DNA from: Pascua guehoae
Lineage: Eukaryota > Basidiomycota > Tremellomycetes > Trichosporonales > Trichosporonaceae
NCBI GenBank assembly: GCA_001600415.1
Contig: BCJX01000001.1
Location: 619,186 to 683,185, forward strand
Reading direction: 5' to 3'
Length of the DNA stretch: 64,000 bases
How positions within the stretch are numbered: position 1 is the first letter of the stretch; each line of letters opens with the position of its first letter. Positions 1-64,000 of the stretch are shown here, piece by piece. The notes beneath the pieces are model-generated. The model ran no database searches. It worked only from the letters and a program-made list of their open reading frames with translations, and was not told the origin of the DNA. A program made the position numbers and the translations under genes.

Positions 1-205
1 GCTGGACCAGAGCACTGCGCAGTCGGTATCTGCTCTGGGTGCTCCTTGCCTGCTTGCCGTGACCTCTACAAGCACATAAGCCATGCAGCCATAAGCCCCA
101 CCGCATGACACATACACCAGTCCTCGAGTACACAGCAGACCTCCCAAGAGGCCTCGGACACATGGGCATAACTTTGCAACCCAGAATCTAACCTATCCAT
201 CTCCA

Positions 206-1845
206 TCATGTACCACTATCACTCCTGCTGTCGTCCCCCTCCATGTCTACAGGGACGTATCCGTCGTGCCCCCTCCCCCGCGTCCCTCCCATCCACTGCT
301 GCACGCCCACGCCACGGCCACGGTCCGGCGAGTTGAGGTTAGCAGGATCCGTCCGGCCGAGGGTATACGCCTCGACGGGGCTGTCGAGCAGCGCGATGCC
401 CGCGTCGTCGACGTCGCCGTCGCGCCCATGTTTGCGCAGGCCACAGCGCCGGGCCTCTGTGCATTCGAGAATGTACGCGCCGACCATGATGGCGGCAAAG
501 ACGCCAAAGCAGATCGTGCCGACGTTCCGCCAGTCGTCGCCCGCGTCGGGGGACAAGAGGAGGTCGAGTACGTCGGAGCGTGCTAGTGTGCCTGGTGTTA
601 GTGGGTCGACCTGACGGTTGGGGGTGTGAGGCGTTGGGTGAGGTCATTGTGGTGCACCCTGCCGGAGAGGGGGACTCACTCTCGTCCGAGGTCGTGCGGT
701 CAGACGTCACGAGGACCTGCCATCCTGTGGTGCCCGGTTCGAGTCTGGCGTGAGCAGTGCCGCAAGTGTGGGGAGGGAGGGGCTCACTCGCGTGGTGGGT
801 CGGTTAGGGTGTAGTGCGATACGTAGGATGGGACTGGGGTTAGCGAAGGTAGCTGGTAGATGAATAGCGTTTCCGAGCATCGGTTACGTCAAACACATGG
901 TCGAGAACCAGGGTGAGGACAAGCATGCGGAGAGCATGGGATTGATTACCGGGACGAGCAGGAGAACCCATATGAGCACGAGAACGGTTACGCATTCGAG
1001 CACAATGCCGAGCACAACCCCAGCACAGTCGCATGCACCAGCACCGACGCTCACAATCATTCGCAGAGCCACCCACGGCGCTACGACACGCTGCGAGCAC
1101 ACTGCCACTCTGACAGAACCACAATCGCAGCACCCCCTTCCACATACACAAACACACATTCAACCATGAGCACGCCTTCACTCACCACTAGCAAGCCACA
1201 CCGGCTCGGCGAGCACGGATGCATTCACATTCGCGAGCCACAGATGCGCGTCGACGGCGACGGGGAGCTTCCATGAGATGCTGTACGGTGGTCCGCCCTC
1301 CCCTGTATTGTCAGTGGGCGAGATCGGACCAGGGGGAGGCCGAAGGCCAGAGCCGGAGACCAGAGACTAGATTCCAGAGCCAGAGAAAGAGCCAAAGACA
1401 AGAGTCGGAGACAACAGGCCAGAGACCAGAAGTGACCAGTCACGGGGGCCAGAGAACGGTTCATCAGATGGGCAGATAAGGATCGAGTCAGGACGCCGCT
1501 TGCACGTGGTTGCGTGACAGTGCCGCGGCAGTCGACGTCTGAGCCGACGTCTGAGCCGCCGAGCTCCAAGGAAAGCAAACATCATGGCCTGGCCGTCTCC
1601 CTGTGCATGCCACGGGCCACTGGACGGCCCGGCTTGGCACAAGAAGCGGCGGCCTTGGACGCAGCAGCAGATATCCCCCTGCTCTCCCCCCCTCCCTCCC
1701 AAAGCTCCCCCGATTGCTCGCCGCATCGCCCTTGTTATCTACCCCAGGCCCACTCACAGTGTTTCAACTTGACCGACGTGGCCGGGGCGGCCAGCACGGC
1801 TCCGAGCCCGAGGACGAGTGCGACGACGAGGCGCAGGCAGCGCAT
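206..1845 (-). CDS. Putative secreted/single-pass membrane protein (exon structure incomplete)
   Basis: I do not recognise the family by name. The candidate first exon (1758-1845) opens with ATG and a clear signal peptide (MRCLRLVVALVLGLGAVLAA), followed by a gtgagt donor. A second candidate exon (1186-1302) joins in frame and reads WEGGPPYSISW, a beta-sandwich-like motif seen in many basidiomycete surface proteins. A third (680-716) and the last exon (206-582) join in frame. The last exon carries one transmembrane helix (TICFGVFAAIMVGAYILE), a basic juxtamembrane stretch (RRCGLRKHGR) and a short acidic cytosolic tail. A further exon may lie at 788-833, but at least one exon between 834 and 1185 is not placed. 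The inferred topology is a lumenal or extracellular N-terminus with a cytosolic tail. The first and last exons are secure in outline; the middle is tentative. Confidence 0.5.
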
Positions 1846-2231
1846 GCGGGGTCAGAGTGGTCGATGTGGGAGAATGTAGAAATGACAACGTGGATGTGGA
1901 TGAGGACGCTTGTTGGGAAGGTTCGTTTGGGAATTTGGGGGTGCAGTAATGGGTTTGGCACAATTGGCGCCCGGCGTGCCAAGAGATTGATTTCCGTGGC
2001 AAAATGTCGGAATCTGGGCCAGATCCGGAAGTAGCGTCTGGGCAGACAGGGGCTGGGTCTGCGTGACAAGATAAGAATGTGGCACACCGAGGGTCAATAT
2101 GGACAGGGTGGCAGCTTGCAAGTGTTCGTGTCCTCGCCCATTTTCCCGACCTGCTATGCACTCTACCCGGCTCATAGACCTCACAGTACAGACTTGCGTA
2201 CCCAGCTTCCCAAACGCCTCAATTGCATGCA
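1846..2231. other. Intergenic region upstream of the signal-peptide protein
   Basis: No convincing coding sequence on either strand. It should hold the promoter of the minus-strand gene starting at 1845 and the 3' end of the minus-strand gene ending at 2232. Confidence 0.5.
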
Positions 2232-2965
2232 TCACCGGGCTATGTATCGCCTGTACCAACTCCTACATTTCATCACACACTTCGGCATGTTGCATCCCGG
2301 GCACCCAAGCTGAACACTGATCTCTGTATTGCCTCGATGGACATGGCTGCAAGTCCGCAGGATCAAGGGCAGGGACAGCGGCCACTCACGCGAAGACGCT
2401 TGCTGCCATCGAGTTGTTTCCAGCCAGACGCGGGACGACTGACTGCATCACAGTCTGGGCGGAGGCGGCCGCGAGCAGCCAAGGGGGAGGCACGTCGCCG
2501 ACGCCGAGGGGGACGCAGTTTTCCTTTGCCCAGATTTCGGTGGCGAGCTTCGACATGGGTGTCGAGCGGCCATTTGCCCGAATGACACGGCACTGGGATT
2601 AGCAAAGCACGCAGAGGTAGACGCAGACGCACCACATCCTTCATGACTTCGTTCAGGACGGCTATGCTAAATGCCTCCAGCGGGCCGCCAACGGGCTCAG
2701 CAGTGTTCGTGCCGCCAACGGGCTTAGCAGCGTTCGTGCCGCCCTCCATGGCCACCTTGACGATACGGAGTTCGCCTCCAATAATACCCGTTACGACGGT
2801 ACACAGGAAGAGGGAAACGGTGAGATAAAGGAAGCAGCGAATAAGAGCAGCCACCGAGGGCTCGCCGTCAATTAACACGGTAATTGCAGTTGTTAAAGGG
2901 GCGAAGAACCACTTGACGAAGGCCCAGGGCGCCGGACGACGCTCGCGGGGGGGCGGGGGGGGCAT
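2232..2965 (-). CDS. Hypothetical small membrane protein, 216 aa, three exons
   Basis: Unrecognised. Exons 2633-2965, 2390-2592 and 2232-2346 sum to 651 bases, an open frame of 216 residues. The N-terminus is proline/arginine-rich (MPPPPPRERRP). A hydrophobic segment WAFVKWFFAPLTTAITVLI follows, then a second membrane helix around CFLYLTVSLFLCTVVTGII. Next come an imperfect internal repeat (GGTNAAKPV / GGTNTAEPV) and a soluble stretch with WAKENCVPLGVGDVPPPWLL. The last exon adds a cysteine-rich tail (C-x2-C-x4-C-x3-C). Part of that exon (AGCTTGGGTGCCCG) matches the MITE-like repeat family found elsewhere in the window, so the tail may be exonised repeat or the true stop may differ. The upstream leader (about 2985-3200) is strongly pyrimidine-rich on the sense strand. 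Exons 1 and 2 are likely real; the third is uncertain. Confidence 0.5.
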
Positions 2966-4352
2966 GGTTTCGAAACTGGGGGTCAATTCAGACTCGAGCA
3001 AATGTAAGGTGAACAAGGGCGAGGAAGATGGCGACGTTGTGGGGCGGGTGGGCAGGGAGGGGAGGAGTTGGGAAAGCGGAAGGGCGAAAGGGGAAGAGGG
3101 TAGGACCGACTTGGGAACGAGGAAGGAGAAAGTTGGGAAGGAGGAGAGAGGACAGAGGAAGGTGGAGAGGTGACAGAGGAAGGAGGGAAGAACGTGACAA
3201 CAGTCCACAAAAGCTAGCCTATGTTGTAACGCACTTGAGAAGGAGGTTGAAGGGTAGTTATTGGCGGGAGGAGTATCGTTGGCAGCTGGTCTGTGGCTGC
3301 CTGCAGCTGCCTGCTTGGTGTCAGGGGATGTTCGGGACACCAAGGGACGTTCGGGGGAACGTACCGAGAGGCAGTATGAAGAGGGTACCGGCGACGGCAG
3401 ACGTCGACGTCGAGAGTGATGGGAGAGCCTGGAGAGAGTCAGCGATGCTAGTAATGGAGAGAAGAGTGGGTGTTGACGAGTGGGTGTGTGAGAATGGTGG
3501 ATGAAGGGATACGTACGGTGGGGGGAATGAGTTGGTGGATGAAAGAGTAAAAGGCAATGGGGATGGGTGAGCCAAGTGGTTGATATAGTGCTGGAAACCG
3601 AGGAAGGTGCAACCGCGGAGAATGGGGTGGTGTGATGGAAAGCTGTGATGGAAACGGAGGAAGGAAGCAAGGGAAGAAGGAAGGGAACAGAAGGAAGACC
3701 AACAGAACAAAGCAGTCGGTGCAACCATGACAGAAACCTCGTCTGGGCTTCTGAGCCTGGGACAACAAGCTTGGGACAACAGCACCAGGCTTTGAAAATC
3801 CACATTCAACATGTCAGCATGTTCAACAGACCTCTGTGATAGTTGGGCACTTGTGAACAAGCTGGGAGGTGCGATTGTGCAGTTGTCCTGCACATCTCGA
3901 AATTTCTCTCTATTGGTGCAACCACGACAGTAACCTCCTCTGAGCTTGTGAGCCTGGGACAACAGCACGAGGCTTTGGAAATCCGCATTCAACATATCAG
4001 AATGTTCAACAGACCTCTGTGATAGTTCGGCACTTGTGAACAAGCTGGGAAGTGTGATCGTGCAGTTGTCCCGGTCACATCACACGTGCACCATCACACT
4101 TGCACTTGGAATAAAGTACAGTCCATGCATCGCTGCGTACAACGGAGCGAGCGGGTATACGCTCTGTATGATCGCACAGTATGCAGTCTACGCGTCTCGG
4201 TGCGTCATGCGTCACTAGTTACTCGTCGCAAAGCAAGAAGAAGAAAAACGAGGATGAAAAGATATTCCTGTGAAAGTAAAGAAAAATCGCGCCGTCGTTC
4301 GATCGCGTTCGAGCCCCCGCCGTCACGTCAAGTCGCATCGCCTTCGACAGCC
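2966..4352. other. Intergenic region with pyrimidine-rich leader and a tandem duplication
   Basis: The minus strand of about 2985-3200 is CT-rich and probably forms the leader/promoter of the gene starting at 2965. A diverged direct duplication occupies 3718-4072 (listed separately). Long open frames across this stretch on the minus strand are low-complexity S/P/L sequence and I do not regard them as coding. Confidence 0.5.
3718..4072. repeat. Diverged tandem direct duplication (two units, about 160-180 bp)
   Basis: Unit 1 (about 3718-3899) and unit 2 (about 3915-4072) share long blocks, for example TTCAACAGACCTCTGTGATA and CACTTGTGAACAAGCTGGGA, with scattered substitutions and small indels. 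The two copies sit head to tail with about 15 bases between them. No conserved reading frame is evident. Confidence 0.85.
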
Positions 4353-7300
4353 CTAGTGTTTTGGCAGCTTGATGCGGTAGTGGAGCACCATGTCCACGCC
4401 ACCGCGCCAATAGTAGGCCTTGAGCGCGCTGACCTTCATGCGTGGGTCGGCAACGTGCTCGCCACACAGCAGCTCGATCACGTCCTCGGGAGCGGGGCGC
4501 GGCTCGGATGGCACGCCGCTCATGCGCGACGCATCCGACATGCCGCGCTCGCGGTTGCCGGCGGGCACCTGGCCCTCTGCGGCAAGCACATATTGCAGGT
4601 GTTCCATGACACCGCGGACGCGCGCAGTGCGTGAGGCTTGGACCTTGAGGCTGGGGTTGTTAGTGTCACGCGCAGAAGAGGTCACAGCTTGTTCCATGGC
4701 GCGCATGGTACCGGCCAGAGAATGGGTCAGTATCGACTCACGTTCGTGTAGAGCCCGACGACTCGCCCTCGGGCGCCAGCGTGACGGAAATCTTGGGCGG
4801 GCGGCGCTCCTCTGGCGTGTGGTTTGTGAACAAAAAGTTGAGGAGCCAGAACGGCGAGTTCATCTCGAGCGGCTCCATGTCGCGCTCGGTCGACGACACT
4901 TGCGAGCGGTACGTGACAATGTACGCGCCGTCCGCATGCGCCTGCTCCGAGATGATGAGCGTCGTCGCCGGCGGGATCGCAATGTTGGGTGCATCGTACT
5001 GCCCCGGAGGCGTAAACGGCTTGGCGCGCACTGCATCGAGGAACAAGAGCTGCTGCTTGTCGCGCTCGGCCATCTTGGGCTCCTCAACTGCGGGTGCCGC
5101 CTCGCGCTTGCTCTCGACGACCGTGGGTGGTGGCTCGACCGACTTCTTCTTGCCAAAGCCCTTAAACTTCTTCTTGCCGAGGAGTCCCGAGCTCTTTTCC
5201 TTTTCCTTTTCCTTGTCCTTTTCGCCTGGCGTGCTCGCCGCTGTCGACGAGGTTGGAGGACTACCAATCGTTGGTGAGAATGGAGACACCCCAGAGCGCT
5301 CGGACGCGGGAGTCGACACGTGCTCGTTGAGCTTGCGGAATGAGAACGGATCCGCGTTCGCATGGGCCGGCGAGGCCATGCCACTGGGAAGAGATGGTGA
5401 CGGCGAGACAAAGGATCCTGCGCCAAACATGCCAGAGGTGACAGGCGCACTCTGTCCAAGCAGCAGTGCACCCTCAGGGCGGATGGCGGGGCGCTCGGCC
5501 GGAGTTGCCAGACCCGCAATGTTGATAGAAGGCGTGATACCCCCACTGCTGAGCGTCGAGGACGACATGGCACGCGTGCGATGGCGGGGGGATTTGGTCA
5601 GGGGAATATGCGTCGGTGCCGAGCTGCGCGAAATGCTCGGCAGCGACGACGAAACGGTGGTGGGTGAGCTCGAGATGACAGACTGCACCTCGTGTTCCTC
5701 GGCCTTGATGAGCCCACGGAAGATGTTGGCCAAGGCAAGCTTGCCAATATTGAGGGCTGGCAGGGCGTAAGCATGGTGTCGAGACTCGCACGGGTGCTAC
5801 TCACACTTCTGGTCATCAGGCATGTCCTTCTCGTCGATCCCGACTTCCTCGCAGAGGATTTCTGCAGCAAAGACTCGGTCACCCTCTAGGTGGACTGTAA
5901 TCTGGCCGACCTTGGTGTCTACCTGGCACCACGGCAGGACCTGGTTCTTGCCCTCAATGCGGCGCTGGACAAGTTCGAGCACCTCCTGGGGATGCTCCTT
6001 GTATGCAGCGACGGGGTCGGTGATACCACGCTCGAGCTCGAGGGCCTCGGCAATCTGCTCGTGCGTAAAGCGGCCCAAACACTGGCCGCGCACCAAGTGC
6101 CAGACAGCGACTTGGCCCTTGGTGTCGAGCGTGAGCACATGCAAGCGGTCGTTCAAGACCAGCGCGCGGATCAGGCCTGGAGAACCTTCAATAAGGTGGT
6201 CGGGGTGGGTACGCAGCACCTTGGCTTCGTAGACGACGTCGCGCTCCTCAAACGCACGGCGTGCCGCGACGCGAGGGGGAACCACGCGGCCAATTATTGA
6301 AGACACTTCGTCGTCGGGTCCTCGTAAACGCGTTCCCGACCCAAATGAGGTCGTCGAGTGTGCGGCAAAGCCAAACGAGTACGGCGAGTCAGGCAGACCA
6401 AGGCACACCAGGCTTTCGTACGGCACGCCATTGAGGAGGAGATCCTCGGCCGCAACTTCAGCAGGTGGAGGGGCCGTGAGGGAAGTGCGCCGTAACCCGC
6501 TGGGGTTGAGGCGTTCACGAATGCTAGGAGGGAGTGCGGCGCTAGGTGGCGAATTTGGTGGTGAAGATGCCGAGAGCTGTGGGCTGCCAGAGCTACCTTC
6601 TGGGCGGGGAACAGGGGATGGCGCAAACGCGACGGTGCGTGAGTCGCGTGAGTCGGACCGCATGAGAGGCTCCGCCTCGAGACCATCGCCAGCGAGCACC
6701 TTGTTGCGCAGTGGGCTCTGTGAACTGTCGATAATGGAGGTTGGCTCAAACGCAGCGCCGAGGGAAGCGGCACTCGTGGGCGACGTGTTCGAGCCCATGA
6801 CAATCGCGTCGGCGGCGCTAAGTGGTGGTGACGGGTACGATGACCCTTCAAAGTCATGGTCGAGGCGGCCAACGCGTCGGCCGACATCGCGCCAGCGCCG
6901 GACGTCTGAGCTCGCCGTCGCGGTCCACACATATTCGTCGTCCATGGACGTGATACTCCGAATAGCCTCGTCGCCAGTCTTACTCTCAGAGTCGCTTGGC
7001 CGCTTGGGGTCGCCTTCCCGCGCCAGCACGACGCATTCGCCCTCTGACATGTCCCCGCACTGCTCGACGTCCACAACACACAGGTATCCGTCGCGGGAAC
7101 CAGAGTAGAACCGCTCGAGGTTGGGGTGGTTCGAGTGGAGAGCCCATACCGATGAAGTGTGGTGGTTGAAAGTGTGAAGACAGCGGTGCTCGCCAATGGA
7201 CCAAAGTCTGTGCGGTCAGTCAACATCGATTCCAATCGTCATTGTAGCGCGGCGACTCACTTGATCGTCGTGTCCGAGCTTCCAGTGAGCATGTACCTCC

Positions 7301-8561
7301 CGTCGTCCGAGACGAGGATACTGCGAACACTCTCAGTGTGTCCCACGAGCTTTGTGACGCTTCGATCGCCCTGTCGCGGGTCCCACAGACGGACAACACG
7401 TTCGGGCATACCAGCAGCGATGGTGTGTCCCGCGGGATCCACACCAAGGGCGTAGATACTGCCCCACTCGCCCTCAAAGCCAACACCACCGTGGTCGTTG
7501 ATGTCGCTCAGGCGGATCTTGAGCACGGGCTCGTTTGGCCGGGGGTTGGCAATGTCCCATACCGAAATGTCACGGTCTAGTGCGCCCGAGAATAGCACAC
7601 CACTGTGACGCGCAAACGCGAGCGAGCGCACATAGTCGGTATGGTGTCCGATGAGCGCGGGGACGGCAGGCTCGCCGTCGTCGTGTGGAGACCACGCACG
7701 GATCGTGCGGTCGGCCGAGCCGGTGATGACCGTCTGGTTGAGGTTGCACAGCACCATGGCATTGACCCAGTCGGTATGCGTCTGCACACTCTGGCGGAAC
7801 GTCGTCGGTGGAATCGTCTGCTGTCAGCTGTGCCAGCTCGTGTCGCCGTCTCTCTCTCCGCGCCCGGGGCTGGCGGTGGTGCTCACCTTTTGCCTTATCG
7901 AGCTGTGGTCCACCTCCCAGCGGTCCTCGTACGGGATGGGCTTGCGCCTTGTACCATTGGCGTCATCGGCGTCGTCGTCAGAGCCCGATTCAAACGAACC
8001 CTGGTCCTGCTCTGTGTCGTCTTCACCATCATTCCAGTCTTCACCGCCGTCCCCGATACGCTCCCACCGCACACGTCCCCCTGTTCCGCTGCCCGATACA
8101 TGCCGATACCGCTGCCCGCGCCGCTTGGTGTGGGGTACATGGAGGTCCCAGCTGGCGACGAGACCGTCCCGTCCACCAGTGTACAGGATGCCACCGGGAG
8201 CGTCCGACCCAGAGAGTAAGGTACTCGTGTCGAGCGCGAGACATGAGATGCCCAGGCGGTGCTGCGGGTGTCTCGGCGTGGGCGTCGAGCCCGCCGAGCC
8301 TGACGCCGCGCCTGGCGTCTCCTCTACGGCCTGCAGGAATGGATTACGCGATTGGAACTGCGGGGAGCGCGGCCCCGGCCCAGAATCGGACGCGCCGTTT
8401 GCTCCGGGCTGACGCGGCGCCGCCTTGGTTAGGAGTGGGTACGACTGCGAGTCGCCAGCGACCGTCCCGAAGGGGGGTAGATCGAATGCCGGCACATCCC
8501 CCTCTGGTGGGGGGATAATGTACGACACACGCCGCTTGTTGGGTTCCGAGACGCCAATCAT
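4353..8561 (-). CDS. WDR48: WDR48/UAF1-like WD40 protein (deubiquitinase cofactor)
   Basis: Five exons (7887-8561, 7261-7817, 5805-7207, 4742-5756, 4353-4650) total 3948 bases, 1315 aa. WDR48/UAF1 (Bun107 in fission yeast) is a WD-repeat scaffold that binds and activates USP1/USP12/USP46-type ubiquitin proteases and so helps deubiquitinate PCNA and FANCD2. The N-terminus has the family opening [12 protein letters not shown]40 propeller follows, with repeats such as [30 protein letters not shown] and [20 protein letters not shown]. Then comes the conserved post-propeller block ([17 protein letters not shown] ... [20 protein letters not shown] ... [17 protein letters not shown]). A long low-complexity Ser/Pro/Lys linker ([16 protein letters not shown]) precedes the C-terminal SUMO-like DUF3337 region, ending [12 protein letters not shown]. 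The length exceeds the animal protein because of the linkers. Start chosen at 8561 because RRVSYIIPP follows closely; an in-frame upstream ATG exists. Confidence 0.92.
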
Positions 8562-9715
8562 GCGCGCGTGGGGGGTCGTGATCGGGTCGTGGGTCGTGAT
8601 GAGATGGAGGTGTGGATGGAGGGCAATGTTGGTGCAGCGCGAGGGTTGTGTCAGGTGAGCGGCGGCGTCGTTGCCCCATGTCGGCCAAGATGCCATCCAA
8701 CTGTATCCGTACCTGGCCGCCAGGCTGAGGATGGAGGCACACCCCGCTCGCTCGCTCACTCGCTCGCTCACTCGCCCAAGCCCGATACACCGCACACATA
8801 CGCACGCCCGCGCGCACGCTCATTCACCCCAGGTCAGCCACCCCCGACCCTGGGGCCGTTTTCAAAATGGATTCAAATACACTTGAAACTGATGTGATTA
8901 GGAAACCTCTCCCACTAGGTTATAATCCGGACTAATCACGGCAATTTTGCGGCTTTTTGCTGCGCTCGCCGTCTGCAGGGGCCCATTCACGGCCACATGG
9001 GGTTGCAACGGGGTAAAAACGGCACGAGATGCACCACCACGCGTCGTAGACGGCATCCGGTCTGTTGTTGGTCCGAGGCCCCACAGCTCTCCCCAGACAC
9101 CCCGACCCGGAAACAATCGCTCTGGCGATCTTGGGTCTCTCCAGGAACTGGGCACAAACTTTGCAAGATCGCCACGCAACGACGAGCAACACCAGAGGGT
9201 ACGGGTGCTACAGACTACTGCGACTCGTGAGACCTTGATAGTCTCTCGTTTATTCCCCACTCTTACCATGTTACCTGCTGCGCGCTCAAGCTCGAATCTA
9301 CACCATCGACCTGTGTCGTGGAAGCAAGCGAGCTCGTTGAAGAGTCCAGTATGCTTTGCCAAGCGGCCCTTTCGGCCGAACACTGCTGGGCAACCTGTTG
9401 ACTAGTTGAGTGGGAACACCGACTTTCGGCGTGCTGAGAATACGAACTTACGCACTTGGCATCCAGACATGGTCTCCACTGCTGTGCTGCCAAATCTCAG
9501 CTAGGAGATGCAACAGAGACGATCACGGCTGGCCATCAGCTCGCATTACCCACTATTCTGCTGACCCAACGTCATTATTTGACTCTCGAGTTCCAAAACC
9601 TGGACTAGCGTAGAGCTGGACTGTTTCCACTATGTTCGGTTCGGCGTTTTGGGCGTATCTCATGTTGATTGTCTGACCTCGTCGCCCTCTCATCGGAGTA
9701 GTTGGTGTATCTCCC

Positions 9716-9810
9716 AGTCTCTGTCCCAATCTCTGTCCCAATCTCCGTCCCAATCTCTGTCCCAATGGGTGTCCCAATCTGTGTCCCAATCTGTGTCCAA
9801 CCTGCGTCCC
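9716..9810. repeat. 12-bp tandem repeat (ctctgtcccaat-type)
   Basis: About eight degenerate copies of a 12-base unit reading (t)ctctgtcccaa, with variants such as ctccgtcccaat and ctgtgtcccaat. Both strands stay open across it because the unit length is a multiple of three, which creates artificial open frames (SLSQ-type repeats). Confidence 0.85.
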
Positions 9811-9914
9811 AATCTCTCTCCTCTTCTGTCCCCTGATTTGTCTTGTGTTCGTCTCCTGGTCTATCTTTGATCCAGCCAAGCCACATCTCCTCGGCGCTTA
9901 CTTGTTTACGGCTG

Positions 9915-10058
9915 ACGTACTCCGAGTCAATGCGCACGTATCCGTCTCATCTTCTCCCTCGTGTCACTCCGAGTCAGTGCGCACATATCCGTCTCATCTT
10001 CTCCCTCGTCTTACTTCGAGTCCATGCGCACATATCCGTCTCATGTTACCATCGCTCC
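9915..10058. repeat. Three copies of a ~48-bp tandem repeat
   Basis: Units start near 9917, 9966 and 10013. Each begins actccgagtc (or acttcgagtc), contains tgcgcac(a/g)tatccgtctcat and ends in a tcttctccctcgt-like block. The third copy diverges at its end. No coding role seen. Confidence 0.85.
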
Positions 10059-10708
10059 CCGTGCAGCTCATGTCGCGCTCGTAACTCCCACCTCTTGGCC
10101 TCGTCACCGCTGAAGGCTTTCCTCATCACGTGACATCTTTCCACTACCATATGCCGAATCGAGCGTCCAAATGGCCAATGCACAAGCGATGTGGAGCACC
10201 AACGCCGAACTTTCCTGTGAACCAAACGCCATTGGCGCCAGTTACCGCCCATTGCCGCCGCGTGCCTTTTGTCCCCTCCATATTCTCATCTCGCCAAAGC
10301 GGGCCCCAGACTTGTCTGTCGACATTGTCAACGGTGCAAGCAATAAACATTGGCAGTGTTAGGCGATGGCGAGGAAGCGAAAAGCGTTGCCCACTCTGCC
10401 GACAACCTCTAGAATGGCGAGAACCTCGAGAGCCAAGTTCCCTAGTCACGATGAGCGCCGGCTCGGGTCCTGACTTTTGGGTTGGGGGCTCCGCCGGTAT
10501 CCCCGCAGCAGATATGGCCGAGCGCGATGGGATAGGATGGAGACACCGATGGATAGAGCCCAGCCCCCCTCCCCCCTTGCCTCTGATAGAAGTGGGTACT
10601 GCCTGGCACATCGCATCGCGCTTGCCCTCGCCGTCGTCTTATCACCAGACCCCCTTCATCTCTAATCCACTCACCGTTCTCTCTTACCCCTTTCCAAACC
10701 TGCCCGCC

Positions 10709-13138
10709 ATGACGTTTAGCAACTACGACGAGAAGAAGCTCGACGCCCCGCCGCCGCCCCAAGACGTCGAGGTCGTGCCCCTCGGGTATCGCACCAGTCA
10801 CCGGCCAAGCATCGCACAGCCGATGCACGACGATGTGTGGGGCGATATGGATGGTAGTGGGCCAAACTACCGTGGTCTCGGGTGGTGAGTCATGAGCTTC
10901 CTGAATGACGGCAATGGTGGAAACGCACGGACACGGTCATGACCTTGCGCTTTGGCCTACAATCAGCTGTCTGGCGCAGGCTGTGGGAGGGCATCTCACA
11001 GCAGTGGTGTAAATTCTGTCAACCTGGGAGGAGGCGCAGAAGTGTTTTGTGGCAGCGAAATATATCGACACACGACATCAGGATGGGTGGATGATGGTAC
11101 CGTTACAGACGCTGAGAACAGGATCCGCACGTCGGTCGTCCTTATCAAGATCCAGATCGGGCTGGGTGTTCTCGTCATGGTGAGTCTGAGCCACAGTAGA
11201 CTTGTCCAACGGCTACCAGAGGCGCTCAAGACATGCTGTTATTCTGGGGAGAGCTCACAAAACAGCCATCGGTACTGCACACGCTCGGCCTCGTGCCCGG
11301 CGTGCTCGTCATTGTTGGTGTGGGCATCTTGACAACATGTGAGTAATGAGTACAAGACGGCAGCCTGGAAGGTAGACTGTAGGCCAAACAAAGAGATGGA
11401 CAGGAAGTCGAATAGGGAGACAGCAACGGAAGTCACGAGCTGGGGAATCGTCGGAGGCGGCCGTTGGAAGGCATGCATAAACTGACCGCAGGGACCGACT
11501 ACATCGTGGGCACGTTTAAAGCCGCCCACCCGAGCGTGTACACGCTTGCCGACGTTGGCGAGATCATGTGGGGTCGGATTGGGCGTGAGGTGTTGTTTGT
11601 GGCGTATTGGGTGAGTGGCAGTGGCACGGTTGTGGCAGTGGCGCAACACACCGGAGAACGACCTCCATTTTCCGCCTCTTTGCCAAAGCCACTCCAATCC
11701 GAGCTCCCGCACTGATAACCAGCTCTACCTCGTCTTCATCGCGGCCGCAGGTCTCCTTGGTGCCTCGACAGCCTTCAACGCCCTCTCGGAACACGCCATC
11801 TGCACGGCCGCCTTCGTCTTCATCTCGGCGTTGATCGTGGGCCTCGTCGCGTCGATTCAGACCCTCGACCGTATCAGCTGGATCACCTGGGTCGGTGTAC
11901 TGGGTATTTTTGCGTCTCTCATCACTCTCTCCATCGCCGTGGGGCTCCAGGACCGCCCCTCGGCACTGCCCGCGGGAGAACCGTGGAATGGAGCCGATAC
12001 CAAGCTCGTCGGCGACTCGACGCTCATCGAGGCTATGGGCGCAGTGTCAACGGTGATATTTTCGTACAGCGGAGCCCCAGCCTTCTTCAGCATCGTCTCT
12101 GAGATGCGCGACACGCGAAAGTACACGCGCAGCTTGTTTGTGTGCCAGGCGCTCGTTATTGCATGTTTTACAGTAAGTTTTGTCGACGGAGTGATTTGTC
12201 GACGCCGTGTTTTGTCGACCGGCATTCTTTTGGCCGTGTGGCTAGGCACCCGTCCCTTACCCTGACCTGATTCGCGTGCGCTAACAGATAGATTATTGGC
12301 GTAGTCGTATACCACTTCTGCGGTGTCTATGTGACCTCGCCCGCACTCGGTTCTGCCGGCCCCCTCTTCAAGAAGATCTGCTACGGCCTCGCCCTCCCCG
12401 GTCTCCTGTGTGGCGCCATCCTGAACACCCACATTCCCGCCAAGCTCAGTAAGTCTCCTCTCCCTTCTATCTAACCTCTCAAGACCTGGCTATTGCAGTA
12501 GGCTGACTCGCAGTCTTCGTCCGCATCTTCCGCAACAGCAAGCACCTGGCAAAGAACACGCCCACGCACGTCATTTCGTGGCTGTGAGTCAACCGTCCCC
12601 CCCTCCGGCCCCCAAACTAACAGCCAGCTCGCTGGTATTCCTCAACGTCAGCCTCTCGTTCCTCATCGCCGAGGCTATTCCTGTATTCGGTAACCTCCTG
12701 GGTCTTATTGGTGCTATTCTCTCAACCCCACTGTGCATGTGAGTCACATCAACTAGCATCACGCTACCATGTCCTCCCCCTATCTCCCTCCCCCTCCCCA
12801 ACTCGCCCTCCCCCTCCCAACTCCCCCTCCGCTCCCTCCCCCCAACTTCTGCTCCCCAAATCCCGCTCCCCAACTCCTGCTCCCCAGCCTCCTCTCTCAG
12901 CCAACTAACACCCGCCAGGACCGTCGAGGGCTTCATGTACATCTACGAAACACGCCGCCGCGCCGTCCGCCTCTCAGCCGTCGGGTGGCTGCTGCAAATC
13001 TTCAACGGGCTCATCATTGTCGGCTCGGTATTTGCCACCATTACGGGTCTGTGGGCCAGTGTCCTCGCCATTCGCGGCGACATTAACACGGGCGCCACGA
13101 CGCCGCCGTTTTCGTGTGCCGACAACTCGTCGTCGTGA
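10709..13138 (+). CDS. AAAP-family amino-acid permease
   Basis: Nine exons (10709-10884, 11122-11179, 11266-11338, 11492-11610, 11723-12172, 12292-12448, 12514-12583, 12628-12738, 12919-13138) sum to 1434 bases, 477 aa. It looks like a fungal amino acid/auxin permease of the neutral or aromatic amino-acid group, a proton-coupled importer in the plasma or vacuolar membrane. The charged N-terminus ends in NYRGLGW. Helix 1 carries IKIQIGLGVLVMP, the unwound TM1 signature. TDYIVGTFK, AFNALSEHAICT and the helix-6-type VSTVIFSYSGAPAFFSIVSEM match the family, and about eleven hydrophobic helices can be counted. Substrate cannot be told from sequence. The first intron (237 bases) is longer than most here. 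Its 3' end faces the MBP1-like gene. Confidence 0.88.
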
Positions 13139-14114
13139 GGTGTTTGTGGTTGTGGGGTGTTTATGGCGGTGTTTGTGATTGTGGTTGTGGGTGTTTGCGG
13201 TTGTGGTTGTGGGTGTTTGTGGTTGTGGTTGAGAGGTATTTGTAGTTGGCTGTGGAGTGCTGGGGCCGAATGGCATTACAGCGGGAGAGATGGGTGGGGT
13301 GAGGCGAACGTCATCTTGTGATGTGGTTGGCTGGGTACATCGGCGTAGCTGCTAGGTTTGCAATGTATGCACTACTGTTGCACGTACCGCATGGTCGCTT
13401 GTCTGTGGAACCATCACCAAACCCAGTGGCTTGGTACAGATACGACCACAAAGTACAGGTGCGTTCGGAAAGTCTTGAGACTGTCACTTTGAGCTCGGTC
13501 GCACGCACGCAGAGTCTCGTACAGTAAATGCAGAAAAATGTGGGACCGCCATCTCCCACCCTTGTCTAGATATCATAGTCCTTGACGTACAAAGTGGATA
13601 GTACAATTGCTTGACCATAGATATTGTAGGAGTTAGCCTGATGCGCTGCTTCCTACTCCTACCAACCGGTTGGTGCTTAGGGAGTGGTCATGCTCAACAT
13701 GGCGTGTGACCGAGCTCAATTCGCACCCGTAGTGCGGGTGGCTCGTTTCGCCCGTGGCCTGTGGCATGTGCCACATCCCACATGGCCACATCCGTGCACA
13801 ATTCACAAGCTATCACAAGCCGCATACCGTTTGCACAGACAGACGAGACATTTCGGGCCCGGGACCCGACTGTGGCGTCTGCACAGACAATCGCGGATTA
13901 GACGATGACCATCACTCTAGCGTCCTTTGCAGCGCGACTGATTTCATGCGACCAACCGACGTACACCCACCCACACACGCCCGTGCACCTTTGCTAGCTC
14001 GTACACTACACTTCCAGCATGCCATACCAACACTACAGGTATCAAGACATCTCCCTGACGGTACACACGGAACCTCATTCCCGACTCGACGTTCTCACAG
14101 CCTCGCTCAGCGCC
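13139..14114. other. Convergent intergenic region with GT-rich repeats and a MITE relic
   Basis: Just after the permease stop is a ggtgtttgtggttgtggt-type low-complexity run (13140-13245). A partial MITE-like copy lies at 13456-13520 (listed separately). Nothing else was recognised. Confidence 0.5.
13456..13520. mobile_element. Partial MITE-like element (short copy of dispersed family)
   Basis: Starts after a TA with cag and contains ggaaagtcttgagactgtca followed by ctttgagctcgg and a gcacgcacgcag block. This matches the terminal sequence of the more complete copies at 27932-28122 and 54171-54358. The element ends near agtctcgtacag, so the middle appears deleted. It has no coding capacity. 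Confidence 0.55.
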
Positions 14115-16666
14115 CTAGGCCGCGGTAGCCCACTGGGGGTTCTGCGCGGGTGGTGGTGGACGTGTGTTCTGCGCCTCATTCTCCAGAGTCTCGAGGAGCT
14201 GGCCCACCACGGCGTCAATCTCCCCAGGAGACACGTCGTCGCCACCACACCCCGCCGCTAACAAGCGGCGGTACTTGGCCATCTTGTCTGTCGTGCCCGC
14301 CTGGTAGGTTAGCGCAGCAAATACGGTGCAAAACCTACCTCGGTTTGCGCCTTGACCATTCTCGACACCAAGTCTGCCCTTCGCCTCCGCTTTTCCTCAA
14401 TCTCCCATCGCAACTTGTCCTCCTCGGCCGTCGCGTCGCCCGACGGGGTAGCCGTGAGCGCCTCGAGATCCGAGTAGTCCTCGCCGGCCTGGGCCGGGTC
14501 CTCGCCGTCACGCCACCGCTTCTCGCGCAGCTCATCACTCTGCAGCCACCGTTCGCAGTCGCGTGCTAGCGCCTCGGTCAACCGTGTTCGCAGCTGCACA
14601 GTGAGGGCGTCGAGGTCCGACTGCTTGCCCTCAAGGGGCTTGGCCTGCTCGTTGAGGTTGTTGAGCGTTCGGCTGACCTCGTTGACCTCGCTATGGATGC
14701 TCGTCAACATCGCTTTCGCCTGGAGCGTGTCGCGTTCCTTGGCGGAAAGCTCAGCATCAAACGACCGCGCCAGCGATTGGAGATGCTGAGTAATGTCGTT
14801 GAGATATTGCCCACCAGCGAGGCGAGCGGCCTCGGACGTGTACAGCTGTGGGTGGTAGCTGGAGAAGACCGCGGCACCCAGCGAGTTCGGGTTGCGTCCA
14901 GCCGACCCCGTGTTCGGGAGCGTTCGTGACAAGAGCATGTCCGGTGACGAACGGAAACGCTCGTCCTCGAGAATGTAGTCCTCTGCCGACTTGAAATCGC
15001 GGTTGCGAACCTTGGGATCTGCTCCATGATCGAGCAGGGCCTTGACGATCCTCTTGGAACGTGCACGCGCCGCCAAGGTCAGGGCTGTTTCGCCATCCTC
15101 GTCCTGGAAGTTGATGACGTCGGCGAGCTCCTGCGGGTAGTCGGAGAGACGCGACAGAATGACCTCCATGTAGTAGCGTGCGGCATGCGTCTTGCCCTTG
15201 ATGAGCGCAAGGTTGGCAATGTGGTGGAACACGGTGCGATTTTGCTTGTCAATGTTGAGCGTCGATCGGTGAAGCAGCTCAAACACCTCGGGGAACTTTC
15301 GCAGATCGTAGTTGTTTGTAAACATGACGCTGCGCATGAGGGGCGTCTGCTCGAGGTTGTTCTTGTCAAAGATGCGAGCGCCGGCCGAAAGAAGGAGCTT
15401 GATCACGCGTACCCGTCCCATCGCCGCCGCCCAGTGGAGCGCCGTGTGGTGATCGTCGTCGATAATGCCGTTCGGGTCCCAGTTGTACGGTGGCGATGTG
15501 AGAACAGGCGGAATCTGCGTCGACTCGGAGACAAAGTAGTTGAGGATGATGTCGTTGTACTCGTCCTGGCTGAGCGGGCCCTCGATACCGTGGTACGGGC
15601 GCGGGCTACCACGCGGAGGTGTGTGCACCGCACTGTTACCGCGTGCTCGTCGGAGCTGCCCATAGGGATCTTCGTCGTCGTCCATCATAGTGGCGGCGGA
15701 TCGTTTGCGAGAGTGTCCCAGGCCGTTCGAGTAGCCGTCCACGTCCATCGCCTCGCTACTTGGCAATTCCTCTGGCGGTGGCAACAATGACGTGCCGATG
15801 AGCGGTGATGGCGTCGCAGATTCGGACATGTCGTCGTCTGGTTCCTCCGAGTCTTCCAGTGTTCCTCCTGCTGAGTCTGGAGTCTCATTGCGCACACGTC
15901 GCGGATCCGGTAGTCGCGCCCCAGCGGGCGAGCCCTTGACAGCAGCAGCCTTGGCCTCCTTGTTCCGCTTTGTAGGCGGCGCGACGGCATGTTTGGGCGC
16001 GGGCGGTGGCGACACGGATGTGGGAACAAAGTCGATGATGGGGCGCAACAGGTCTTCAACGTTGTATTGTTTGGCCAGAGCCAGACCACGCTCGATGGGA
16101 ACCCACGTTCCTACACACGCGCATCAGTATCCGGTCGCGTCACAGCCACGCCAGACACACCTTGGTACTTTCCATAACCGCCCTGCACTTTTTCGTGCTC
16201 GCCCTTCTGCACCTCTCGCTCGAGAACACGAGTACGCTGCGGCTTATCGAAGCCGGCCACCTTCAAGATCTGGGTGGCGTTCAGGTAGGCGTCTGACCGC
16301 CGACGCATAACCGCCACACTGCGACAAATGAACTCGTAAACGGGGCTGCAGTCGCGTCAGCAAAAAAAAAAAAAACATGTTGGGGGCGCGTCGACGAGGT
16401 TGTCTCAGGCAGCACTTACACGCCACTGTATAACGGAGGTATTTGCGGGAGGCAAGTGGTCATGTGGTTAGCTCTGGGCAGGTACGATCGGGAAGGGAGG
16501 CTGGTCGTCGGTGACAACAAGCATCCAATACACACCTGTACGTCGCCTGGAGAGAAGTCGCGTCAGTACCGATGGACAGAGTTGGCAGGATGGATCATCT
16601 GGTGGAACGTACCTTGTAGATGGTGTTGGGACCGCCGTCACCACTCGCGGCTGGTTTCTTGCCCAT
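14115..16666 (-). CDS. MBP1: MBP1/MBS1-type APSES transcription factor with ankyrin repeats
   Basis: Six exons (16613-16666, 16536-16546, 16420-16425, 16161-16345, 14339-16110, 14115-14300) total 2214 bases, 737 aa. This is the DNA-binding subunit of an MBF-like G1/S complex; Cryptococcus calls its single homologue Mbs1. The APSES domain spans about residues 16-110 (IYKATYSGVPVYEF ... [16 protein letters not shown] ... [16 protein letters not shown]). It is followed by a disordered acidic/serine linker with a basic patch (SRKRSA), ankyrin repeats at about 303-460 ([40 protein letters not shown]) and a C-terminal coiled-coil region. Two consecutive micro-exons of 11 and 6 nt encode ATYSGV. Without them the APSES strand would be broken, so the family alignment forces this model. 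It is head-to-head with the C17 gene at 17259. Confidence 0.93.
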
Positions 16667-17258
16667 CGCGGTGGCTGAACGGTTGGTGGTTGTGTAGTGT
16701 GGAGGGTGGGGGTGGAGGGAAGGGACAGCTGGGAGGTAGGATGCGATGCGCGAGTCCGAGGTGTTGATGATAAGTTGGATGTAGGTGTTGTAGAGAGACA
16801 AAGAACAAAAAAGGCGCGTCGAATGGATGTGTTGGTGTCAGAGGACGACGGTCACGGATGCGTGATCATGACGAAGCGGCGCATGCGGCGTCGCGTACAG
16901 TGCGTCGCTGCTCGACGCGTCGCCGGGGTGGAGGGAAGGCCATGCATGGGCCATGGGCCACGGGAGGCAATGGCTGCAAAAGGGACACACCCCCACCCCA
17001 CAGCACAGGGAGCGCGGCGGTAAATGCTTCCCCCGGGATCAAATCGCCCGCCACCCGCCACACCTCCTTTAACGCCGCATGTGGCATTTAGCCTCGCCAG
17101 CAGGCCGCCGGTGGAGGCACGATAGGGAAGGGCAGGCACACTTGAGAACGGACGTCAGAATTATCAGCAGGTCCGTTGTTGTTGTCAATCTCTACGTTCT
17201 CGCTATCCGCTCTACGGAGCAAAATACGACCCAGATTACAGACAAACAACCAGCACAC
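16667..17258. promoter_or_regulatory. Bidirectional promoter region between MBP1-like and RPC17-like genes
   Basis: A 592-base divergent spacer shared by the APSES factor (minus) and the Pol III subunit (plus). It contains one ACGCGT hexamer (listed separately). No coding sequence was recognised. Confidence 0.5.
16915..16920. promoter_or_regulatory. MCB-like ACGCGT hexamer upstream of MBP1-like gene
   Basis: ACGCGT is the MluI cell-cycle box bound by Mbp1-type APSES domains. It sits about 250 bases upstream of the MBP1-like start, inside GACGCGTC, so autoregulation is conceivable. The hexamer is expected by chance several times in a GC-rich 64-kb window, so this is weak evidence. Confidence 0.3.
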
Positions 17259-18146
17259 ATGAAGGTGGGTTAGACTGCCCCAGACGATACTTACCCACCA
17301 GATTTCGAACAATCCCCCCCAGCATCTCGCCAACTTCGAGGTGCTGCAGCACTTCCTCCAGCTCAAGGAAGACACCGATGTCCTGCAGACGGCAGTGACA
17401 AACCACTCGAACCGCGAGATCTTGCGTGCACGGGAACAGGTTCCATTTCTGAAGAAGCAGAAGCAATACGAGCCTGATCCTCCCGAAGTGCCCGACCTGA
17501 GTCCTGCCGAGCTTGAGAAGGAAGACAAGGGGGCAAGGCGGGGCGTCAGCCAAGAACTCGTGTGGATTCAGGAGGAAGTGAGCTCACGTCCTCGTCTACT
17601 AGCTGAGCTGACGACCAGGTGCTCAAGTACCTCTGTGCCGATTACAACATTACTGCACGGCAAACGGCCAACGGCGTCGCCACGGTCGCGGACCAGCTGC
17701 AGGACTATGGATTGACCAAGGCCGAGCTCCTACAGGTCTGCAACCTTGCCCCACGATCGCAGGTCGGGCTGTACTTAGTAAGTGTTGTTGGTGAGGCCAA
17801 AATTGACAGACCAGATCATCGAAGAAGCCGAGAACCGCTTGCCTCAGCCCTACGAGGAGACCATGAACGACATCATCACCAACTCGATCGTCCCTTCGCT
17901 CTTGCCCGAAGTTCCCGAGAACCTCCTTCCTTATGTCAACACTGTCCAGGCTACAGATATCGGTGAGCTCCAGAATCTCTCACAAAAGGATCTAGCTCAC
18001 GCCCAGCGCAAAACATCATGGACGGGTACGCCCAGGACGAGGAGATGTACTACGAAGACGAAGAGGAGCAATTCGTCCACGAGGCCGAGTGGGGCGCAGG
18101 TCGTGAAGGAGCTATTGATGACGCCGAAGACAACACAATGGACTAG
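17259..18146 (+). CDS. RPC17: RNA polymerase III subunit C17 (Rpc17/CRCP-like)
   Basis: Five exons (17259-17264, 17302-17577, 17619-17777, 17815-17962, 18007-18146) total 729 bases, 242 aa. C17 pairs with C25 to form the Pol III stalk that contacts TFIIIB for initiation. The first coding exon is only six bases (Met-Lys), giving MKISNNPPQHLANFEVLQHF, which matches the family's N-terminal nYEVL helix. The HRDC-like C-terminal half is clear: VLKYLCADYN, then LQDYGLTKAELLQVCNLAPRSQVGLYLIIEEAENRL, the family's strongest signature. A linker (EPDPPEVPDLSPAELEKEDK) and an acidic tail (DEEMYYEDEEEQF) extend it beyond the yeast protein. It ends 144 bases from the convergent ENT transporter gene. Confidence 0.92.
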
Positions 18147-18290
18147 GCGGATGTCAAGGAACCACAGACCATGTAGGAGTGCATAACATTACATTGTAGG
18201 CATATATTGATGGATATCACGAACACCAACCCAAAACAAGATGCCGTGTTGTATAGAGGAGCATTTGACAGCCGCCATAGCCAGCCGGAA

Positions 18291-19868
18291 TTACCCGCCC
18301 ATGACGCTGCCATTGAGCGCATAGTTGACGCCAAAGGACAGAAGGCTGCCAACAGCGAGACCAGAGACGAGGCAGAATGACGCAAGTGTGCTAGCAAGGT
18401 CCTTTTCGTCCTCAGTGATGGCAGGGTTGAGGTGGGGCGACGAGGCGTAGATCATACAAATGCAGGAAACAGCACTGTTGTCAGCTGAGTGTCCATTAGC
18501 CTCCAGCTCACCCTCCCGTGAGTCCGAAAGCAAAGAGAAGAACGAAGTAGAAGAAGTCGGGGATAGCAGCCTTGTGTGCTGCCGCGCGGGATGGCGTATT
18601 GCACAAGAGGAAGAGCGGGACAAAGACGAGGCGCGCAAGGGAAAGAAGGACAATCTTTCCCGTGCTGAGCAACATGGCCGGCTTGAGAGCCGGGACGTAT
18701 GTCCTTCCGAGGTAGTCACCAACTGTGGTGTCAGGATTGCTGTAATCGACCACCCACCATTGAAAACAAAAAAGTGGAAGGCAATGAAGATGGCGGGCTG
18801 CAGTAGGCGCGGGGCGGGATTGGCGACGGAAGTAATGCTGGTCGTAATTGGAGGGAAGATGGACTGAGAGTCAGCTGGGCATAGGGAAGGAGGCCAAAGA
18901 TACCCACCAAAGTAACCATGAAGACGAAGGCTACAGCAAACTCGAGTTTAAAGTTCCTCTTGAAGACGCCCTTCATGACGCTCTTCCTCCCCACCGGCTC
19001 GTCCACGCGGTGTGCGACGCTTGCCAGAGCCTTGTCATACTCTGGATGTTGCGTGAGATAGTTGAGAGCGACGAGACAGGCAACAACACCTGCAGCGCCA
19101 AGGGCCCAGAGACCCTCGGCCGCGACAGGCGAGCTGACTTCCGTCTCGGGTGTGCTAATGCGCGACGAGTCGAGAACCGCGAGCACAAGCTGTGCGCCAG
19201 ACACGAGGACGGCAATACCGCCTTGTCCCGACATGACGGCGATAAGCTCATCCGAACCCCACAGGGCGGCGAGAGCAAACGCCGCCGACTGGAGGTAGGC
19301 ACAGCCAAACGAAAGGAGGAAGGCCACCACAAGGAGGAGTGGGAAGAGAAGCGACGACTCGGCCTCGCTTAGCTTGGGGAAGACGACCCCCAGCAAAGGG
19401 AAGGTCATGATCGCAGCCGTGCCGAGGAGCACGTAGAACGACCAGCGCAGACGATCAGTCGGAGCAGCCTAAAATGTCAGCTTGGATTGAGTCATCATAA
19501 GCTGACCTTGCCGACATTACGCTGTGCGAGTCCGAGGAAGAACAAGTTGGCAAAGCAGTACACTGTCCCGAGGTAGCTAGGGAGGTTTATCCGCAGCGAC
19601 CACCCTTGCGGGAACAGCGACGTAAGGTAAGGAAACGTGCAGATGAGCGCTGTATATGAGCTCAACTTCATTATAGAACACATAGTAGCTCACCGTTCCA
19701 TGGAAGGAGGATACCTGCTCCCAATGCCCAGAAACAAATCCAAGTTCCAAATCCGCGGTGGCGAACGTCGACTTGGGGCGCGTCGCCAGCCTCGTGATCA
19801 CGGATGGGCGCGTATTCCGCACGCGTGTCTGGCGCCGTCGACAGGAGAGACCTGAGATAACCCGACAT
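18291..19868 (-). CDS. Equilibrative nucleoside transporter (ENT/SLC29, Fun26-like)
   Basis: Six exons (19694-19868, 19507-19649, 18908-19468, 18758-18863, 18512-18722, 18291-18474) total 1380 bases, 459 aa. ENT proteins move nucleosides and nucleobases across membranes; the yeast member Fun26 is vacuolar. About eleven membrane helices can be counted. The family's first helix reads WICFWALGAGILLPWNALI, matching the conserved GxGxLLPWN motif, and is followed by FPYLTSLFP. Later come GCAYLQSAAFALAALWG (the G-Q helix that lines the pore in this family), a large cytosolic loop with basic residues (GRKSVMKGVFKRNFKLEFA) and the closing helices ending FGVNYALNGSVMGG. The N-terminus is a polar cytosolic leader. 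The start at 19868 gives an uninterrupted leader into helix 1. It is divergent from the Zn2Cys6/AlkB-like gene. Confidence 0.92.
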
Positions 19869-20422
19869 TGTGCTGGCGGAGAGATGAGAGGCGAGGCAAA
19901 ACCCCGCGAGCTGTTGGTTGTGGTATTTAAACAGCCAACATGGCGAGACAGACGCGCGATTGCCGTTGTGCCGCGGTGCCACCGCCCGCCGCGCGCCGAC
20001 GCCGATCCGCCGACATGCCCAACCTCCACCAGGCATGATAGTCAGTCGCCACGTGGATTTGATTCCGTCATAGTTGAACGTGAATGGCAATGTTCGAGGC
20101 ACCAAGAAGGTGCAAGGTGGACAAAGGAGGTAGACACACCCACAAGCGCGCCTTTGCTGTCCATACTGTCACACTGTGTCGACCCCGCAAAGCTCAAGCC
20201 ATACGCATCAAACGACATCAAAGCATACCATTCAGATCATCTTGTTAGGAAAGCTGTTGGGACTCGTTTTACATTCGCCGGGCTACTGCAGCGTAGACCG
20301 CTGTTCTTCGTCCATCTACTCGGGGCCGATTTGGGCGAAACCACACAACGGCGAAACCACGCGACAGTATCTCAACGTTCTGTCCGTCGTCGTCTCACAG
20401 CAGCCATCGGCACTCGGACGAT
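19869..20422. other. Divergent intergenic region
   Basis: Lies between the ENT transporter start (minus) and the Zn2Cys6/AlkB-like start (plus). Expected to carry both promoters. I see no RNA gene or repeat in it. Confidence 0.5.
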
Positions 20423-23400
20423 ATGGAGTACTCGAGCCTGCACGGAACGCCTAACGGCTCTGCGCCGCCTGCTAGTGCTCCAACGCCTGCTACGGAGCTG
20501 CCACAATCTAGCTCCAGTGCGGCACCGGTTGCTGCGGAACCGTAAGTACCTCGAATTCACAATACATCGTGACTGACCCGATCCCAGTTCCGCGGCCCAA
20601 CAGGACGCAGGAGATGCATCACCCCCTTCTCCGTCGGAGGCCATTGCCTCTACCTCACGCACGATCGTCTACCCACCAGAGTCCAAGCCCAACCCGGCCT
20701 ACTCTCTTGGAGGCAAGCGTCAAGATCCGATCCTTGGCGAGCTCGAGCGCCCAGAACGCCTTCCACGCGAACTGGACGAGCGTGTCGACCCGTCCAGCGT
20801 GTGGATGATCCCCATTCCCGCTACTGGTGCGTCCAAGGCCAGCTGGGCTGACATGGGCTAACATCTCAGGAGAGGCAGCCTACTTCCTGCCTGGGGGATG
20901 TACGCTGTGTCGGAGCCTTCAGACACACTGCAACCGCTCCGAGCCAACCTGTGGCAACTGCCGGGATCGGAATCAGCCTTGCACGCTTGGCAACCTCGTT
21001 AACTTTCGCACGACTGCAACTGCAGTGCGCTATGTCCCCGTACAAAAGCCTCTTGTACCAGAGCGACGGCCGAGTGCTGTTGACAAGGGCAAGAGCAAAG
21101 CTGTGGACGATGAAAGCGACGAGAGCGAGCCAGAAGCCGAGATCGAAGAGGGCGGGCGTGGGAAACGGGTCAAGAAGAAACGCCGTCTGTCGGCATCCGA
21201 CGAACTCGACCCAAACTTGCTCAATTGGGACGGCACAGGACTAAAGAAACAGCGAGCGCGAGCACGCCCATCGGTGCTCCCTCCTGTGTCTTCGGGACCC
21301 AGCCGTCCTGAGGATATCGACCCAACACCTGATGACAGGCGATATCAAGCCGCTGTGGCTGTCAACGACGAGCGTCCTGCTCTGCATGAGATGCGCGGTT
21401 TCTGTCCTGTTTGGGCAGACCGGAGGCGCGCGCTCTTTGCAGCAGCAGAATATTTGCGTAACCCGCAACGAACGGTGGGGGCGAGTGTCGACATTGGGGC
21501 CAGTGGTGTCGCCAGGGGTGTCATTCTTGAGGGTGTTCCACCGTCATCAGGCACATTTTGGGGCGATGGCGCAGACGCTGGCACCATTGTGGCATCCATG
21601 TGTGTATCAGACCGAGATGAGAAGTTGCAAAGCTGACGAGTAGAGGGAAACCACGCAAACGCAACGCTCCGGCGGTTCCCGAGACGATGCTTGCGTCGCC
21701 TTCAATTGCCGATGAGTTTACCCGCACGTGGACAGGAACTGCAGACGAGACGACCACGAACGGCGCAGTCAACGGAACGACTCCTACCCCCGTGGAAGCC
21801 GCACCGATTGAGGCACTCTTCATGGCCCAGCGGGCCCGGACGCCCGTTGCTGTTGCCGTTGGACACGACTATCCCGATGTCCCATTCCAAGTGCCGCGAC
21901 CGGTTATCGTGATGGGCTGGTTCTGGGTCGTGGACGCATGGACTGAGCCGGTATCGGCTTTCTCTGAGGGTGCCGGAGCACCCGACTCGGTCGTGTGGAA
22001 GTTTCGTTTCGAGTGGTGTACCGAGGGCCAAAAGGCACCATGGTGGACCCCCAAGAACATTTCCGACCGCATTCCAACGCCCACACTCGCAGACGGGACC
22101 ACGTCGTGGCCAGTGCGTGGGCCTGGCGTCTCAGGACCCACGACGTTGCGGGGAGCAGCCGAGCCGCGCCCGACACCGTCATCGGCCGAGGACGAGGAGG
22201 ATGCCGACGAGCCCGAAGTGGTGGCCGCTGTCCACTGCAAGACATGCAACACGTACTCTGACCGTGTGTATGAGGACTCTGCTCCGTGTCTCAACGAGGC
22301 CTGCAGCGACTACTTTGTCGACACTGAGGACCGTGCACGGCCCATCGAGTCGAACTTCCCAGCATCAGCCCGAGCGGAACCACGTATCCAGCCCGAGTCG
22401 CTGCGTCTGAGCTTAGCCCCTGAAGATCCGGCGGTGGTGTACAGCGAGGCTCGGCGTCACGACGCACAGCGCGACTTTTGGCGCGCGTGGGTGTGTAAGC
22501 GGTGTCGAATGGCCAACGAACGTCGCGACTGGGTTGGGTTCTTGTGCGAGGCGTGCTCGTCCCTCGAGGTACCCCAACGCAAGGTGTACACCGAGGACGC
22601 GCTTCGTCCAGCGTCGCGCACGGTGTGCGTCGGACCACGCCCGGACGAGGGATACCCCCAGTGGCCCTTTGACGCTCCGCGTACATCGGCACTGTTCCCC
22701 GACGACGTCAAGGTGGTCCGCCACATGCTCAACGCGGGCTTTGCTGGAGGTGAACTCCACCACGTACTCGGCCACGAGGGCAAGGACGTCCCCGTCATGG
22801 CGCAGGCAGTCCTCAAGGGTCTGCAACTACAGGGTCCAGACGAGGTCCCTTTCCGCCGCCATATGCTCTCTGCGTCCAGTTCTCGCGTTGCTGAACTCGC
22901 CGTCTCGCCATTCTACACCATTGCTTGTGGTCCAGATGCCCCGCTCATCGCCCATCTCCCTGTTGGCAACACGGTGGAGTGGACCTCGTCACCACAGGTT
23001 TGTCGCGATGCCATGGAGCTCATCAACGAGCGCGCAGGGAGGGTGTACCCCGGTCAAGCCGAGTTCAACTCGCTGCTTGTCGCCGCTTTGCCACCAAGCG
23101 GAGTGCATCCGGTAAGTGTCGCGGATCGGCGTGGTGAGCTAGTGCTCATCACGGTGCAACATTGAGGGAAATATTTGCTAACATACAGACAATCCCAGTG
23201 CCTCGGGATAGCATCGCAGCATTCCTGATTCTCGGCTCGGACGCGACAATCCGCCTGAAGCGTGTGCGCGGCAAGATTGGCGAGATCACAGCCCAGCACG
23301 GGGACGTCATCATTCTCAAGACTGGCGCAGACGGTGCAGATGTCGAAGTCAAGCCCGACGGCTTTGGGTTTGTGTGCCTTGGCCGCCGAGTCGACACGGA

Positions 23401-24085
23401 CGTGGTCGTCCGACCCGCCGAGCAGTGGTACATTGGCCGGTGGCCTGTGGACCCGACGCTCGCGCTCCGCCCGCACCCCGCGCTCCGTCCGCAACCCATC
23501 ATCGCCCGCGACGACGACAGCCCGATCGACACGACCCGTTTACTCACCCCACAGCCGTTTCGGGGCCAGGTAATCACGCGCGATGATGAGGCGTTCAGCG
23601 TGCACGACCCACCGCCCTCGGCGCCTCTCCCGGGAACCGAGAAGAAGCGCACAAGGCGTGCCAGTGGTCGTGCGAGCGCAGAGCGCGCGGCGTCGGCGGT
23701 TGCTGCAGCCGCTGCAGATGAGACGGACAGCGAGGCCGAGGGCTCGACTCCACGCGGCAAGCGCGGCCGTGGGCGAGGGACAGGCCGCGGACGTGCCCGT
23801 GGAGTAGGACGAGGGCGTGGTCGTGGACGCGGTGGGGCGGCTGCTGCCACCGCTACCGCAGCAAGTCCCCCTTCAACCACCAGCCCGACCACCACGAGAG
23901 GAAGGGGGAGGGGTCGCGGACGCGGGAGGGGTAGGGGTAGGGGCAGGGGAGGTAGGGCGGTCAAGGACGAGTTGACGCCTGCCTATATTGAGGATGACGA
24001 CGACGATGGGCCCGAGGACGCTGCCACGGTCGTCAAGGCAGAGGTCGTCGATGCCGCCCCGGAAGTTGATGTCGATATGGAGTAG
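20423..24085 (+). CDS. Zn2Cys6 + zinc-ribbon + degenerate AlkB-like fold + AT-hook protein
   Basis: Five exons (20423-20541, 20588-20826, 20870-21599, 21644-23111, 23189-24085) total 3453 bases, 1150 aa. A fungal Zn2Cys6 cluster lies at residues 130-157 (C-x2-C-x6-C-x6-C-x2-C-x6-C). A basic linker with KKKRR follows, then a central region with two Cys-pair motifs (CKTC ... CLNEAC; VCKRC ... CEAC) like those next to fungal AlkB-type 2OG-oxygenases. The C-terminal fold resembles AlkB: FNSLL (837), AFLILGSDATIRLK (863-876), HGDVIIL (889-895), GRR (917-919). The expected HxD iron ligands read HPT, and the distal histidine is not seen, so it looks catalytically dead. The tail has many GRGRGRG runs (AT-hook/RG type) and an acidic end. 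I infer a nuclear DNA- or chromatin-binding protein. The AlkB assignment is from pattern, not search. Confidence 0.75.
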
Positions 24086-24583
24086 ATATGCATGTTGGTA
24101 TCGTGTAGTCAGCAGATTGGTGTGACCTGCTGGGCAGTGACTGACCGTGCTCATCACTCCTGCTAATATCCCCGGTGCATTACCTGCAATGATGGCGGAA
24201 GGTGGCAATGGCTGCAACTGCACTATACAAAAACAAGCCTTTCGAGGAGGTGCAGACGAATGCGGTGTCGCCGTGAATGATCAAGGAGGACGAAGTACCA
24301 CACCTTGCGAGCTCGGGGCGTGGCGACTTCCGATGTTTATTCTCTATGCCATGACCATGTGCTTATTCTACAAGAACATAATAAGCACATGTGGCCCGGC
24401 CGTGAGATAGCGTGCCGGCGTGGTGCCATCGCGCCGTTACGGTTACGAGTCCCGTCACCGTGATCACGGACCGCGAGGTCTGGCGCTTTGGGAGCGAGCA
24501 TGAACTGTGCCGCATCATCACCCCAAGCACGCTGTGGCGAGGCCACAGCCAGCGGCCCCCGCGGCAGACTATGCCACTTGTAT
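24086..24583. other. Convergent intergenic region
   Basis: Lies between the AlkB-like gene end (plus) and the GNAT relic end (minus). It contains a perfect 12-bp inverted repeat (listed separately) and otherwise nothing recognised. Confidence 0.5.
24356..24391. repeat. Perfect 12-bp inverted repeat with 12-nt loop
   Basis: CATGTGCTTATT at 24356-24367 pairs exactly with AATAAGCACATG at 24380-24391 across a 12-base spacer. It lies between two convergent genes and includes AATAA on one arm. It may simply be a palindrome or may shape 3'-end formation of the flanking transcripts. Confidence 0.7.
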
Positions 24584-25178
24584 CTACCCACGCGCTCGAG
24601 ACTGGGCGTCGACCCACTCGTCGCGCGTGATTTCGTACTCGACCTCGCCCTCCTCTTTGCCCGGGAGATCGCGATCGATGTCGACATTATCATAAAACGT
24701 CCGCACATGCCGCATGCCAAGCTTGGCCATGAGCGCCCTCGACCCCTCGTTGACCGTCATGGTATTCGCGAGCACCCTCTCAAGTTGGACACTCTCAAAC
24801 GCGTGCCGCAAGAGTGTGCGCGCCGCCTCCCCCGCGTACCCTTTACGCCAGTGTGCGCGTGCGACGCGATCCCAGCTCGGCCGCGCGGGGAATGGGGGCC
24901 TTGTCTCGTCCGCGCGCGGGGAAGAGCATCATGAGGCCGACACACTCGTCGCTGTCGCGCGTGAAGGCCATCCAGAACCCGAGGCCCGGGATGGGCTGCG
25001 CCTCTGCTAGTCGGCTAGCGTGCGATTCGCGCACTTCGGCGCGCGTGCGCGCCCGGCCCCAGATGTACCGCAGCACCTCGGGGTCGGAGTCGAGTTCGAC
25101 TTCGAGGTCCAGGTGCGCGTCGGTGAGGGGTTCGAGGCGCAGGCGCGGGGTTGTGAGGACTGGCTGGCTCATGGTCAT
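24584..25178 (-). pseudogene. GNAT N-acetyltransferase, apparent frameshift
   Basis: The N-terminal part (start 25178, MTMSQPVLTTPRLRLEPLT) has the RimJ/RimL-type GNAT opening and continues through DPEVLRYIWG and GFWMAFTRDSDECVGLMMLF. The C-terminal half, in another frame (about 24885 down to 24584), carries the acetyl-CoA-binding loop region ARAHWRKGYAGEAARTLL, then HAFESVQLERVLANTMTVNE and a final EYEITRDEW. The two halves meet near 24885-24895 at AAELG, where the family usually has ELGY and where two bases appear missing. No GT-AG intron fits the gap. It is either a recent pseudogene or a sequencing/assembly indel. An in-frame ATG also exists upstream at 25280. Confidence 0.75.
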
Positions 25179-26861
25179 GTCTTGTGCCGGGCGTGTGAGG
25201 GAACAAAACACGGTGTATGCGAGTGACGCGCCAAACAGAGTCGAGTTTCGTCGAGTTTCGAGAAGGGAGGACAGGTGCAACTAACACGTCTGCATGTTGT
25301 TGAAAGCGAACGCTCTCACGCTCGAAATGCGCCAAGCGGCGACCCGAGCGAGCGAAGTTAGCGAGCGCGACGTGCAAGTCGGCGAGTAGGGGTCAAGCGG
25401 TGGTGGGCGTGTGTTCGAGTGTGGTACATCCGTAACAAACCGCACCCTCCAACTGTTCCACTCAGCAGCTGCAAAGTATTGGTTGTGAGCATGTCACGTC
25501 TCGAGTCAGTGGTACCTCTGCCACGATGTCGATCGACTCGATCAGCCAAGGGTGTCCGAACACCGAGCGTTCCCAGCACGGGCCAGGAAGCGCAGCATAC
25601 GTCACTGCGGAATGCCAGTGGCGACAAGCGCTTGCATCAACAAGCTTCGTTCTCAACACGCACGTGCGGAGTGCTTCGGCCGCTCGGTAGCTCGGTTGTA
25701 CCGGCTGTGCACTGGCGCGGAACATGTAGAGTTGATCCGAGGTTGCGTGGAGCTGGTGCCTATCAAAATAGATCCAGTGAGGTCACTCGTGGCTGAACAG
25801 GACGACGCGACTCTGCGACACCGCTCCACTTTGCCATGTGGAGCGCGGTCACCACGCAGGGTCTGTCGCGTCTGCGCTGTAAAAAAAAAACCGTAGGAGA
25901 ATTATGCATCGAGCATGCCGCACGGGTCTTGGTGGAATTGGTGGGAGTCACAGGAACGGCAGGTTTGGTGGAGCTGATCGGCTGTCCTTCCCCCTTGCGC
26001 AGTTCCGGCCTACGGGCCTCACGGGCCTTCTGGTCTTCTGGTGCACCGCAGTCGGTGACGCATGGACCCCGTTGATAATGGCCAACAAGCCACGTACCGG
26101 GCACAGATCGACAGCGCCGAAACATCGCATCCAACACATTGCATCGCATCACATACATTGTACAGATCGCCAGCCGTACGGCATGACAGTAGTCCTTGGG
26201 TTGTCACTCATGCGTCATGCGTGCGCACATGCAGATGTTGAAGAGTTCTGTCGGGCAAAGGGTGACGCGAGCACCCGCGTCGGCGAGTGGGAGGGCATGT
26301 GTTGGCTGTCCTGCAGACGTGGCCGGGAGACACTGGCCTGAAGCTCCACAAGAGCGACGCGTCCAGGCAGAGAGAGTGTAATGACAGAGATCAGGAGGGT
26401 ACGACGCCAACGGTGTAGCAATGACATCGACGGTACACGCGTCTGCACGTCTGGTGGCACCGCCACGCGTTGGGCTTTGGGCACTGCCTGACGAGTTCTG
26501 CAGCGCAGGTGGAAGCATTGTTGGCCAACGCCCTTGAGACATCGAGCGCTCGTCGCATTGTTGAGAGGCAGCAGCGTTGTCGCCAGCAGAACGTGCGCTC
26601 GTGCCGGACACGTCGATCGTACCAGACTGTTAGGTCCAGACACCTCTTCCACACTGCCGACACTAGCGGAAGACGTTTCGCGGTAGATATTACTCGAGAC
26701 CCCGGAAGTGTATCAGTGGGTTCAGTGTAGGCAGCAGTGGCACGTCTCTCGCTCAAATGTCTGCATCGTCTTCGTCTTCTGTCTTCTTCACATTACGTCT
26801 TGGTCATCGGTCTGGAAAGAGTCGATTACGCGACGACGGGCGCCTTGCCGTCGCCGCCATG
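25179..26861. other. Intergenic stretch without recognised genes
   Basis: About 1.7 kb with several short overlapping open frames on both strands but no recognisable domain, splice-consistent model or RNA gene. Base composition is similar to the flanks. It may include promoter sequence for the GNAT relic and the 3' region of the PMP3 gene. Confidence 0.45.
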
Positions 26862-27464
26862 CTAATACTTCAAGATGATGTAGAGAGCGTGGATGATGCT
26901 AAGACGCGTCAGCATACGAGAGGCGATGGAGGGAGGATTGGGGAGGGTACAAAGCAGAGGGCAAAGAGCGGGGAGATGGTGCGAGCACGAGAGGAAGATC
27001 AGGAGGATGGAAAGACCGGGGATGGTGTGGGGGGGATAGAGAAAACAGCGCAGTAAATGGTGGAGACGCAGACGCACCCAGGAATGTAACCCAGACAGGT
27101 AAGAAGGATGTTGATGAGGAGGTCGGCACCACAGCCGCGCTCGAGGAAGACACCAAGAGGCGGGAGGATGATCGCTACATGGTCAGCAAAGCCACCTTGC
27201 TCGCTGGGGCCATGAGGTTACACACCGAGGATGATCTTAAGAATGTCGGAGCAGGCTGTGGGGTCAGCATTGTTCTATTGTGTGTGGGGCGCTTCGACCT
27301 CGGCGCCCGGCTCAGCGGCGGCCGCGTGCAAACGGCCAATGTGCAAGGCGTGTTGAGCCCGTGGTGTTCTCTACACAACAGCCAGTTGCATCTGCTTGAT
27401 GATGCTTGGGGCGGTGTGGTCGAGTGGATGGGGTGTCTGGGTGGCAAAACTCACTGAACGCCAT
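26862..27464 (-). CDS. PMP3: PMP3-family plasma membrane proteolipid, 57 aa
   Basis: Four small exons (27455-27464, 27226-27255, 27078-27174, 26862-26898) total 174 bases, 57 aa. PMP3/UPF0057 proteins are tiny two-helix hydrophobic proteins of the plasma membrane that limit cation leak and membrane hyperpolarisation under salt stress. The protein opens MAFTCSDILKIILAIILPPL, continues GVFLERGCGADLLINILL (the family's most conserved loop) and ends IPGIIHALYIILKY. Length and sequence match the family throughout. The first exon is only ten bases and is followed by a 199-base intron; none of the exons would be found by simple ORF scanning. Every splice join reproduces a family-conserved residue, which makes the model strong despite its size. 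Confidence 0.93.
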
Positions 27465-28505
27465 GGTTGGATGATGTGTGAAGGAGTGGATGAAGAGAAC
27501 GACGTCGCGCGGGTTGGGACTAAGTAGTCTTCGCCTGCTCGGCCAAAACGCGGTGGCGCACTTACGATGGGCCAGACACGCTGCCCGCCGCCGCGCCGCA
27601 AACAATGACATGGGCGCCAGTGACGTCAAGTCCCGAGAAAAGTCTGTTGGCACGGGCTGTGCCAAGGGGGGCGCGGCAAACCCACAGCGAATCGCCAAAG
27701 CCCACACTGCGGAATGCTCTGGATGCACTGGATGCACTGGATGGGAGCACTACTGCATGCACTGCCCGTGCCGCGTGCCGGGGCAAACATCAACGCATTC
27801 CCCGAAAACGAGAGGCCGCGCCACGGCGAAACAAGGCTAAAAAGGGGAAGCAACGGGTGCGCAGCACAAAAAAAGACCAGCTGCACGTCATCGTGACAGA
27901 ATGGAGCCACCCATCGCCACCTCGCCACCAACAGGTAGGGAAAGTAACGAGACTGCCACATTGAGCTTGGGCGCACGCAGGCAGATGCAGGGTACAACGA
28001 AGCAGCGAACATCAGTGTGGTCACCTGCCGTGCTGTCGTTTGGTCGATAGAGGGCCCATGCGCATCTTCACATGGCCCGAGCGGAGCGTGGCAGTCTCAA
28101 AATCTTTCTGGACGAACCTCGACGCATGCTAAAACCAACAAGCTGACGAGACTAGCGGAGACTGCGGACGGGCTAGACTTGACCACATGTCCACAACCGT
28201 ATACCGCATGTCCCCGTACTCTGTTGGAGTGTCCTGTGGGCGGTCGTGGCTCCACTGCACCAATGGGTTCCAATTGTTCCTGAGGGCCTCTGTCCCCTTG
28301 AGCACCGGGTGCCCTTGCTGCCAGAACCCAGAACCCAGGCCTCGGGGCAGGGATGTGTCAACTAAGCGGAATCAATTGGACTAAAGGGGAGGACAAAATA
28401 AAAGTCGCGTCAGCTCCTGAGACCTCCACTTTCGAGATGTCCGTGGCGACGACACAAATAATGTAACACCTTCTCCACTCTGCAAAACGACTCTTCGTCA
28501 ACACC
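27465..28505. other. Divergent intergenic region between PMP3 and MSH3 with a MITE
   Basis: Contains the MITE-like element at 27932-28122 and a short triplicated ctggatgca motif near 27717-27745. The rest shows no coding or RNA signal I can support. Confidence 0.5.
27932..28122. mobile_element. MITE-like element, ~190 bp, with terminal inverted repeats
   Basis: The left end reads cag...gggaaagtaacgagactgccac and the right end reads gtggcagtctcaaaatctttctgg, so gagactgccac / gtggcagtctc form inverted ends. The interior (attgagcttggg, catcagtgtggtc, gtcgtttggtcg, atgcgcatctt) matches in order the inverted copy at 54171-54358. It has no coding capacity. It resembles a non-autonomous Tc1/mariner-type element, inferred from TA flanks and CAG/CTG ends of the better copy. 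Confidence 0.7.
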
Positions 28506-30898
28506 ATGCCGCCAAAGCAGGGCGAGCAGGCCACTCAGTGAGCTATAGTGACCGACTTCGTCCCATTAGCTGACAGCAGGTCGTCATTACATTCGTTCTT
28601 CCGCCCGGTTCCCTCGCAGACGGCTGGGCGTTCGGCAGCAGATGCGGTAGACCTCACAAGCGACCCAGAGGAAGGGCCTCCGGCCAAGCGCGCCAAGACC
28701 TCGAGTTACTTTAAACCGACTGCGGGACAGGGACAGTCTGTAGCGCCAGTGAAGTCCGCAGCGGCATCTGGCCCATCAACAATACGCAAACCACCACGAC
28801 CCGAACCGAGTGAGCCGGCGCTCGCGCTCGACTCGTTCCGCCTTCCTCGGGCTGGTGCCTTGGTGGAGGCTGCGTCCGGGTCGGCGTTTGAAACATACAC
28901 TCTTCCTTCTACGTCAACAGAACCACCACCAACCCCGAAGCAACGCACCGCCGAGCAAGAGGCCCGGCATGAAGCATGGCAGCGCATCGCCCTCGGCGGT
29001 ACGCTAGGCCGCCGTCGCTCGCTGGCGCTCGACGAGGCTGCAGCTACCGAGGCTCGGCGCGCCGCAGGGATCGACACGCCCGAGGGCGAACCCGAAGGCG
29101 ATGGCGAGGACAGCTCGGAGGCACCTGGTAATGCCGTCGCTGCTACGCTCCGGTCCAAGTTCGCTGCCAAGGAGCCTCCAGCGAAACGGGGAAGGAAGAA
29201 GAAGGAAGAGGAGGTAGGGCCCAGCGGCATGACTTATACTCCGCTGGAGAAGCAGTTCATGGAGATCAAGGCCAAGTGGCCTGACGTGCTGCTCTTGACT
29301 GAAGGTCAGCTGTTGCCCTACCTTTGCGTTTAGCTGACTTGACAGTTGGATACAAGTACAAGTACGCGTGCAGCGCGTTCTAGAGCTGATTCAGATTCCA
29401 CGGCGACGACGCAAAGACTGCCTCCAAAGAACTCGGCATTGCTGCGTGAGCTTCCTCCTCTGCATGCTCTGACAGCCCAGATTTCCCAGCCGCAATTTCT
29501 ACACTGCATCAATACCTACTCATCGCCTACACATTCATGTCAAGAAGTGAGCTCATCTGACGCAGAGCCGTAGCTGACGCCAGACTCATCTCCCTCGGTT
29601 ATAAGGTTGGGGTCGTATCGCAAATGGAGACGGCAGCACTCAAGAAAGTTAGTGACAATCGTAACGCGCCCTTCACGCGCGAATTGACCCACTTGTACAC
29701 TGCTGCTACGTGAGTGACGACCAGTCTTCCTCACCCTGTCATTGTCATCTCTGACTCTAGCTATGTCGAAGAGTCATCAAACTCGTCTTCCAACCTCCGC
29801 GACGACCCTCTCCTCCCGGGTGCTGCTCCCCCTCCAACGAACGCCCTCATCGCTCTTGTGGAGCAGCCGGGCGGAGGTATGACAACAGACGACCGTGTTC
29901 GCATTGCGCTCGTCAGTGTTGTTCCAGGGACGGGTGATGTGGTGTGGGATGAGTTCGACGGTGCGTTCGTCGTTGCGGCGGTGTTGCTGACGACAGACTC
30001 GGCCGTTCGCACCGAGCTCGAGACTCGACTTACCCACCTACAGCCCGCTGAGCTTCTCCTTCCCTCCAACTCGCTGAGCAAGGCGACGGAGAAAGTCCTC
30101 AAGCACCTCACCAGCACATCTCAGACCGCGACCACTGTGCGCGTCGAGCGCCTCGCAGACGTCCCAGCATATAACAAGGCGTTCGACGACCTTACAAAGT
30201 TTTATCAGGGGAAGACGGAGATTGACCTGACCGGGGATGAAGACGGGGATGTGCCGATGGCCGAGTGTCAGCCAGAGGAGAAGCATGTTAACGCCATTGG
30301 CTTGGCTGCTGGTCTACCAGGTGGGCTTCCAGTAGTCATCGTTCGTTAACCCCCCAGACGAGGAGGCTGTCCTCGCCTTAGTCGACTTTCCGAAACAGGT
30401 TGTCATTGCCCTTGCCATGGCTGTGAAATACATGACTCGTAAGTGTGCTAGATTGTCCGTCTGACTCCAGCTTTCGGCTTGCAGAATGCGCTCCGCCATC
30501 GATCCAGCTTTACGAAGTTTATCAACCGTGCCCATATGCTCCTGTCGAGCAATACCCTCGTCAATCTGTGAGCTTGGTGCTGTTCCTGCAAGCTCACACA
30601 CAGTGAAATATATCGCAACCAGACGGATGGCGGCGTCTATGGCAGTCTGCTTTGGCGTAGGTTCCATCCCGATAGCTCAGCTGACAGCAGTCCTTGACCA
30701 CACCAAAACACGCATGGGTCGCCGTCTTATGCGCGAGTGGATTGGACGTCCTCTACTCGACGTCGAGTGAGTGCATTCCCTTTATGAAACCGATCCGTGC
30801 AAAAGAAAACAAAGAATTTGCACAGTGCTAGAGAAATTCACACAGACCCGCCCTGTCGTCTCAGGTCTCCTCCCACACCCCTCCCCCNCCCCCCCTCA

Positions 30899-30938
<40 letters not shown>

Positions 30939-32994
30939 CCCTTCGGTCTCCTACCTCCGGCCCAGTAGCTGGTCATGTGGAAACCACGCAGCTTCCACAT
31001 GGTTTATGTCGAGCATCTTCACTTTATATAATAGATTTACCTGACGCCAGTGCGCTGCGTGCCCGTATCGATGCTGTCGAGGAGATTACGACCAGCAACA
31101 CGTATCACATGGAAAAGCTCCGCTCGCTTCTTGTCAACATGCCGGATCTGGTGCGCGGTCTCACTCGCGTGCAGTATGCCAAGGCCACACCCAGCGAGCT
31201 TTCCACAATCCTATCCGGCCTTGTGCGTGTGGGATCTGAATTCAGCGGGAACGAAGGGGAGCCATTTCAATCCGCTCTACTAAACAATATTCTCAAAGTT
31301 CTACCAACTATCGCAGATCCCGCCAAGGCGTTCCTCGGTGCTCTAGATATCAAGGCTGCCAAAGCGAATTTGGAGGTGAGTAATGTAGCTGAATCTGAAG
31401 CTTACCCATCAGGCGGACCTTTGGACAGACCCCGATCGTTATCCAGACATTCAGGACGCTAAGGATGTGGGTGGGGTGGTCCAAGGCTTATCCACTGACC
31501 CAGTCAGTGCATCAGCATTTGCGAGAGCGAGCTGGATGCCCATCTAAAGGAGGTCCGCAAGATTGCGCGACGGCCGGCATTGAATTATGTGACCGTATCT
31601 GGCATTGAGGTGAGGTGGCACACTTGCAAATGGCGCACTTACGCGCAGTATCTTGTTGAAATCCCGGTACGGGACGCAAAGTCTGTCCCACCAAAGTGGG
31701 TGAAGATCAGCTCCACAAAGTCGGTTGTTCGTTTCCACACCCCCGAGATTCTGCGCATGTAAGCGATTCCTTCTTTTCATAAACTGATGACAGCACCAAG
31801 GAACGAGAACAGCACAAGGAGACACTGGCGGCCGCAGCTAAACGCGCATTCTGCGATTTCCAGGCCGAGATTGGCGAGGTACACTCGCTCGTGGTCGTCT
31901 CGCGCCAGCTCGCCGTGATTGACTGTTTGATTTCGCTTGCGACCGTGGCCCTCGCCAACGGGTACTGCAAGCCCAAGTTTGTAGACGAGCCGCGGCTCAC
32001 CATTCGACAGGGGCGGCACCCCATGGTGGAAACTCTGCGCGACGAGGCCTATGTCCCATTCGACATTGATTTTAGTGAAGGCCATGGCCATGCCAAGGTC
32101 ATCACGGGCCCGAACATGGCAGGCAAGAGTAGCTGTGTGCGCGCTACTGTGAGTGCTAAAAACCTCACAAGCGGTAGCACAATACTCATTACAGGCTCTC
32201 ATCGTGTGCATGGCGCAGATTGGCTCTTTTGTCCCTGCAAAGAACGTTACGCTCGGCATCCATGATGCGGTGCAGACGCGTATGGGGGCGAGCGACGAGC
32301 TTGGGCGGGGAAAGAGCACGTTTATGGTCGAACTAAGCGAGACGAGCGATATTTTGCGGACAGTCACGCCGAACACGCTAGTCATTCTTGACGAGTGAGT
32401 GGGGTGTGAGTGGATGGCTCACTGACCTCACTCAGGCTGGGCCGCGGTACGAGCACGTACGACGGCGTGGCGATCGCGTACGCTACGCTCGCCCACCTCG
32501 CGCAAGTGGGGTGCAACACACTCTTTGTTACGCACTACCCAATGGTGGCCGAGCAGCTGGCACACGAGGTGAGCGAGTATGATGACACTTGGCTAACGAC
32601 AGTTTCCCCACGATATCAGTAACTGGCACATGGCCTTTGACGAGAGAACCATGCCAGGTGAGCTTTTCCCCATTGTCCGTGGTTGTCAGCTCACACTGCA
32701 GACGGACACGCAGAGATCACGTTCCTGTATCGCCTGAAGCGGGGACTCGCAGACGCCTCATTCGGCGTATGGTGCGCACGGCTGGCGGGCCTCCCGGCCC
32801 CACTCCTCGCACGCGCCCAGAGCCGCGCCGACGACCTCAAGCGTGAGACGCAGGCTCGTGGGATTGCCGTTCTGGGCGAGCGTGTGAGAGGCCTCTTTGG
32901 GGCGTTGGGGAGCGGAGACGGAGATGGTGAGAATGACCAGGCAGTGCGCTTGGCCGAGCGCGTGGAGAGTGCAATGGCGTTTGTGGGCGCCTAG
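28506..32994 (+). CDS. MSH3: MSH3, MutS-family mismatch repair ATPase
   Basis: Twenty exons from 28506 (28506-28537, 28580-29304, then small exons) to 32702-32994; coding length 3510 bases, 1169 aa. Msh3 pairs with Msh2 (MutS-beta) to bind insertion/deletion loops in nuclear DNA. An N-terminal PCNA-binding box QSSLHSFF is split by the first intron. A disordered linker precedes the MutS I mismatch-binding domain ([59 protein letters not shown]), whose wording is Msh3- rather than Msh6-like. The clamp/lever region contains [12 protein letters not shown] and [16 protein letters not shown]. ATPase motifs are Walker [10 protein letters not shown] (930-938), Walker B LVILDE and [10 protein letters not shown] (1011-1020), then [12 protein letters not shown]. 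Intron 11 is unusually long (284 bases) and carries a CA microsatellite and an N. All joins keep frame, so the gene looks intact. Confidence 0.95.
30767..31050. repeat. Long MSH3 intron with (AC)n microsatellite and assembly N
   Basis: A dinucleotide AC run of about 19-20 units occupies 30899-30938, preceded by a C-rich run with an undetermined base at 30888. It lies wholly within the 284-base intron (donor gtgagt at 30767, acceptor tgacgccag ending 31050). Other introns of this gene are mostly 30-60 bases. Confidence 0.9.
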
Positions 32995-33139
32995 CTGAGG
33001 TGCCGAAATGTGTCTACGGAAGAATACGAGTCTTGGTGAGGAGAAACATTGTCGGAGCAGGCACTTCATGTCTAGGTCGGTACCATACCCCGCATGTTCC
33101 ATATCGTATACCGTGTCATCCATGCATGTCTGTCTATGT

Positions 33140-36100
33140 CTATGCCTTTGCCTTGACCTTCTTGGTCTTTGTGCCCTTGGCCTTTTTCTCTGGCGCGGCC
33201 TTGCGCTTTTTGGGTGTTGACGCCTTTTCGTCGGCATCGGCGTCGGCGTCGGCATCTCCGTCGACGTCCATCGCATTGCTCTTCTTGCCCTTGACCTCCT
33301 TGCCAGCCTTGCCAGCCTTGGCCTTGCTCTTGCCCTCCTTTCCGCCGAGCACACTGACCAACTGGGCCATGAGCCCCTGGACGCCCTTGAACTCTTTTGT
33401 CCGTCCCTCCTTGAGCGCGGCCTCGACCTCCCTCGCAGTCGCGACATGGCAGACCTCGCCGGCGCGTTCAGGCGCAACCTGCTTGGCCGCCCGCGCAATC
33501 TGGAGCGCGGCCTTTGCGGCCTCCTTGAGACGGTCAGCCTTCCACCCCTCCGTCTGGAGCGTGGCGTACACGTCGGCCGCGGCGGTCGACAGGGCCTTCT
33601 CGGCGTCGGCCTGGCTCACGTCGCCCGCGCGCACGAGGGCGGGGAGGTGTGTCAGGAGCGTCGACAAGAGGGCATACCCCTGCGTATGGCGGTAGGCGTT
33701 GACTGCGCCCTCGGCGTCGGCCGAGGGGCGGAGGAGGGGCAAGAGGTCGTCGACGAGTGCCCATGCGCGCGCGGGGTGGCGGCGCGCATAGTCGAGCAGG
33801 AAGGCGGGGTGCACCTGGCTGCTCTTGCGGGTCATAAAGTCGGCGAGCGTGGCGCGGTACGCCGCGAGCGCGGGTGCGGGCGCGACGCGCGCGGCAAAGA
33901 GGGACGCGGCCGAGCAGAGCGCGCTGAATTCTGCGCTTGGCGCGCGGCGCGCCGCCTCGTGGATTGCGCTGAGGGCCGCCGCAGCTTCCTCGTCGGGCAC
34001 ACTGCCGGGTGCGGGGGCGTGGGCGGCCTTGGCGATACGTGTGCGGAGGATACCGGCGGCCTTGTTGGCGAGCTCGCCGGGGGAGCGCACGAGCGTGAGG
34101 AGCGGGAGCAGGGTGGAGAGCACGAGCGGGTTGGACGCCTGGCGACGCGCGTACGTGTCAAACAGGTCGAGCACGCGGTTCTTAAAGTGCAGCGACTCAA
34201 TGGCCGCGTCTGCGTGTTAGTGGTGCGCTACAATGTCGGCAGGGAGGGACTGGGCGACTCACGCTTCAGGTCGCTGCGCTGGCCCGCCTTTTGCTGGCGG
34301 AACACGGCGGCGAGCTGCTCGTCGACCTTCATCATCTGCTCGTCATCCCATACCGACTCGTTGTCCGAGTCGTCTCCGTCCTCGTCGTCCTCGGCACCCT
34401 CGCCGTCGGCGCCGTCGACACCGAGGCCAGACACCTGGAGGGCGGCGGCGACACGGCGGCGGAACTCGGGGTCGACGGTGGCGTTGGCGTCGTCCTCGTC
34501 CTCGTCCTCATCAGAGTCGGACTCGTCCTCGTCGTCCTCCTCATCCTCGTCCTCATCCTCCTCCTCCTCGTCTTCGTCATCGTCCTCCTCCTCGTCACCC
34601 TCGGTCACGGCAGACTGCTCAAGTTGCTGCACGTTAGCATTCCACCAGGCACATACGTCAGTCCCATACTCACAGCCACAAGGTGCTGGATGCTGCTTGC
34701 CGTCATGGCCGGCGTGACCATGCCAAATACGAGGTTGGCGAGGGTGCGGAGGTCGGCCGACGCCTTGTCGAGGAGCGCAATGATGACGTCGAGGAGCGCG
34801 TCGATGGGTGGCGGCTGCTCGCCGTCGGCGTCCTCGGTCTTGTCTGCCTTCTTGTCTGCCTTCTTTCCCTTGCCCTTGCCCTTCTTGGACTCGAACAGAC
34901 CACGTGCAGCGCCGACCGCCTCCTCGAGCAGGTCGAGCGCGTCCTCGACCTCATCGTACGTCTGGAGAACGATGAAGGAGAGGAGGATCTCAGTGCCGCG
35001 CGCAACGTCGTCCTTGTCGCCCTTGCCGGCGGCGCGGACCTGTTTGATGGTCTCGAGCGCGTCGGTGCGCATCTGCTTGATCTCGTCGTCGGCGTCGGCC
35101 ACGACCTCGACGCACGGGCTGGACTCGAGCGCAGCGACAGTCTCGAGCGCGCGCGTGAGCCACAGCTTACCGCTGGCGTCTGTGCCCTGCGCACGGGTGG
35201 GGCCGTCCGTCTTGGGCGGCGTCGCGGCCGTAACCTCGACGAGCGCAGAGAAGAAGCGTGCGCGAGCAATGGCGGCCGTGGCTTCGGAGAGCGGAGGCTT
35301 GGGAACCGTGTGAAGCTGTATTGTCAGCGTCTATGCACCTAGATATCGGGCAGGGCAAGCAGACTAAGATGTGCTGGGACTGAGACCCGGGGCCCCTTCC
35401 AGTCTCGAACATGTCCGCACTGCCCTGTGCGCATGACTCACCGCAGCAATCTTGCTCTTCTTGTCGGCCTTGCGGACGATATAGAAGCCGTGCACGAGGA
35501 GAAGGTCAAGCACGCGCCCGACCCACGCATCATCCTTTGGCACGGCACCGTTGCGGGTGAGGGCGACGAGCTGGTCGAGGGCCCAGACGCGGCGGTCCTC
35601 GAGGCTTGCTGGGTCGGCATTGTGGCCGACGACAATCTTCTCAAGGAAGGCAACGTACTCGGCGACGCCTGCCGGGGTGAGGGACGCCATAATGCCTTCG
35701 ACTGTCTTTGTCTTTGTGACGCGGTCAAAGTCTGGGCGTCCATGCTTGCCGACGAGCTGAGAGAGGAGCGTGAATCCGCCCGCAGGGCTCTCCTTGACGT
35801 GTTCCTGGACGACGCGGGCGGCGCTGAGCGCGGCCTTGTGCAGGTGGCGGTCCGACGACGAGAGGTGGTTCATCCACGTGCGCATAAAGTTGGGGGTGAA
35901 CACGAGCGGAACCTGTGCAGGGGCGAGGAGGGGGAGAGCACGCTCAAAGACCTGGAAGCCCCAGTACTTGCGCTCAGCCGACGACGTATTCGCAAACAGC
36001 GCCTCATCGACGACAACGCGGAAGATGTCCTGGAACGGCGCAAAGCCTGCGGGAGCCACGTCCTTGCCGTCCTTGAAGTAGGACGACAGGATAATGTCCC

Positions 36101-37373
36101 ACACATAGTGCAGCTGGGGCTTGTACGCGCCGGTGGTAGCGCTCTCGTCGCCGCCCTCCTTGAGCACGCGGCCGAGCGTAACGAGGTTCTGCCCAGTGAG
36201 GAGCGGGGAGTGCTTGAACGTTGGCGCCGTCAGGGCCTTCCAGTCGCGCTCCGGGAACGCCTTTTGCAGCGTAATCGTGAGTGCGATCCGCTCAGGCGTC
36301 CAGATCTTGTCCTCGTACAGGCGCTCAACAAGGGCGTCCACAGCAGCGTCCTTCCATGCCACGTCCGACACAATGAGGGCGTCGACGGCCTTCTGCAATG
36401 CCCATCCCGCCGCCTCGGCCAGCCACGCCTTGGCTCCCGCCAGCGCGAGGAGCGAGTCGAGCACGGCCTCAAAGTCGGCAAGCCGTGCAGTGGAGGCATA
36501 CAGTGCCCCAGAGTCGATCACTGCGACGAGTCCAAAGAGGCGCGCAAACATCATGTCGCGCTCTTCGCTTCCCTTCATCCCCTTGTTGAATTGCGATGAG
36601 CGGATGATGAGAGACAGAACCTGTTCGGCCGTGACAGTCGGTGTGCGTGCGAGCAGCTGCGAGTTGTCAGCATCGGTGCGTATGAGAGACCAAGCAGGTG
36701 CATGTGGATAGCGGACATCGGTGTGGGTCGCTTCAAGGACTTGAAGCAGTCACGATGCCGCAACGCCGTGCAACTGCTCGCCGGCAAGCACGACAATAGT
36801 ACCGGCATGTGCTGGCACAGGACCTTGCGCGTCCTTCACGCCCTCCACCGTCCGTCGTACCCGCTCTGGTACCCCCAGCCCCCTCCTCGGGCACACCCCA
36901 CAACCAGCCTCGCCACCCCAACCTCCACTCACCTCTGTGAGAGCAACCGCAAAGCCCTGGCGCGAGCTCTCGCGACTGGATCCCAATCCGCGCACCAACC
37001 GCTTGACGCAGTAGACGACATCCTGGGCATTATCCCTCGCGAGCTTGGCATCGAGGCGCGCGGCCGCAGCGGCAGTAGCGGCATCGGGGGCGGGGGCGTC
37101 TCCGTCTTCGTCGTCCGAGTCGACTTCCATGCCTGATTCCGAGTCTTCCCCGTCCTTGTCTTCGGATTCTTCCTCGTCATCCTCATCGTCCTCATCCTCG
37201 TCGTCGTCCTCATCGTCGTCTTCGTCCTCGTCCTCGTCGTTGGCCGCCTTGGCCTCGGCGTACGCGCGCTGGAACCCCTCCACCGCCGCGACGAGGTCGG
37301 CGCTCGCGCCGAGCCGTGCGTCGCGCGACGACGACGCCAGGTGCCAGAACAAAGGGAGCACGTTCGAGGTCAT
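33140..37373 (-). CDS. POL5: POL5/MYBBP1A family protein (DNA polymerase phi, ribosome biogenesis)
   Basis: Five exons (36933-37373, 35442-36656, 34674-35315, 34263-34626, 33140-34209) total 3732 bases, 1243 aa. Pol5, despite its name, works in the nucleolus in rRNA production and 60S assembly. The opening LPLFWHLASSSRDARLGASADLVAAVEGFQ and the following long acidic tract (mainly D/E, about residues 40-85) are typical. Later come CVKRLVRGLGSSRESSRQGFAVALTE, EERDMMFARLFGLVAVIDSG, a HEAT-like helical body with FTPNFMRTWMNHLSSSDRHLHKAAL, a second large acidic block (DEEEDDDEDEEEEDED) and a C-terminal Lys/Ala-rich nucleolar tail (KKRKAAPEKKAKGTKTKK). The start is chosen at 37373; in-frame ATG codons exist slightly upstream. 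It is convergent with MSH3, 145 bases away. Confidence 0.93.
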
Positions 37374-38599
37374 TGCCGTCGAGTTGTCGCTGGGGACGCT
37401 GTTCGAGGGGGGGCGGCAAGAAATGAACGAAACAGTGGTGGACAAGGCTACCGTTGTTGGGGCGTTTGGGGTTGGTTTTGTTGTAATTAATTATTCTTCT
37501 CGGGCGGCGGGCGGCGGAAACTTGTTCGTTTGTGACCATTGTCAAAAATCTCAATCTCAAGGCGGGGCCCACAAATGCCACGTGGTTGCTCGGGCGGAAT
37601 CAAATGCACGTGGTCTTCTTTCTCGAGATGCTCGTGCCTGACTGAACCCATCGAGATCGCCGTGAAAAAAATGTGTGGCGGACATGTGGCGAACGCACGG
37701 AAGCTAGCTTTGGAGCGATGGCGTGGTGAGTCACCGAGATGGTCTGTGCACTGTTCGAACGTGTTGTCATACAAGAAGTACATGCCCATGGTCAGGCAAT
37801 ATTGCTACTCATCAGTCCTACCCCAGGTACTACCTGGTCACCAACTCCCGCTTTGCTTCTTGCTCTTGTCACACCTTCTGGCCGTGCTTCTCCCGTCACC
37901 ACGCTGCACGGCCGCCTATCATCTCACGTCAGCCAGAGCTCCCGATCCACCAGCTAATCATCAAGCACATGCATTCAGCAAGCTACTATGCACGTGCAGT
38001 AAACACACAAAGGCAATACAGTCTGCGGTGTGGCGCGCAGCGCGGCGCGACTCTGTCGACACACACAGCACCGTCGGCGGCCTGGCGCGCGATACGGGGA
38101 GGCTTGAGGGGCAAGGGACAATGGGGAGTGGGGCGGGGGGGGCGTGGTGACGTGGTGACGTGGTGATGCTGGTAAAGAAAACTATGAAGGGAATCAAAAT
38201 GTAAAACGGTCACATGCAATGCACCAGGGCACTGTGTGAAGCAAATGTTGTTCGTGTGCGCGGTTGATCTTGAAAGAAAAGGCGTGAATGGGCGAGATGT
38301 AACGTAAACGTGACGAGCGAGAACAATAATGGGAGGGAAAAACAATATAACCCAGGTTGCCCGGTGTAGCGTAACGGAGTCGTAACAAAGATTATTCGAC
38401 AGTCGGCACTGCAGCCGGATGTGCCCGGACGAAGGCGGTGAAGAGGGGTGCGGGGTGGTGTTGGGTGGTGTTGGAGGTGTCAGTTGCAGTATGATACAGG
38501 AACAAAAACGTCGTGCTGCCCAACGTCCGTGCGCCGGGCAGGTGTCGGGTCGAAATGACGTGTGAGGGGACGAGGAGGTGGGGGATGGACGAGTGCGAG
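37374..38599. other. Intergenic region between POL5 and CDC25
   Basis: Holds the POL5 promoter and the probable CDC25 3' UTR (38150-38599, minus sense). No supported gene; the overlapping open frames are shadows without domains. Confidence 0.5.
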
Positions 38600-40992
38600 T
38601 TATGGAGACACGGGCGGCTGGCGGTTGCCATACTGGCTTAACATGGAGTCGACACACGACACATGGCGCTGAAACGGCTGGCGGGTCAACATGCGCGGCC
38701 TAGCCGAGGCGAAAATAGGGGGCTGGCCCATGTTGAAGGTGCGCGGCGCCGACGGGCAGGGGCTCGCGTTCGGCATGGGCGATGACCCCAGATCGTGTTC
38801 GTGCTCATGCTCTTCGGCAATGGGGACGCCAGCAGTACCACCGCGGCGTCCGACCGCTGCTGAAGCAGCCGCAATCGCAATGGGTGGGCACAGCGGGAGT
38901 GGTGCAAACTTGTGTTCGCGTGGCTTTTCTCCAGTCGTGTACGAGCGTGCACGCATCATCTTGCGGCCAGCGCGGAAGACGTGCAGCTTCTCGTCGCACG
39001 TCTCAGCGTAGCGCTTGTCGTCCATTTGGACGTAGCCCTGGGGGTCGCACCGAGTTGGGCACTCCTTGTAGAAGCGTTCGTACCCACCCTCGAGAAGGTA
39101 CAGCTCAGGGTAGTGGACCTTGGGGTAGACGTCCTTTGTGATGGAGCGATCAAACGTGCGGGCTTCTCCGGCAAAAGTGGGAGCGCGCTGGCGAGTGTAC
39201 TCGCAGTGGAAGATGAGCACCACGTGCTCGGACGCGTTCGCCTCGCCGCTGGTGCTGGGATCGGGCAGCGCACCCTCGTTGATACCAGAGTTTGCCGTAA
39301 ACAGCATCTCGCGGAGGTGGTTCGAGTCGCGGAGGTGTACTGCGCCGGCAATGTGGCCACCCTCGTACTCGTAGTCAAAGCGACAGTCGATGACATGGTA
39401 GCGCTTCATCTTGTGGGCGTACTTGCCCGCCAGGACATCGTCAAGAGTCTCTGGGGTAATGCGCATGAGGCCATCGTCTTGGGAACCGTGGCACGGCAAA
39501 ATCTTGCCCTCTCGTTCACGGTCACGGTCCGAGATTTCGGACACCATGTATTCTGGCTTGGGCTCTCCCTCTGACTGCTTGTTCAAGCAGTTTCCGGGCC
39601 CAGGGGAACCAGGGTCGCGCAGGCGGTTCCGCCGCAGGACCACGTTGACCGAAGGCGAGGCGTTAAAGTCGTCCTCGTCATCGCTGCCACCATCGGTGGT
39701 CATCGAGAGGTCGCCAGTAGCGCAAACCGAAAACGCGCGACGCATTGTGGGGATTTCGCTCTGCATGCGGGACGCCCCGTACAAGATGGGGTTGGCGGAT
39801 GCATACATTGATGAACGACCCGAGGCATCAGTGGGAGCCACAAGCGGGTGGACGCTCGGACGCTTGAGATACGGCGCCGGTCGACGGCCCACGAGTGTGT
39901 TTGTACGACCACCACCCAAGAGGACAGCATTGCTGGACAAGGTCTTCTCACAACCGCGCTGCGGACGAAACAAAGAGGTTGACTCTGTGGGAGATGCTGG
40001 TGTGGAGCTTCCGGTCAAGTTACGACGCTTCGCTGGTGGCTGCTCCATGGCCGCCGCAGGCGACGGGCAAAAGTACGAGCCCAGGCCGGGCGAGCCAGAG
40101 ATGGATGGAGAGTCGCTTCCACAACGCATGTGACGCGGCGAGTCAAGGTCCATTGCGCTTTGGGTGGCCGCGGCTGAGGCATTCCATAAGGTCGGCGCCG
40201 ACTGCGGAGTGGGTCAGCAACTCGATCACACCTAGACATTTGTTGCAGTGGCTGGCTCACTTCACGGCGTCCCATGCGGGGACTGGGCTGCGGCTCCCAC
40301 GACGTGGGAGGCGCCGCGCGCTCTTTTGGCATGTGCCAAGGGGCGGGTGCCGTCTGGACGCCAGCCGCCGACTTGGGAAGAGCCGAACCGAGAAGCCGAC
40401 CCTTGCTCTTGGATGGGCCAGCAAGGTGGTTTGTGCTGAGGGAGTAGCCGTTCATGGACAGTTCTCGCCCAAAAGTACGAGCACTGGTCGGTGGCTTGGT
40501 GCCTAGGGAGCCGCCCTCAGTGACGCTGCCGAGGCCGCTGAATGACTTGGTGGCCAGAGCGGGACGACGACCCTTGAGCTGCGGTGATGGCGAGTGTGGC
40601 ATGCTGTTGAACTTGGCGAGGCGTACACATGGTGATGGGGCAGGTGGTGAGTCGGCCATCGAGAAGGACATGGACGAGTTGAAGGATTGATCAACCTGGT
40701 CGACGTCGATGGGAAAGTCGACCTCAGTCTTTGTCGGGGACGCTGCTGGAGACAATGATGGTGACGACCCAAAGCGGCGGTTGATTGCGAAGGTCTCCAT
40801 TAATGGAGATGATGAGTATGCTTCCATCATTGTGCTGGCGGATGCTTTGGTCGTGTGATGGACAGTCGAGTGTTTAGGCACGGCAGTGGTTGTGGCGTGA
40901 CTGGACCTGCCGAAGTCAGTGGCTGGTTGACGGAGTGCAATGACCGGCAACCCCCAGGGGGAGTGTGTCGGTGTGCGGCGCACGGCGGCCAT
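38600..40992 (-). CDS. CDC25: CDC25-type dual-specificity phosphatase (M-phase inducer)
   Basis: Two exons (40261-40992 and 38600-40201) total 2334 bases, 777 aa. Cdc25 removes the inhibitory phosphates from Cdc2/Cdk1 and drives entry into mitosis. The N-terminal 480 residues are disordered and rich in SP/TP sites (candidate Cdk and 14-3-3 sites, e.g. MRRAFSV). The rhodanese-type catalytic domain starts near RITPETLDDVLAGKY and has HVIDCRFDYEYEGGHIAGAV and the active-site loop LIFHCEYTRQRAP, with catalytic Cys577 and Arg583 fitting HC-x5-R. It continues YPELYLLEGGYERFY. The first start with good context is taken at 40992 (MAAVRRTP); the frame stays open further upstream through a poly-C tract. 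Only one intron, few for this genome. Confidence 0.92.
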
Positions 40993-41028
40993 GTTTATTG
41001 ATGTGGGTCTGTGTGGTTGTGATGAGGT

Positions 41029-41060
<32 letters not shown>
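41029..41060. repeat. Poly-G tract (32 G) in the CDC25 leader
   Basis: An uninterrupted run of G on the plus strand, hence poly-C on the CDC25 sense strand, starting 36 bases upstream of the chosen start codon. If transcribed it would lie in the 5' UTR. The exact length is unreliable in most sequencing. Confidence 0.9.
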
Positions 41061-41061
<1 letters not shown>

Positions 41062-41207
41062 GGGGACGCACATGGCGAGCCCACACCCTGGGCCGCACCC
41101 CCAACACGCACCATCTCGTCTACCCACGGTAGACACACCCACGGCCAGCCATGGCGCCTTGACTGGCATCACATCTACTCACAAGCAGGATCATGTAGCC
41201 CCGACGG

Positions 41208-41213
41208 ACGCGT
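41208..41213. promoter_or_regulatory. MCB-like ACGCGT hexamer upstream of CDC25
   Basis: ACGCGT about 216 bases upstream of the CDC25 start, a possible MBF/Mbs1 site. Chance occurrence is likely in GC-rich DNA. Confidence 0.25.
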
Positions 41214-41842
41214 CGACGGGGAGTGATGGCGATGGCGGATGGGGATCCGTCGTCGGGAGATGGGAGGGGATGGGTGCGTCGGGCGCTGTCGTCGATCGAT
41301 CGCGAGTGGAGACCGCTGTTGGTGATGCGGCGGGAGCAGGAGTGGAGCGGGAGTGTGTTGTGATGGGCGAGTGTCCAAGATGTCGAAGACTGGCACACGG
41401 TTGGAATGTATATTGCGCTGCAGAAGATTGCTCGGTGCGAGGGGTTGGAGGGGCGAGCGGCGGCGAGGCAAGCGGGGGTGCACGCGACGAAGCCTGGGCC
41501 AAGGGGTATGTGGACAGGACAATGACCACGACGAACGATAGTGGATGGTGACTCGTCACTTGAGAAAGAATGGCTGCTATTGCTTTGTCGCCGGCGCCGA
41601 TGAGGAATGGATATGCGCAGTGTGGCGAGGTGGGTGGAATGGGAAACTGCCGTTTGGCCCGTGCGATGTGGGCGTCTATGGCGCTCTTTGACGAGACGCA
41701 CGCAGCGGGTACGCGCGAGAGGGCTAGTCAAGGGCTAGAGAATTCCGGGGTGGTGCAACCGTGCTTGCGCCAGTGCGTGCAACGTGGGGGGGGGGGGGGG
41801 GCGCGGCCAACCCAAGATTCAGAACCAAGAACCCAAGACGTG

Positions 41843-41875
41843 CGGTACACACGGTACACACGGTACACACGGGTC
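41843..41875. repeat. 9-bp tandem repeat (ggtacacac)
   Basis: About three and a half copies of ggtacacac in tandem. Confidence 0.8.
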
Positions 41876-44138
41876 CGTGGGGCAGGAGGTTTGGGTCACC
41901 GGGGGTCACCAGAGGCTGGAAGCGAAGGGCCGACCGAGGGGTACGGCCGAGTGGGACAAATGTGTGTGGGAGGGAGGGGGGGAGCGAGGGGGCGCGAAGG
42001 ACGCAGTACAAGGGTGTGTCGGGGAGTCGGGGTGTCGGGAGAGGGGTCGACGTCCGAGATATTAGGGGAGAGGCGGGGGGACAGGCGGTGATGTACGATG
42101 GGACAGACGGTGGTGGTGATGGATTGGGGATGGAGAGAGAGAGAGAGCAGAGTGCACAGAGCAGGGCCGCTACGGCAGGGAAAAGCAGGCGCGTAGGGGA
42201 TGGGTGGGTGGGTGAGGCGCCTGGCTGGCTGGCTGGCTGGCTCCACTTTGGCTGGCTGGGCGGGTAGGGAATGGAACCAATCTACGCTTTGAAGGCTGGC
42301 CTCGCAATCCGGCGTCCCAAATGGTAAACCCGGCGCACAGAGCTGCAATCTAGCTAGCTAGCACTCGACACTGTGCTGGGTACTGCTTTGTGCAGCAGGT
42401 ACGTGCAACCACTTTACGAGCAAGTCGGGTATGCTATGTGCGCGCTGGCGTGCTGGGATGCACGTCGGTTGCGATGGTATCGGACAGTGCGTCGATCAAT
42501 GACCGCCGGTGCCGCTGGCCGAAGTTGCTGGCTTCTAGATGTACAACACCTTCTAGGGTATCGCGCCCCCTGTGTTCCGCTCGATGGGTCAGGCTGCGAT
42601 GGGATGGTCGAGTCGATGTTGCACGAGGCAATGGAGCTATTTGCTGTTCGATTCCGGTGGTCCTGACTGCCACTGGTGGGTACAGGGCCGCACACTAGTT
42701 CCCTACGAGACGACACCGCAAGGACGAGGGTTTGCACAGGGTGGGGAAGGGGGGCCAAAGGGCACGGGGGGTCGCACGAGATACGTACGACGGTAGCCAC
42801 AGGTCTCGGCGAGCGGGGTTCTGTGCAGGGACAAGTCTTCGACAAGCGTGCGAACGGGATGCGAAGTGCGATCTGGCGAGATGGGCGAGGAGGGGCAGCG
42901 CTGGGCAGTGTACGAGCGCAGTTGGGGGTTGAGGGGGAGGGGGTGGGGGACGTCACCAGAACCAGAAACCTCAGGCAGGCGGCGTGTAGGTGCTGCGTGA
43001 GAGGGGAGGGGGCGTGATGCGGCGGTGGCGTTGCGGCTGGCGGTTGGCTGAGAAGCAACCAGGATGCAACGTGCTCGAGGTGGCGCAGAGGCTGAGGCTG
43101 GGCACAGGGCTGACTGAAATGTGGGCTGGGACTGGAAATACGACCAACAAGGCAAGTGTGCTGGTCGTTGTTGTTCAGACCTCTGCGAGAGATACAGGTG
43201 GTGGTGGTGGCGGCGCCGGCGGCGTACGGTATGTAACGTTGTGCTAGCGGGTGCGCGGCTGTGTCAAGAAGCACGGCAGAAACGAGGACCAGTGACGCTG
43301 GCAATCGCGGAGGTCTCGGAGGGTGATGGCGTCGAACGTCGAACGTCGTCGTCGTCGGTGGCGATGGCGGTGAGTGATGGTGGGGAGGTAGCGGGGAGGC
43401 GACGGGCATGCATCCATGGGTGTCTCTCTATACTAGTAGTCGGTGCAGCAGTAGCAGTAGTGTCATGTGCAGCCCGGCGGTGCAGAGCGGCATCTGCCGC
43501 GGCGCACTACGATTGCATACGAAAGGAGGAGGCTGGAAGCTTTGGAGGAACACACTGGCGGGGCACGGCAAGGGGGACGCAGGAGATGAGACGAGGAGGA
43601 TTGTGGGATGGGATGTGTGGTCGCCTTCCTAGTACGGCATAAAGCCAAGGGTGGACATGTGGAGCCGAATGCGCCGACCCGCGCAGCTAGCTCACAACTA
43701 CTACAGTTTTGCAGGTGGCGTACAACACGCAGACCCAGTATTGTCCCCGGCCCAGCCGGGTCAGTAGGTAGCACTCTGCAGTTCATGTGCAGCGCATGCA
43801 TCTGGAGGTGGTGTTGATTTTGGCGCTGTACATAGGGCTTTTGTTAAAATGATGGGACCGATGGTGGATGGTGGTTCCTGGGCCTGTTTTCCTGGGCGGT
43901 GACAGCCAGCATTTGATTTCGATCCCTTCGCGAGCGCGTCTCGTCAGTTGAGTTCCCTCGGATACTTCCCTTGTTGCTCTGCTCCGCGTCCGGCCCAGGT
44001 AGGCAGGGTGGACCATGCACTATTTTGCTACCAAATCCCTTACCCTACCATGATGCGTCATGCTTCAAACCGCGCAATGGCCCCTAAGAGTCGCGTCTGG
44101 CGCGTCCGACGCGTCAGGGCCATGACCGTATTTGCTTT

Positions 44139-44170
44139 CTTTTTTTTTTTTTTTTTTTTTTTTTTNTTTT
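44139..44170. repeat. Poly-T tract with one undetermined base
   Basis: A run of about 30 T interrupted by an N at 44166. On the minus strand this is poly-A. It may mark a retroposed 3' end or a simple homopolymer; nothing upstream identifies a source gene. Confidence 0.8.
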
Positions 44171-47100
44171 GGCCCCTTGGTCTTTTGGTGAATCGGGATC
44201 CAGTTCGTGGACGGGCACCGTGGCGCAAGCCCAAGCGAGTCAATTTGTGATGGCTGGTCCATGTCAACGCCAACCCTCTCCCCTCTCGTTTGCTCTCTGT
44301 ACACCGTGGTCGATGCACATGCACCAGGAGCGTACGCACGCGCTTGTTCCTGCAAGCATTCTGTCCTGGCTCGCTTCAGGACGATCGCCAGGGCCCATTG
44401 CATCCGGATTCTGAGCTCTACTGGGACCGCCTTGGCATAGGCCCGTTGCTACCCCTATCATGCGCTGTACGCGCCTGATTTTTCATGCCCAGCTGCGCCG
44501 AGGTCCAATCCCCCATCGCAATGTACGCACCACAATGACACGCCCACATTATCACCGCATTTACACAGGGAGACCCACAAGGGTATCGTTATCGTTCACC
44601 CCACCCCAACGGGCCAGCCACACACCCCACGCGCAGCATCCCTGCCGTACGCTGACGTTCCCCAGCGCACCAGTAGTGGTTGCTCCGACGAGTGCGAGAT
44701 CGCCAGAACCTGCCTAATATTACAAAAAGCGACACGACAAATCCTTCTGTCAAAGCGTCCCGGTCGCCATGATGAGAAGTTTCAGAACCACTCCGAAACC
44801 GAGGCACAGCGCTGGTTTCCAGGTCAACCGACCAGCAGTCCAGGCCAGGCTTGCCGCTCTCCTTCGGTTCCATATCGCTTGCCTGCTTCTTCACCCTCAT
44901 CCGAATCGGAACATCCGCCTACAGCCGGGGCAACGGGCAAAGCAAGTGTCAGCAGCATATCAGAGGGCTGTCGGCGTTGTCCCCGGCCGGGGGCGGCGCC
45001 GGCGTCTGCGTTTAATTCTGACGACTCACCGTATCCCCCAGTTTTCATGCCAGCCTCCTTCACAGGTTGCACCCACCCCAACTTTTCAGTACCCTCACAT
45101 GCAAAAAACGGTGCCTTTCCTTGGCTCGTGGTCCGGTAGGGCCCTGCGGGTGGGCAGCAAGTGGTCTGTGACTCATGGTCTTGAATATGCTTCACCCAAG
45201 CGCGCGGAGTGGTCAACACATTCGGTATACCGGCCCGCCACCATGCCACCGGCTGGCAACAGGCCGCAGGACTCTTGGATCGGTCCCGAGTCTAAATGCT
45301 GGAACAGAGCGGGATGGTCTGTGTTTGATTGATTGCATTTGATCACTTTGCACCTCGTGGCTTGCAGCTAGCGTTGCTAGTTTGGGCGCCAGTCGAGCGC
45401 CATCGGGCCATTATCTATGTATTGTCCCATCTGCCCATCACGCCTCTTCATGCTCACACCCTTGTGAGAGTGACGGCTCGCATGCTTTTCACTCGACACC
45501 TTGAATCGATTATGTATCCTTGTCACGTCTGTATAATTATAAATTGTGCCGGCTTGCAGCCTCGGGTGGCTTTGTGGTTTGAGGCTTGTCGTCGTTGACC
45601 CAGTCGCATCGCGTTGTACGCCGTCTACGTCATTGGCCAACCCGCGCCTGGCGTGTCTCCCAGGGTTTGTGTGCGGTTTGTGTGGGCCAAGATGGTCAAC
45701 CACGTCGCTGGCGGGGTGGTTCCCTCCGAGTGTTGCATGGGTTGGACCCACTTTGTTTCTCTGGTAACGGTTAGGTCAGGCAATGCAGGCAACCCAGGTG
45801 CTACTATTCTCGACTAGTGCCCACCCATTTCCCCTCTCTCTTGCCTTGCTGAATAATAAACCCCCTGTCGCTCTGTCGCTCTGTCTGTGCAAAGTGATCT
45901 GCAACACAAACGACACACACGGCGCCCAAAGGCCAAATAAACAGAGGCACCCGCCATCAGCGGAAGACGCCACCACCGGCGAATGCTTTGACAGCCTCCT
46001 CCATCCTCTCGGTCTATTAGCATCTAGCTTCAAGCCACGCGTAACGTCTTGCCCATTGCCCATCACCCATCTGTGGCCGTCGATCATGCCGTCGGTGGCA
46101 TGTCGCCGAGTACCCATGCCACGACCAAGATGGCCACTGTGGACGTGCTAGTGGATCAGCGCGGATCCCCTAGTTGCTACCATCCTGTATATCCTGCATG
46201 TAGTGGACGCCAACTACCACGCCAGCCACCTTGCATCTAGACCACTCCGATGAGAATCTCCGCAGACCAAAGACCCCAGACCGACATGCCGGAGTCCCGG
46301 CATCTGGCGATCAACATCCCCGCTCTTTGTCCCATCTCTCCATCGCACAACTCTCGAACTAGACGTTTGCAAGCAACTCGAACCATCTAGAGCGGGCTAG
46401 CGCATCACATGGATGCACCCCGTGCCTCTCTGTTCCTACCCTAGCGAGCAACAAGCAGTCTGCAGCCTGTCCATTCCTCCCCATCCGATCAACATGAGGA
46501 AAAACCATACCTCCAAGGGGCAAACGTTTCGCCAAACCTGCAGTCTCGACAGCTGCCGTGTTGGTTGTTTGCGGCTGGCAGTGCACACATGCCAGTGCCT
46601 GTCCGCATGTCGGTGCCTCCAAGGGGCCTCGGGTCAAAGGGTCATACCCGCCTGGTGGTGTCTGGCCAGGAGTGCGGGATCGTGCCTTACCCAGACAGCC
46701 GGCGGGGAGGCTTACCAACGCGCCTGATTTGCTTTGGTCGTCTGCTCCGCTTGTGCCGTTAGCATTCCCGCAGGTTGTCGTTGATGCTGTGCCATGCTGT
46801 GTCTTTTATTCTTCTCCAACTGACCGCTCGTCTGCCTGCCCCAACGCTCATCACATGTTGTGAAACGCCCCACCACTGCAACTAGCACCACCCGACCCCC
46901 CTTGTGCCTCTGTGGCCAGGTCATGCCTTGCTTATGTACGCCGGACTGACAGACAGCACCTCGGGGAGCCGAGCCCCTGACCATCTCCCAGTTTGTCACC
47001 CGCAGCACACTGTACACGGCCATCGCCCTAAACTCTACCGACTGGATACCTCCATTTCGGAGCATTCCAACACCCAGAAGTTGGTCTCGACAGGGCAAGG

Positions 47101-49263
47101 GTATCAAGATGTGGCTGGAGGTGCTTGCGGCCCACGTACACGGACAGGTAACAAGGTTTGGTCAAGCCGATGTTAACGGACCAAGAGTCGTCAGACCAGG
47201 AACGCCGCAGTGAAGGTTGGCGATCAGACACAAGGGGGGAGCGGGGAGCAGCGGATGCCGTTGCAGACCACGTCGTCGACGTTCGAGATGTCGCGGGGCG
47301 CGGTTCTGGGGTGGTTGGAGACGTCTCGGTTATTCGAGACGAGGCTGCCTCGGACAGCCGACGTCTCGGGAACTCGTGGCAGTTGGGGAGCTGAAGTGGC
47401 ATCGCCATCTTCAACGTCCTTCTGAGATGGGCCTTCACTAACGTTGCCCACAACGCGCCACCTCTTCATCATTTGCAACGCTTTCACCGCCTTACTCGTC
47501 GACATACTCCTGTACCCGTTGACTCCCCAGGTGTGGCGATGCGGCCTGGGACAAGGCCTAGAACGGAACGTACACCAATCCCCATCGCGTGTCCCCAACA
47601 CGTGTAAGTACAGGGGGCCATGTTTCAGCTCTGGCTATGCCCCAAAGCGGTCACCATTCTTATGGTTAGCCTCCCTCGAAGTCAAGGCCAAGGGCGCGAT
47701 GGAGGTCCAGACAAAACAAGTTTGGGTCCATACAGCTGACGACTGTTGGTGTTGTTCACTTCGCAACCCAGCCTAAACAAGCCGGTTCGGCAGTGGTGTC
47801 CACCCCACATAAGACCCCAGTATTAACAACAAAGCGAAACGGCCCCATTCCCAGAAGGCTCTCGCGCCGTACAGCATTGCACCACGCATTCACACACGGC
47901 TTACCAAGCTCCTCTCACCGCATAATTACATTCGGCTTACCAAGCTCCTCATCCCCATACAGATGGCACCTTCCCCACTTTCCCCACAGTCTCATCCTAC
48001 CACGAACAGCCCACCCACCCCATAATACTCGAAGCCCTCTGTCGCCTGCTCGATGCCTAGCCAACGACGCTTGTCGCGCCACACTTACTGCCGAGTAGCT
48101 CTATATCCGGCCGTTCCCACGGCTGGGCATGCACGTGTCTGGGGGCCCGGGTGCGGCAGGCCGCAGAGTATTCTAACTCGCGGATACTGACCAACAGCAT
48201 GTCGCCAGATCACACTTGCGAGTCCCCGGATCCCACATAGCACTCCCCCGACCCTTCACAGGCAACGATACGTACAGCCCCACGCTCTATCCAGGACGCC
48301 GAGAGCCCGCTTATATGCCTTGCTGTGCGACTGGGGTGCGCGCCAATCTTGGACTCGTCGTCGCAGTGCTGCGACCACGGGGGTATGATTCGTCGAGGAG
48401 GATCGTAACATTGCTCTCGGTAAGGTCATAATGCTCCGTGAGCTCGTCATCCCCGCTCCACTGTGCAGTGGGGTTGCAACCACTCGGCATGCGGGATTGA
48501 GCGGCTTTGGGGCTAATGAGAAAGGCCGGCACGTGCCAGGGCTAGTTCGGCGTTGGATCGGTTGGGCACCAGAATTGGCGCGGCACATGGTCCAGTTGAG
48601 GCAGGTGGCTTCTTCCGGATTCCCACCACCAATGCCACCACCAAGGCCACCAAGGTCAGGTGCTGCGATGAGAGCCGTGATGAGTGCGTCGTGTCGGCTG
48701 TGTCGGCTGCGTCGGCGGAGACGGCCGCGAGCAGTGGGTGTGGCGAGAGTCTTGTTGTGCAAGATGCCCCTCCTCTCCACCACCCTTCTACCCACCCGCC
48801 TCACAGTGGGCGGTTATTGAGGGTCACATACACCTCTACCATTCCCAAGTAACGCCTGGGATGGGCCAATTCCGAGCTGCAATAAACCATTTCAATTGTC
48901 CTTGGCATGGTGGAAATAAATGTGCCTGTCATATGGACCGTCGGATTTGGGGTCACGGTACGGAGTTTCGCTTCTGATCAGCACCCAACCACCTGTGTAC
49001 TCATCTGGTCAGTTACTAAACGTATATTATCTCTTCAGTGTCCTCTGGATCGAGCTCGTTGCGACTCCACCGCGATATTTCAGTCAAGGACCCCTGTTGG
49101 AAGATGAACCTGTGTCGGGCGCCACAACACAGATACTTCCTGAACCCTATGACCTGGGGTTGCTGCAGCTGGAGCATGGCAGTGTCGCACTCACCCCCTC
49201 ACTACTCTCGATCTGGGCCGCTCGCCGCGACACCACGACATTCTGGCCCCCTTGCAGCTCGTA

Positions 49264-49392
49264 CAAGTGTGCCCGAAAAGTCATGAGACGGCCACATTAA
49301 GCTCGGGTACGCGCGCAGTCCGTATACAGGGAGGCGCGGGACAGGTGGGATACAACAAGCAAGAAATAGCAGTGTGTCCACTTGTCATGCCA
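49264..49392. mobile_element. Degenerate MITE-like copy
   Basis: Begins after TA with caagtgtgcccgaaaagtcatgagac and continues ggccacattaagctcggg, then gatacaacaagcaagaaatagcagtgtg. This parallels in order the interior of the copy at 27932-28122 (gggtacaacgaagcagcgaacatcagtgtgg). No clear right terminal repeat, so it appears truncated. Confidence 0.55.
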
Positions 49393-50441
49393 TTGCATTG
49401 AGTGTCAACTTGGACTAGACCGACGCCGACGAACAAGAATTTCCACGCTCGCGTGACTGGTCCGTTCTTGGCGGAGAATGTAATCCAGTAGGTGGAGCCG
49501 TCGCGACCCATCGGTGGGGGTGACGAAAAGGAGATGTTGTCGTCGTCAACGTCGTTCCCCCAACCATAGCCCCTTTAAGAAGATGGCAGGCGAGCATGCT
49601 GGCAGCCGCATCGCGCCACCCCCGCGGTGTGCTTGGAATGATGCCAAGACAATGTTCTGCCACTGCGCCTTGCCTCGTCAGCAGGATTCCCACTGTTAGG
49701 GGGCCATGGCCCTCCGCGCCCGTGAAACCTATCGCCAACTGGCCGTGGTCCAGAAGCACAGAAGGCCCTCAAGTAGACCAGCTCCGCGGGAACGGCGGGC
49801 AAATCAGGCCGGGGACTGCGGTATGCCTCGTTTTCGCAATAGCGATAAATCGCAGAAACGTCAACGATGGCATGGCGGCAAACAGGCTTTCCCATGCACC
49901 CAAGCAGTTAGGCATCCGAAATCACAAACACCCACTGTAAGGGCGCATAGCTCTAAATGCCCAGAAACCTCCCTTCCCATGATTGACAGTGTTTGCCTCA
50001 GAGGCCAGTTCGCAGGGTTTGCCATGGTCGCCTCAGAGATAAAACCTTCAACTACAGGTACCCCCAAGAATCCCCCCCTACTCAGTTCGTTCCTCCCAGA
50101 ACTTCCAAATGTTCTTTAAACGTTGGGGATTGTGGCACTCGTTCATATATTCAACAACAACCGCCACGGACAGACGTTGAGAGGGGGCGTCTGGACCGAG
50201 GTCGCGGTCATCGCCTATCCAAGCCCATGACGGGAAGGAGTGCTGGCCGTATGGCTCTCCCACTCGACACCAACGGACTTGGTGGAGCTGCAAAGTAGAG
50301 TCTGGGCAAAAGTCTGGCGACAAGTTGAGATCCTAAACAGGCATGTTGGCCGCTTGGGCACAGTCGTAGCACAGGATCGGCCCATGGGTACATGTCCTTA
50401 TATACAACTTCTAAGCCACATATTTAAGAAAATAAAGAAAG

Positions 50442-50545
50442 GGTCGCGTGGCCAAATGGTACGGCGTCTGACTACGAGGTTTCAGAATATGTTTCATATT
50501 CCGAGTGTTATCAGGAGATCGCGGGTTCGATCCCCGTCGTGACCT
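50442..50545 (+). tRNA. tRNA-Arg(ACG) with an intron
   Basis: The acceptor stem GGTCGCG pairs with CGTGACC (one G-U). The D-stem GCC/GGC sits in the A box TGGCCAAATGG. The anticodon stem TCTGA pairs with TCAGG, and the loop CTACGA-A gives anticodon ACG (arginine, inosine-modified). An intron of about 32-33 bases follows anticodon-loop position 37 (from ggtttcag to about gagtgtt). The T arm GCGGG-TTCGATC-CCCGT contains the B box GGTTCGATCCC. The Pol III terminator follows directly. Confidence 0.93.
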
Positions 50546-50549
50546 TCCC

Positions 50550-50554
50550 TTTTT
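50550..50554 (+). terminator. Pol III oligo-T terminator of tRNA-Arg
   Basis: TTTTT five bases after the last tRNA nucleotide, the usual RNA polymerase III stop signal. Confidence 0.85.
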
Positions 50555-52479
50555 GATTTTGGTCGACCGTCGTTGCTGGTTGGTGTGTGTTGAGGGATGT
50601 TGTTGGATCGGTTGAAATCATGTATAGGAGCCGCTTGGGGTTGGGGAATGGATGTGTGGCGGTGCCACAGGCGTGTGGGGAACGTCTTTGAGGGTCATTG
50701 TGCCTCCCCCCGTCATACTTGGTGGCTCTTCTAGCTGTCCCTCATGTCTGTTCGCCTCTGAGAGCTGTCGGCGGCCAGGTTTTCGCCGTCTCCTAGCCAG
50801 TGGCAGATAGCGTGACCCTTGAGCAGAGGGCAGTAGTGCTCATGAGTGGTATCTACTAGTCTCGCGAATATCATCCCGGTCACCATGTCTCGGCCGTGAC
50901 CATGCGGGCGTTAAAGCTCACATCCCTGTTGTGTCTCTTGAGTCCCAAAGTACGGTGCGCTGTCAATTTCGGTCACCAGTGACGTCCTGATGAGATCCGC
51001 TACTGGTGTGGTCGTTGAACATTGGGTTCTGGATGATGGCGATGCCTTGGATGTCATTTTCGATGTGCCATAAGAGGATGTGGGTTCGGCCGAGTTGTTA
51101 ATGTGGCAGTAGGGATACATTGACTGGTGTCGCCAGAAGGTATTGCCAAAACGTGACAAGGCTTCGTGCCCAATACCTGCCATTTAGTCTGTGATTATCA
51201 GAAAGATAGTGGGACAAGTCGGTGTTGTTCGTCGAAGGTCGCGGGTCGCTTTTGCATGGGGTTGCAATAGTCCAAAATGACTCTCAATCAAGAGCTGGTT
51301 ACGGTCCCCATAACTCTGGTACCCAGACGTCAGAGTCCCTTCGGCCTACACTTGTGAACAAGGTTCTCGTGATCAGTTGACGGGGCACTGTCTTGCCTCT
51401 TGTTGAGGGGGTTGCGTGTTGGCCGGACTGCCTTGGCGGAGCGGAGCCGAAGGCGAAGAGACCGTAGTGGGGTATTTTAGAAGGTAATATTATGGGTTAT
51501 TGTACATCTGACCCACCGATACTGTGCAGACAGTGAAGCAGGGGATGCCATCAGCCATCAACCATCAACCACCGGTGGACGTTGTACACAAGACCTGTGT
51601 TTGAATGTTTGGACATCTCATGTGCTAATGGGAAGCATGGGGCAATGGCAAGTTCGTTCGTACACGATATTTTTCATTGTTATTTTCATTTGTTTATTTA
51701 TTCGCCTTATTTTGGACTGTTGCGTTCAGGTCCTGCAGAACGCTGTGCACTCCCGTTTAGCGACTGGGCCCACGTCATGTAATCGCATCGACGCCCGAGA
51801 CAACCAGCAGGGCCTCGACCTCGGGAACCGGGAGCAGTGACTATGGTAAGACTTGATATGGTGCAATTAACCATGCCATTGGGATGAGGGTGTGTGCTCT
51901 GGTGGCTGCACCATTGTGCTTTCATTGGAACCAGCAGCATGAGTTCGCGCCGACAAATCATCCAGAAGGAGCCCATAATACCTCTGACAGCGCCGTCGGT
52001 TCTCTCACCCATGCTCAACTCCACCCCCAAATCATCCACGCCTTCACCCTTCTTGACCTCCCAACTCCTTTACATAGGGCATCTCCCGCTCTGCAAACGC
52101 CTTCTCGCTCAGGTCAATCTCCCTCGGTCTCTTGCGGCGCACAACCTCTCAATCCCCAGTGTGCTTCTGGCTAGGTCACAACCGAAGAGTAGCCATGCCA
52201 TGAAATCCATGGCTGCGAAATACCCATCTCACCCACTGACCACGGCAAACCACACACACAGCCAACGGGTCACCCACCTGCTCCCACCAGACGAGCTTGC
52301 AAGAACACTACTACATGCCGACCCTTACTCTCCCCCACTTCGTTCAGATCCAGTGGATACCATGGGCCAGCCAATGTCGATTGTGTATTCATCACAGCGT
52401 AACAAACAACACATCCATACAACACCACCGACCACCCCCCGCCCAATGTCAGCCTCACCCTCCACCCGCCACTTCACCC
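50555..52479. other. Intergenic stretch without recognised genes
   Basis: About 1.9 kb downstream of tRNA-Arg. Local base composition is more AT-rich around 51480-51720. No supported gene, RNA or repeat was seen. Confidence 0.45.
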
Positions 52480-52815
52480 CTACTCCTTCGCGACCGCCGT
52501 CACACTCGACGCAACAGACGCCCCATCATCATCCACCCGGAACCACCCCGCACTGTGCGCGCCCCCATGGCCCGTGTGGCGGTAGGCATCGTGATCGTCG
52601 CGCGCACCCGCGTGGCCCACGCCACAACCCCGGGACGCATCAGTCGCGCCAGGGGGGTATCCGGGGGGATATCCGCGCCAGACGCCGAGGGGGGGCATCT
52701 TGCGCGCCTGCCTGCGTTTGCGCCATGTGAAGAAGAGGAGGAGCGCGAGGGGGGTGATGACGAGTATGACGATGGCGAGGATCTGGCGTTAGTGGGTTGG
52801 GGGGGGGGGGGGGGT

Positions 52816-52846
<31 letters not shown>

Positions 52847-53042
52847 GAATCCCATCGCTCGCTGCTCGCTGCTCGTGTCGCTCGCTGTTCGCCACCCGTG
52901 ACTGCAGCTGCCCTGGTGATATCTAGCTCGTTCTGGGGACAGGTGCAATGTTCGCCACTCCCGCTCGGCCACTCACAATGGCGACAATGTACACCCAGCT
53001 CGGCGTCCGCCCGCCGTCGTTGTCGTCTTCCCAGAATACCAT
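52480..53042 (-). CDS. Small single-pass membrane protein, 122 aa
   Basis: Two exons (52977-53042 and 52480-52782) total 369 bases, 122 aa. Unrecognised family. After a short acidic N-terminus (MVFWEDDNDGGRTPS) comes a single strong transmembrane helix formed across the splice join (WVYIVAI / ILAIVILVITPLALLLFF), then a basic stop-transfer stretch TWRKRRQARK and a Gly/Pro/His-rich tail (GYPPGYPPG; HTGHGGAHSAGW). The positive-inside rule predicts a cytosolic C-terminus. The 194-base intron contains a 46-base G-rich homopolymer. The first Met could be internal, with further exons encoding an ectodomain upstream (as in the gene at 206-1845), but I could not find them. Confidence 0.65.
52799..52844. 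repeat. Poly-G tract (16 G, T, 29 G) inside an intron
   Basis: Two G runs separated by one T, within the intron of the minus-strand small membrane protein (poly-C on its sense strand). Confidence 0.9.
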
Positions 53043-54649
53043 GATGTCGGTTGGGATTGTCAGTGGGTGAGTTGAGTTTACATCACGAGTGGGTCCTATA
53101 TGGATGCACAGCAAAGCACTAGCCGACGCGCGTCCTCTCGCCTCCGAGCAAGCTGCGAGGCATGCGAACCGCGTATGTCATGCCGCGTTCATGAGCAGTG
53201 CAGGGCACATGGAATGAAGTGTGGCTGGCATGGCATGGGTGGAATGTACGGTTCCCATTCCGCTAGGCACTGATGGGCTGGGTCGAGCGGGTGACGCGCA
53301 GGTGGAGTCAGGCTCATGGGCGGTTCCGATTGCATGCTGAAGCTACGGGCTGCGGTTTCCATCTGCTCGTCTCCGTCAACGTGTTGCATACCGTGCAGGC
53401 CGCCAAGGCCACCAAACGCTACCGATACTGACGCGCATTGGTGGTTGGGAGACGCCCAGGCGCGTCCGAGGCAGCCTTACGGGCCGCACGTCCATTTGAT
53501 CGACAGGATGACGTTGGCCAACGCATTATGCGTTTCGGGACGCTCAAAAATACTCACTATGCGACTTGACCCCTCTTACCCGGGAGCGTAGTGTGGATTT
53601 CACCAGCCAGAAATGGGCACTGTGGCGTACTCGGCGCCAGCTTCGTATCTCACCACTGCGGCCCCGCACGCGCCGTCCGCGACCGTACGTCATGGAGCGC
53701 TGCGCGGCTGCGGCCCTGCGGTCTGAAACACGTCGAGCACTACGCGTCGTGACCGCAGTCGTGACCGCACCCAATCTTGGATGCTCGACTTGCGTTGCAT
53801 CCGTCACTTCCGAGCCAACCTTGATGCCCCCAACCCCCGGCAGTCACTCGGACCCAACCTAACCTTATCCCCCGAAATGCGGTAGGGAAACCAATGCTGC
53901 CGAGAGTTCCGCAGCAGGGCTATGCTTGGTCGAGTGTAAGATTTAGAGCTGGTTGCGCGGATGTGCATGCCGTGGATCGCACACGACGCGACGGAGCCCT
54001 GCAGGCCTTTGGACGCGTGTGCTTTCCTTCCATCGACCTTGAGTCCACGCCGGGGGGATTATCGTGAAATCGCGGTAGTGCAATCCGGGAGTCGGTGACC
54101 GACGAGGCGTGGCAACGGCGATGGGAAGCAGCGGACTGGTGAGCACGGCCGCGAAGATATGGATACTGTACAGTTGCGCCCGGAAAGTCATGAGGCTACA
54201 ATGTTCAGCTCTGGCCAGGCCAAGATGCGCATAGGCGCTCTACCGACCAAACGATGGTACGGCAAGCGACCACACTGATGTGCCCTACTCGTTGAACCCT
54301 GCATTGCCTGCGGGCACCCAAGCTCAATGTGGCAGTCTATGGACTTTCCTCACACCTGTACAGTATGTGCGGCTCGTGGCCGCTCGAGAGAAGGATACTG
54401 TACATTACCAAGTACAAGCCTCATGGAATGATCTATGAAGGATATCGACTGGATGGGGCAACAGCGCAGAACCCAGTCCGACAACCAATGTCCGGGAAGA
54501 ATCCATTAGATAATCAGAAGGCGCGGACCAGCACGTCGTTTGCTGGGGGTCAGTCTGGGCTCAGAAGGCGAGGCAATGCAGGCTTGCAGGTCGTGACGGC
54601 CGACGCGGGCCCAACGCTGCAGACTCACCAACTATAAACCTTAGCCGCA
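53043..54649. other. Intergenic region containing a complete MITE
   Basis: No supported protein gene. The best-preserved MITE copy lies at 54171-54358. The region 53100-54170 might hide upstream exons of the small membrane protein; I could not define any. Confidence 0.45.
54171..54358. mobile_element. Complete MITE-like element, 188 bp, TA-flanked
   Basis: Begins CAG and ends CTG, with TA dinucleotides directly outside on both sides (54169-54170 and 54359-54360), as in Tc1/mariner insertions. The ends are imperfect inverted repeats: cag...ggaaagtcatgaggctacaatgttcagct on the left versus the reverse complement of agctcaatgtggcagtctatggactttcc on the right. The interior matches 27932-28122 in inverse orientation. 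No coding capacity. Confidence 0.78.
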
Positions 54650-56179
54650 CTAGACCTGGATAGGCGTACGCGGCTCCGACTCCTCGACAATGCTCGGGGG
54701 CACATCGACGCCGAGCTGCGCCGCGAGCTGGGCAGCGAGGAGCAGCTCCGAGTCCTCCATGGGCCCCTCAAAGCTCAGGCGGCCGTACTTTGCCGACCGG
54801 CGCGGGTCAAAGCTCCCGGGGCGCGAGCGGCGGCGGTTGCTCCGCACGCTGCTGTTGCGGCTGAGGCTGCCGTCGGGCGTGCCGATGCGCGTGTCGGTGG
54901 TGTCAGAGGTCGTGTCGGTGGTGTTGTCGGGTGTGTCCGAGATGCTGCCCGAGGTGCCGTCCGAGGTGCTGGGCCTGTGGGGGCGGCCGTCGGGTGTGTT
55001 GTCCGACGGTCCAGAGGCCGCGCTGACGCTCGTGTCGCCCTCTGCCTCTTCACCCGTCCGGGCCGGGTAGAACTTTTCTTCACCCTCCCGCACGGGCGAC
55101 TGATTCCCTGTGTGGCCGTTCTTCATCTCTCCCCTGGACCCGCCTTCGGCCGTCTCGATCATCTCAACCTCTCCTCCCTTCTTCTCGTCCTGGCCTTTCC
55201 CCTGCTCATTCCCTCCCACCACCATCCGGGGCCGCTTCTCGAGCTCGGCCCCGTCGTACGCCTCGGACACCCGCGGCGATGCCACGTCAGAGGTGCGGGG
55301 TTCGGCGGGCGTCTTGCCCTGCGCACGCCGTGGCATTTCCTCGTGACGTGGGACCTCCTCGCGCCGCTGCCGCCACACCAGACTCTTCCCGCGGCGCGGC
55401 GCGTTGACCATATTCGGCGGAGCGGGGTACGAGCTGGGCGGGAGTGTGGGGGTCGGATGGCCGAGCGGGGGTGTGGGCGAGTGGTATATTGGGCCATGTG
55501 TGGGCGGGTGGGGGAGCGAGTGGGCCGACGACAACGGACCGGGGGGGTAAGGTGTCAATGGCGAATGTGGCGAGTGGGGCGAGTACGAGCCGAGTCTAGA
55601 CGAGTGCGTCGAGTAGGGCGACGGGTAGGGCGACGGGTATGGCGACGCGTACGGCGACAGCGGCGCCAGAGGGGCCAAGGGGGAATGGGGTGACAGCGGC
55701 GACCGTGGCATTGAGCCGCCCGCCGACAGAGGCGACCGGGACCGTACAGGGGAGCGTGGAGGCCGCAAACCGCCCGGAGACCGCGGTGGCGTCGTCCGAC
55801 CCCGCGGCTGATGTAATGGCGACACTGGCCTGCCTGCTGGTTGCGGCACAGCGAGCCCCGCCTCGGTCGCGCGCGCAATGTCCACCTTGCCATCTGCAAG
55901 GTCCAGGTCGTACTGTACGCGGCTGTATGGCTTTTCGCGCGCGAGAAAGGGTGTGTGAAGGTCGCGCTCGCGGTCTTGTGCTTGTTCTCGTCGGCGGGCG
56001 CGGCGACTTGATACGATGAAGCCCACGACAGTGCCAATGACACAGAGGGTGAAGATTCCCGCGGCCTGAGAGGGTCAGCGTTTGGTTCGGGAGAGGGGAG
56101 GTCAAAGGTGGGGTACCGCCAGGAAGTGACAGCGGACCGATGACCTGGAATAGGTCGGAGGTGCAGTGTCGGGCGCCAT
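54650..56179 (-). CDS. Single-pass membrane protein with Pro/Ser/Tyr-rich cytosolic tail, 492 aa
   Basis: The main exon 54650-56065 and a tentative first exon 56117-56179 (MAPDTAPPTYSRSSVRCHFLA) join in frame to 492 aa. Unrecognised family. The join creates one transmembrane helix (FLAAAGIFTLCVIGTVVGFIVSS) followed by a stop-transfer SRRARRREQ. The long tail is disordered. It is rich in SP motifs and has SPYPSPYPSPY repeats at about residues 145-160, followed by an acidic/Lys stretch and a TDTTSDTTDT run. It ends PPSIVEESEPRTPIQV. A tail rich in proline-directed phospho-sites on a membrane anchor suggests a signalling or cell-wall-stress scaffold, but that is guesswork. The donor of the first exon (gtaccc) is non-canonical for this genome, so upstream exons may be missing. 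Confidence 0.6.
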
Positions 56180-57998
56180 GGGTCCCCGAGGTTGAGCCAC
56201 AGCCACGCCCAGCTGCAGAGGAGCCGAGTCGCCTGGCCTACTCAGAAGGGGCGGCGGAGACGCGAAACACAGCACACCCAACTCCAAAGACGCGCTGGAC
56301 TCGACGCGCCCCTCTGGGGCCGCCGACCACATCCGCTGAGCGAAACGCGCAACGTGCGCGACACAAACAACGACACGGGCTCGTCTCCACGATTTGGCAA
56401 GGGCAAGACACGGGCCATGATACCCACAAAGATGCCGACGTGGGGGCGCATGATGTCGGTCGGGGTTTTCTCGTTTCGGTCGCGGGCTATCCACAGTCAA
56501 GATGTCCGCGCCGAGGTCGCGGTCGATGTCAGTCGAGGGCCGAGGTAGTCGGTATAGCTTTCGTGGAACAAGTGGGGGGAGAACCTCGGTGAGACAGCAA
56601 CCGCCAAGTTGCGAGTTAACAAACGAACGTCGATGGAGCGAACGGAACAGTAGACTTGGCACAGAGACGGGTAGTAATGAGTAGAGAGTATATGGGGTGC
56701 AATGCACACCCCCTTCATCTTGATGCCGTATCCATAAGTAGCACCACTCGCCAGTTGACAGTTGGTTGCCTCAAGCAGCATCAGCCACACACCTTCCAAA
56801 CATTGACTTTGAAGATCCAGGGCACAACCCGTCGTCCGTTGTCCGTCTTGACGTAAACCGGGGGTGGGGGAGAATTTCCGAAACCAAGGCCCGGGTGTCA
56901 AGGCTGCAAAGCAAGCAGTTAACTGACTGCAGTACTGCAGACTGGAGGGGGTCGGAGGTATCCAGGTATTCAAGGAGAGGGACAGACGAGGGTTTCCGTT
57001 GGAGGTACGCGGCGGAAAGAGGTAGAGGTTAGAACGTCAACAGGCAGCAGGCAGCGGCCAGCGGGCAGTGGTCGGCAGGGACCTGACGGCAAGGGCGGCA
57101 TTCGTGCGGTATGCCGTACACAAGCTGGGGAAACGGGGTACGTCAGTCGATACGGTATACGGTTAATACGCGCGCGTACGACGCTGTGCCCTGTACCCAC
57201 CCTTGTACGCCGTACCCAACGTTTGTTGCGTCCCATTCCTCACACCCATACATCTACCTGTCAGTTGGGACCAATTGTGCACGTCTTGCTGTGCAAAGAT
57301 GCCGGTGTCAGTTGGTCACGAGTACAGAGTCGGGGGTGAGAGTAAGCCCGCCAAGCTTTTCTTTGGACGAGTCTTGTGAGGCGTTTGGCGTCAGGCACGG
57401 AACAAACAACAACACAAAACCCAACCCTACATACCACCCTGGCACACCTGCAACCTGCGGAGATGCCGCCGGCGCGTAGCGGGCAACGCGCTAGGACTGG
57501 CCGCTCTCTCTCTCAAACCGCCATGACCCCGCTCCACACTAGCCCTCCCCAGATCATATGCCCTGGTTTGAGGGTTCAGGAACCCGAACACAATTCTCCA
57601 CTCTTTGATTGTCCGCCCTCTGCCCACAGCCAATACCTTTTCGAGTAAACAAACCAAGTGCGGCCGCCTTCCCGCACGGAACTGGCCCTGCATACCTGCC
57701 CTCCTCTCCTCCTGCGTCCTCGCGTTGCTCAGGCCTGCCGGCCACTACCTCGCACGCCTGGGTTCCCTAATATCCGCTTGCCAGTGCTGTAGATTGACAT
57801 CGGTCATCTCGGTTACCTCGGATGCGCGATAGGAGAATGCATGGAGTATCTAACCTAGGCCCGTACAGACAGGGCCACAATGTCGCGCGTAGGTCGTGGG
57901 ATCGGAGAGTGGTCGTGAATGTGGTCGTGCAGAGAATGGGCGTGAAAGAGGTCGTACATGGTGTCTCGTGTGGGCCGCGTGTCGCTCTCGTCTTCTCG
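56180..57998. other. Intergenic region, possible missing exons
   Basis: May contain upstream exons and the promoter of the minus-strand membrane protein. None could be placed by splice and frame logic. No RNA gene or repeat recognised. Confidence 0.4.
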
Positions 57999-58879
57999 CT
58001 AAGACTCTGGGTACTCTGGAGCGCCTGTGGCCGAATGTCCGGCAGCCTCGACATGCTCGGCGTCGCCTGAGGCCGGAGACTTGCGAGTCAGACCACGCCA
58101 GGATGAGACGAGGTTCTTGCGCTTGCGGGCGGCCGAGCGTCGCAGACGTGAGGTGGCGGCATTCGCCTTGAGGTAGAGAGACGCTTTCGGGGGCCGGGCA
58201 GGGCGACGCGAGCCAGAGGCGCCGTGGGGGTTGTTGAAGACCGAGGTCACTGCAAGCGGAGGGGCAATGCCCAGCAGGACGCAGACTTCTCCGACCACCT
58301 CGTGGACATTGGTGGACATGACTAGCCGAGCGCGCACCTCTGACTCGCCGAGCACATGGTGCTTCAGGTAGACAATGTACTCCTTGAGGACCTGCACGGG
58401 AAGCTGGTACAGCTCGAAGGCGCTGGCAAATGTGGCCTGGGTTGGATCAGTGAGCTGCTCTGGCTGACGTTTAGCAACTTACGGTAATTAGACGAGGTAG
58501 GTCATGAAGAGGGCGCTCAAGGGCAACGATCGGCATGCCGAATTGCTGTCTGTCTCGGTTCATCGCCCTGGAGTAAGCATCTCTGTTCATTTCTGCTTGT
58601 GCACTCACCTCTGGTTCATCATGTAGAGGGTTTCCGCCGCCCAGGCATGGTTATCCAACTCTTTGGCCCTGAGCGAATTTATGCCGCCCGCGATGTCAAG
58701 CAGAGTTTTCGCCGCCTCGCGCTCGAACAATGGTCCGTCGCCTGGTGCCAGAAGAATCGTTGCGAATGCTCACCGTTGGCCACATCGTGTAGTTTCGAGA
58801 GGCGTGGGAAATCCTCGGGCCCGTTTATGCAGCGTCGTTCTTGGTATCCACTCCAATCAGGGCCGGATGATGAGGACAT
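57999..58879 (-). CDS. Hypothetical protein, 253 aa, four exons
   Basis: Exons 58774-58879, 58609-58741, 58483-58567 and 57999-58436 total 762 bases, 253 aa, with all donors and acceptors canonical. I do not recognise the family. The protein is mainly helical: MSSSSGPDWSGYQERRC, then GPLFEREAAKTLLDIAGGIN, WAAETLYMMNQRAMNRDRQQ, LHDLPRLITATFASAFELYQ and VQVLKEYIVYLKHHVLGESE. The C-terminal third is basic (SRLRRSAARKRKN) and looks like a nuclear-localisation or nucleic-acid-binding tail. No signal peptide or membrane helix. Its leader (about 58900-59000) is CT-rich with a short repeat. It is divergently placed, 403 bases from the intronless ORF at 59283, so the two may share a promoter. Confidence 0.7.
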
Positions 58880-59282
58880 CGTGACAGGAGAGTAGTGAGT
58901 GAGAGGAGGGGTTTAGAGAGGGTGAGGGGAGGAGAGTAGGGAGAGAAGGGAAGTAGAGGGTAGTAGAGGGTAGTAGAGGGAGAGGGGGAGAGGAGAACAA
59001 GGATTGGTAGAAAGGGAACGGGTGGTAAAGATGAACAGGAGTTGAGTGGTGTCCTTTGCAACAATGCATTGTTATGTACTCGTACTCTGGTACTCTGGTC
59101 TAGCCTAGACGGGTGCGTCATCAGCCAGCTCGTCATCGAGTGTGATACTGTACCAAAATGACACGTGTTTATGGAGCCCCAACTGGCAGCAACACCCGAG
59201 AGATGGAGTGAATGCAGCCAAATGGGGTGTGGTAGCCTCAACATTGTCAACATCCTCAACATCCACTCGCGCAGTGAACACC
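58880..59282. promoter_or_regulatory. Shared divergent promoter region
   Basis: A 403-base spacer between the divergent genes at 58879 (minus) and 59283 (plus). It has gtagagggta repeats near 58941-58980, giving pyrimidine-rich sequence on the minus-strand gene's sense side. Confidence 0.45.
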
Positions 59283-61250
59283 ATGAGCACGCCCTCAGCT
59301 CCCACCGGCATCACGTTCGCCCTCCCCAATTTGCGGGATCCAAGTCAACGGATCCGCATTCGCCCAGTGCAGCCGGACGACGGCGAGGAGGTTCACATCG
59401 TCCACAAGGCCGCGCTTATCCTCGACCATCTCGCCAACCGGACCTATCTCCGGTTCAACGAACGGACTTGGAATAGCGTAATGCTCAACGCTCTGGAATA
59501 CTACGTTTCTTTCCCTCGCTCTCTGAAGGAGAAGATGCCGTACGACCTCGACGTCCAAGTTTTGCAAGAGGACAACCTCTTCCACGGCCGACCAGACGAA
59601 ACGTCTGACATGTTCGCAAACTGCCCCACCCAACTCCACCTTGTGGAGCTCTTGCGCGAGCGGATCACGAACATGCGATCCGCAGCGCAATCCACCGCGC
59701 AAGCGGCACCCGCGACCTCGGCACTGCGTCGCGGCAAACTGGGAATCTACATCCCCGACATTGTCTCGAAGAAGACGGCCGCCCGTGATCGCGTCCCTCC
59801 CGTGTCCAACCCTCCTCTCTGCGACGTTGTATCGCTTGTCGTCGAGTTCAAGGTGACCGTCCTCAACCATCTTGGAAACCGCTGGGTCGTCCAGATCGAC
59901 CCCAGGGCGGATATAGACATGGATCGCGACGACGACGAGGTCCTCGACCTGCTGGCAGACGACAACGTGTCACACGTTTCGTTGTCCACGGCTGGCGACA
60001 ACGAAGACCGCGCATTCGACAAGGACCATACCTTAAAGTGGCGTGCCGGCCTCTCCAAACTGGTCGTGTACATGCTCACATCGTCCGAGTGCTGGGGTAC
60101 CTACCTCGGCTACCTGGTCAACCACACCAAGTTTGCCCGCGTCGTCCTCGTCCGCCGCACCGAGGAACAGACTGTCTTTGCGGTCGAGTGCTCGGACACG
60201 TTCCTCGCCAATCACCCCACCAGCATGCCGATGCACCAGTTTCTGCAAGCCGACTATGCGTCCCATCTTCCTCACGACCTCGCCCATGAGCAGGGCGGCT
60301 TCGACACCGATGCGTTGTCGCGCCTGGTCGGAATCACAGATCTCTCCTTTCGTCTCCTGCTCCCTGGCCCCGAGGCGCAAATTCAGGCCCCCTTCTCGCG
60401 TCTGGCTCCAATCGACCTTGAATCCTGCCCCGTAGCCAAGGAGATTATCGACCGGGCACGCGAGATGGAAGTCACCGACCGCGCAGAGGTCTTGAAGCTC
60501 AGTCGTGCCGAGCTGCAACGTGCCAGCAAGCGCAAAAGCGCTGCATCCACCGCCGTCGCCTCCAAGACGGGTCGGCGTGACGACCCCGACCATGGCGATG
60601 CGGACGACGACAATCGTGGCGGCGGTCCTGGCCGAATGACGCGCAGCAAGACTGCAAAGTCCAAGTCTCGCCAGACTGGCATGACTGTCGGCAAGCAACC
60701 GCCTCCCTCTGTCAAGAGTGTTCCTATGGGCGCAAACCCGCCTGTGGACTCCATGGCCACGGCCTCTCGACAGGATGCTTTCCACCCCACCCTCCCGACC
60801 TTTCGTTCGCTGCCGAGCCTCGCCGCACCGGTCGGCGTCAGTCTCCCGCGCAGTACTTCTGTGCCGACGGACATTGCTTCCGGGACACCCCCTCCTGCGG
60901 CGCCCGCAACCATCACGCCCGATGCCCTTGGCCGTCTTCAGCGTTCGACTGAATCCGAGGGCGACCCCTCTGCGCTCTCCCGCATTGCTTCGTGGCGTGC
61001 TGGCCACGACGCCAACCACGATCCCGTCCCGGACCTCGCCTCCACCTCCTCCGCCGAGCCGAGTGACGAATGCGACGCCGAGTCGAGCGCCTCTGATAAC
61101 GACCCCATCACGTACTTGGTGGAAACGCAAGTGTTCTTGGACCTGATCAAGTCGCGCAATATTGCTGCGGTCATGGTTAGCGTCAGCCAGATGGACACGC
61201 TCCTCACCCAAGTGCGTGCTTCTGTTGTCCCGGCCGCTGCTTCCGAGTGA
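59283..61250 (+). CDS. Intronless 655-aa hypothetical protein, possible PD-(D/E)XK-like core
   Basis: One uninterrupted frame of 655 aa, striking because almost all other genes here are cut by introns. The family is not recognised. The N-terminal half (to about residue 400) looks globular: IRIRPVQPDDGEEVHIVHKAALILDHLANR, then a candidate nuclease-like motif CDVVSLVVEFKVTV with Asp181, Glu188 and Lys190. This is followed by a helix (WRAGLSKLVVYML), CWGTYLGYLVN and strands FARVVLVRR and TVFAVECSD. This order (D...ExK, helix, strand) is reminiscent of the PD-(D/E)XK fold, including the N-terminal module of fungal FunK1-type proteins; that is inference. The C-terminal part is disordered, with basic (RMTRSKTAKSKSRQT) and Ser/Pro-rich stretches. 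The frame extends upstream to 59142; 59283 is taken for its context. Confidence 0.7.
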   Translation: MSTPSAPTGITFALPNLRDPSQRIRIRPVQPDDGEEVHIVHKAALILDHLANRTYLRFNERTWNSVMLNALEYYVSFPRSLKEKMPYDLDVQVLQEDNLFHGRPDETSDMFANCPTQLHLVELLRERITNMRSAAQSTAQAAPATSALRRGKLGIYIPDIVSKKTAARDRVPPVSNPPLCDVVSLVVEFKVTVLNHLGNRWVVQIDPRADIDMDRDDDEVLDLLADDNVSHVSLSTAGDNEDRAFDKDHTLKWRAGLSKLVVYMLTSSECWGTYLGYLVNHTKFARVVLVRRTEEQTVFAVECSDTFLANHPTSMPMHQFLQADYASHLPHDLAHEQGGFDTDALSRLVGITDLSFRLLLPGPEAQIQAPFSRLAPIDLESCPVAKEIIDRAREMEVTDRAEVLKLSRAELQRASKRKSAASTAVASKTGRRDDPDHGDADDDNRGGGPGRMTRSKTAKSKSRQTGMTVGKQPPPSVKSVPMGANPPVDSMATASRQDAFHPTLPTFRSLPSLAAPVGVSLPRSTSVPTDIASGTPPPAAPATITPDALGRLQRSTESEGDPSALSRIASWRAGHDANHDPVPDLASTSSAEPSDECDAESSASDNDPITYLVETQVFLDLIKSRNIAAVMVSVSQMDTLLTQVRASVVPAAASE

Positions 61251-61862
61251 GCTGCGGATCCCTGTAGCAATTCATTATTCCTGCTGTAGTTTCGAGATAC
61301 CAACATGTGTATACAACTAGTGATGATTACGATGAAAGGCAATGCACGCAATGCACGCAATGACCGGCCTCTTTGGGCCACTCAGGTAGACAGTAGTCGC
61401 TCGAAATGACAGGTGTTATGGAGCCCCGGGAGGGATACAGCCCTCGGCCATGTCCGAACAGGAGGGGTGGCGATTGATAGCAACAAGCCAAGTGTGCAAG
61501 TGTGCCGTGGTGTGGCTGGTTTGGGTGGGCGGTCACAGGTTGGGTCTGTTGCATGTCCGGCCTCATCGGAGCGGCATTCACGACGAGGATAAGTAGCACA
61601 CGACGTCCAACCTACAACCCATCTGTCGTCTCTACATCCCCCCCTCCCTCGTCTATCTAGCCCATATCTACTACCCGAGTCCATCTCCGTCGCACGCCAC
61701 CAGGTCCCAGGCCACCCAATCCGCCCACTGCCGTCTCGACACTGCGCACTGTACACCGCTCCGACCCGTCTCGGTCTGCCTCTTATACCTGTCACCCCCT
61801 CGTGACTACACCCACCTCCTCTTCTCGACTACATCATCAACACCCGTTCCCAGGATCCAACA
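61251..61862. other. Intergenic region upstream of URC4
   Basis: About 600 bases. The last 250 are pyrimidine-rich on the plus strand, the likely leader/promoter of the URC4-like gene. No other feature. Confidence 0.5.
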
Positions 61863-64000
61863 ATGACCCCCGCGATCGTGAGCTACCTCCGCTCCCTGCC
61901 CGCGGTGCGCGAGCGCTCCCGCGCCGTCTTTGACCTCGTCGCCGCCGGCAACGCAGACTACTGGGACTGGCACGAGGACAAGCTCGCGCACGTCGTCGAC
62001 TTTTGCGCCGGGCTCCTGGAGCGCGACTTTGGGCGCGAGTTTGGCAAGATTCCGCGTGAGTGCGGTGTGGTGCGGGCGGCTACCGAGGTCTTACGGCGTG
62101 GACGCGGCCCTAGTGTGGTCTACACTATACGTACACTCTCACCCTCGTAACCCTCGTAAACAGCCACCCCATCCCCAACCGCTAAACAACCACCCCATCC
62201 CCAACCACCCCCCCCTGCATTCCCCCCCCCCCCCCCCGCGCCCACTCTCCATCCCCCTGAACAGAGCTAAGGCCCAGCCCACTGCCGCAAGAACCACTTC
62301 ATCACCCCCAACCGCAACCGCATCGCCTCGCTCCTCGCCGACCCCCGCTTCCCGCCCCCCTCTGAGCCCGTCGCGCGCGCCGCGACCCTGATCGACCTGT
62401 ACGTCGTGTCCGTCCTCCTCGACGCGGGCGCGGGCAACACGTGGACGTACGTCGAGATCGAGGACGGCGCCGAGGTCTGGCGCGGCGGCCGCAGCGAGGC
62501 GCTCGCCGTCGCGAGCTACCGGATGTTTGTGGACGGCGTGTTTTCGGCCGATAAGCAGGACCCACTGCGTGTGGATGGTGAGTTGGGTGTTGGGAGTGGG
62601 CGAGTGTGGACCCAGCTGACGGCAGCGTCGGCGCTCAAGAGCCTCACGGCGGCTACGCTCGCAAAGCACCTCCAAGTCACGGACGCGAACCCCATGTCGG
62701 GCCTCGAGGGGCGCGCGGCGCTCCTGGCCCAGCTGGGCGAGGCGCTCGCTGCACGCCCCGACCTGGTGCGCTCTGGGCGTCCGGGCGACCTGCTCTGTGA
62801 GTTGTCATGTTAAGGGGTTTGTGGTCGCGCCTCCAGAGCTGTCGGTCTCCCACAGCCTGGTGTGCAACCTGGGGTTCCGGTTCCGGACCCTCCACGGCCT
62901 GAGGTTGCCCTCGGCTGAGTTCAACACATTTCTGCAACTCGGGAAGCCCTTGGGAAACCCCCTGGGAATGGCAGCACCTTAGGCTGTGCCATAGCTGTCG
63001 TCTACAGGGACTATTAAAGGACAGGAGCGTGCCCAGTACACAAATGCCCAACCTGATACTTATCCGTCACGACCGAGTGTACTCCTCGCGTGCGCAGTAC
63101 ACAACTACCCAACCTGTTATTTATCCGTCACGCCCGCGTGCACTTCTCTGACGCCAGACTACTTTGAGCCCAAGATCCAGACGCCCACGGGACCCGTCCT
63201 CCCCCTCGCGCTCTTCTGGAGCACACTCTTCTCCCTCCTCGCCCCCATCTGGCCGGCGCGGACGACGCTCGCGTCGTGCCCCGACGAGATTCTCGGCGAC
63301 GTCTGGCCGTGCCCGGCCCTCGCGCGGTCGCTGGAGGGCAAGGAGCGGACCGAGGGCGACGACCTCGTGCCGTTCCACAAGCTGTCGCAGTGGCTGTGCT
63401 ACTCGCTCCTCGAGCCGATTGAGGGCGAGGCACAGTGGGCGATTGAGCGGGGGGCTGGCCAGACGGGTCTTCCTGAGGTGAGTCGTGCCAGTAGTGTGGG
63501 TGGGGTTTGCGGCGTGTAGTGCAGCACGAGTGCAGGACGGTGCAGCAACGTTGTCTGCGGCGTGTTGTTTAGTGATGTAGCGTAGTGTCCCTGAGCGTGC
63601 ATATGGCCCGCGGCGGCGATTCTTCATCGCTCACACACAGTACCGCAACGGCGGCCTGCTGGTCGACCACTCGCTCCTCGTCCTCCGCCGCGCCGCGCTG
63701 CCCGACAGCGCCTTCCCGACCGGCCGCGCCGGCCTGCCCCTCCTCGAACCGAGCCACCCGGCCGTCGTCGAGTGGCGCGCCGTCACGGTCGTCGCGCTCG
63801 ACAAGATCCACGCCGGCGTGTGCGCAAAGCTCGGCGTGACGCCCGCAGAGCTCAGCCTCGCCCAGGTCCTCGAGGCGTCGACGTGGAAGGGCGGGAGGGA
63901 GATTGCAAAGGCCAAGCGGCCCGAGACGGGCGGGCGTGAGTATTTACGTCTTGGGGTGGATGGGTGTGTGAGCAGTGGTGCTGGTACTGACACGCAGCGC
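61863..64000 (+). CDS. URC4: URC4-like uracil catabolism protein (DUF1688), 3' end beyond window
   Basis: Exons 61863-62055, 62278-62577, 62626-62796, 63158-63477, 63641-63935 and the first bases of a sixth from 63998 keep frame; 426 residues are present before the edge. Urc4 (DUF1688) acts with Urc1/GTP-cyclohydrolase-II-like proteins in the fungal URC route that lets cells use uracil as nitrogen source; its exact reaction is unsettled. Recognisable blocks: PAIVSYLRSLPAVRERSRAV, HVVDFCAGLLERDFG, DLYVVSVLLDAGAGNTWTYV, RSEALAVASYRMFVDGVFSA, LQVTDANPMSGLEGRAALLA, KLSQWLCYSLLEPIE, YRNGGLLVDHSLLVLR and VVEWRAVTVVALDKIH. Intron 1 (222 bases) has a poly-C run at 62222-62237, and intron 3 (361 bases) contains a tandem duplication. 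The gene is truncated by the window end, not by mutation. Confidence 0.93.
63027..63148. repeat. 61-bp tandem duplication within a URC4 intron
   Basis: Units 63027-63087 and 63088-63148 both read gcgtgc(c/g)cagtacacaa, then cccaacctg, ttatccgtcacg and end acttctc/actcctc. The second copy includes the intron's end just before the acceptor at 63157, so the duplication also repeats branch-point-proximal sequence. Confidence 0.85.

What the first reader, a model, noticed from the sequence alone, without database searches (positions are those of the whole stretch)
20423..24085. Zn2Cys6 cluster fused to a degenerate AlkB-like oxygenase fold and AT-hook tail
The sequence shows an intact six-cysteine binuclear cluster (residues 130-157), paired CxxC motifs, and a C-terminal block whose order (FNSLL, AFLILGSDATIRLK, HGDVIIL, GRR) parallels fungal AlkB-type 2-oxoglutarate oxygenases. 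It ends in many GRGRGRG runs. At the place where such enzymes carry the HxD iron-binding motif, the spliced protein reads HPT, and the distal His is not visible. If right, this is a DNA-binding protein that has kept an oxygenase fold while losing catalysis, perhaps a reader of modified bases or a structural chromatin factor. The combination is not one I know as described.
Basis: partly seen in the sequence, partly recalled or inferred. Interest (0 to 1): 0.8.

Follow-up and report, generated by a model that had tools for sequence, protein, structure and literature searches.

The report
Dead AlkB-like fungal DNA-reader protein
A fungal gene encodes a protein that kept the shape of a DNA-demethylating enzyme but lost its catalytic residues, while a sister gene in the same genome kept them; the pair looks like a working enzyme and a non-catalytic partner or reader.

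Summary

New here: (1) the same genome holds a paralogue with the same central and C-terminal domains and an intact AlkB site, with relatives in Basidiomycota and Ascomycota; 6 of 47 relatives carry an N-terminal Zn2Cys6 pattern. (2) In the intact relatives the central domain is SRA-like (SAD/YDG), the fold that reads 5-methylcytosine; for the window protein this follows by descent. So this is the non-catalytic branch of a Zn2Cys6-SRA-zinc-AlkB family, still under constraint. The AT-hook is not supported by motif.

Most likely role: a chromatin-bound reader or adaptor that handles DNA without oxidising it, beside the active paralogue. Identity is well supported; function is inferred.

The parts
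20423..24085 (+). Whole gene, five exons, 1150 aa
   Evidence: orthologues
20899..20982 (+). Zn2Cys6 cluster, residues 130-157
   Evidence: Pfam Zn_clus E 2.2e-4; coordinates; six Cys invariant in 9 aligned sequences
21403..22049 (+). SRA-like central domain, residues 298-498 (spans the intron 21600-21643; carries a variable insert at about residues 366-418)
   Evidence: Aligns with the central domain of intact relatives, prob 99.6, E 4e-24, whose profile matches SRA chains; this branch's own profile finds no PDB chain; coordinates
22236..22304 (+). First Cys4 motif, residues 561-583
   Evidence: four Cys invariant; coordinates
22494..22556 (+). Second Cys4 motif, residues 647-667
   Evidence: four Cys invariant; coordinates
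22743..23398 (+). Catalytically dead AlkB-type domain, residues about 730-922 (spans the intron 23112-23188)
   Evidence: coordinates
23106..23191 (+). HPT (851-853) at the HxD site, split by the last intron
23750..23959 (+). GR-rich basic tail, residues 1040-1109
   Evidence: no AT-hook core

Best explanation
The gene encodes the non-catalytic branch of a fungal multidomain family whose plan is [Zn2Cys6]-SRA-Cys4-Cys4-AlkB. Shown by sequence and model: common descent with an intact paralogue in the same genome, AlkB fold, family-wide loss of Fe(II) ligands and of one 2-oxoglutarate arginine, continued constraint on the dead domain. Inferred: it is a nuclear protein that sits on DNA through the Zn2Cys6 cluster, the SRA-type domain and the basic tail, and uses the AlkB shell as a binding or partner surface, so that it reads or shields (possibly methylated) DNA, or tethers or antagonises the active paralogue at the same sites. 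My weights: dead paralogue of an AlkB enzyme about 0.95; SRA assignment about 0.85; reader/adaptor role about 0.5.
For: AlkB fold from sequences of this branch only and again from a mixed alignment. Profile homology to intact relatives across the Cys4/AlkB part (E 6.4e-25) and the central domain (E 4e-24). Catalytic residues: Asp 0 of 16, first Arg 0 of 16, distal His 0 of the 18 rows with a residue there, His of HxD 4 of 16; second Arg and HGD 16 of 16; 4 of 20 rows lack the core. Intact: His and Asp 47 of 47, first Arg 45 of 45, distal His 45 of 46. Constraint: in 21 printed comparisons between taxa, the dead branch is 40-60% and the intact branch 50-76% identical. SRA: SUVH5, SUVH6 and SUVH4 are the three significant PDB matches of the intact profile. 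Same-genome paralogue. DNA-methylation context in the genome: a separate SRA gene and a C5 methyltransferase.
Against: No binding, localisation or expression data. This branch's central domain alone finds no PDB chain up to E 10, and hhalign against the own-genome SRA sequence is weak for the intact profile (prob 6.7, E 0.0054) and nil for this branch (prob 0.1). Pfam reports no SRA in 9 whole intact relatives at E 0.1, in the paralogue at E 1, or in whole P0055 and P0061 at E 10. Pfam reports no Zn_clus in 4 of the 5 other branch members scanned at E 1; there the cluster rests on the cysteine pattern. The lysines with which Gal4 touches DNA (recalled) are Leu-Gln here. The dead branch is less conserved than the intact one in 19 of the 21 comparisons, equal after rounding in 2.
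Confidence: 0.6

Rival explanations
1. Regulatory pseudo-enzyme: the dead protein acts mainly by pairing with the intact paralogue (allosteric partner, decoy or stabiliser), perhaps sensing 2-oxoglutarate through what is left of the pocket, and DNA reading is secondary.
For: Both branches were found in 13 taxa listed (one from two strains); the second Arg, HGD and LG motifs are kept 16 of 16.
Against: First 2-oxoglutarate Arg lost in 16 of 16; no interaction evidence.
Confidence: 0.22
2. Ordinary Zn2Cys6 transcription factor in which the SRA and AlkB parts are only structural ballast.
For: Six-cysteine cluster invariant in the 9 sequences; Pfam Zn_clus in the window protein and P0003.
Against: The cluster region (27-47% identity to the window) is less conserved than the central domain (49-69%) and, in the seven complete orthologues, mostly below the AlkB core (38-52%); the lysines with which Gal4 touches DNA (recalled) are Leu-Gln here.
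Confidence: 0.12
3. Still an enzyme, with other metal ligands.
For: His is present at the HxD site in 4 of 16, and HGD is conserved 16 of 16.
Against: The HxD Asp becomes Lys or Arg in 10 of 16; distal His 0 of 18; intact enzymes have the same HGD beside HxD, so it is no replacement site.
Confidence: 0.03
4. Decaying gene or wrong gene model.
For: No RNA evidence here; the junction 21599/21644 is uncertain.
Against: Open frame over 1150 codons, colinear orthologues, continued constraint, no HxD in 87 alternative splices.
Confidence: 0.03

Closest known systems
ALKBH2/ALKBH3/FTO/AlkB oxygenases
   Different: HxD...H and first Arg lost in the branch; fused to Zn2Cys6, SRA-like and Cys4 modules
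SRA (SAD/YDG) domains of UHRF1 and SUVH4/5/6
   Same: Central domain of the intact relatives matches SUVH5 E 4.4e-7, SUVH6 8.3e-5, SUVH4 1.8e-4
   Different: No SET or RING domain in the Pfam scans of the window protein and paralogue; the window branch has an insert and no direct SRA match
Gal4-type Zn2Cys6 regulators
   Same: Cysteine spacing and Pfam Zn_clus
   Different: Lysines at the Gal4 DNA-contact places (recalled) are Leu-Gln; no other regulator domain found by Pfam
Dmt1 (Mucor, AlkB family) and CcTet (Coprinopsis, TET family)
   Same: Fungal oxygenases acting on modified DNA bases
   Different: Reported as active demethylases; the passages I read in PMC13297926 mention no SRA or Zn2Cys6 fusion for them

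Membership tests
AlkB family (fold) | Double-stranded beta-helix with AlkB topology | tested here: met
   on P0018 (54% identical to the window protein in this region), branch-only alignment
AlkB family (enzyme) | HxD...H Fe(II) ligands | tested here: not met
   Asp 0 of 16, distal His 0 of 18 rows with a residue; window has HPT and Val
AlkB family (enzyme) | Two arginines RxxxxxR near the C-terminus (recalled as 2-oxoglutarate site) | tested here: not met
   First Arg 0 of 16 (Gly 14, Ala 2), second Arg 16 of 16
AlkB family (enzyme) | Fe(II)/2-oxoglutarate turnover | not testable with these tools
   needs protein
SAD/SRA domain | Significant match to SRA profiles or structures, directly | tested here: not met
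   Window branch profile: no PDB chain up to E 10; window protein: no SRA in Pfam up to E 1
SAD/SRA domain | Homology to proteins whose domain matches SRA | tested here: met
   Branch to intact E 4e-24; intact profile to SUVH5 E 4.4e-7; Pfam SAD_SRA in 5 of 15 intact domains, best 6.2e-8, one of the six scanned singly above Pfam's cut-off
SAD/SRA domain | Binding of methylated cytosine | not testable with these tools
   pocket residues not modelled here
Zn2Cys6 binuclear cluster | C-x2-C-x6-C-x5-12-C-x2-C-x6-8-C and Pfam Zn_clus above cut-off | tested here: met
   window 21.7 bits, cut-off 21; P0003 22.4 bits; P0002, P0006, P0013, P0016 by cysteine pattern only
Zn2Cys6 binuclear cluster | Sequence-specific DNA binding | not testable with these tools
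   needs assay
AT-hook | GRP-type core (RGRP/PRGR/GRPR/GRPK) | tested here: not met
   none in the window protein; 2 of 19 homologues have one
TET/JBP oxygenases | Closest fold match among TET/JBP | tested here: inconclusive
   the 50 rows shown in each list are AlkB family, FTO or Ofd2; absence from capped lists excludes nothing

The most novel reading that the evidence does not exclude
Fungi have a dedicated reader-eraser family, Zn2Cys6-SRA-zinc-AlkB, in which an SRA domain that reads methylated cytosine is fused to an AlkB oxygenase. A duplication split it: the Tremellomycete catalytic copy kept the oxygenase and mostly lost the Zn2Cys6 cluster, while this copy kept the cluster and lost catalysis, giving a paired eraser and non-erasing reader that set where methylated DNA is oxidised and where it is protected.
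Probability: 0.3. Interest if true: 0.88.

Novelty: new variant of a known kind. Interest (0 to 1): 0.7.

Why it matters
A dead oxygenase kept beside its live sister in one genome allows a direct test of what an AlkB shell can do without chemistry. The SRA-AlkB plan joins a 5-methylcytosine reader fold to a demethylase fold in fungi, including Cryptococcus neoformans and its relatives; C. neoformans is reported to keep only DNMT5, helped by a stripped-down UHRF1 homologue (PMC13297926, passages read). My one search for an AlkB enzyme in that species listed a single paper, by title on another yeast's iron regulation.

Tried and rejected
AT-hook tail: not supported by motif. HGD as a replacement metal site: rejected, since intact enzymes have it beside HxD. 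Alternative splice restoring HxD: 87 in-frame splices, none; an earlier script counted the downstream HGD and ended in an error, so only its intron-retention line is used. Duplication date: the two branches separate 100/100, but joining the dead branch to the Tremellomycete intact proteins is not rejected (p-AU 0.23), nor joining it to six Pezizomycete/Orbiliomycete-type ones (0.133); branches are long, so the date is open. Tree rows: 48 of 68 (16 of 20 dead, 32 of 48 intact; truncated rows and near relatives left out).

Is the ascomycete Zn2Cys6 the same cluster? Profile alignment of the N-terminal regions (15 and 5 sequences): prob 97.0, E 1.1e-10, including some flank. Control with 22 ordinary clusters from 20 own-genome loci (20 of the 60 matches): by HMM score 3 of 5 ascomycete-type regions beat all 22 and the other two fall just below the best ordinary one; by hhalign 4 of 5 beat all 22 and P0062 falls below three. 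Pfam gives no Zn_clus for P0050, P0054, P0056, P0062 at E 0.1 nor for P0055 at E 10; only P0022 has one. So suggestive, not decisive. P0050 has no named source.

SRA, results on both sides: the cut-out domain of P0046 scores E 6.2e-8 but the whole protein shows none at E 0.1; P0044 whole scores 2.8e-5; cut-outs and whole proteins of P0055 and P0061 show none; own-genome SRA against the profiles is weak or nil; window branch against PDB nil. In one search only 9 of 16 tried branch members were cut out by my pattern.

Literature: (open-licence PMC full text, listings) showed no title or abstract start describing this gene, a Zn2Cys6-AlkB fusion or an SRA-AlkB fusion. Passages read: PMC13297926, PMC5880922. 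Surveys by Iyer, Aravind and colleagues may mention SRA-AlkB fusions; that is recollection, and three such papers are not held.

Full report
GENE. The gene runs from ATG 20423 to stop 24085 on the + strand, in five exons, 1150 aa. The genome is 33.6 Mb in 28 contigs. In the tree the window protein groups with P0003 (Cutaneotrichosporon) and the unnamed P0018 at 99/99, which fits a Trichosporonales source. The only Pfam match above its cut-off is the Zn2Cys6 cluster.

FAMILY. A search with residues 440-960 found 8 proteins, P0001-P0008. A profile search found 17: 6 of those 8 again (not P0001 and P0006) and 11 new ones, P0009-P0019. Of the 19, 15 bear names: Kwoniella (7), Cryptococcus (3, among them C. 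neoformans and C. bacillisporus), Cutaneotrichosporon, Cryptotrichosporon, Naematelia, Tremella and a Tremellales isolate, genera that I recall as Tremellomycetes; P0001, P0015, P0017 and P0018 have no named source. Both searches scored only the roughly 8000 candidates sharing most words, so wider occurrence is not excluded. The six cluster cysteines and the eight Cys4 cysteines are invariant in the first 9 aligned. The cluster pattern is present in 16 of the 19; the other three are fragments or partial models that begin downstream of it. Pfam itself recognises Zn_clus in the window protein and P0003 but not in P0002, P0006, P0013 or P0016 at E 1.

INTACT PARALOGUE. A search of the own genome with the window's middle and C-terminal part found, besides the gene itself, one weak place (34% identity, E 3.5e-5). 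Spliced from L008 (11 exons, 10 introns GT..AG) it reads as a 1356-aa protein with the same central domain, both Cys4 motifs and an intact AlkB end: FNEILSVMYREGQKMSWHDDGE, HGDVVIM, DHRVIPEGMRVAATAR; Pfam 2OG-FeII_Oxy_2 E 6.9e-17 and no Zn_clus up to E 1. BLASTP of the two spliced proteins gives E 6e-10 and 3e-9 for two stretches. A search with its last 272 residues found 47 relatives, P0020-P0066: Tremellomycetes, Sporobolomyces and Rhodotorula, Dacryopinax, the ascomycetes Orbilia, Arthrobotrys, Rhizina, Geopyxis, Xylographa and Pseudogymnoascus, and three unnamed.

LOSS OF CATALYSIS. Aligning the branches by profile gives prob 99.7, E 6.4e-25, with HPT on HDD (14 and 24 sequences). Over 20 dead-branch and 48 intact rows: 4 dead-branch rows (P0001, P0015, P0017, P0019) lack the core. 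Of the other 16: His of HxD 4, Asp 0 (Lys 8, Thr 3, Arg 2, Pro 2, His 1), first Arg 0 (Gly 14, Ala 2), second Arg 16, HGD 16. Distal His: 0 of the 18 rows with a residue there, two of which (P0001, P0015) are alignment ends of truncated rows. Intact: His 47 of 47, Asp 47 of 47, first Arg 45 of 45, second Arg 44 of 44, distal His 45 of 46; the exception P0057 was cut short by my trimming, its full sequence reads VHKVEPTGFR. HPT is not a conserved motif.

CONSTRAINT. In the 21 comparisons between taxa printed (13 taxa hold both copies, one counted from two strains; pairs with short overlap were not printed), identity in this region is 40-60% for the dead branch and 50-76% for the intact one; the dead branch is lower in 19 and equal after rounding in 2. 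Against the window protein the AlkB core is 38-52% identical in seven orthologues (truncated P0001: 9%), the SRA-like domain 49-69% in eight, the cluster 27-47%, the tail 0-25%, the first 60 residues 15-27%. The dead domain is therefore maintained, if somewhat less strictly than the live one.

SRA-LIKE DOMAIN. Window residues 298-498 align with the same stretch of the intact relatives at prob 99.6, E 4e-24 (9 and 34 sequences). A profile of 15 intact ones finds three SRA chains in PDB: SUVH5 E 4.4e-7, SUVH6 8.3e-5, SUVH4 1.8e-4; the other two of the 5 hits have E 0.4 and 0.93. Pfam SAD_SRA matches 5 of the 15, best 6.2e-8; of six scanned singly four match and one exceeds Pfam's cut-off. Against: no SRA in nine whole intact relatives at E 0.1, in the paralogue at E 1, or in P0055 and P0061; own-genome SRA versus the intact profile only prob 6.7, E 0.0054, and versus this branch prob 0.1; this branch's profile finds no PDB chain. 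The reading for the window protein is therefore by descent. In one search's alignment the nearly invariant Asp of the intact set (first-sequence position 44) stands near the Asp of GYNDVLD in SUVH5; the tyrosines of the methylcytosine pocket (recalled) are not evidently kept.

ZN2CYS6 AND HISTORY. Six of the 47 intact relatives carry a Zn2Cys6 pattern: P0022, P0050, P0054, P0055, P0056, P0062; among the 26 named Tremellomycete ones only P0022. Five have it after a flank like IWMVP, compared with AAYFLPGG or AVYFLPPT in this branch, and the regions align (control suggestive only; Pfam does not recognise those five). A simple history is a Zn2Cys6-SRA-AlkB ancestor, duplication, loss of catalysis in one copy and of the cluster in most of the other. 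The date is not settled.

CONTEXT. The genome has a separate SRA gene (G000:C2:1333410-1334095) and a C5-cytosine methyltransferase match (G000:C1:1682549-1683783), so a cytosine-methylation system is plausible, though not shown. PF13532 also matches elsewhere on C2, C12 and C13. Neighbours of the window gene on the minus strand are a nucleoside-transporter-like gene (below Pfam's cut-off) and a GNAT acetyltransferase; nothing ties them to it.

MECHANISM. Shown: descent, fold, loss of ligands, constraint, co-retention. Inferred: DNA reading or adaptor role. AlkB-family enzymes grip and flip bases in nucleic acid (recalled; DNA-bound ABH2 structures are among the matches), and an SRA domain flips methylated cytosine in UHRF1 (PMC13297926, figure-legend passage). 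Two base-handling folds in one protein without chemistry fit a reader, a blocker or a partner of the live paralogue best.

Noticed in passing
L008:803-5479 (G000:C2 about 2850302-2854978): Intact paralogue with SRA-like central domain, two Cys4 motifs and complete AlkB active site, 11 exons; the related proteins form a fungal SRA-AlkB group.
   Followed up: yes
P0022, residues 199-225: Cutaneotrichosporon oleaginosum intact protein has a more canonical Zn2Cys6 cluster (Pfam E 2.3e-6) that its close relatives P0020 and P0021 lack by pattern; retention, gain or gene-model error is open.
   Followed up: partly
G000:C2:1333410-1334095 (L029, L030): Separate canonical SRA gene, perhaps the UHRF1-like helper known from Cryptococcus (inference).
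   Followed up: partly
G000:C1:1682549-1683783 (L031-L033): C5-cytosine DNA methyltransferase match (PF00145 E 2.7e-15).
   Followed up: partly
window 18731-19468 (-) and 24584-25280 (-): Neighbouring genes: nucleoside-transporter-like (PF01733 E 8.3e-5, below cut-off) and GNAT acetyltransferase (PF13302 E 1.5e-13).
   Followed up: partly
C-termini of P0002, P0004, P0005, P0007-P0014: A short basic end motif RKS recurs at the C-terminus of these homologues, while the window protein and P0003 have long GR repeats and acidic ends instead.
   Followed up: no
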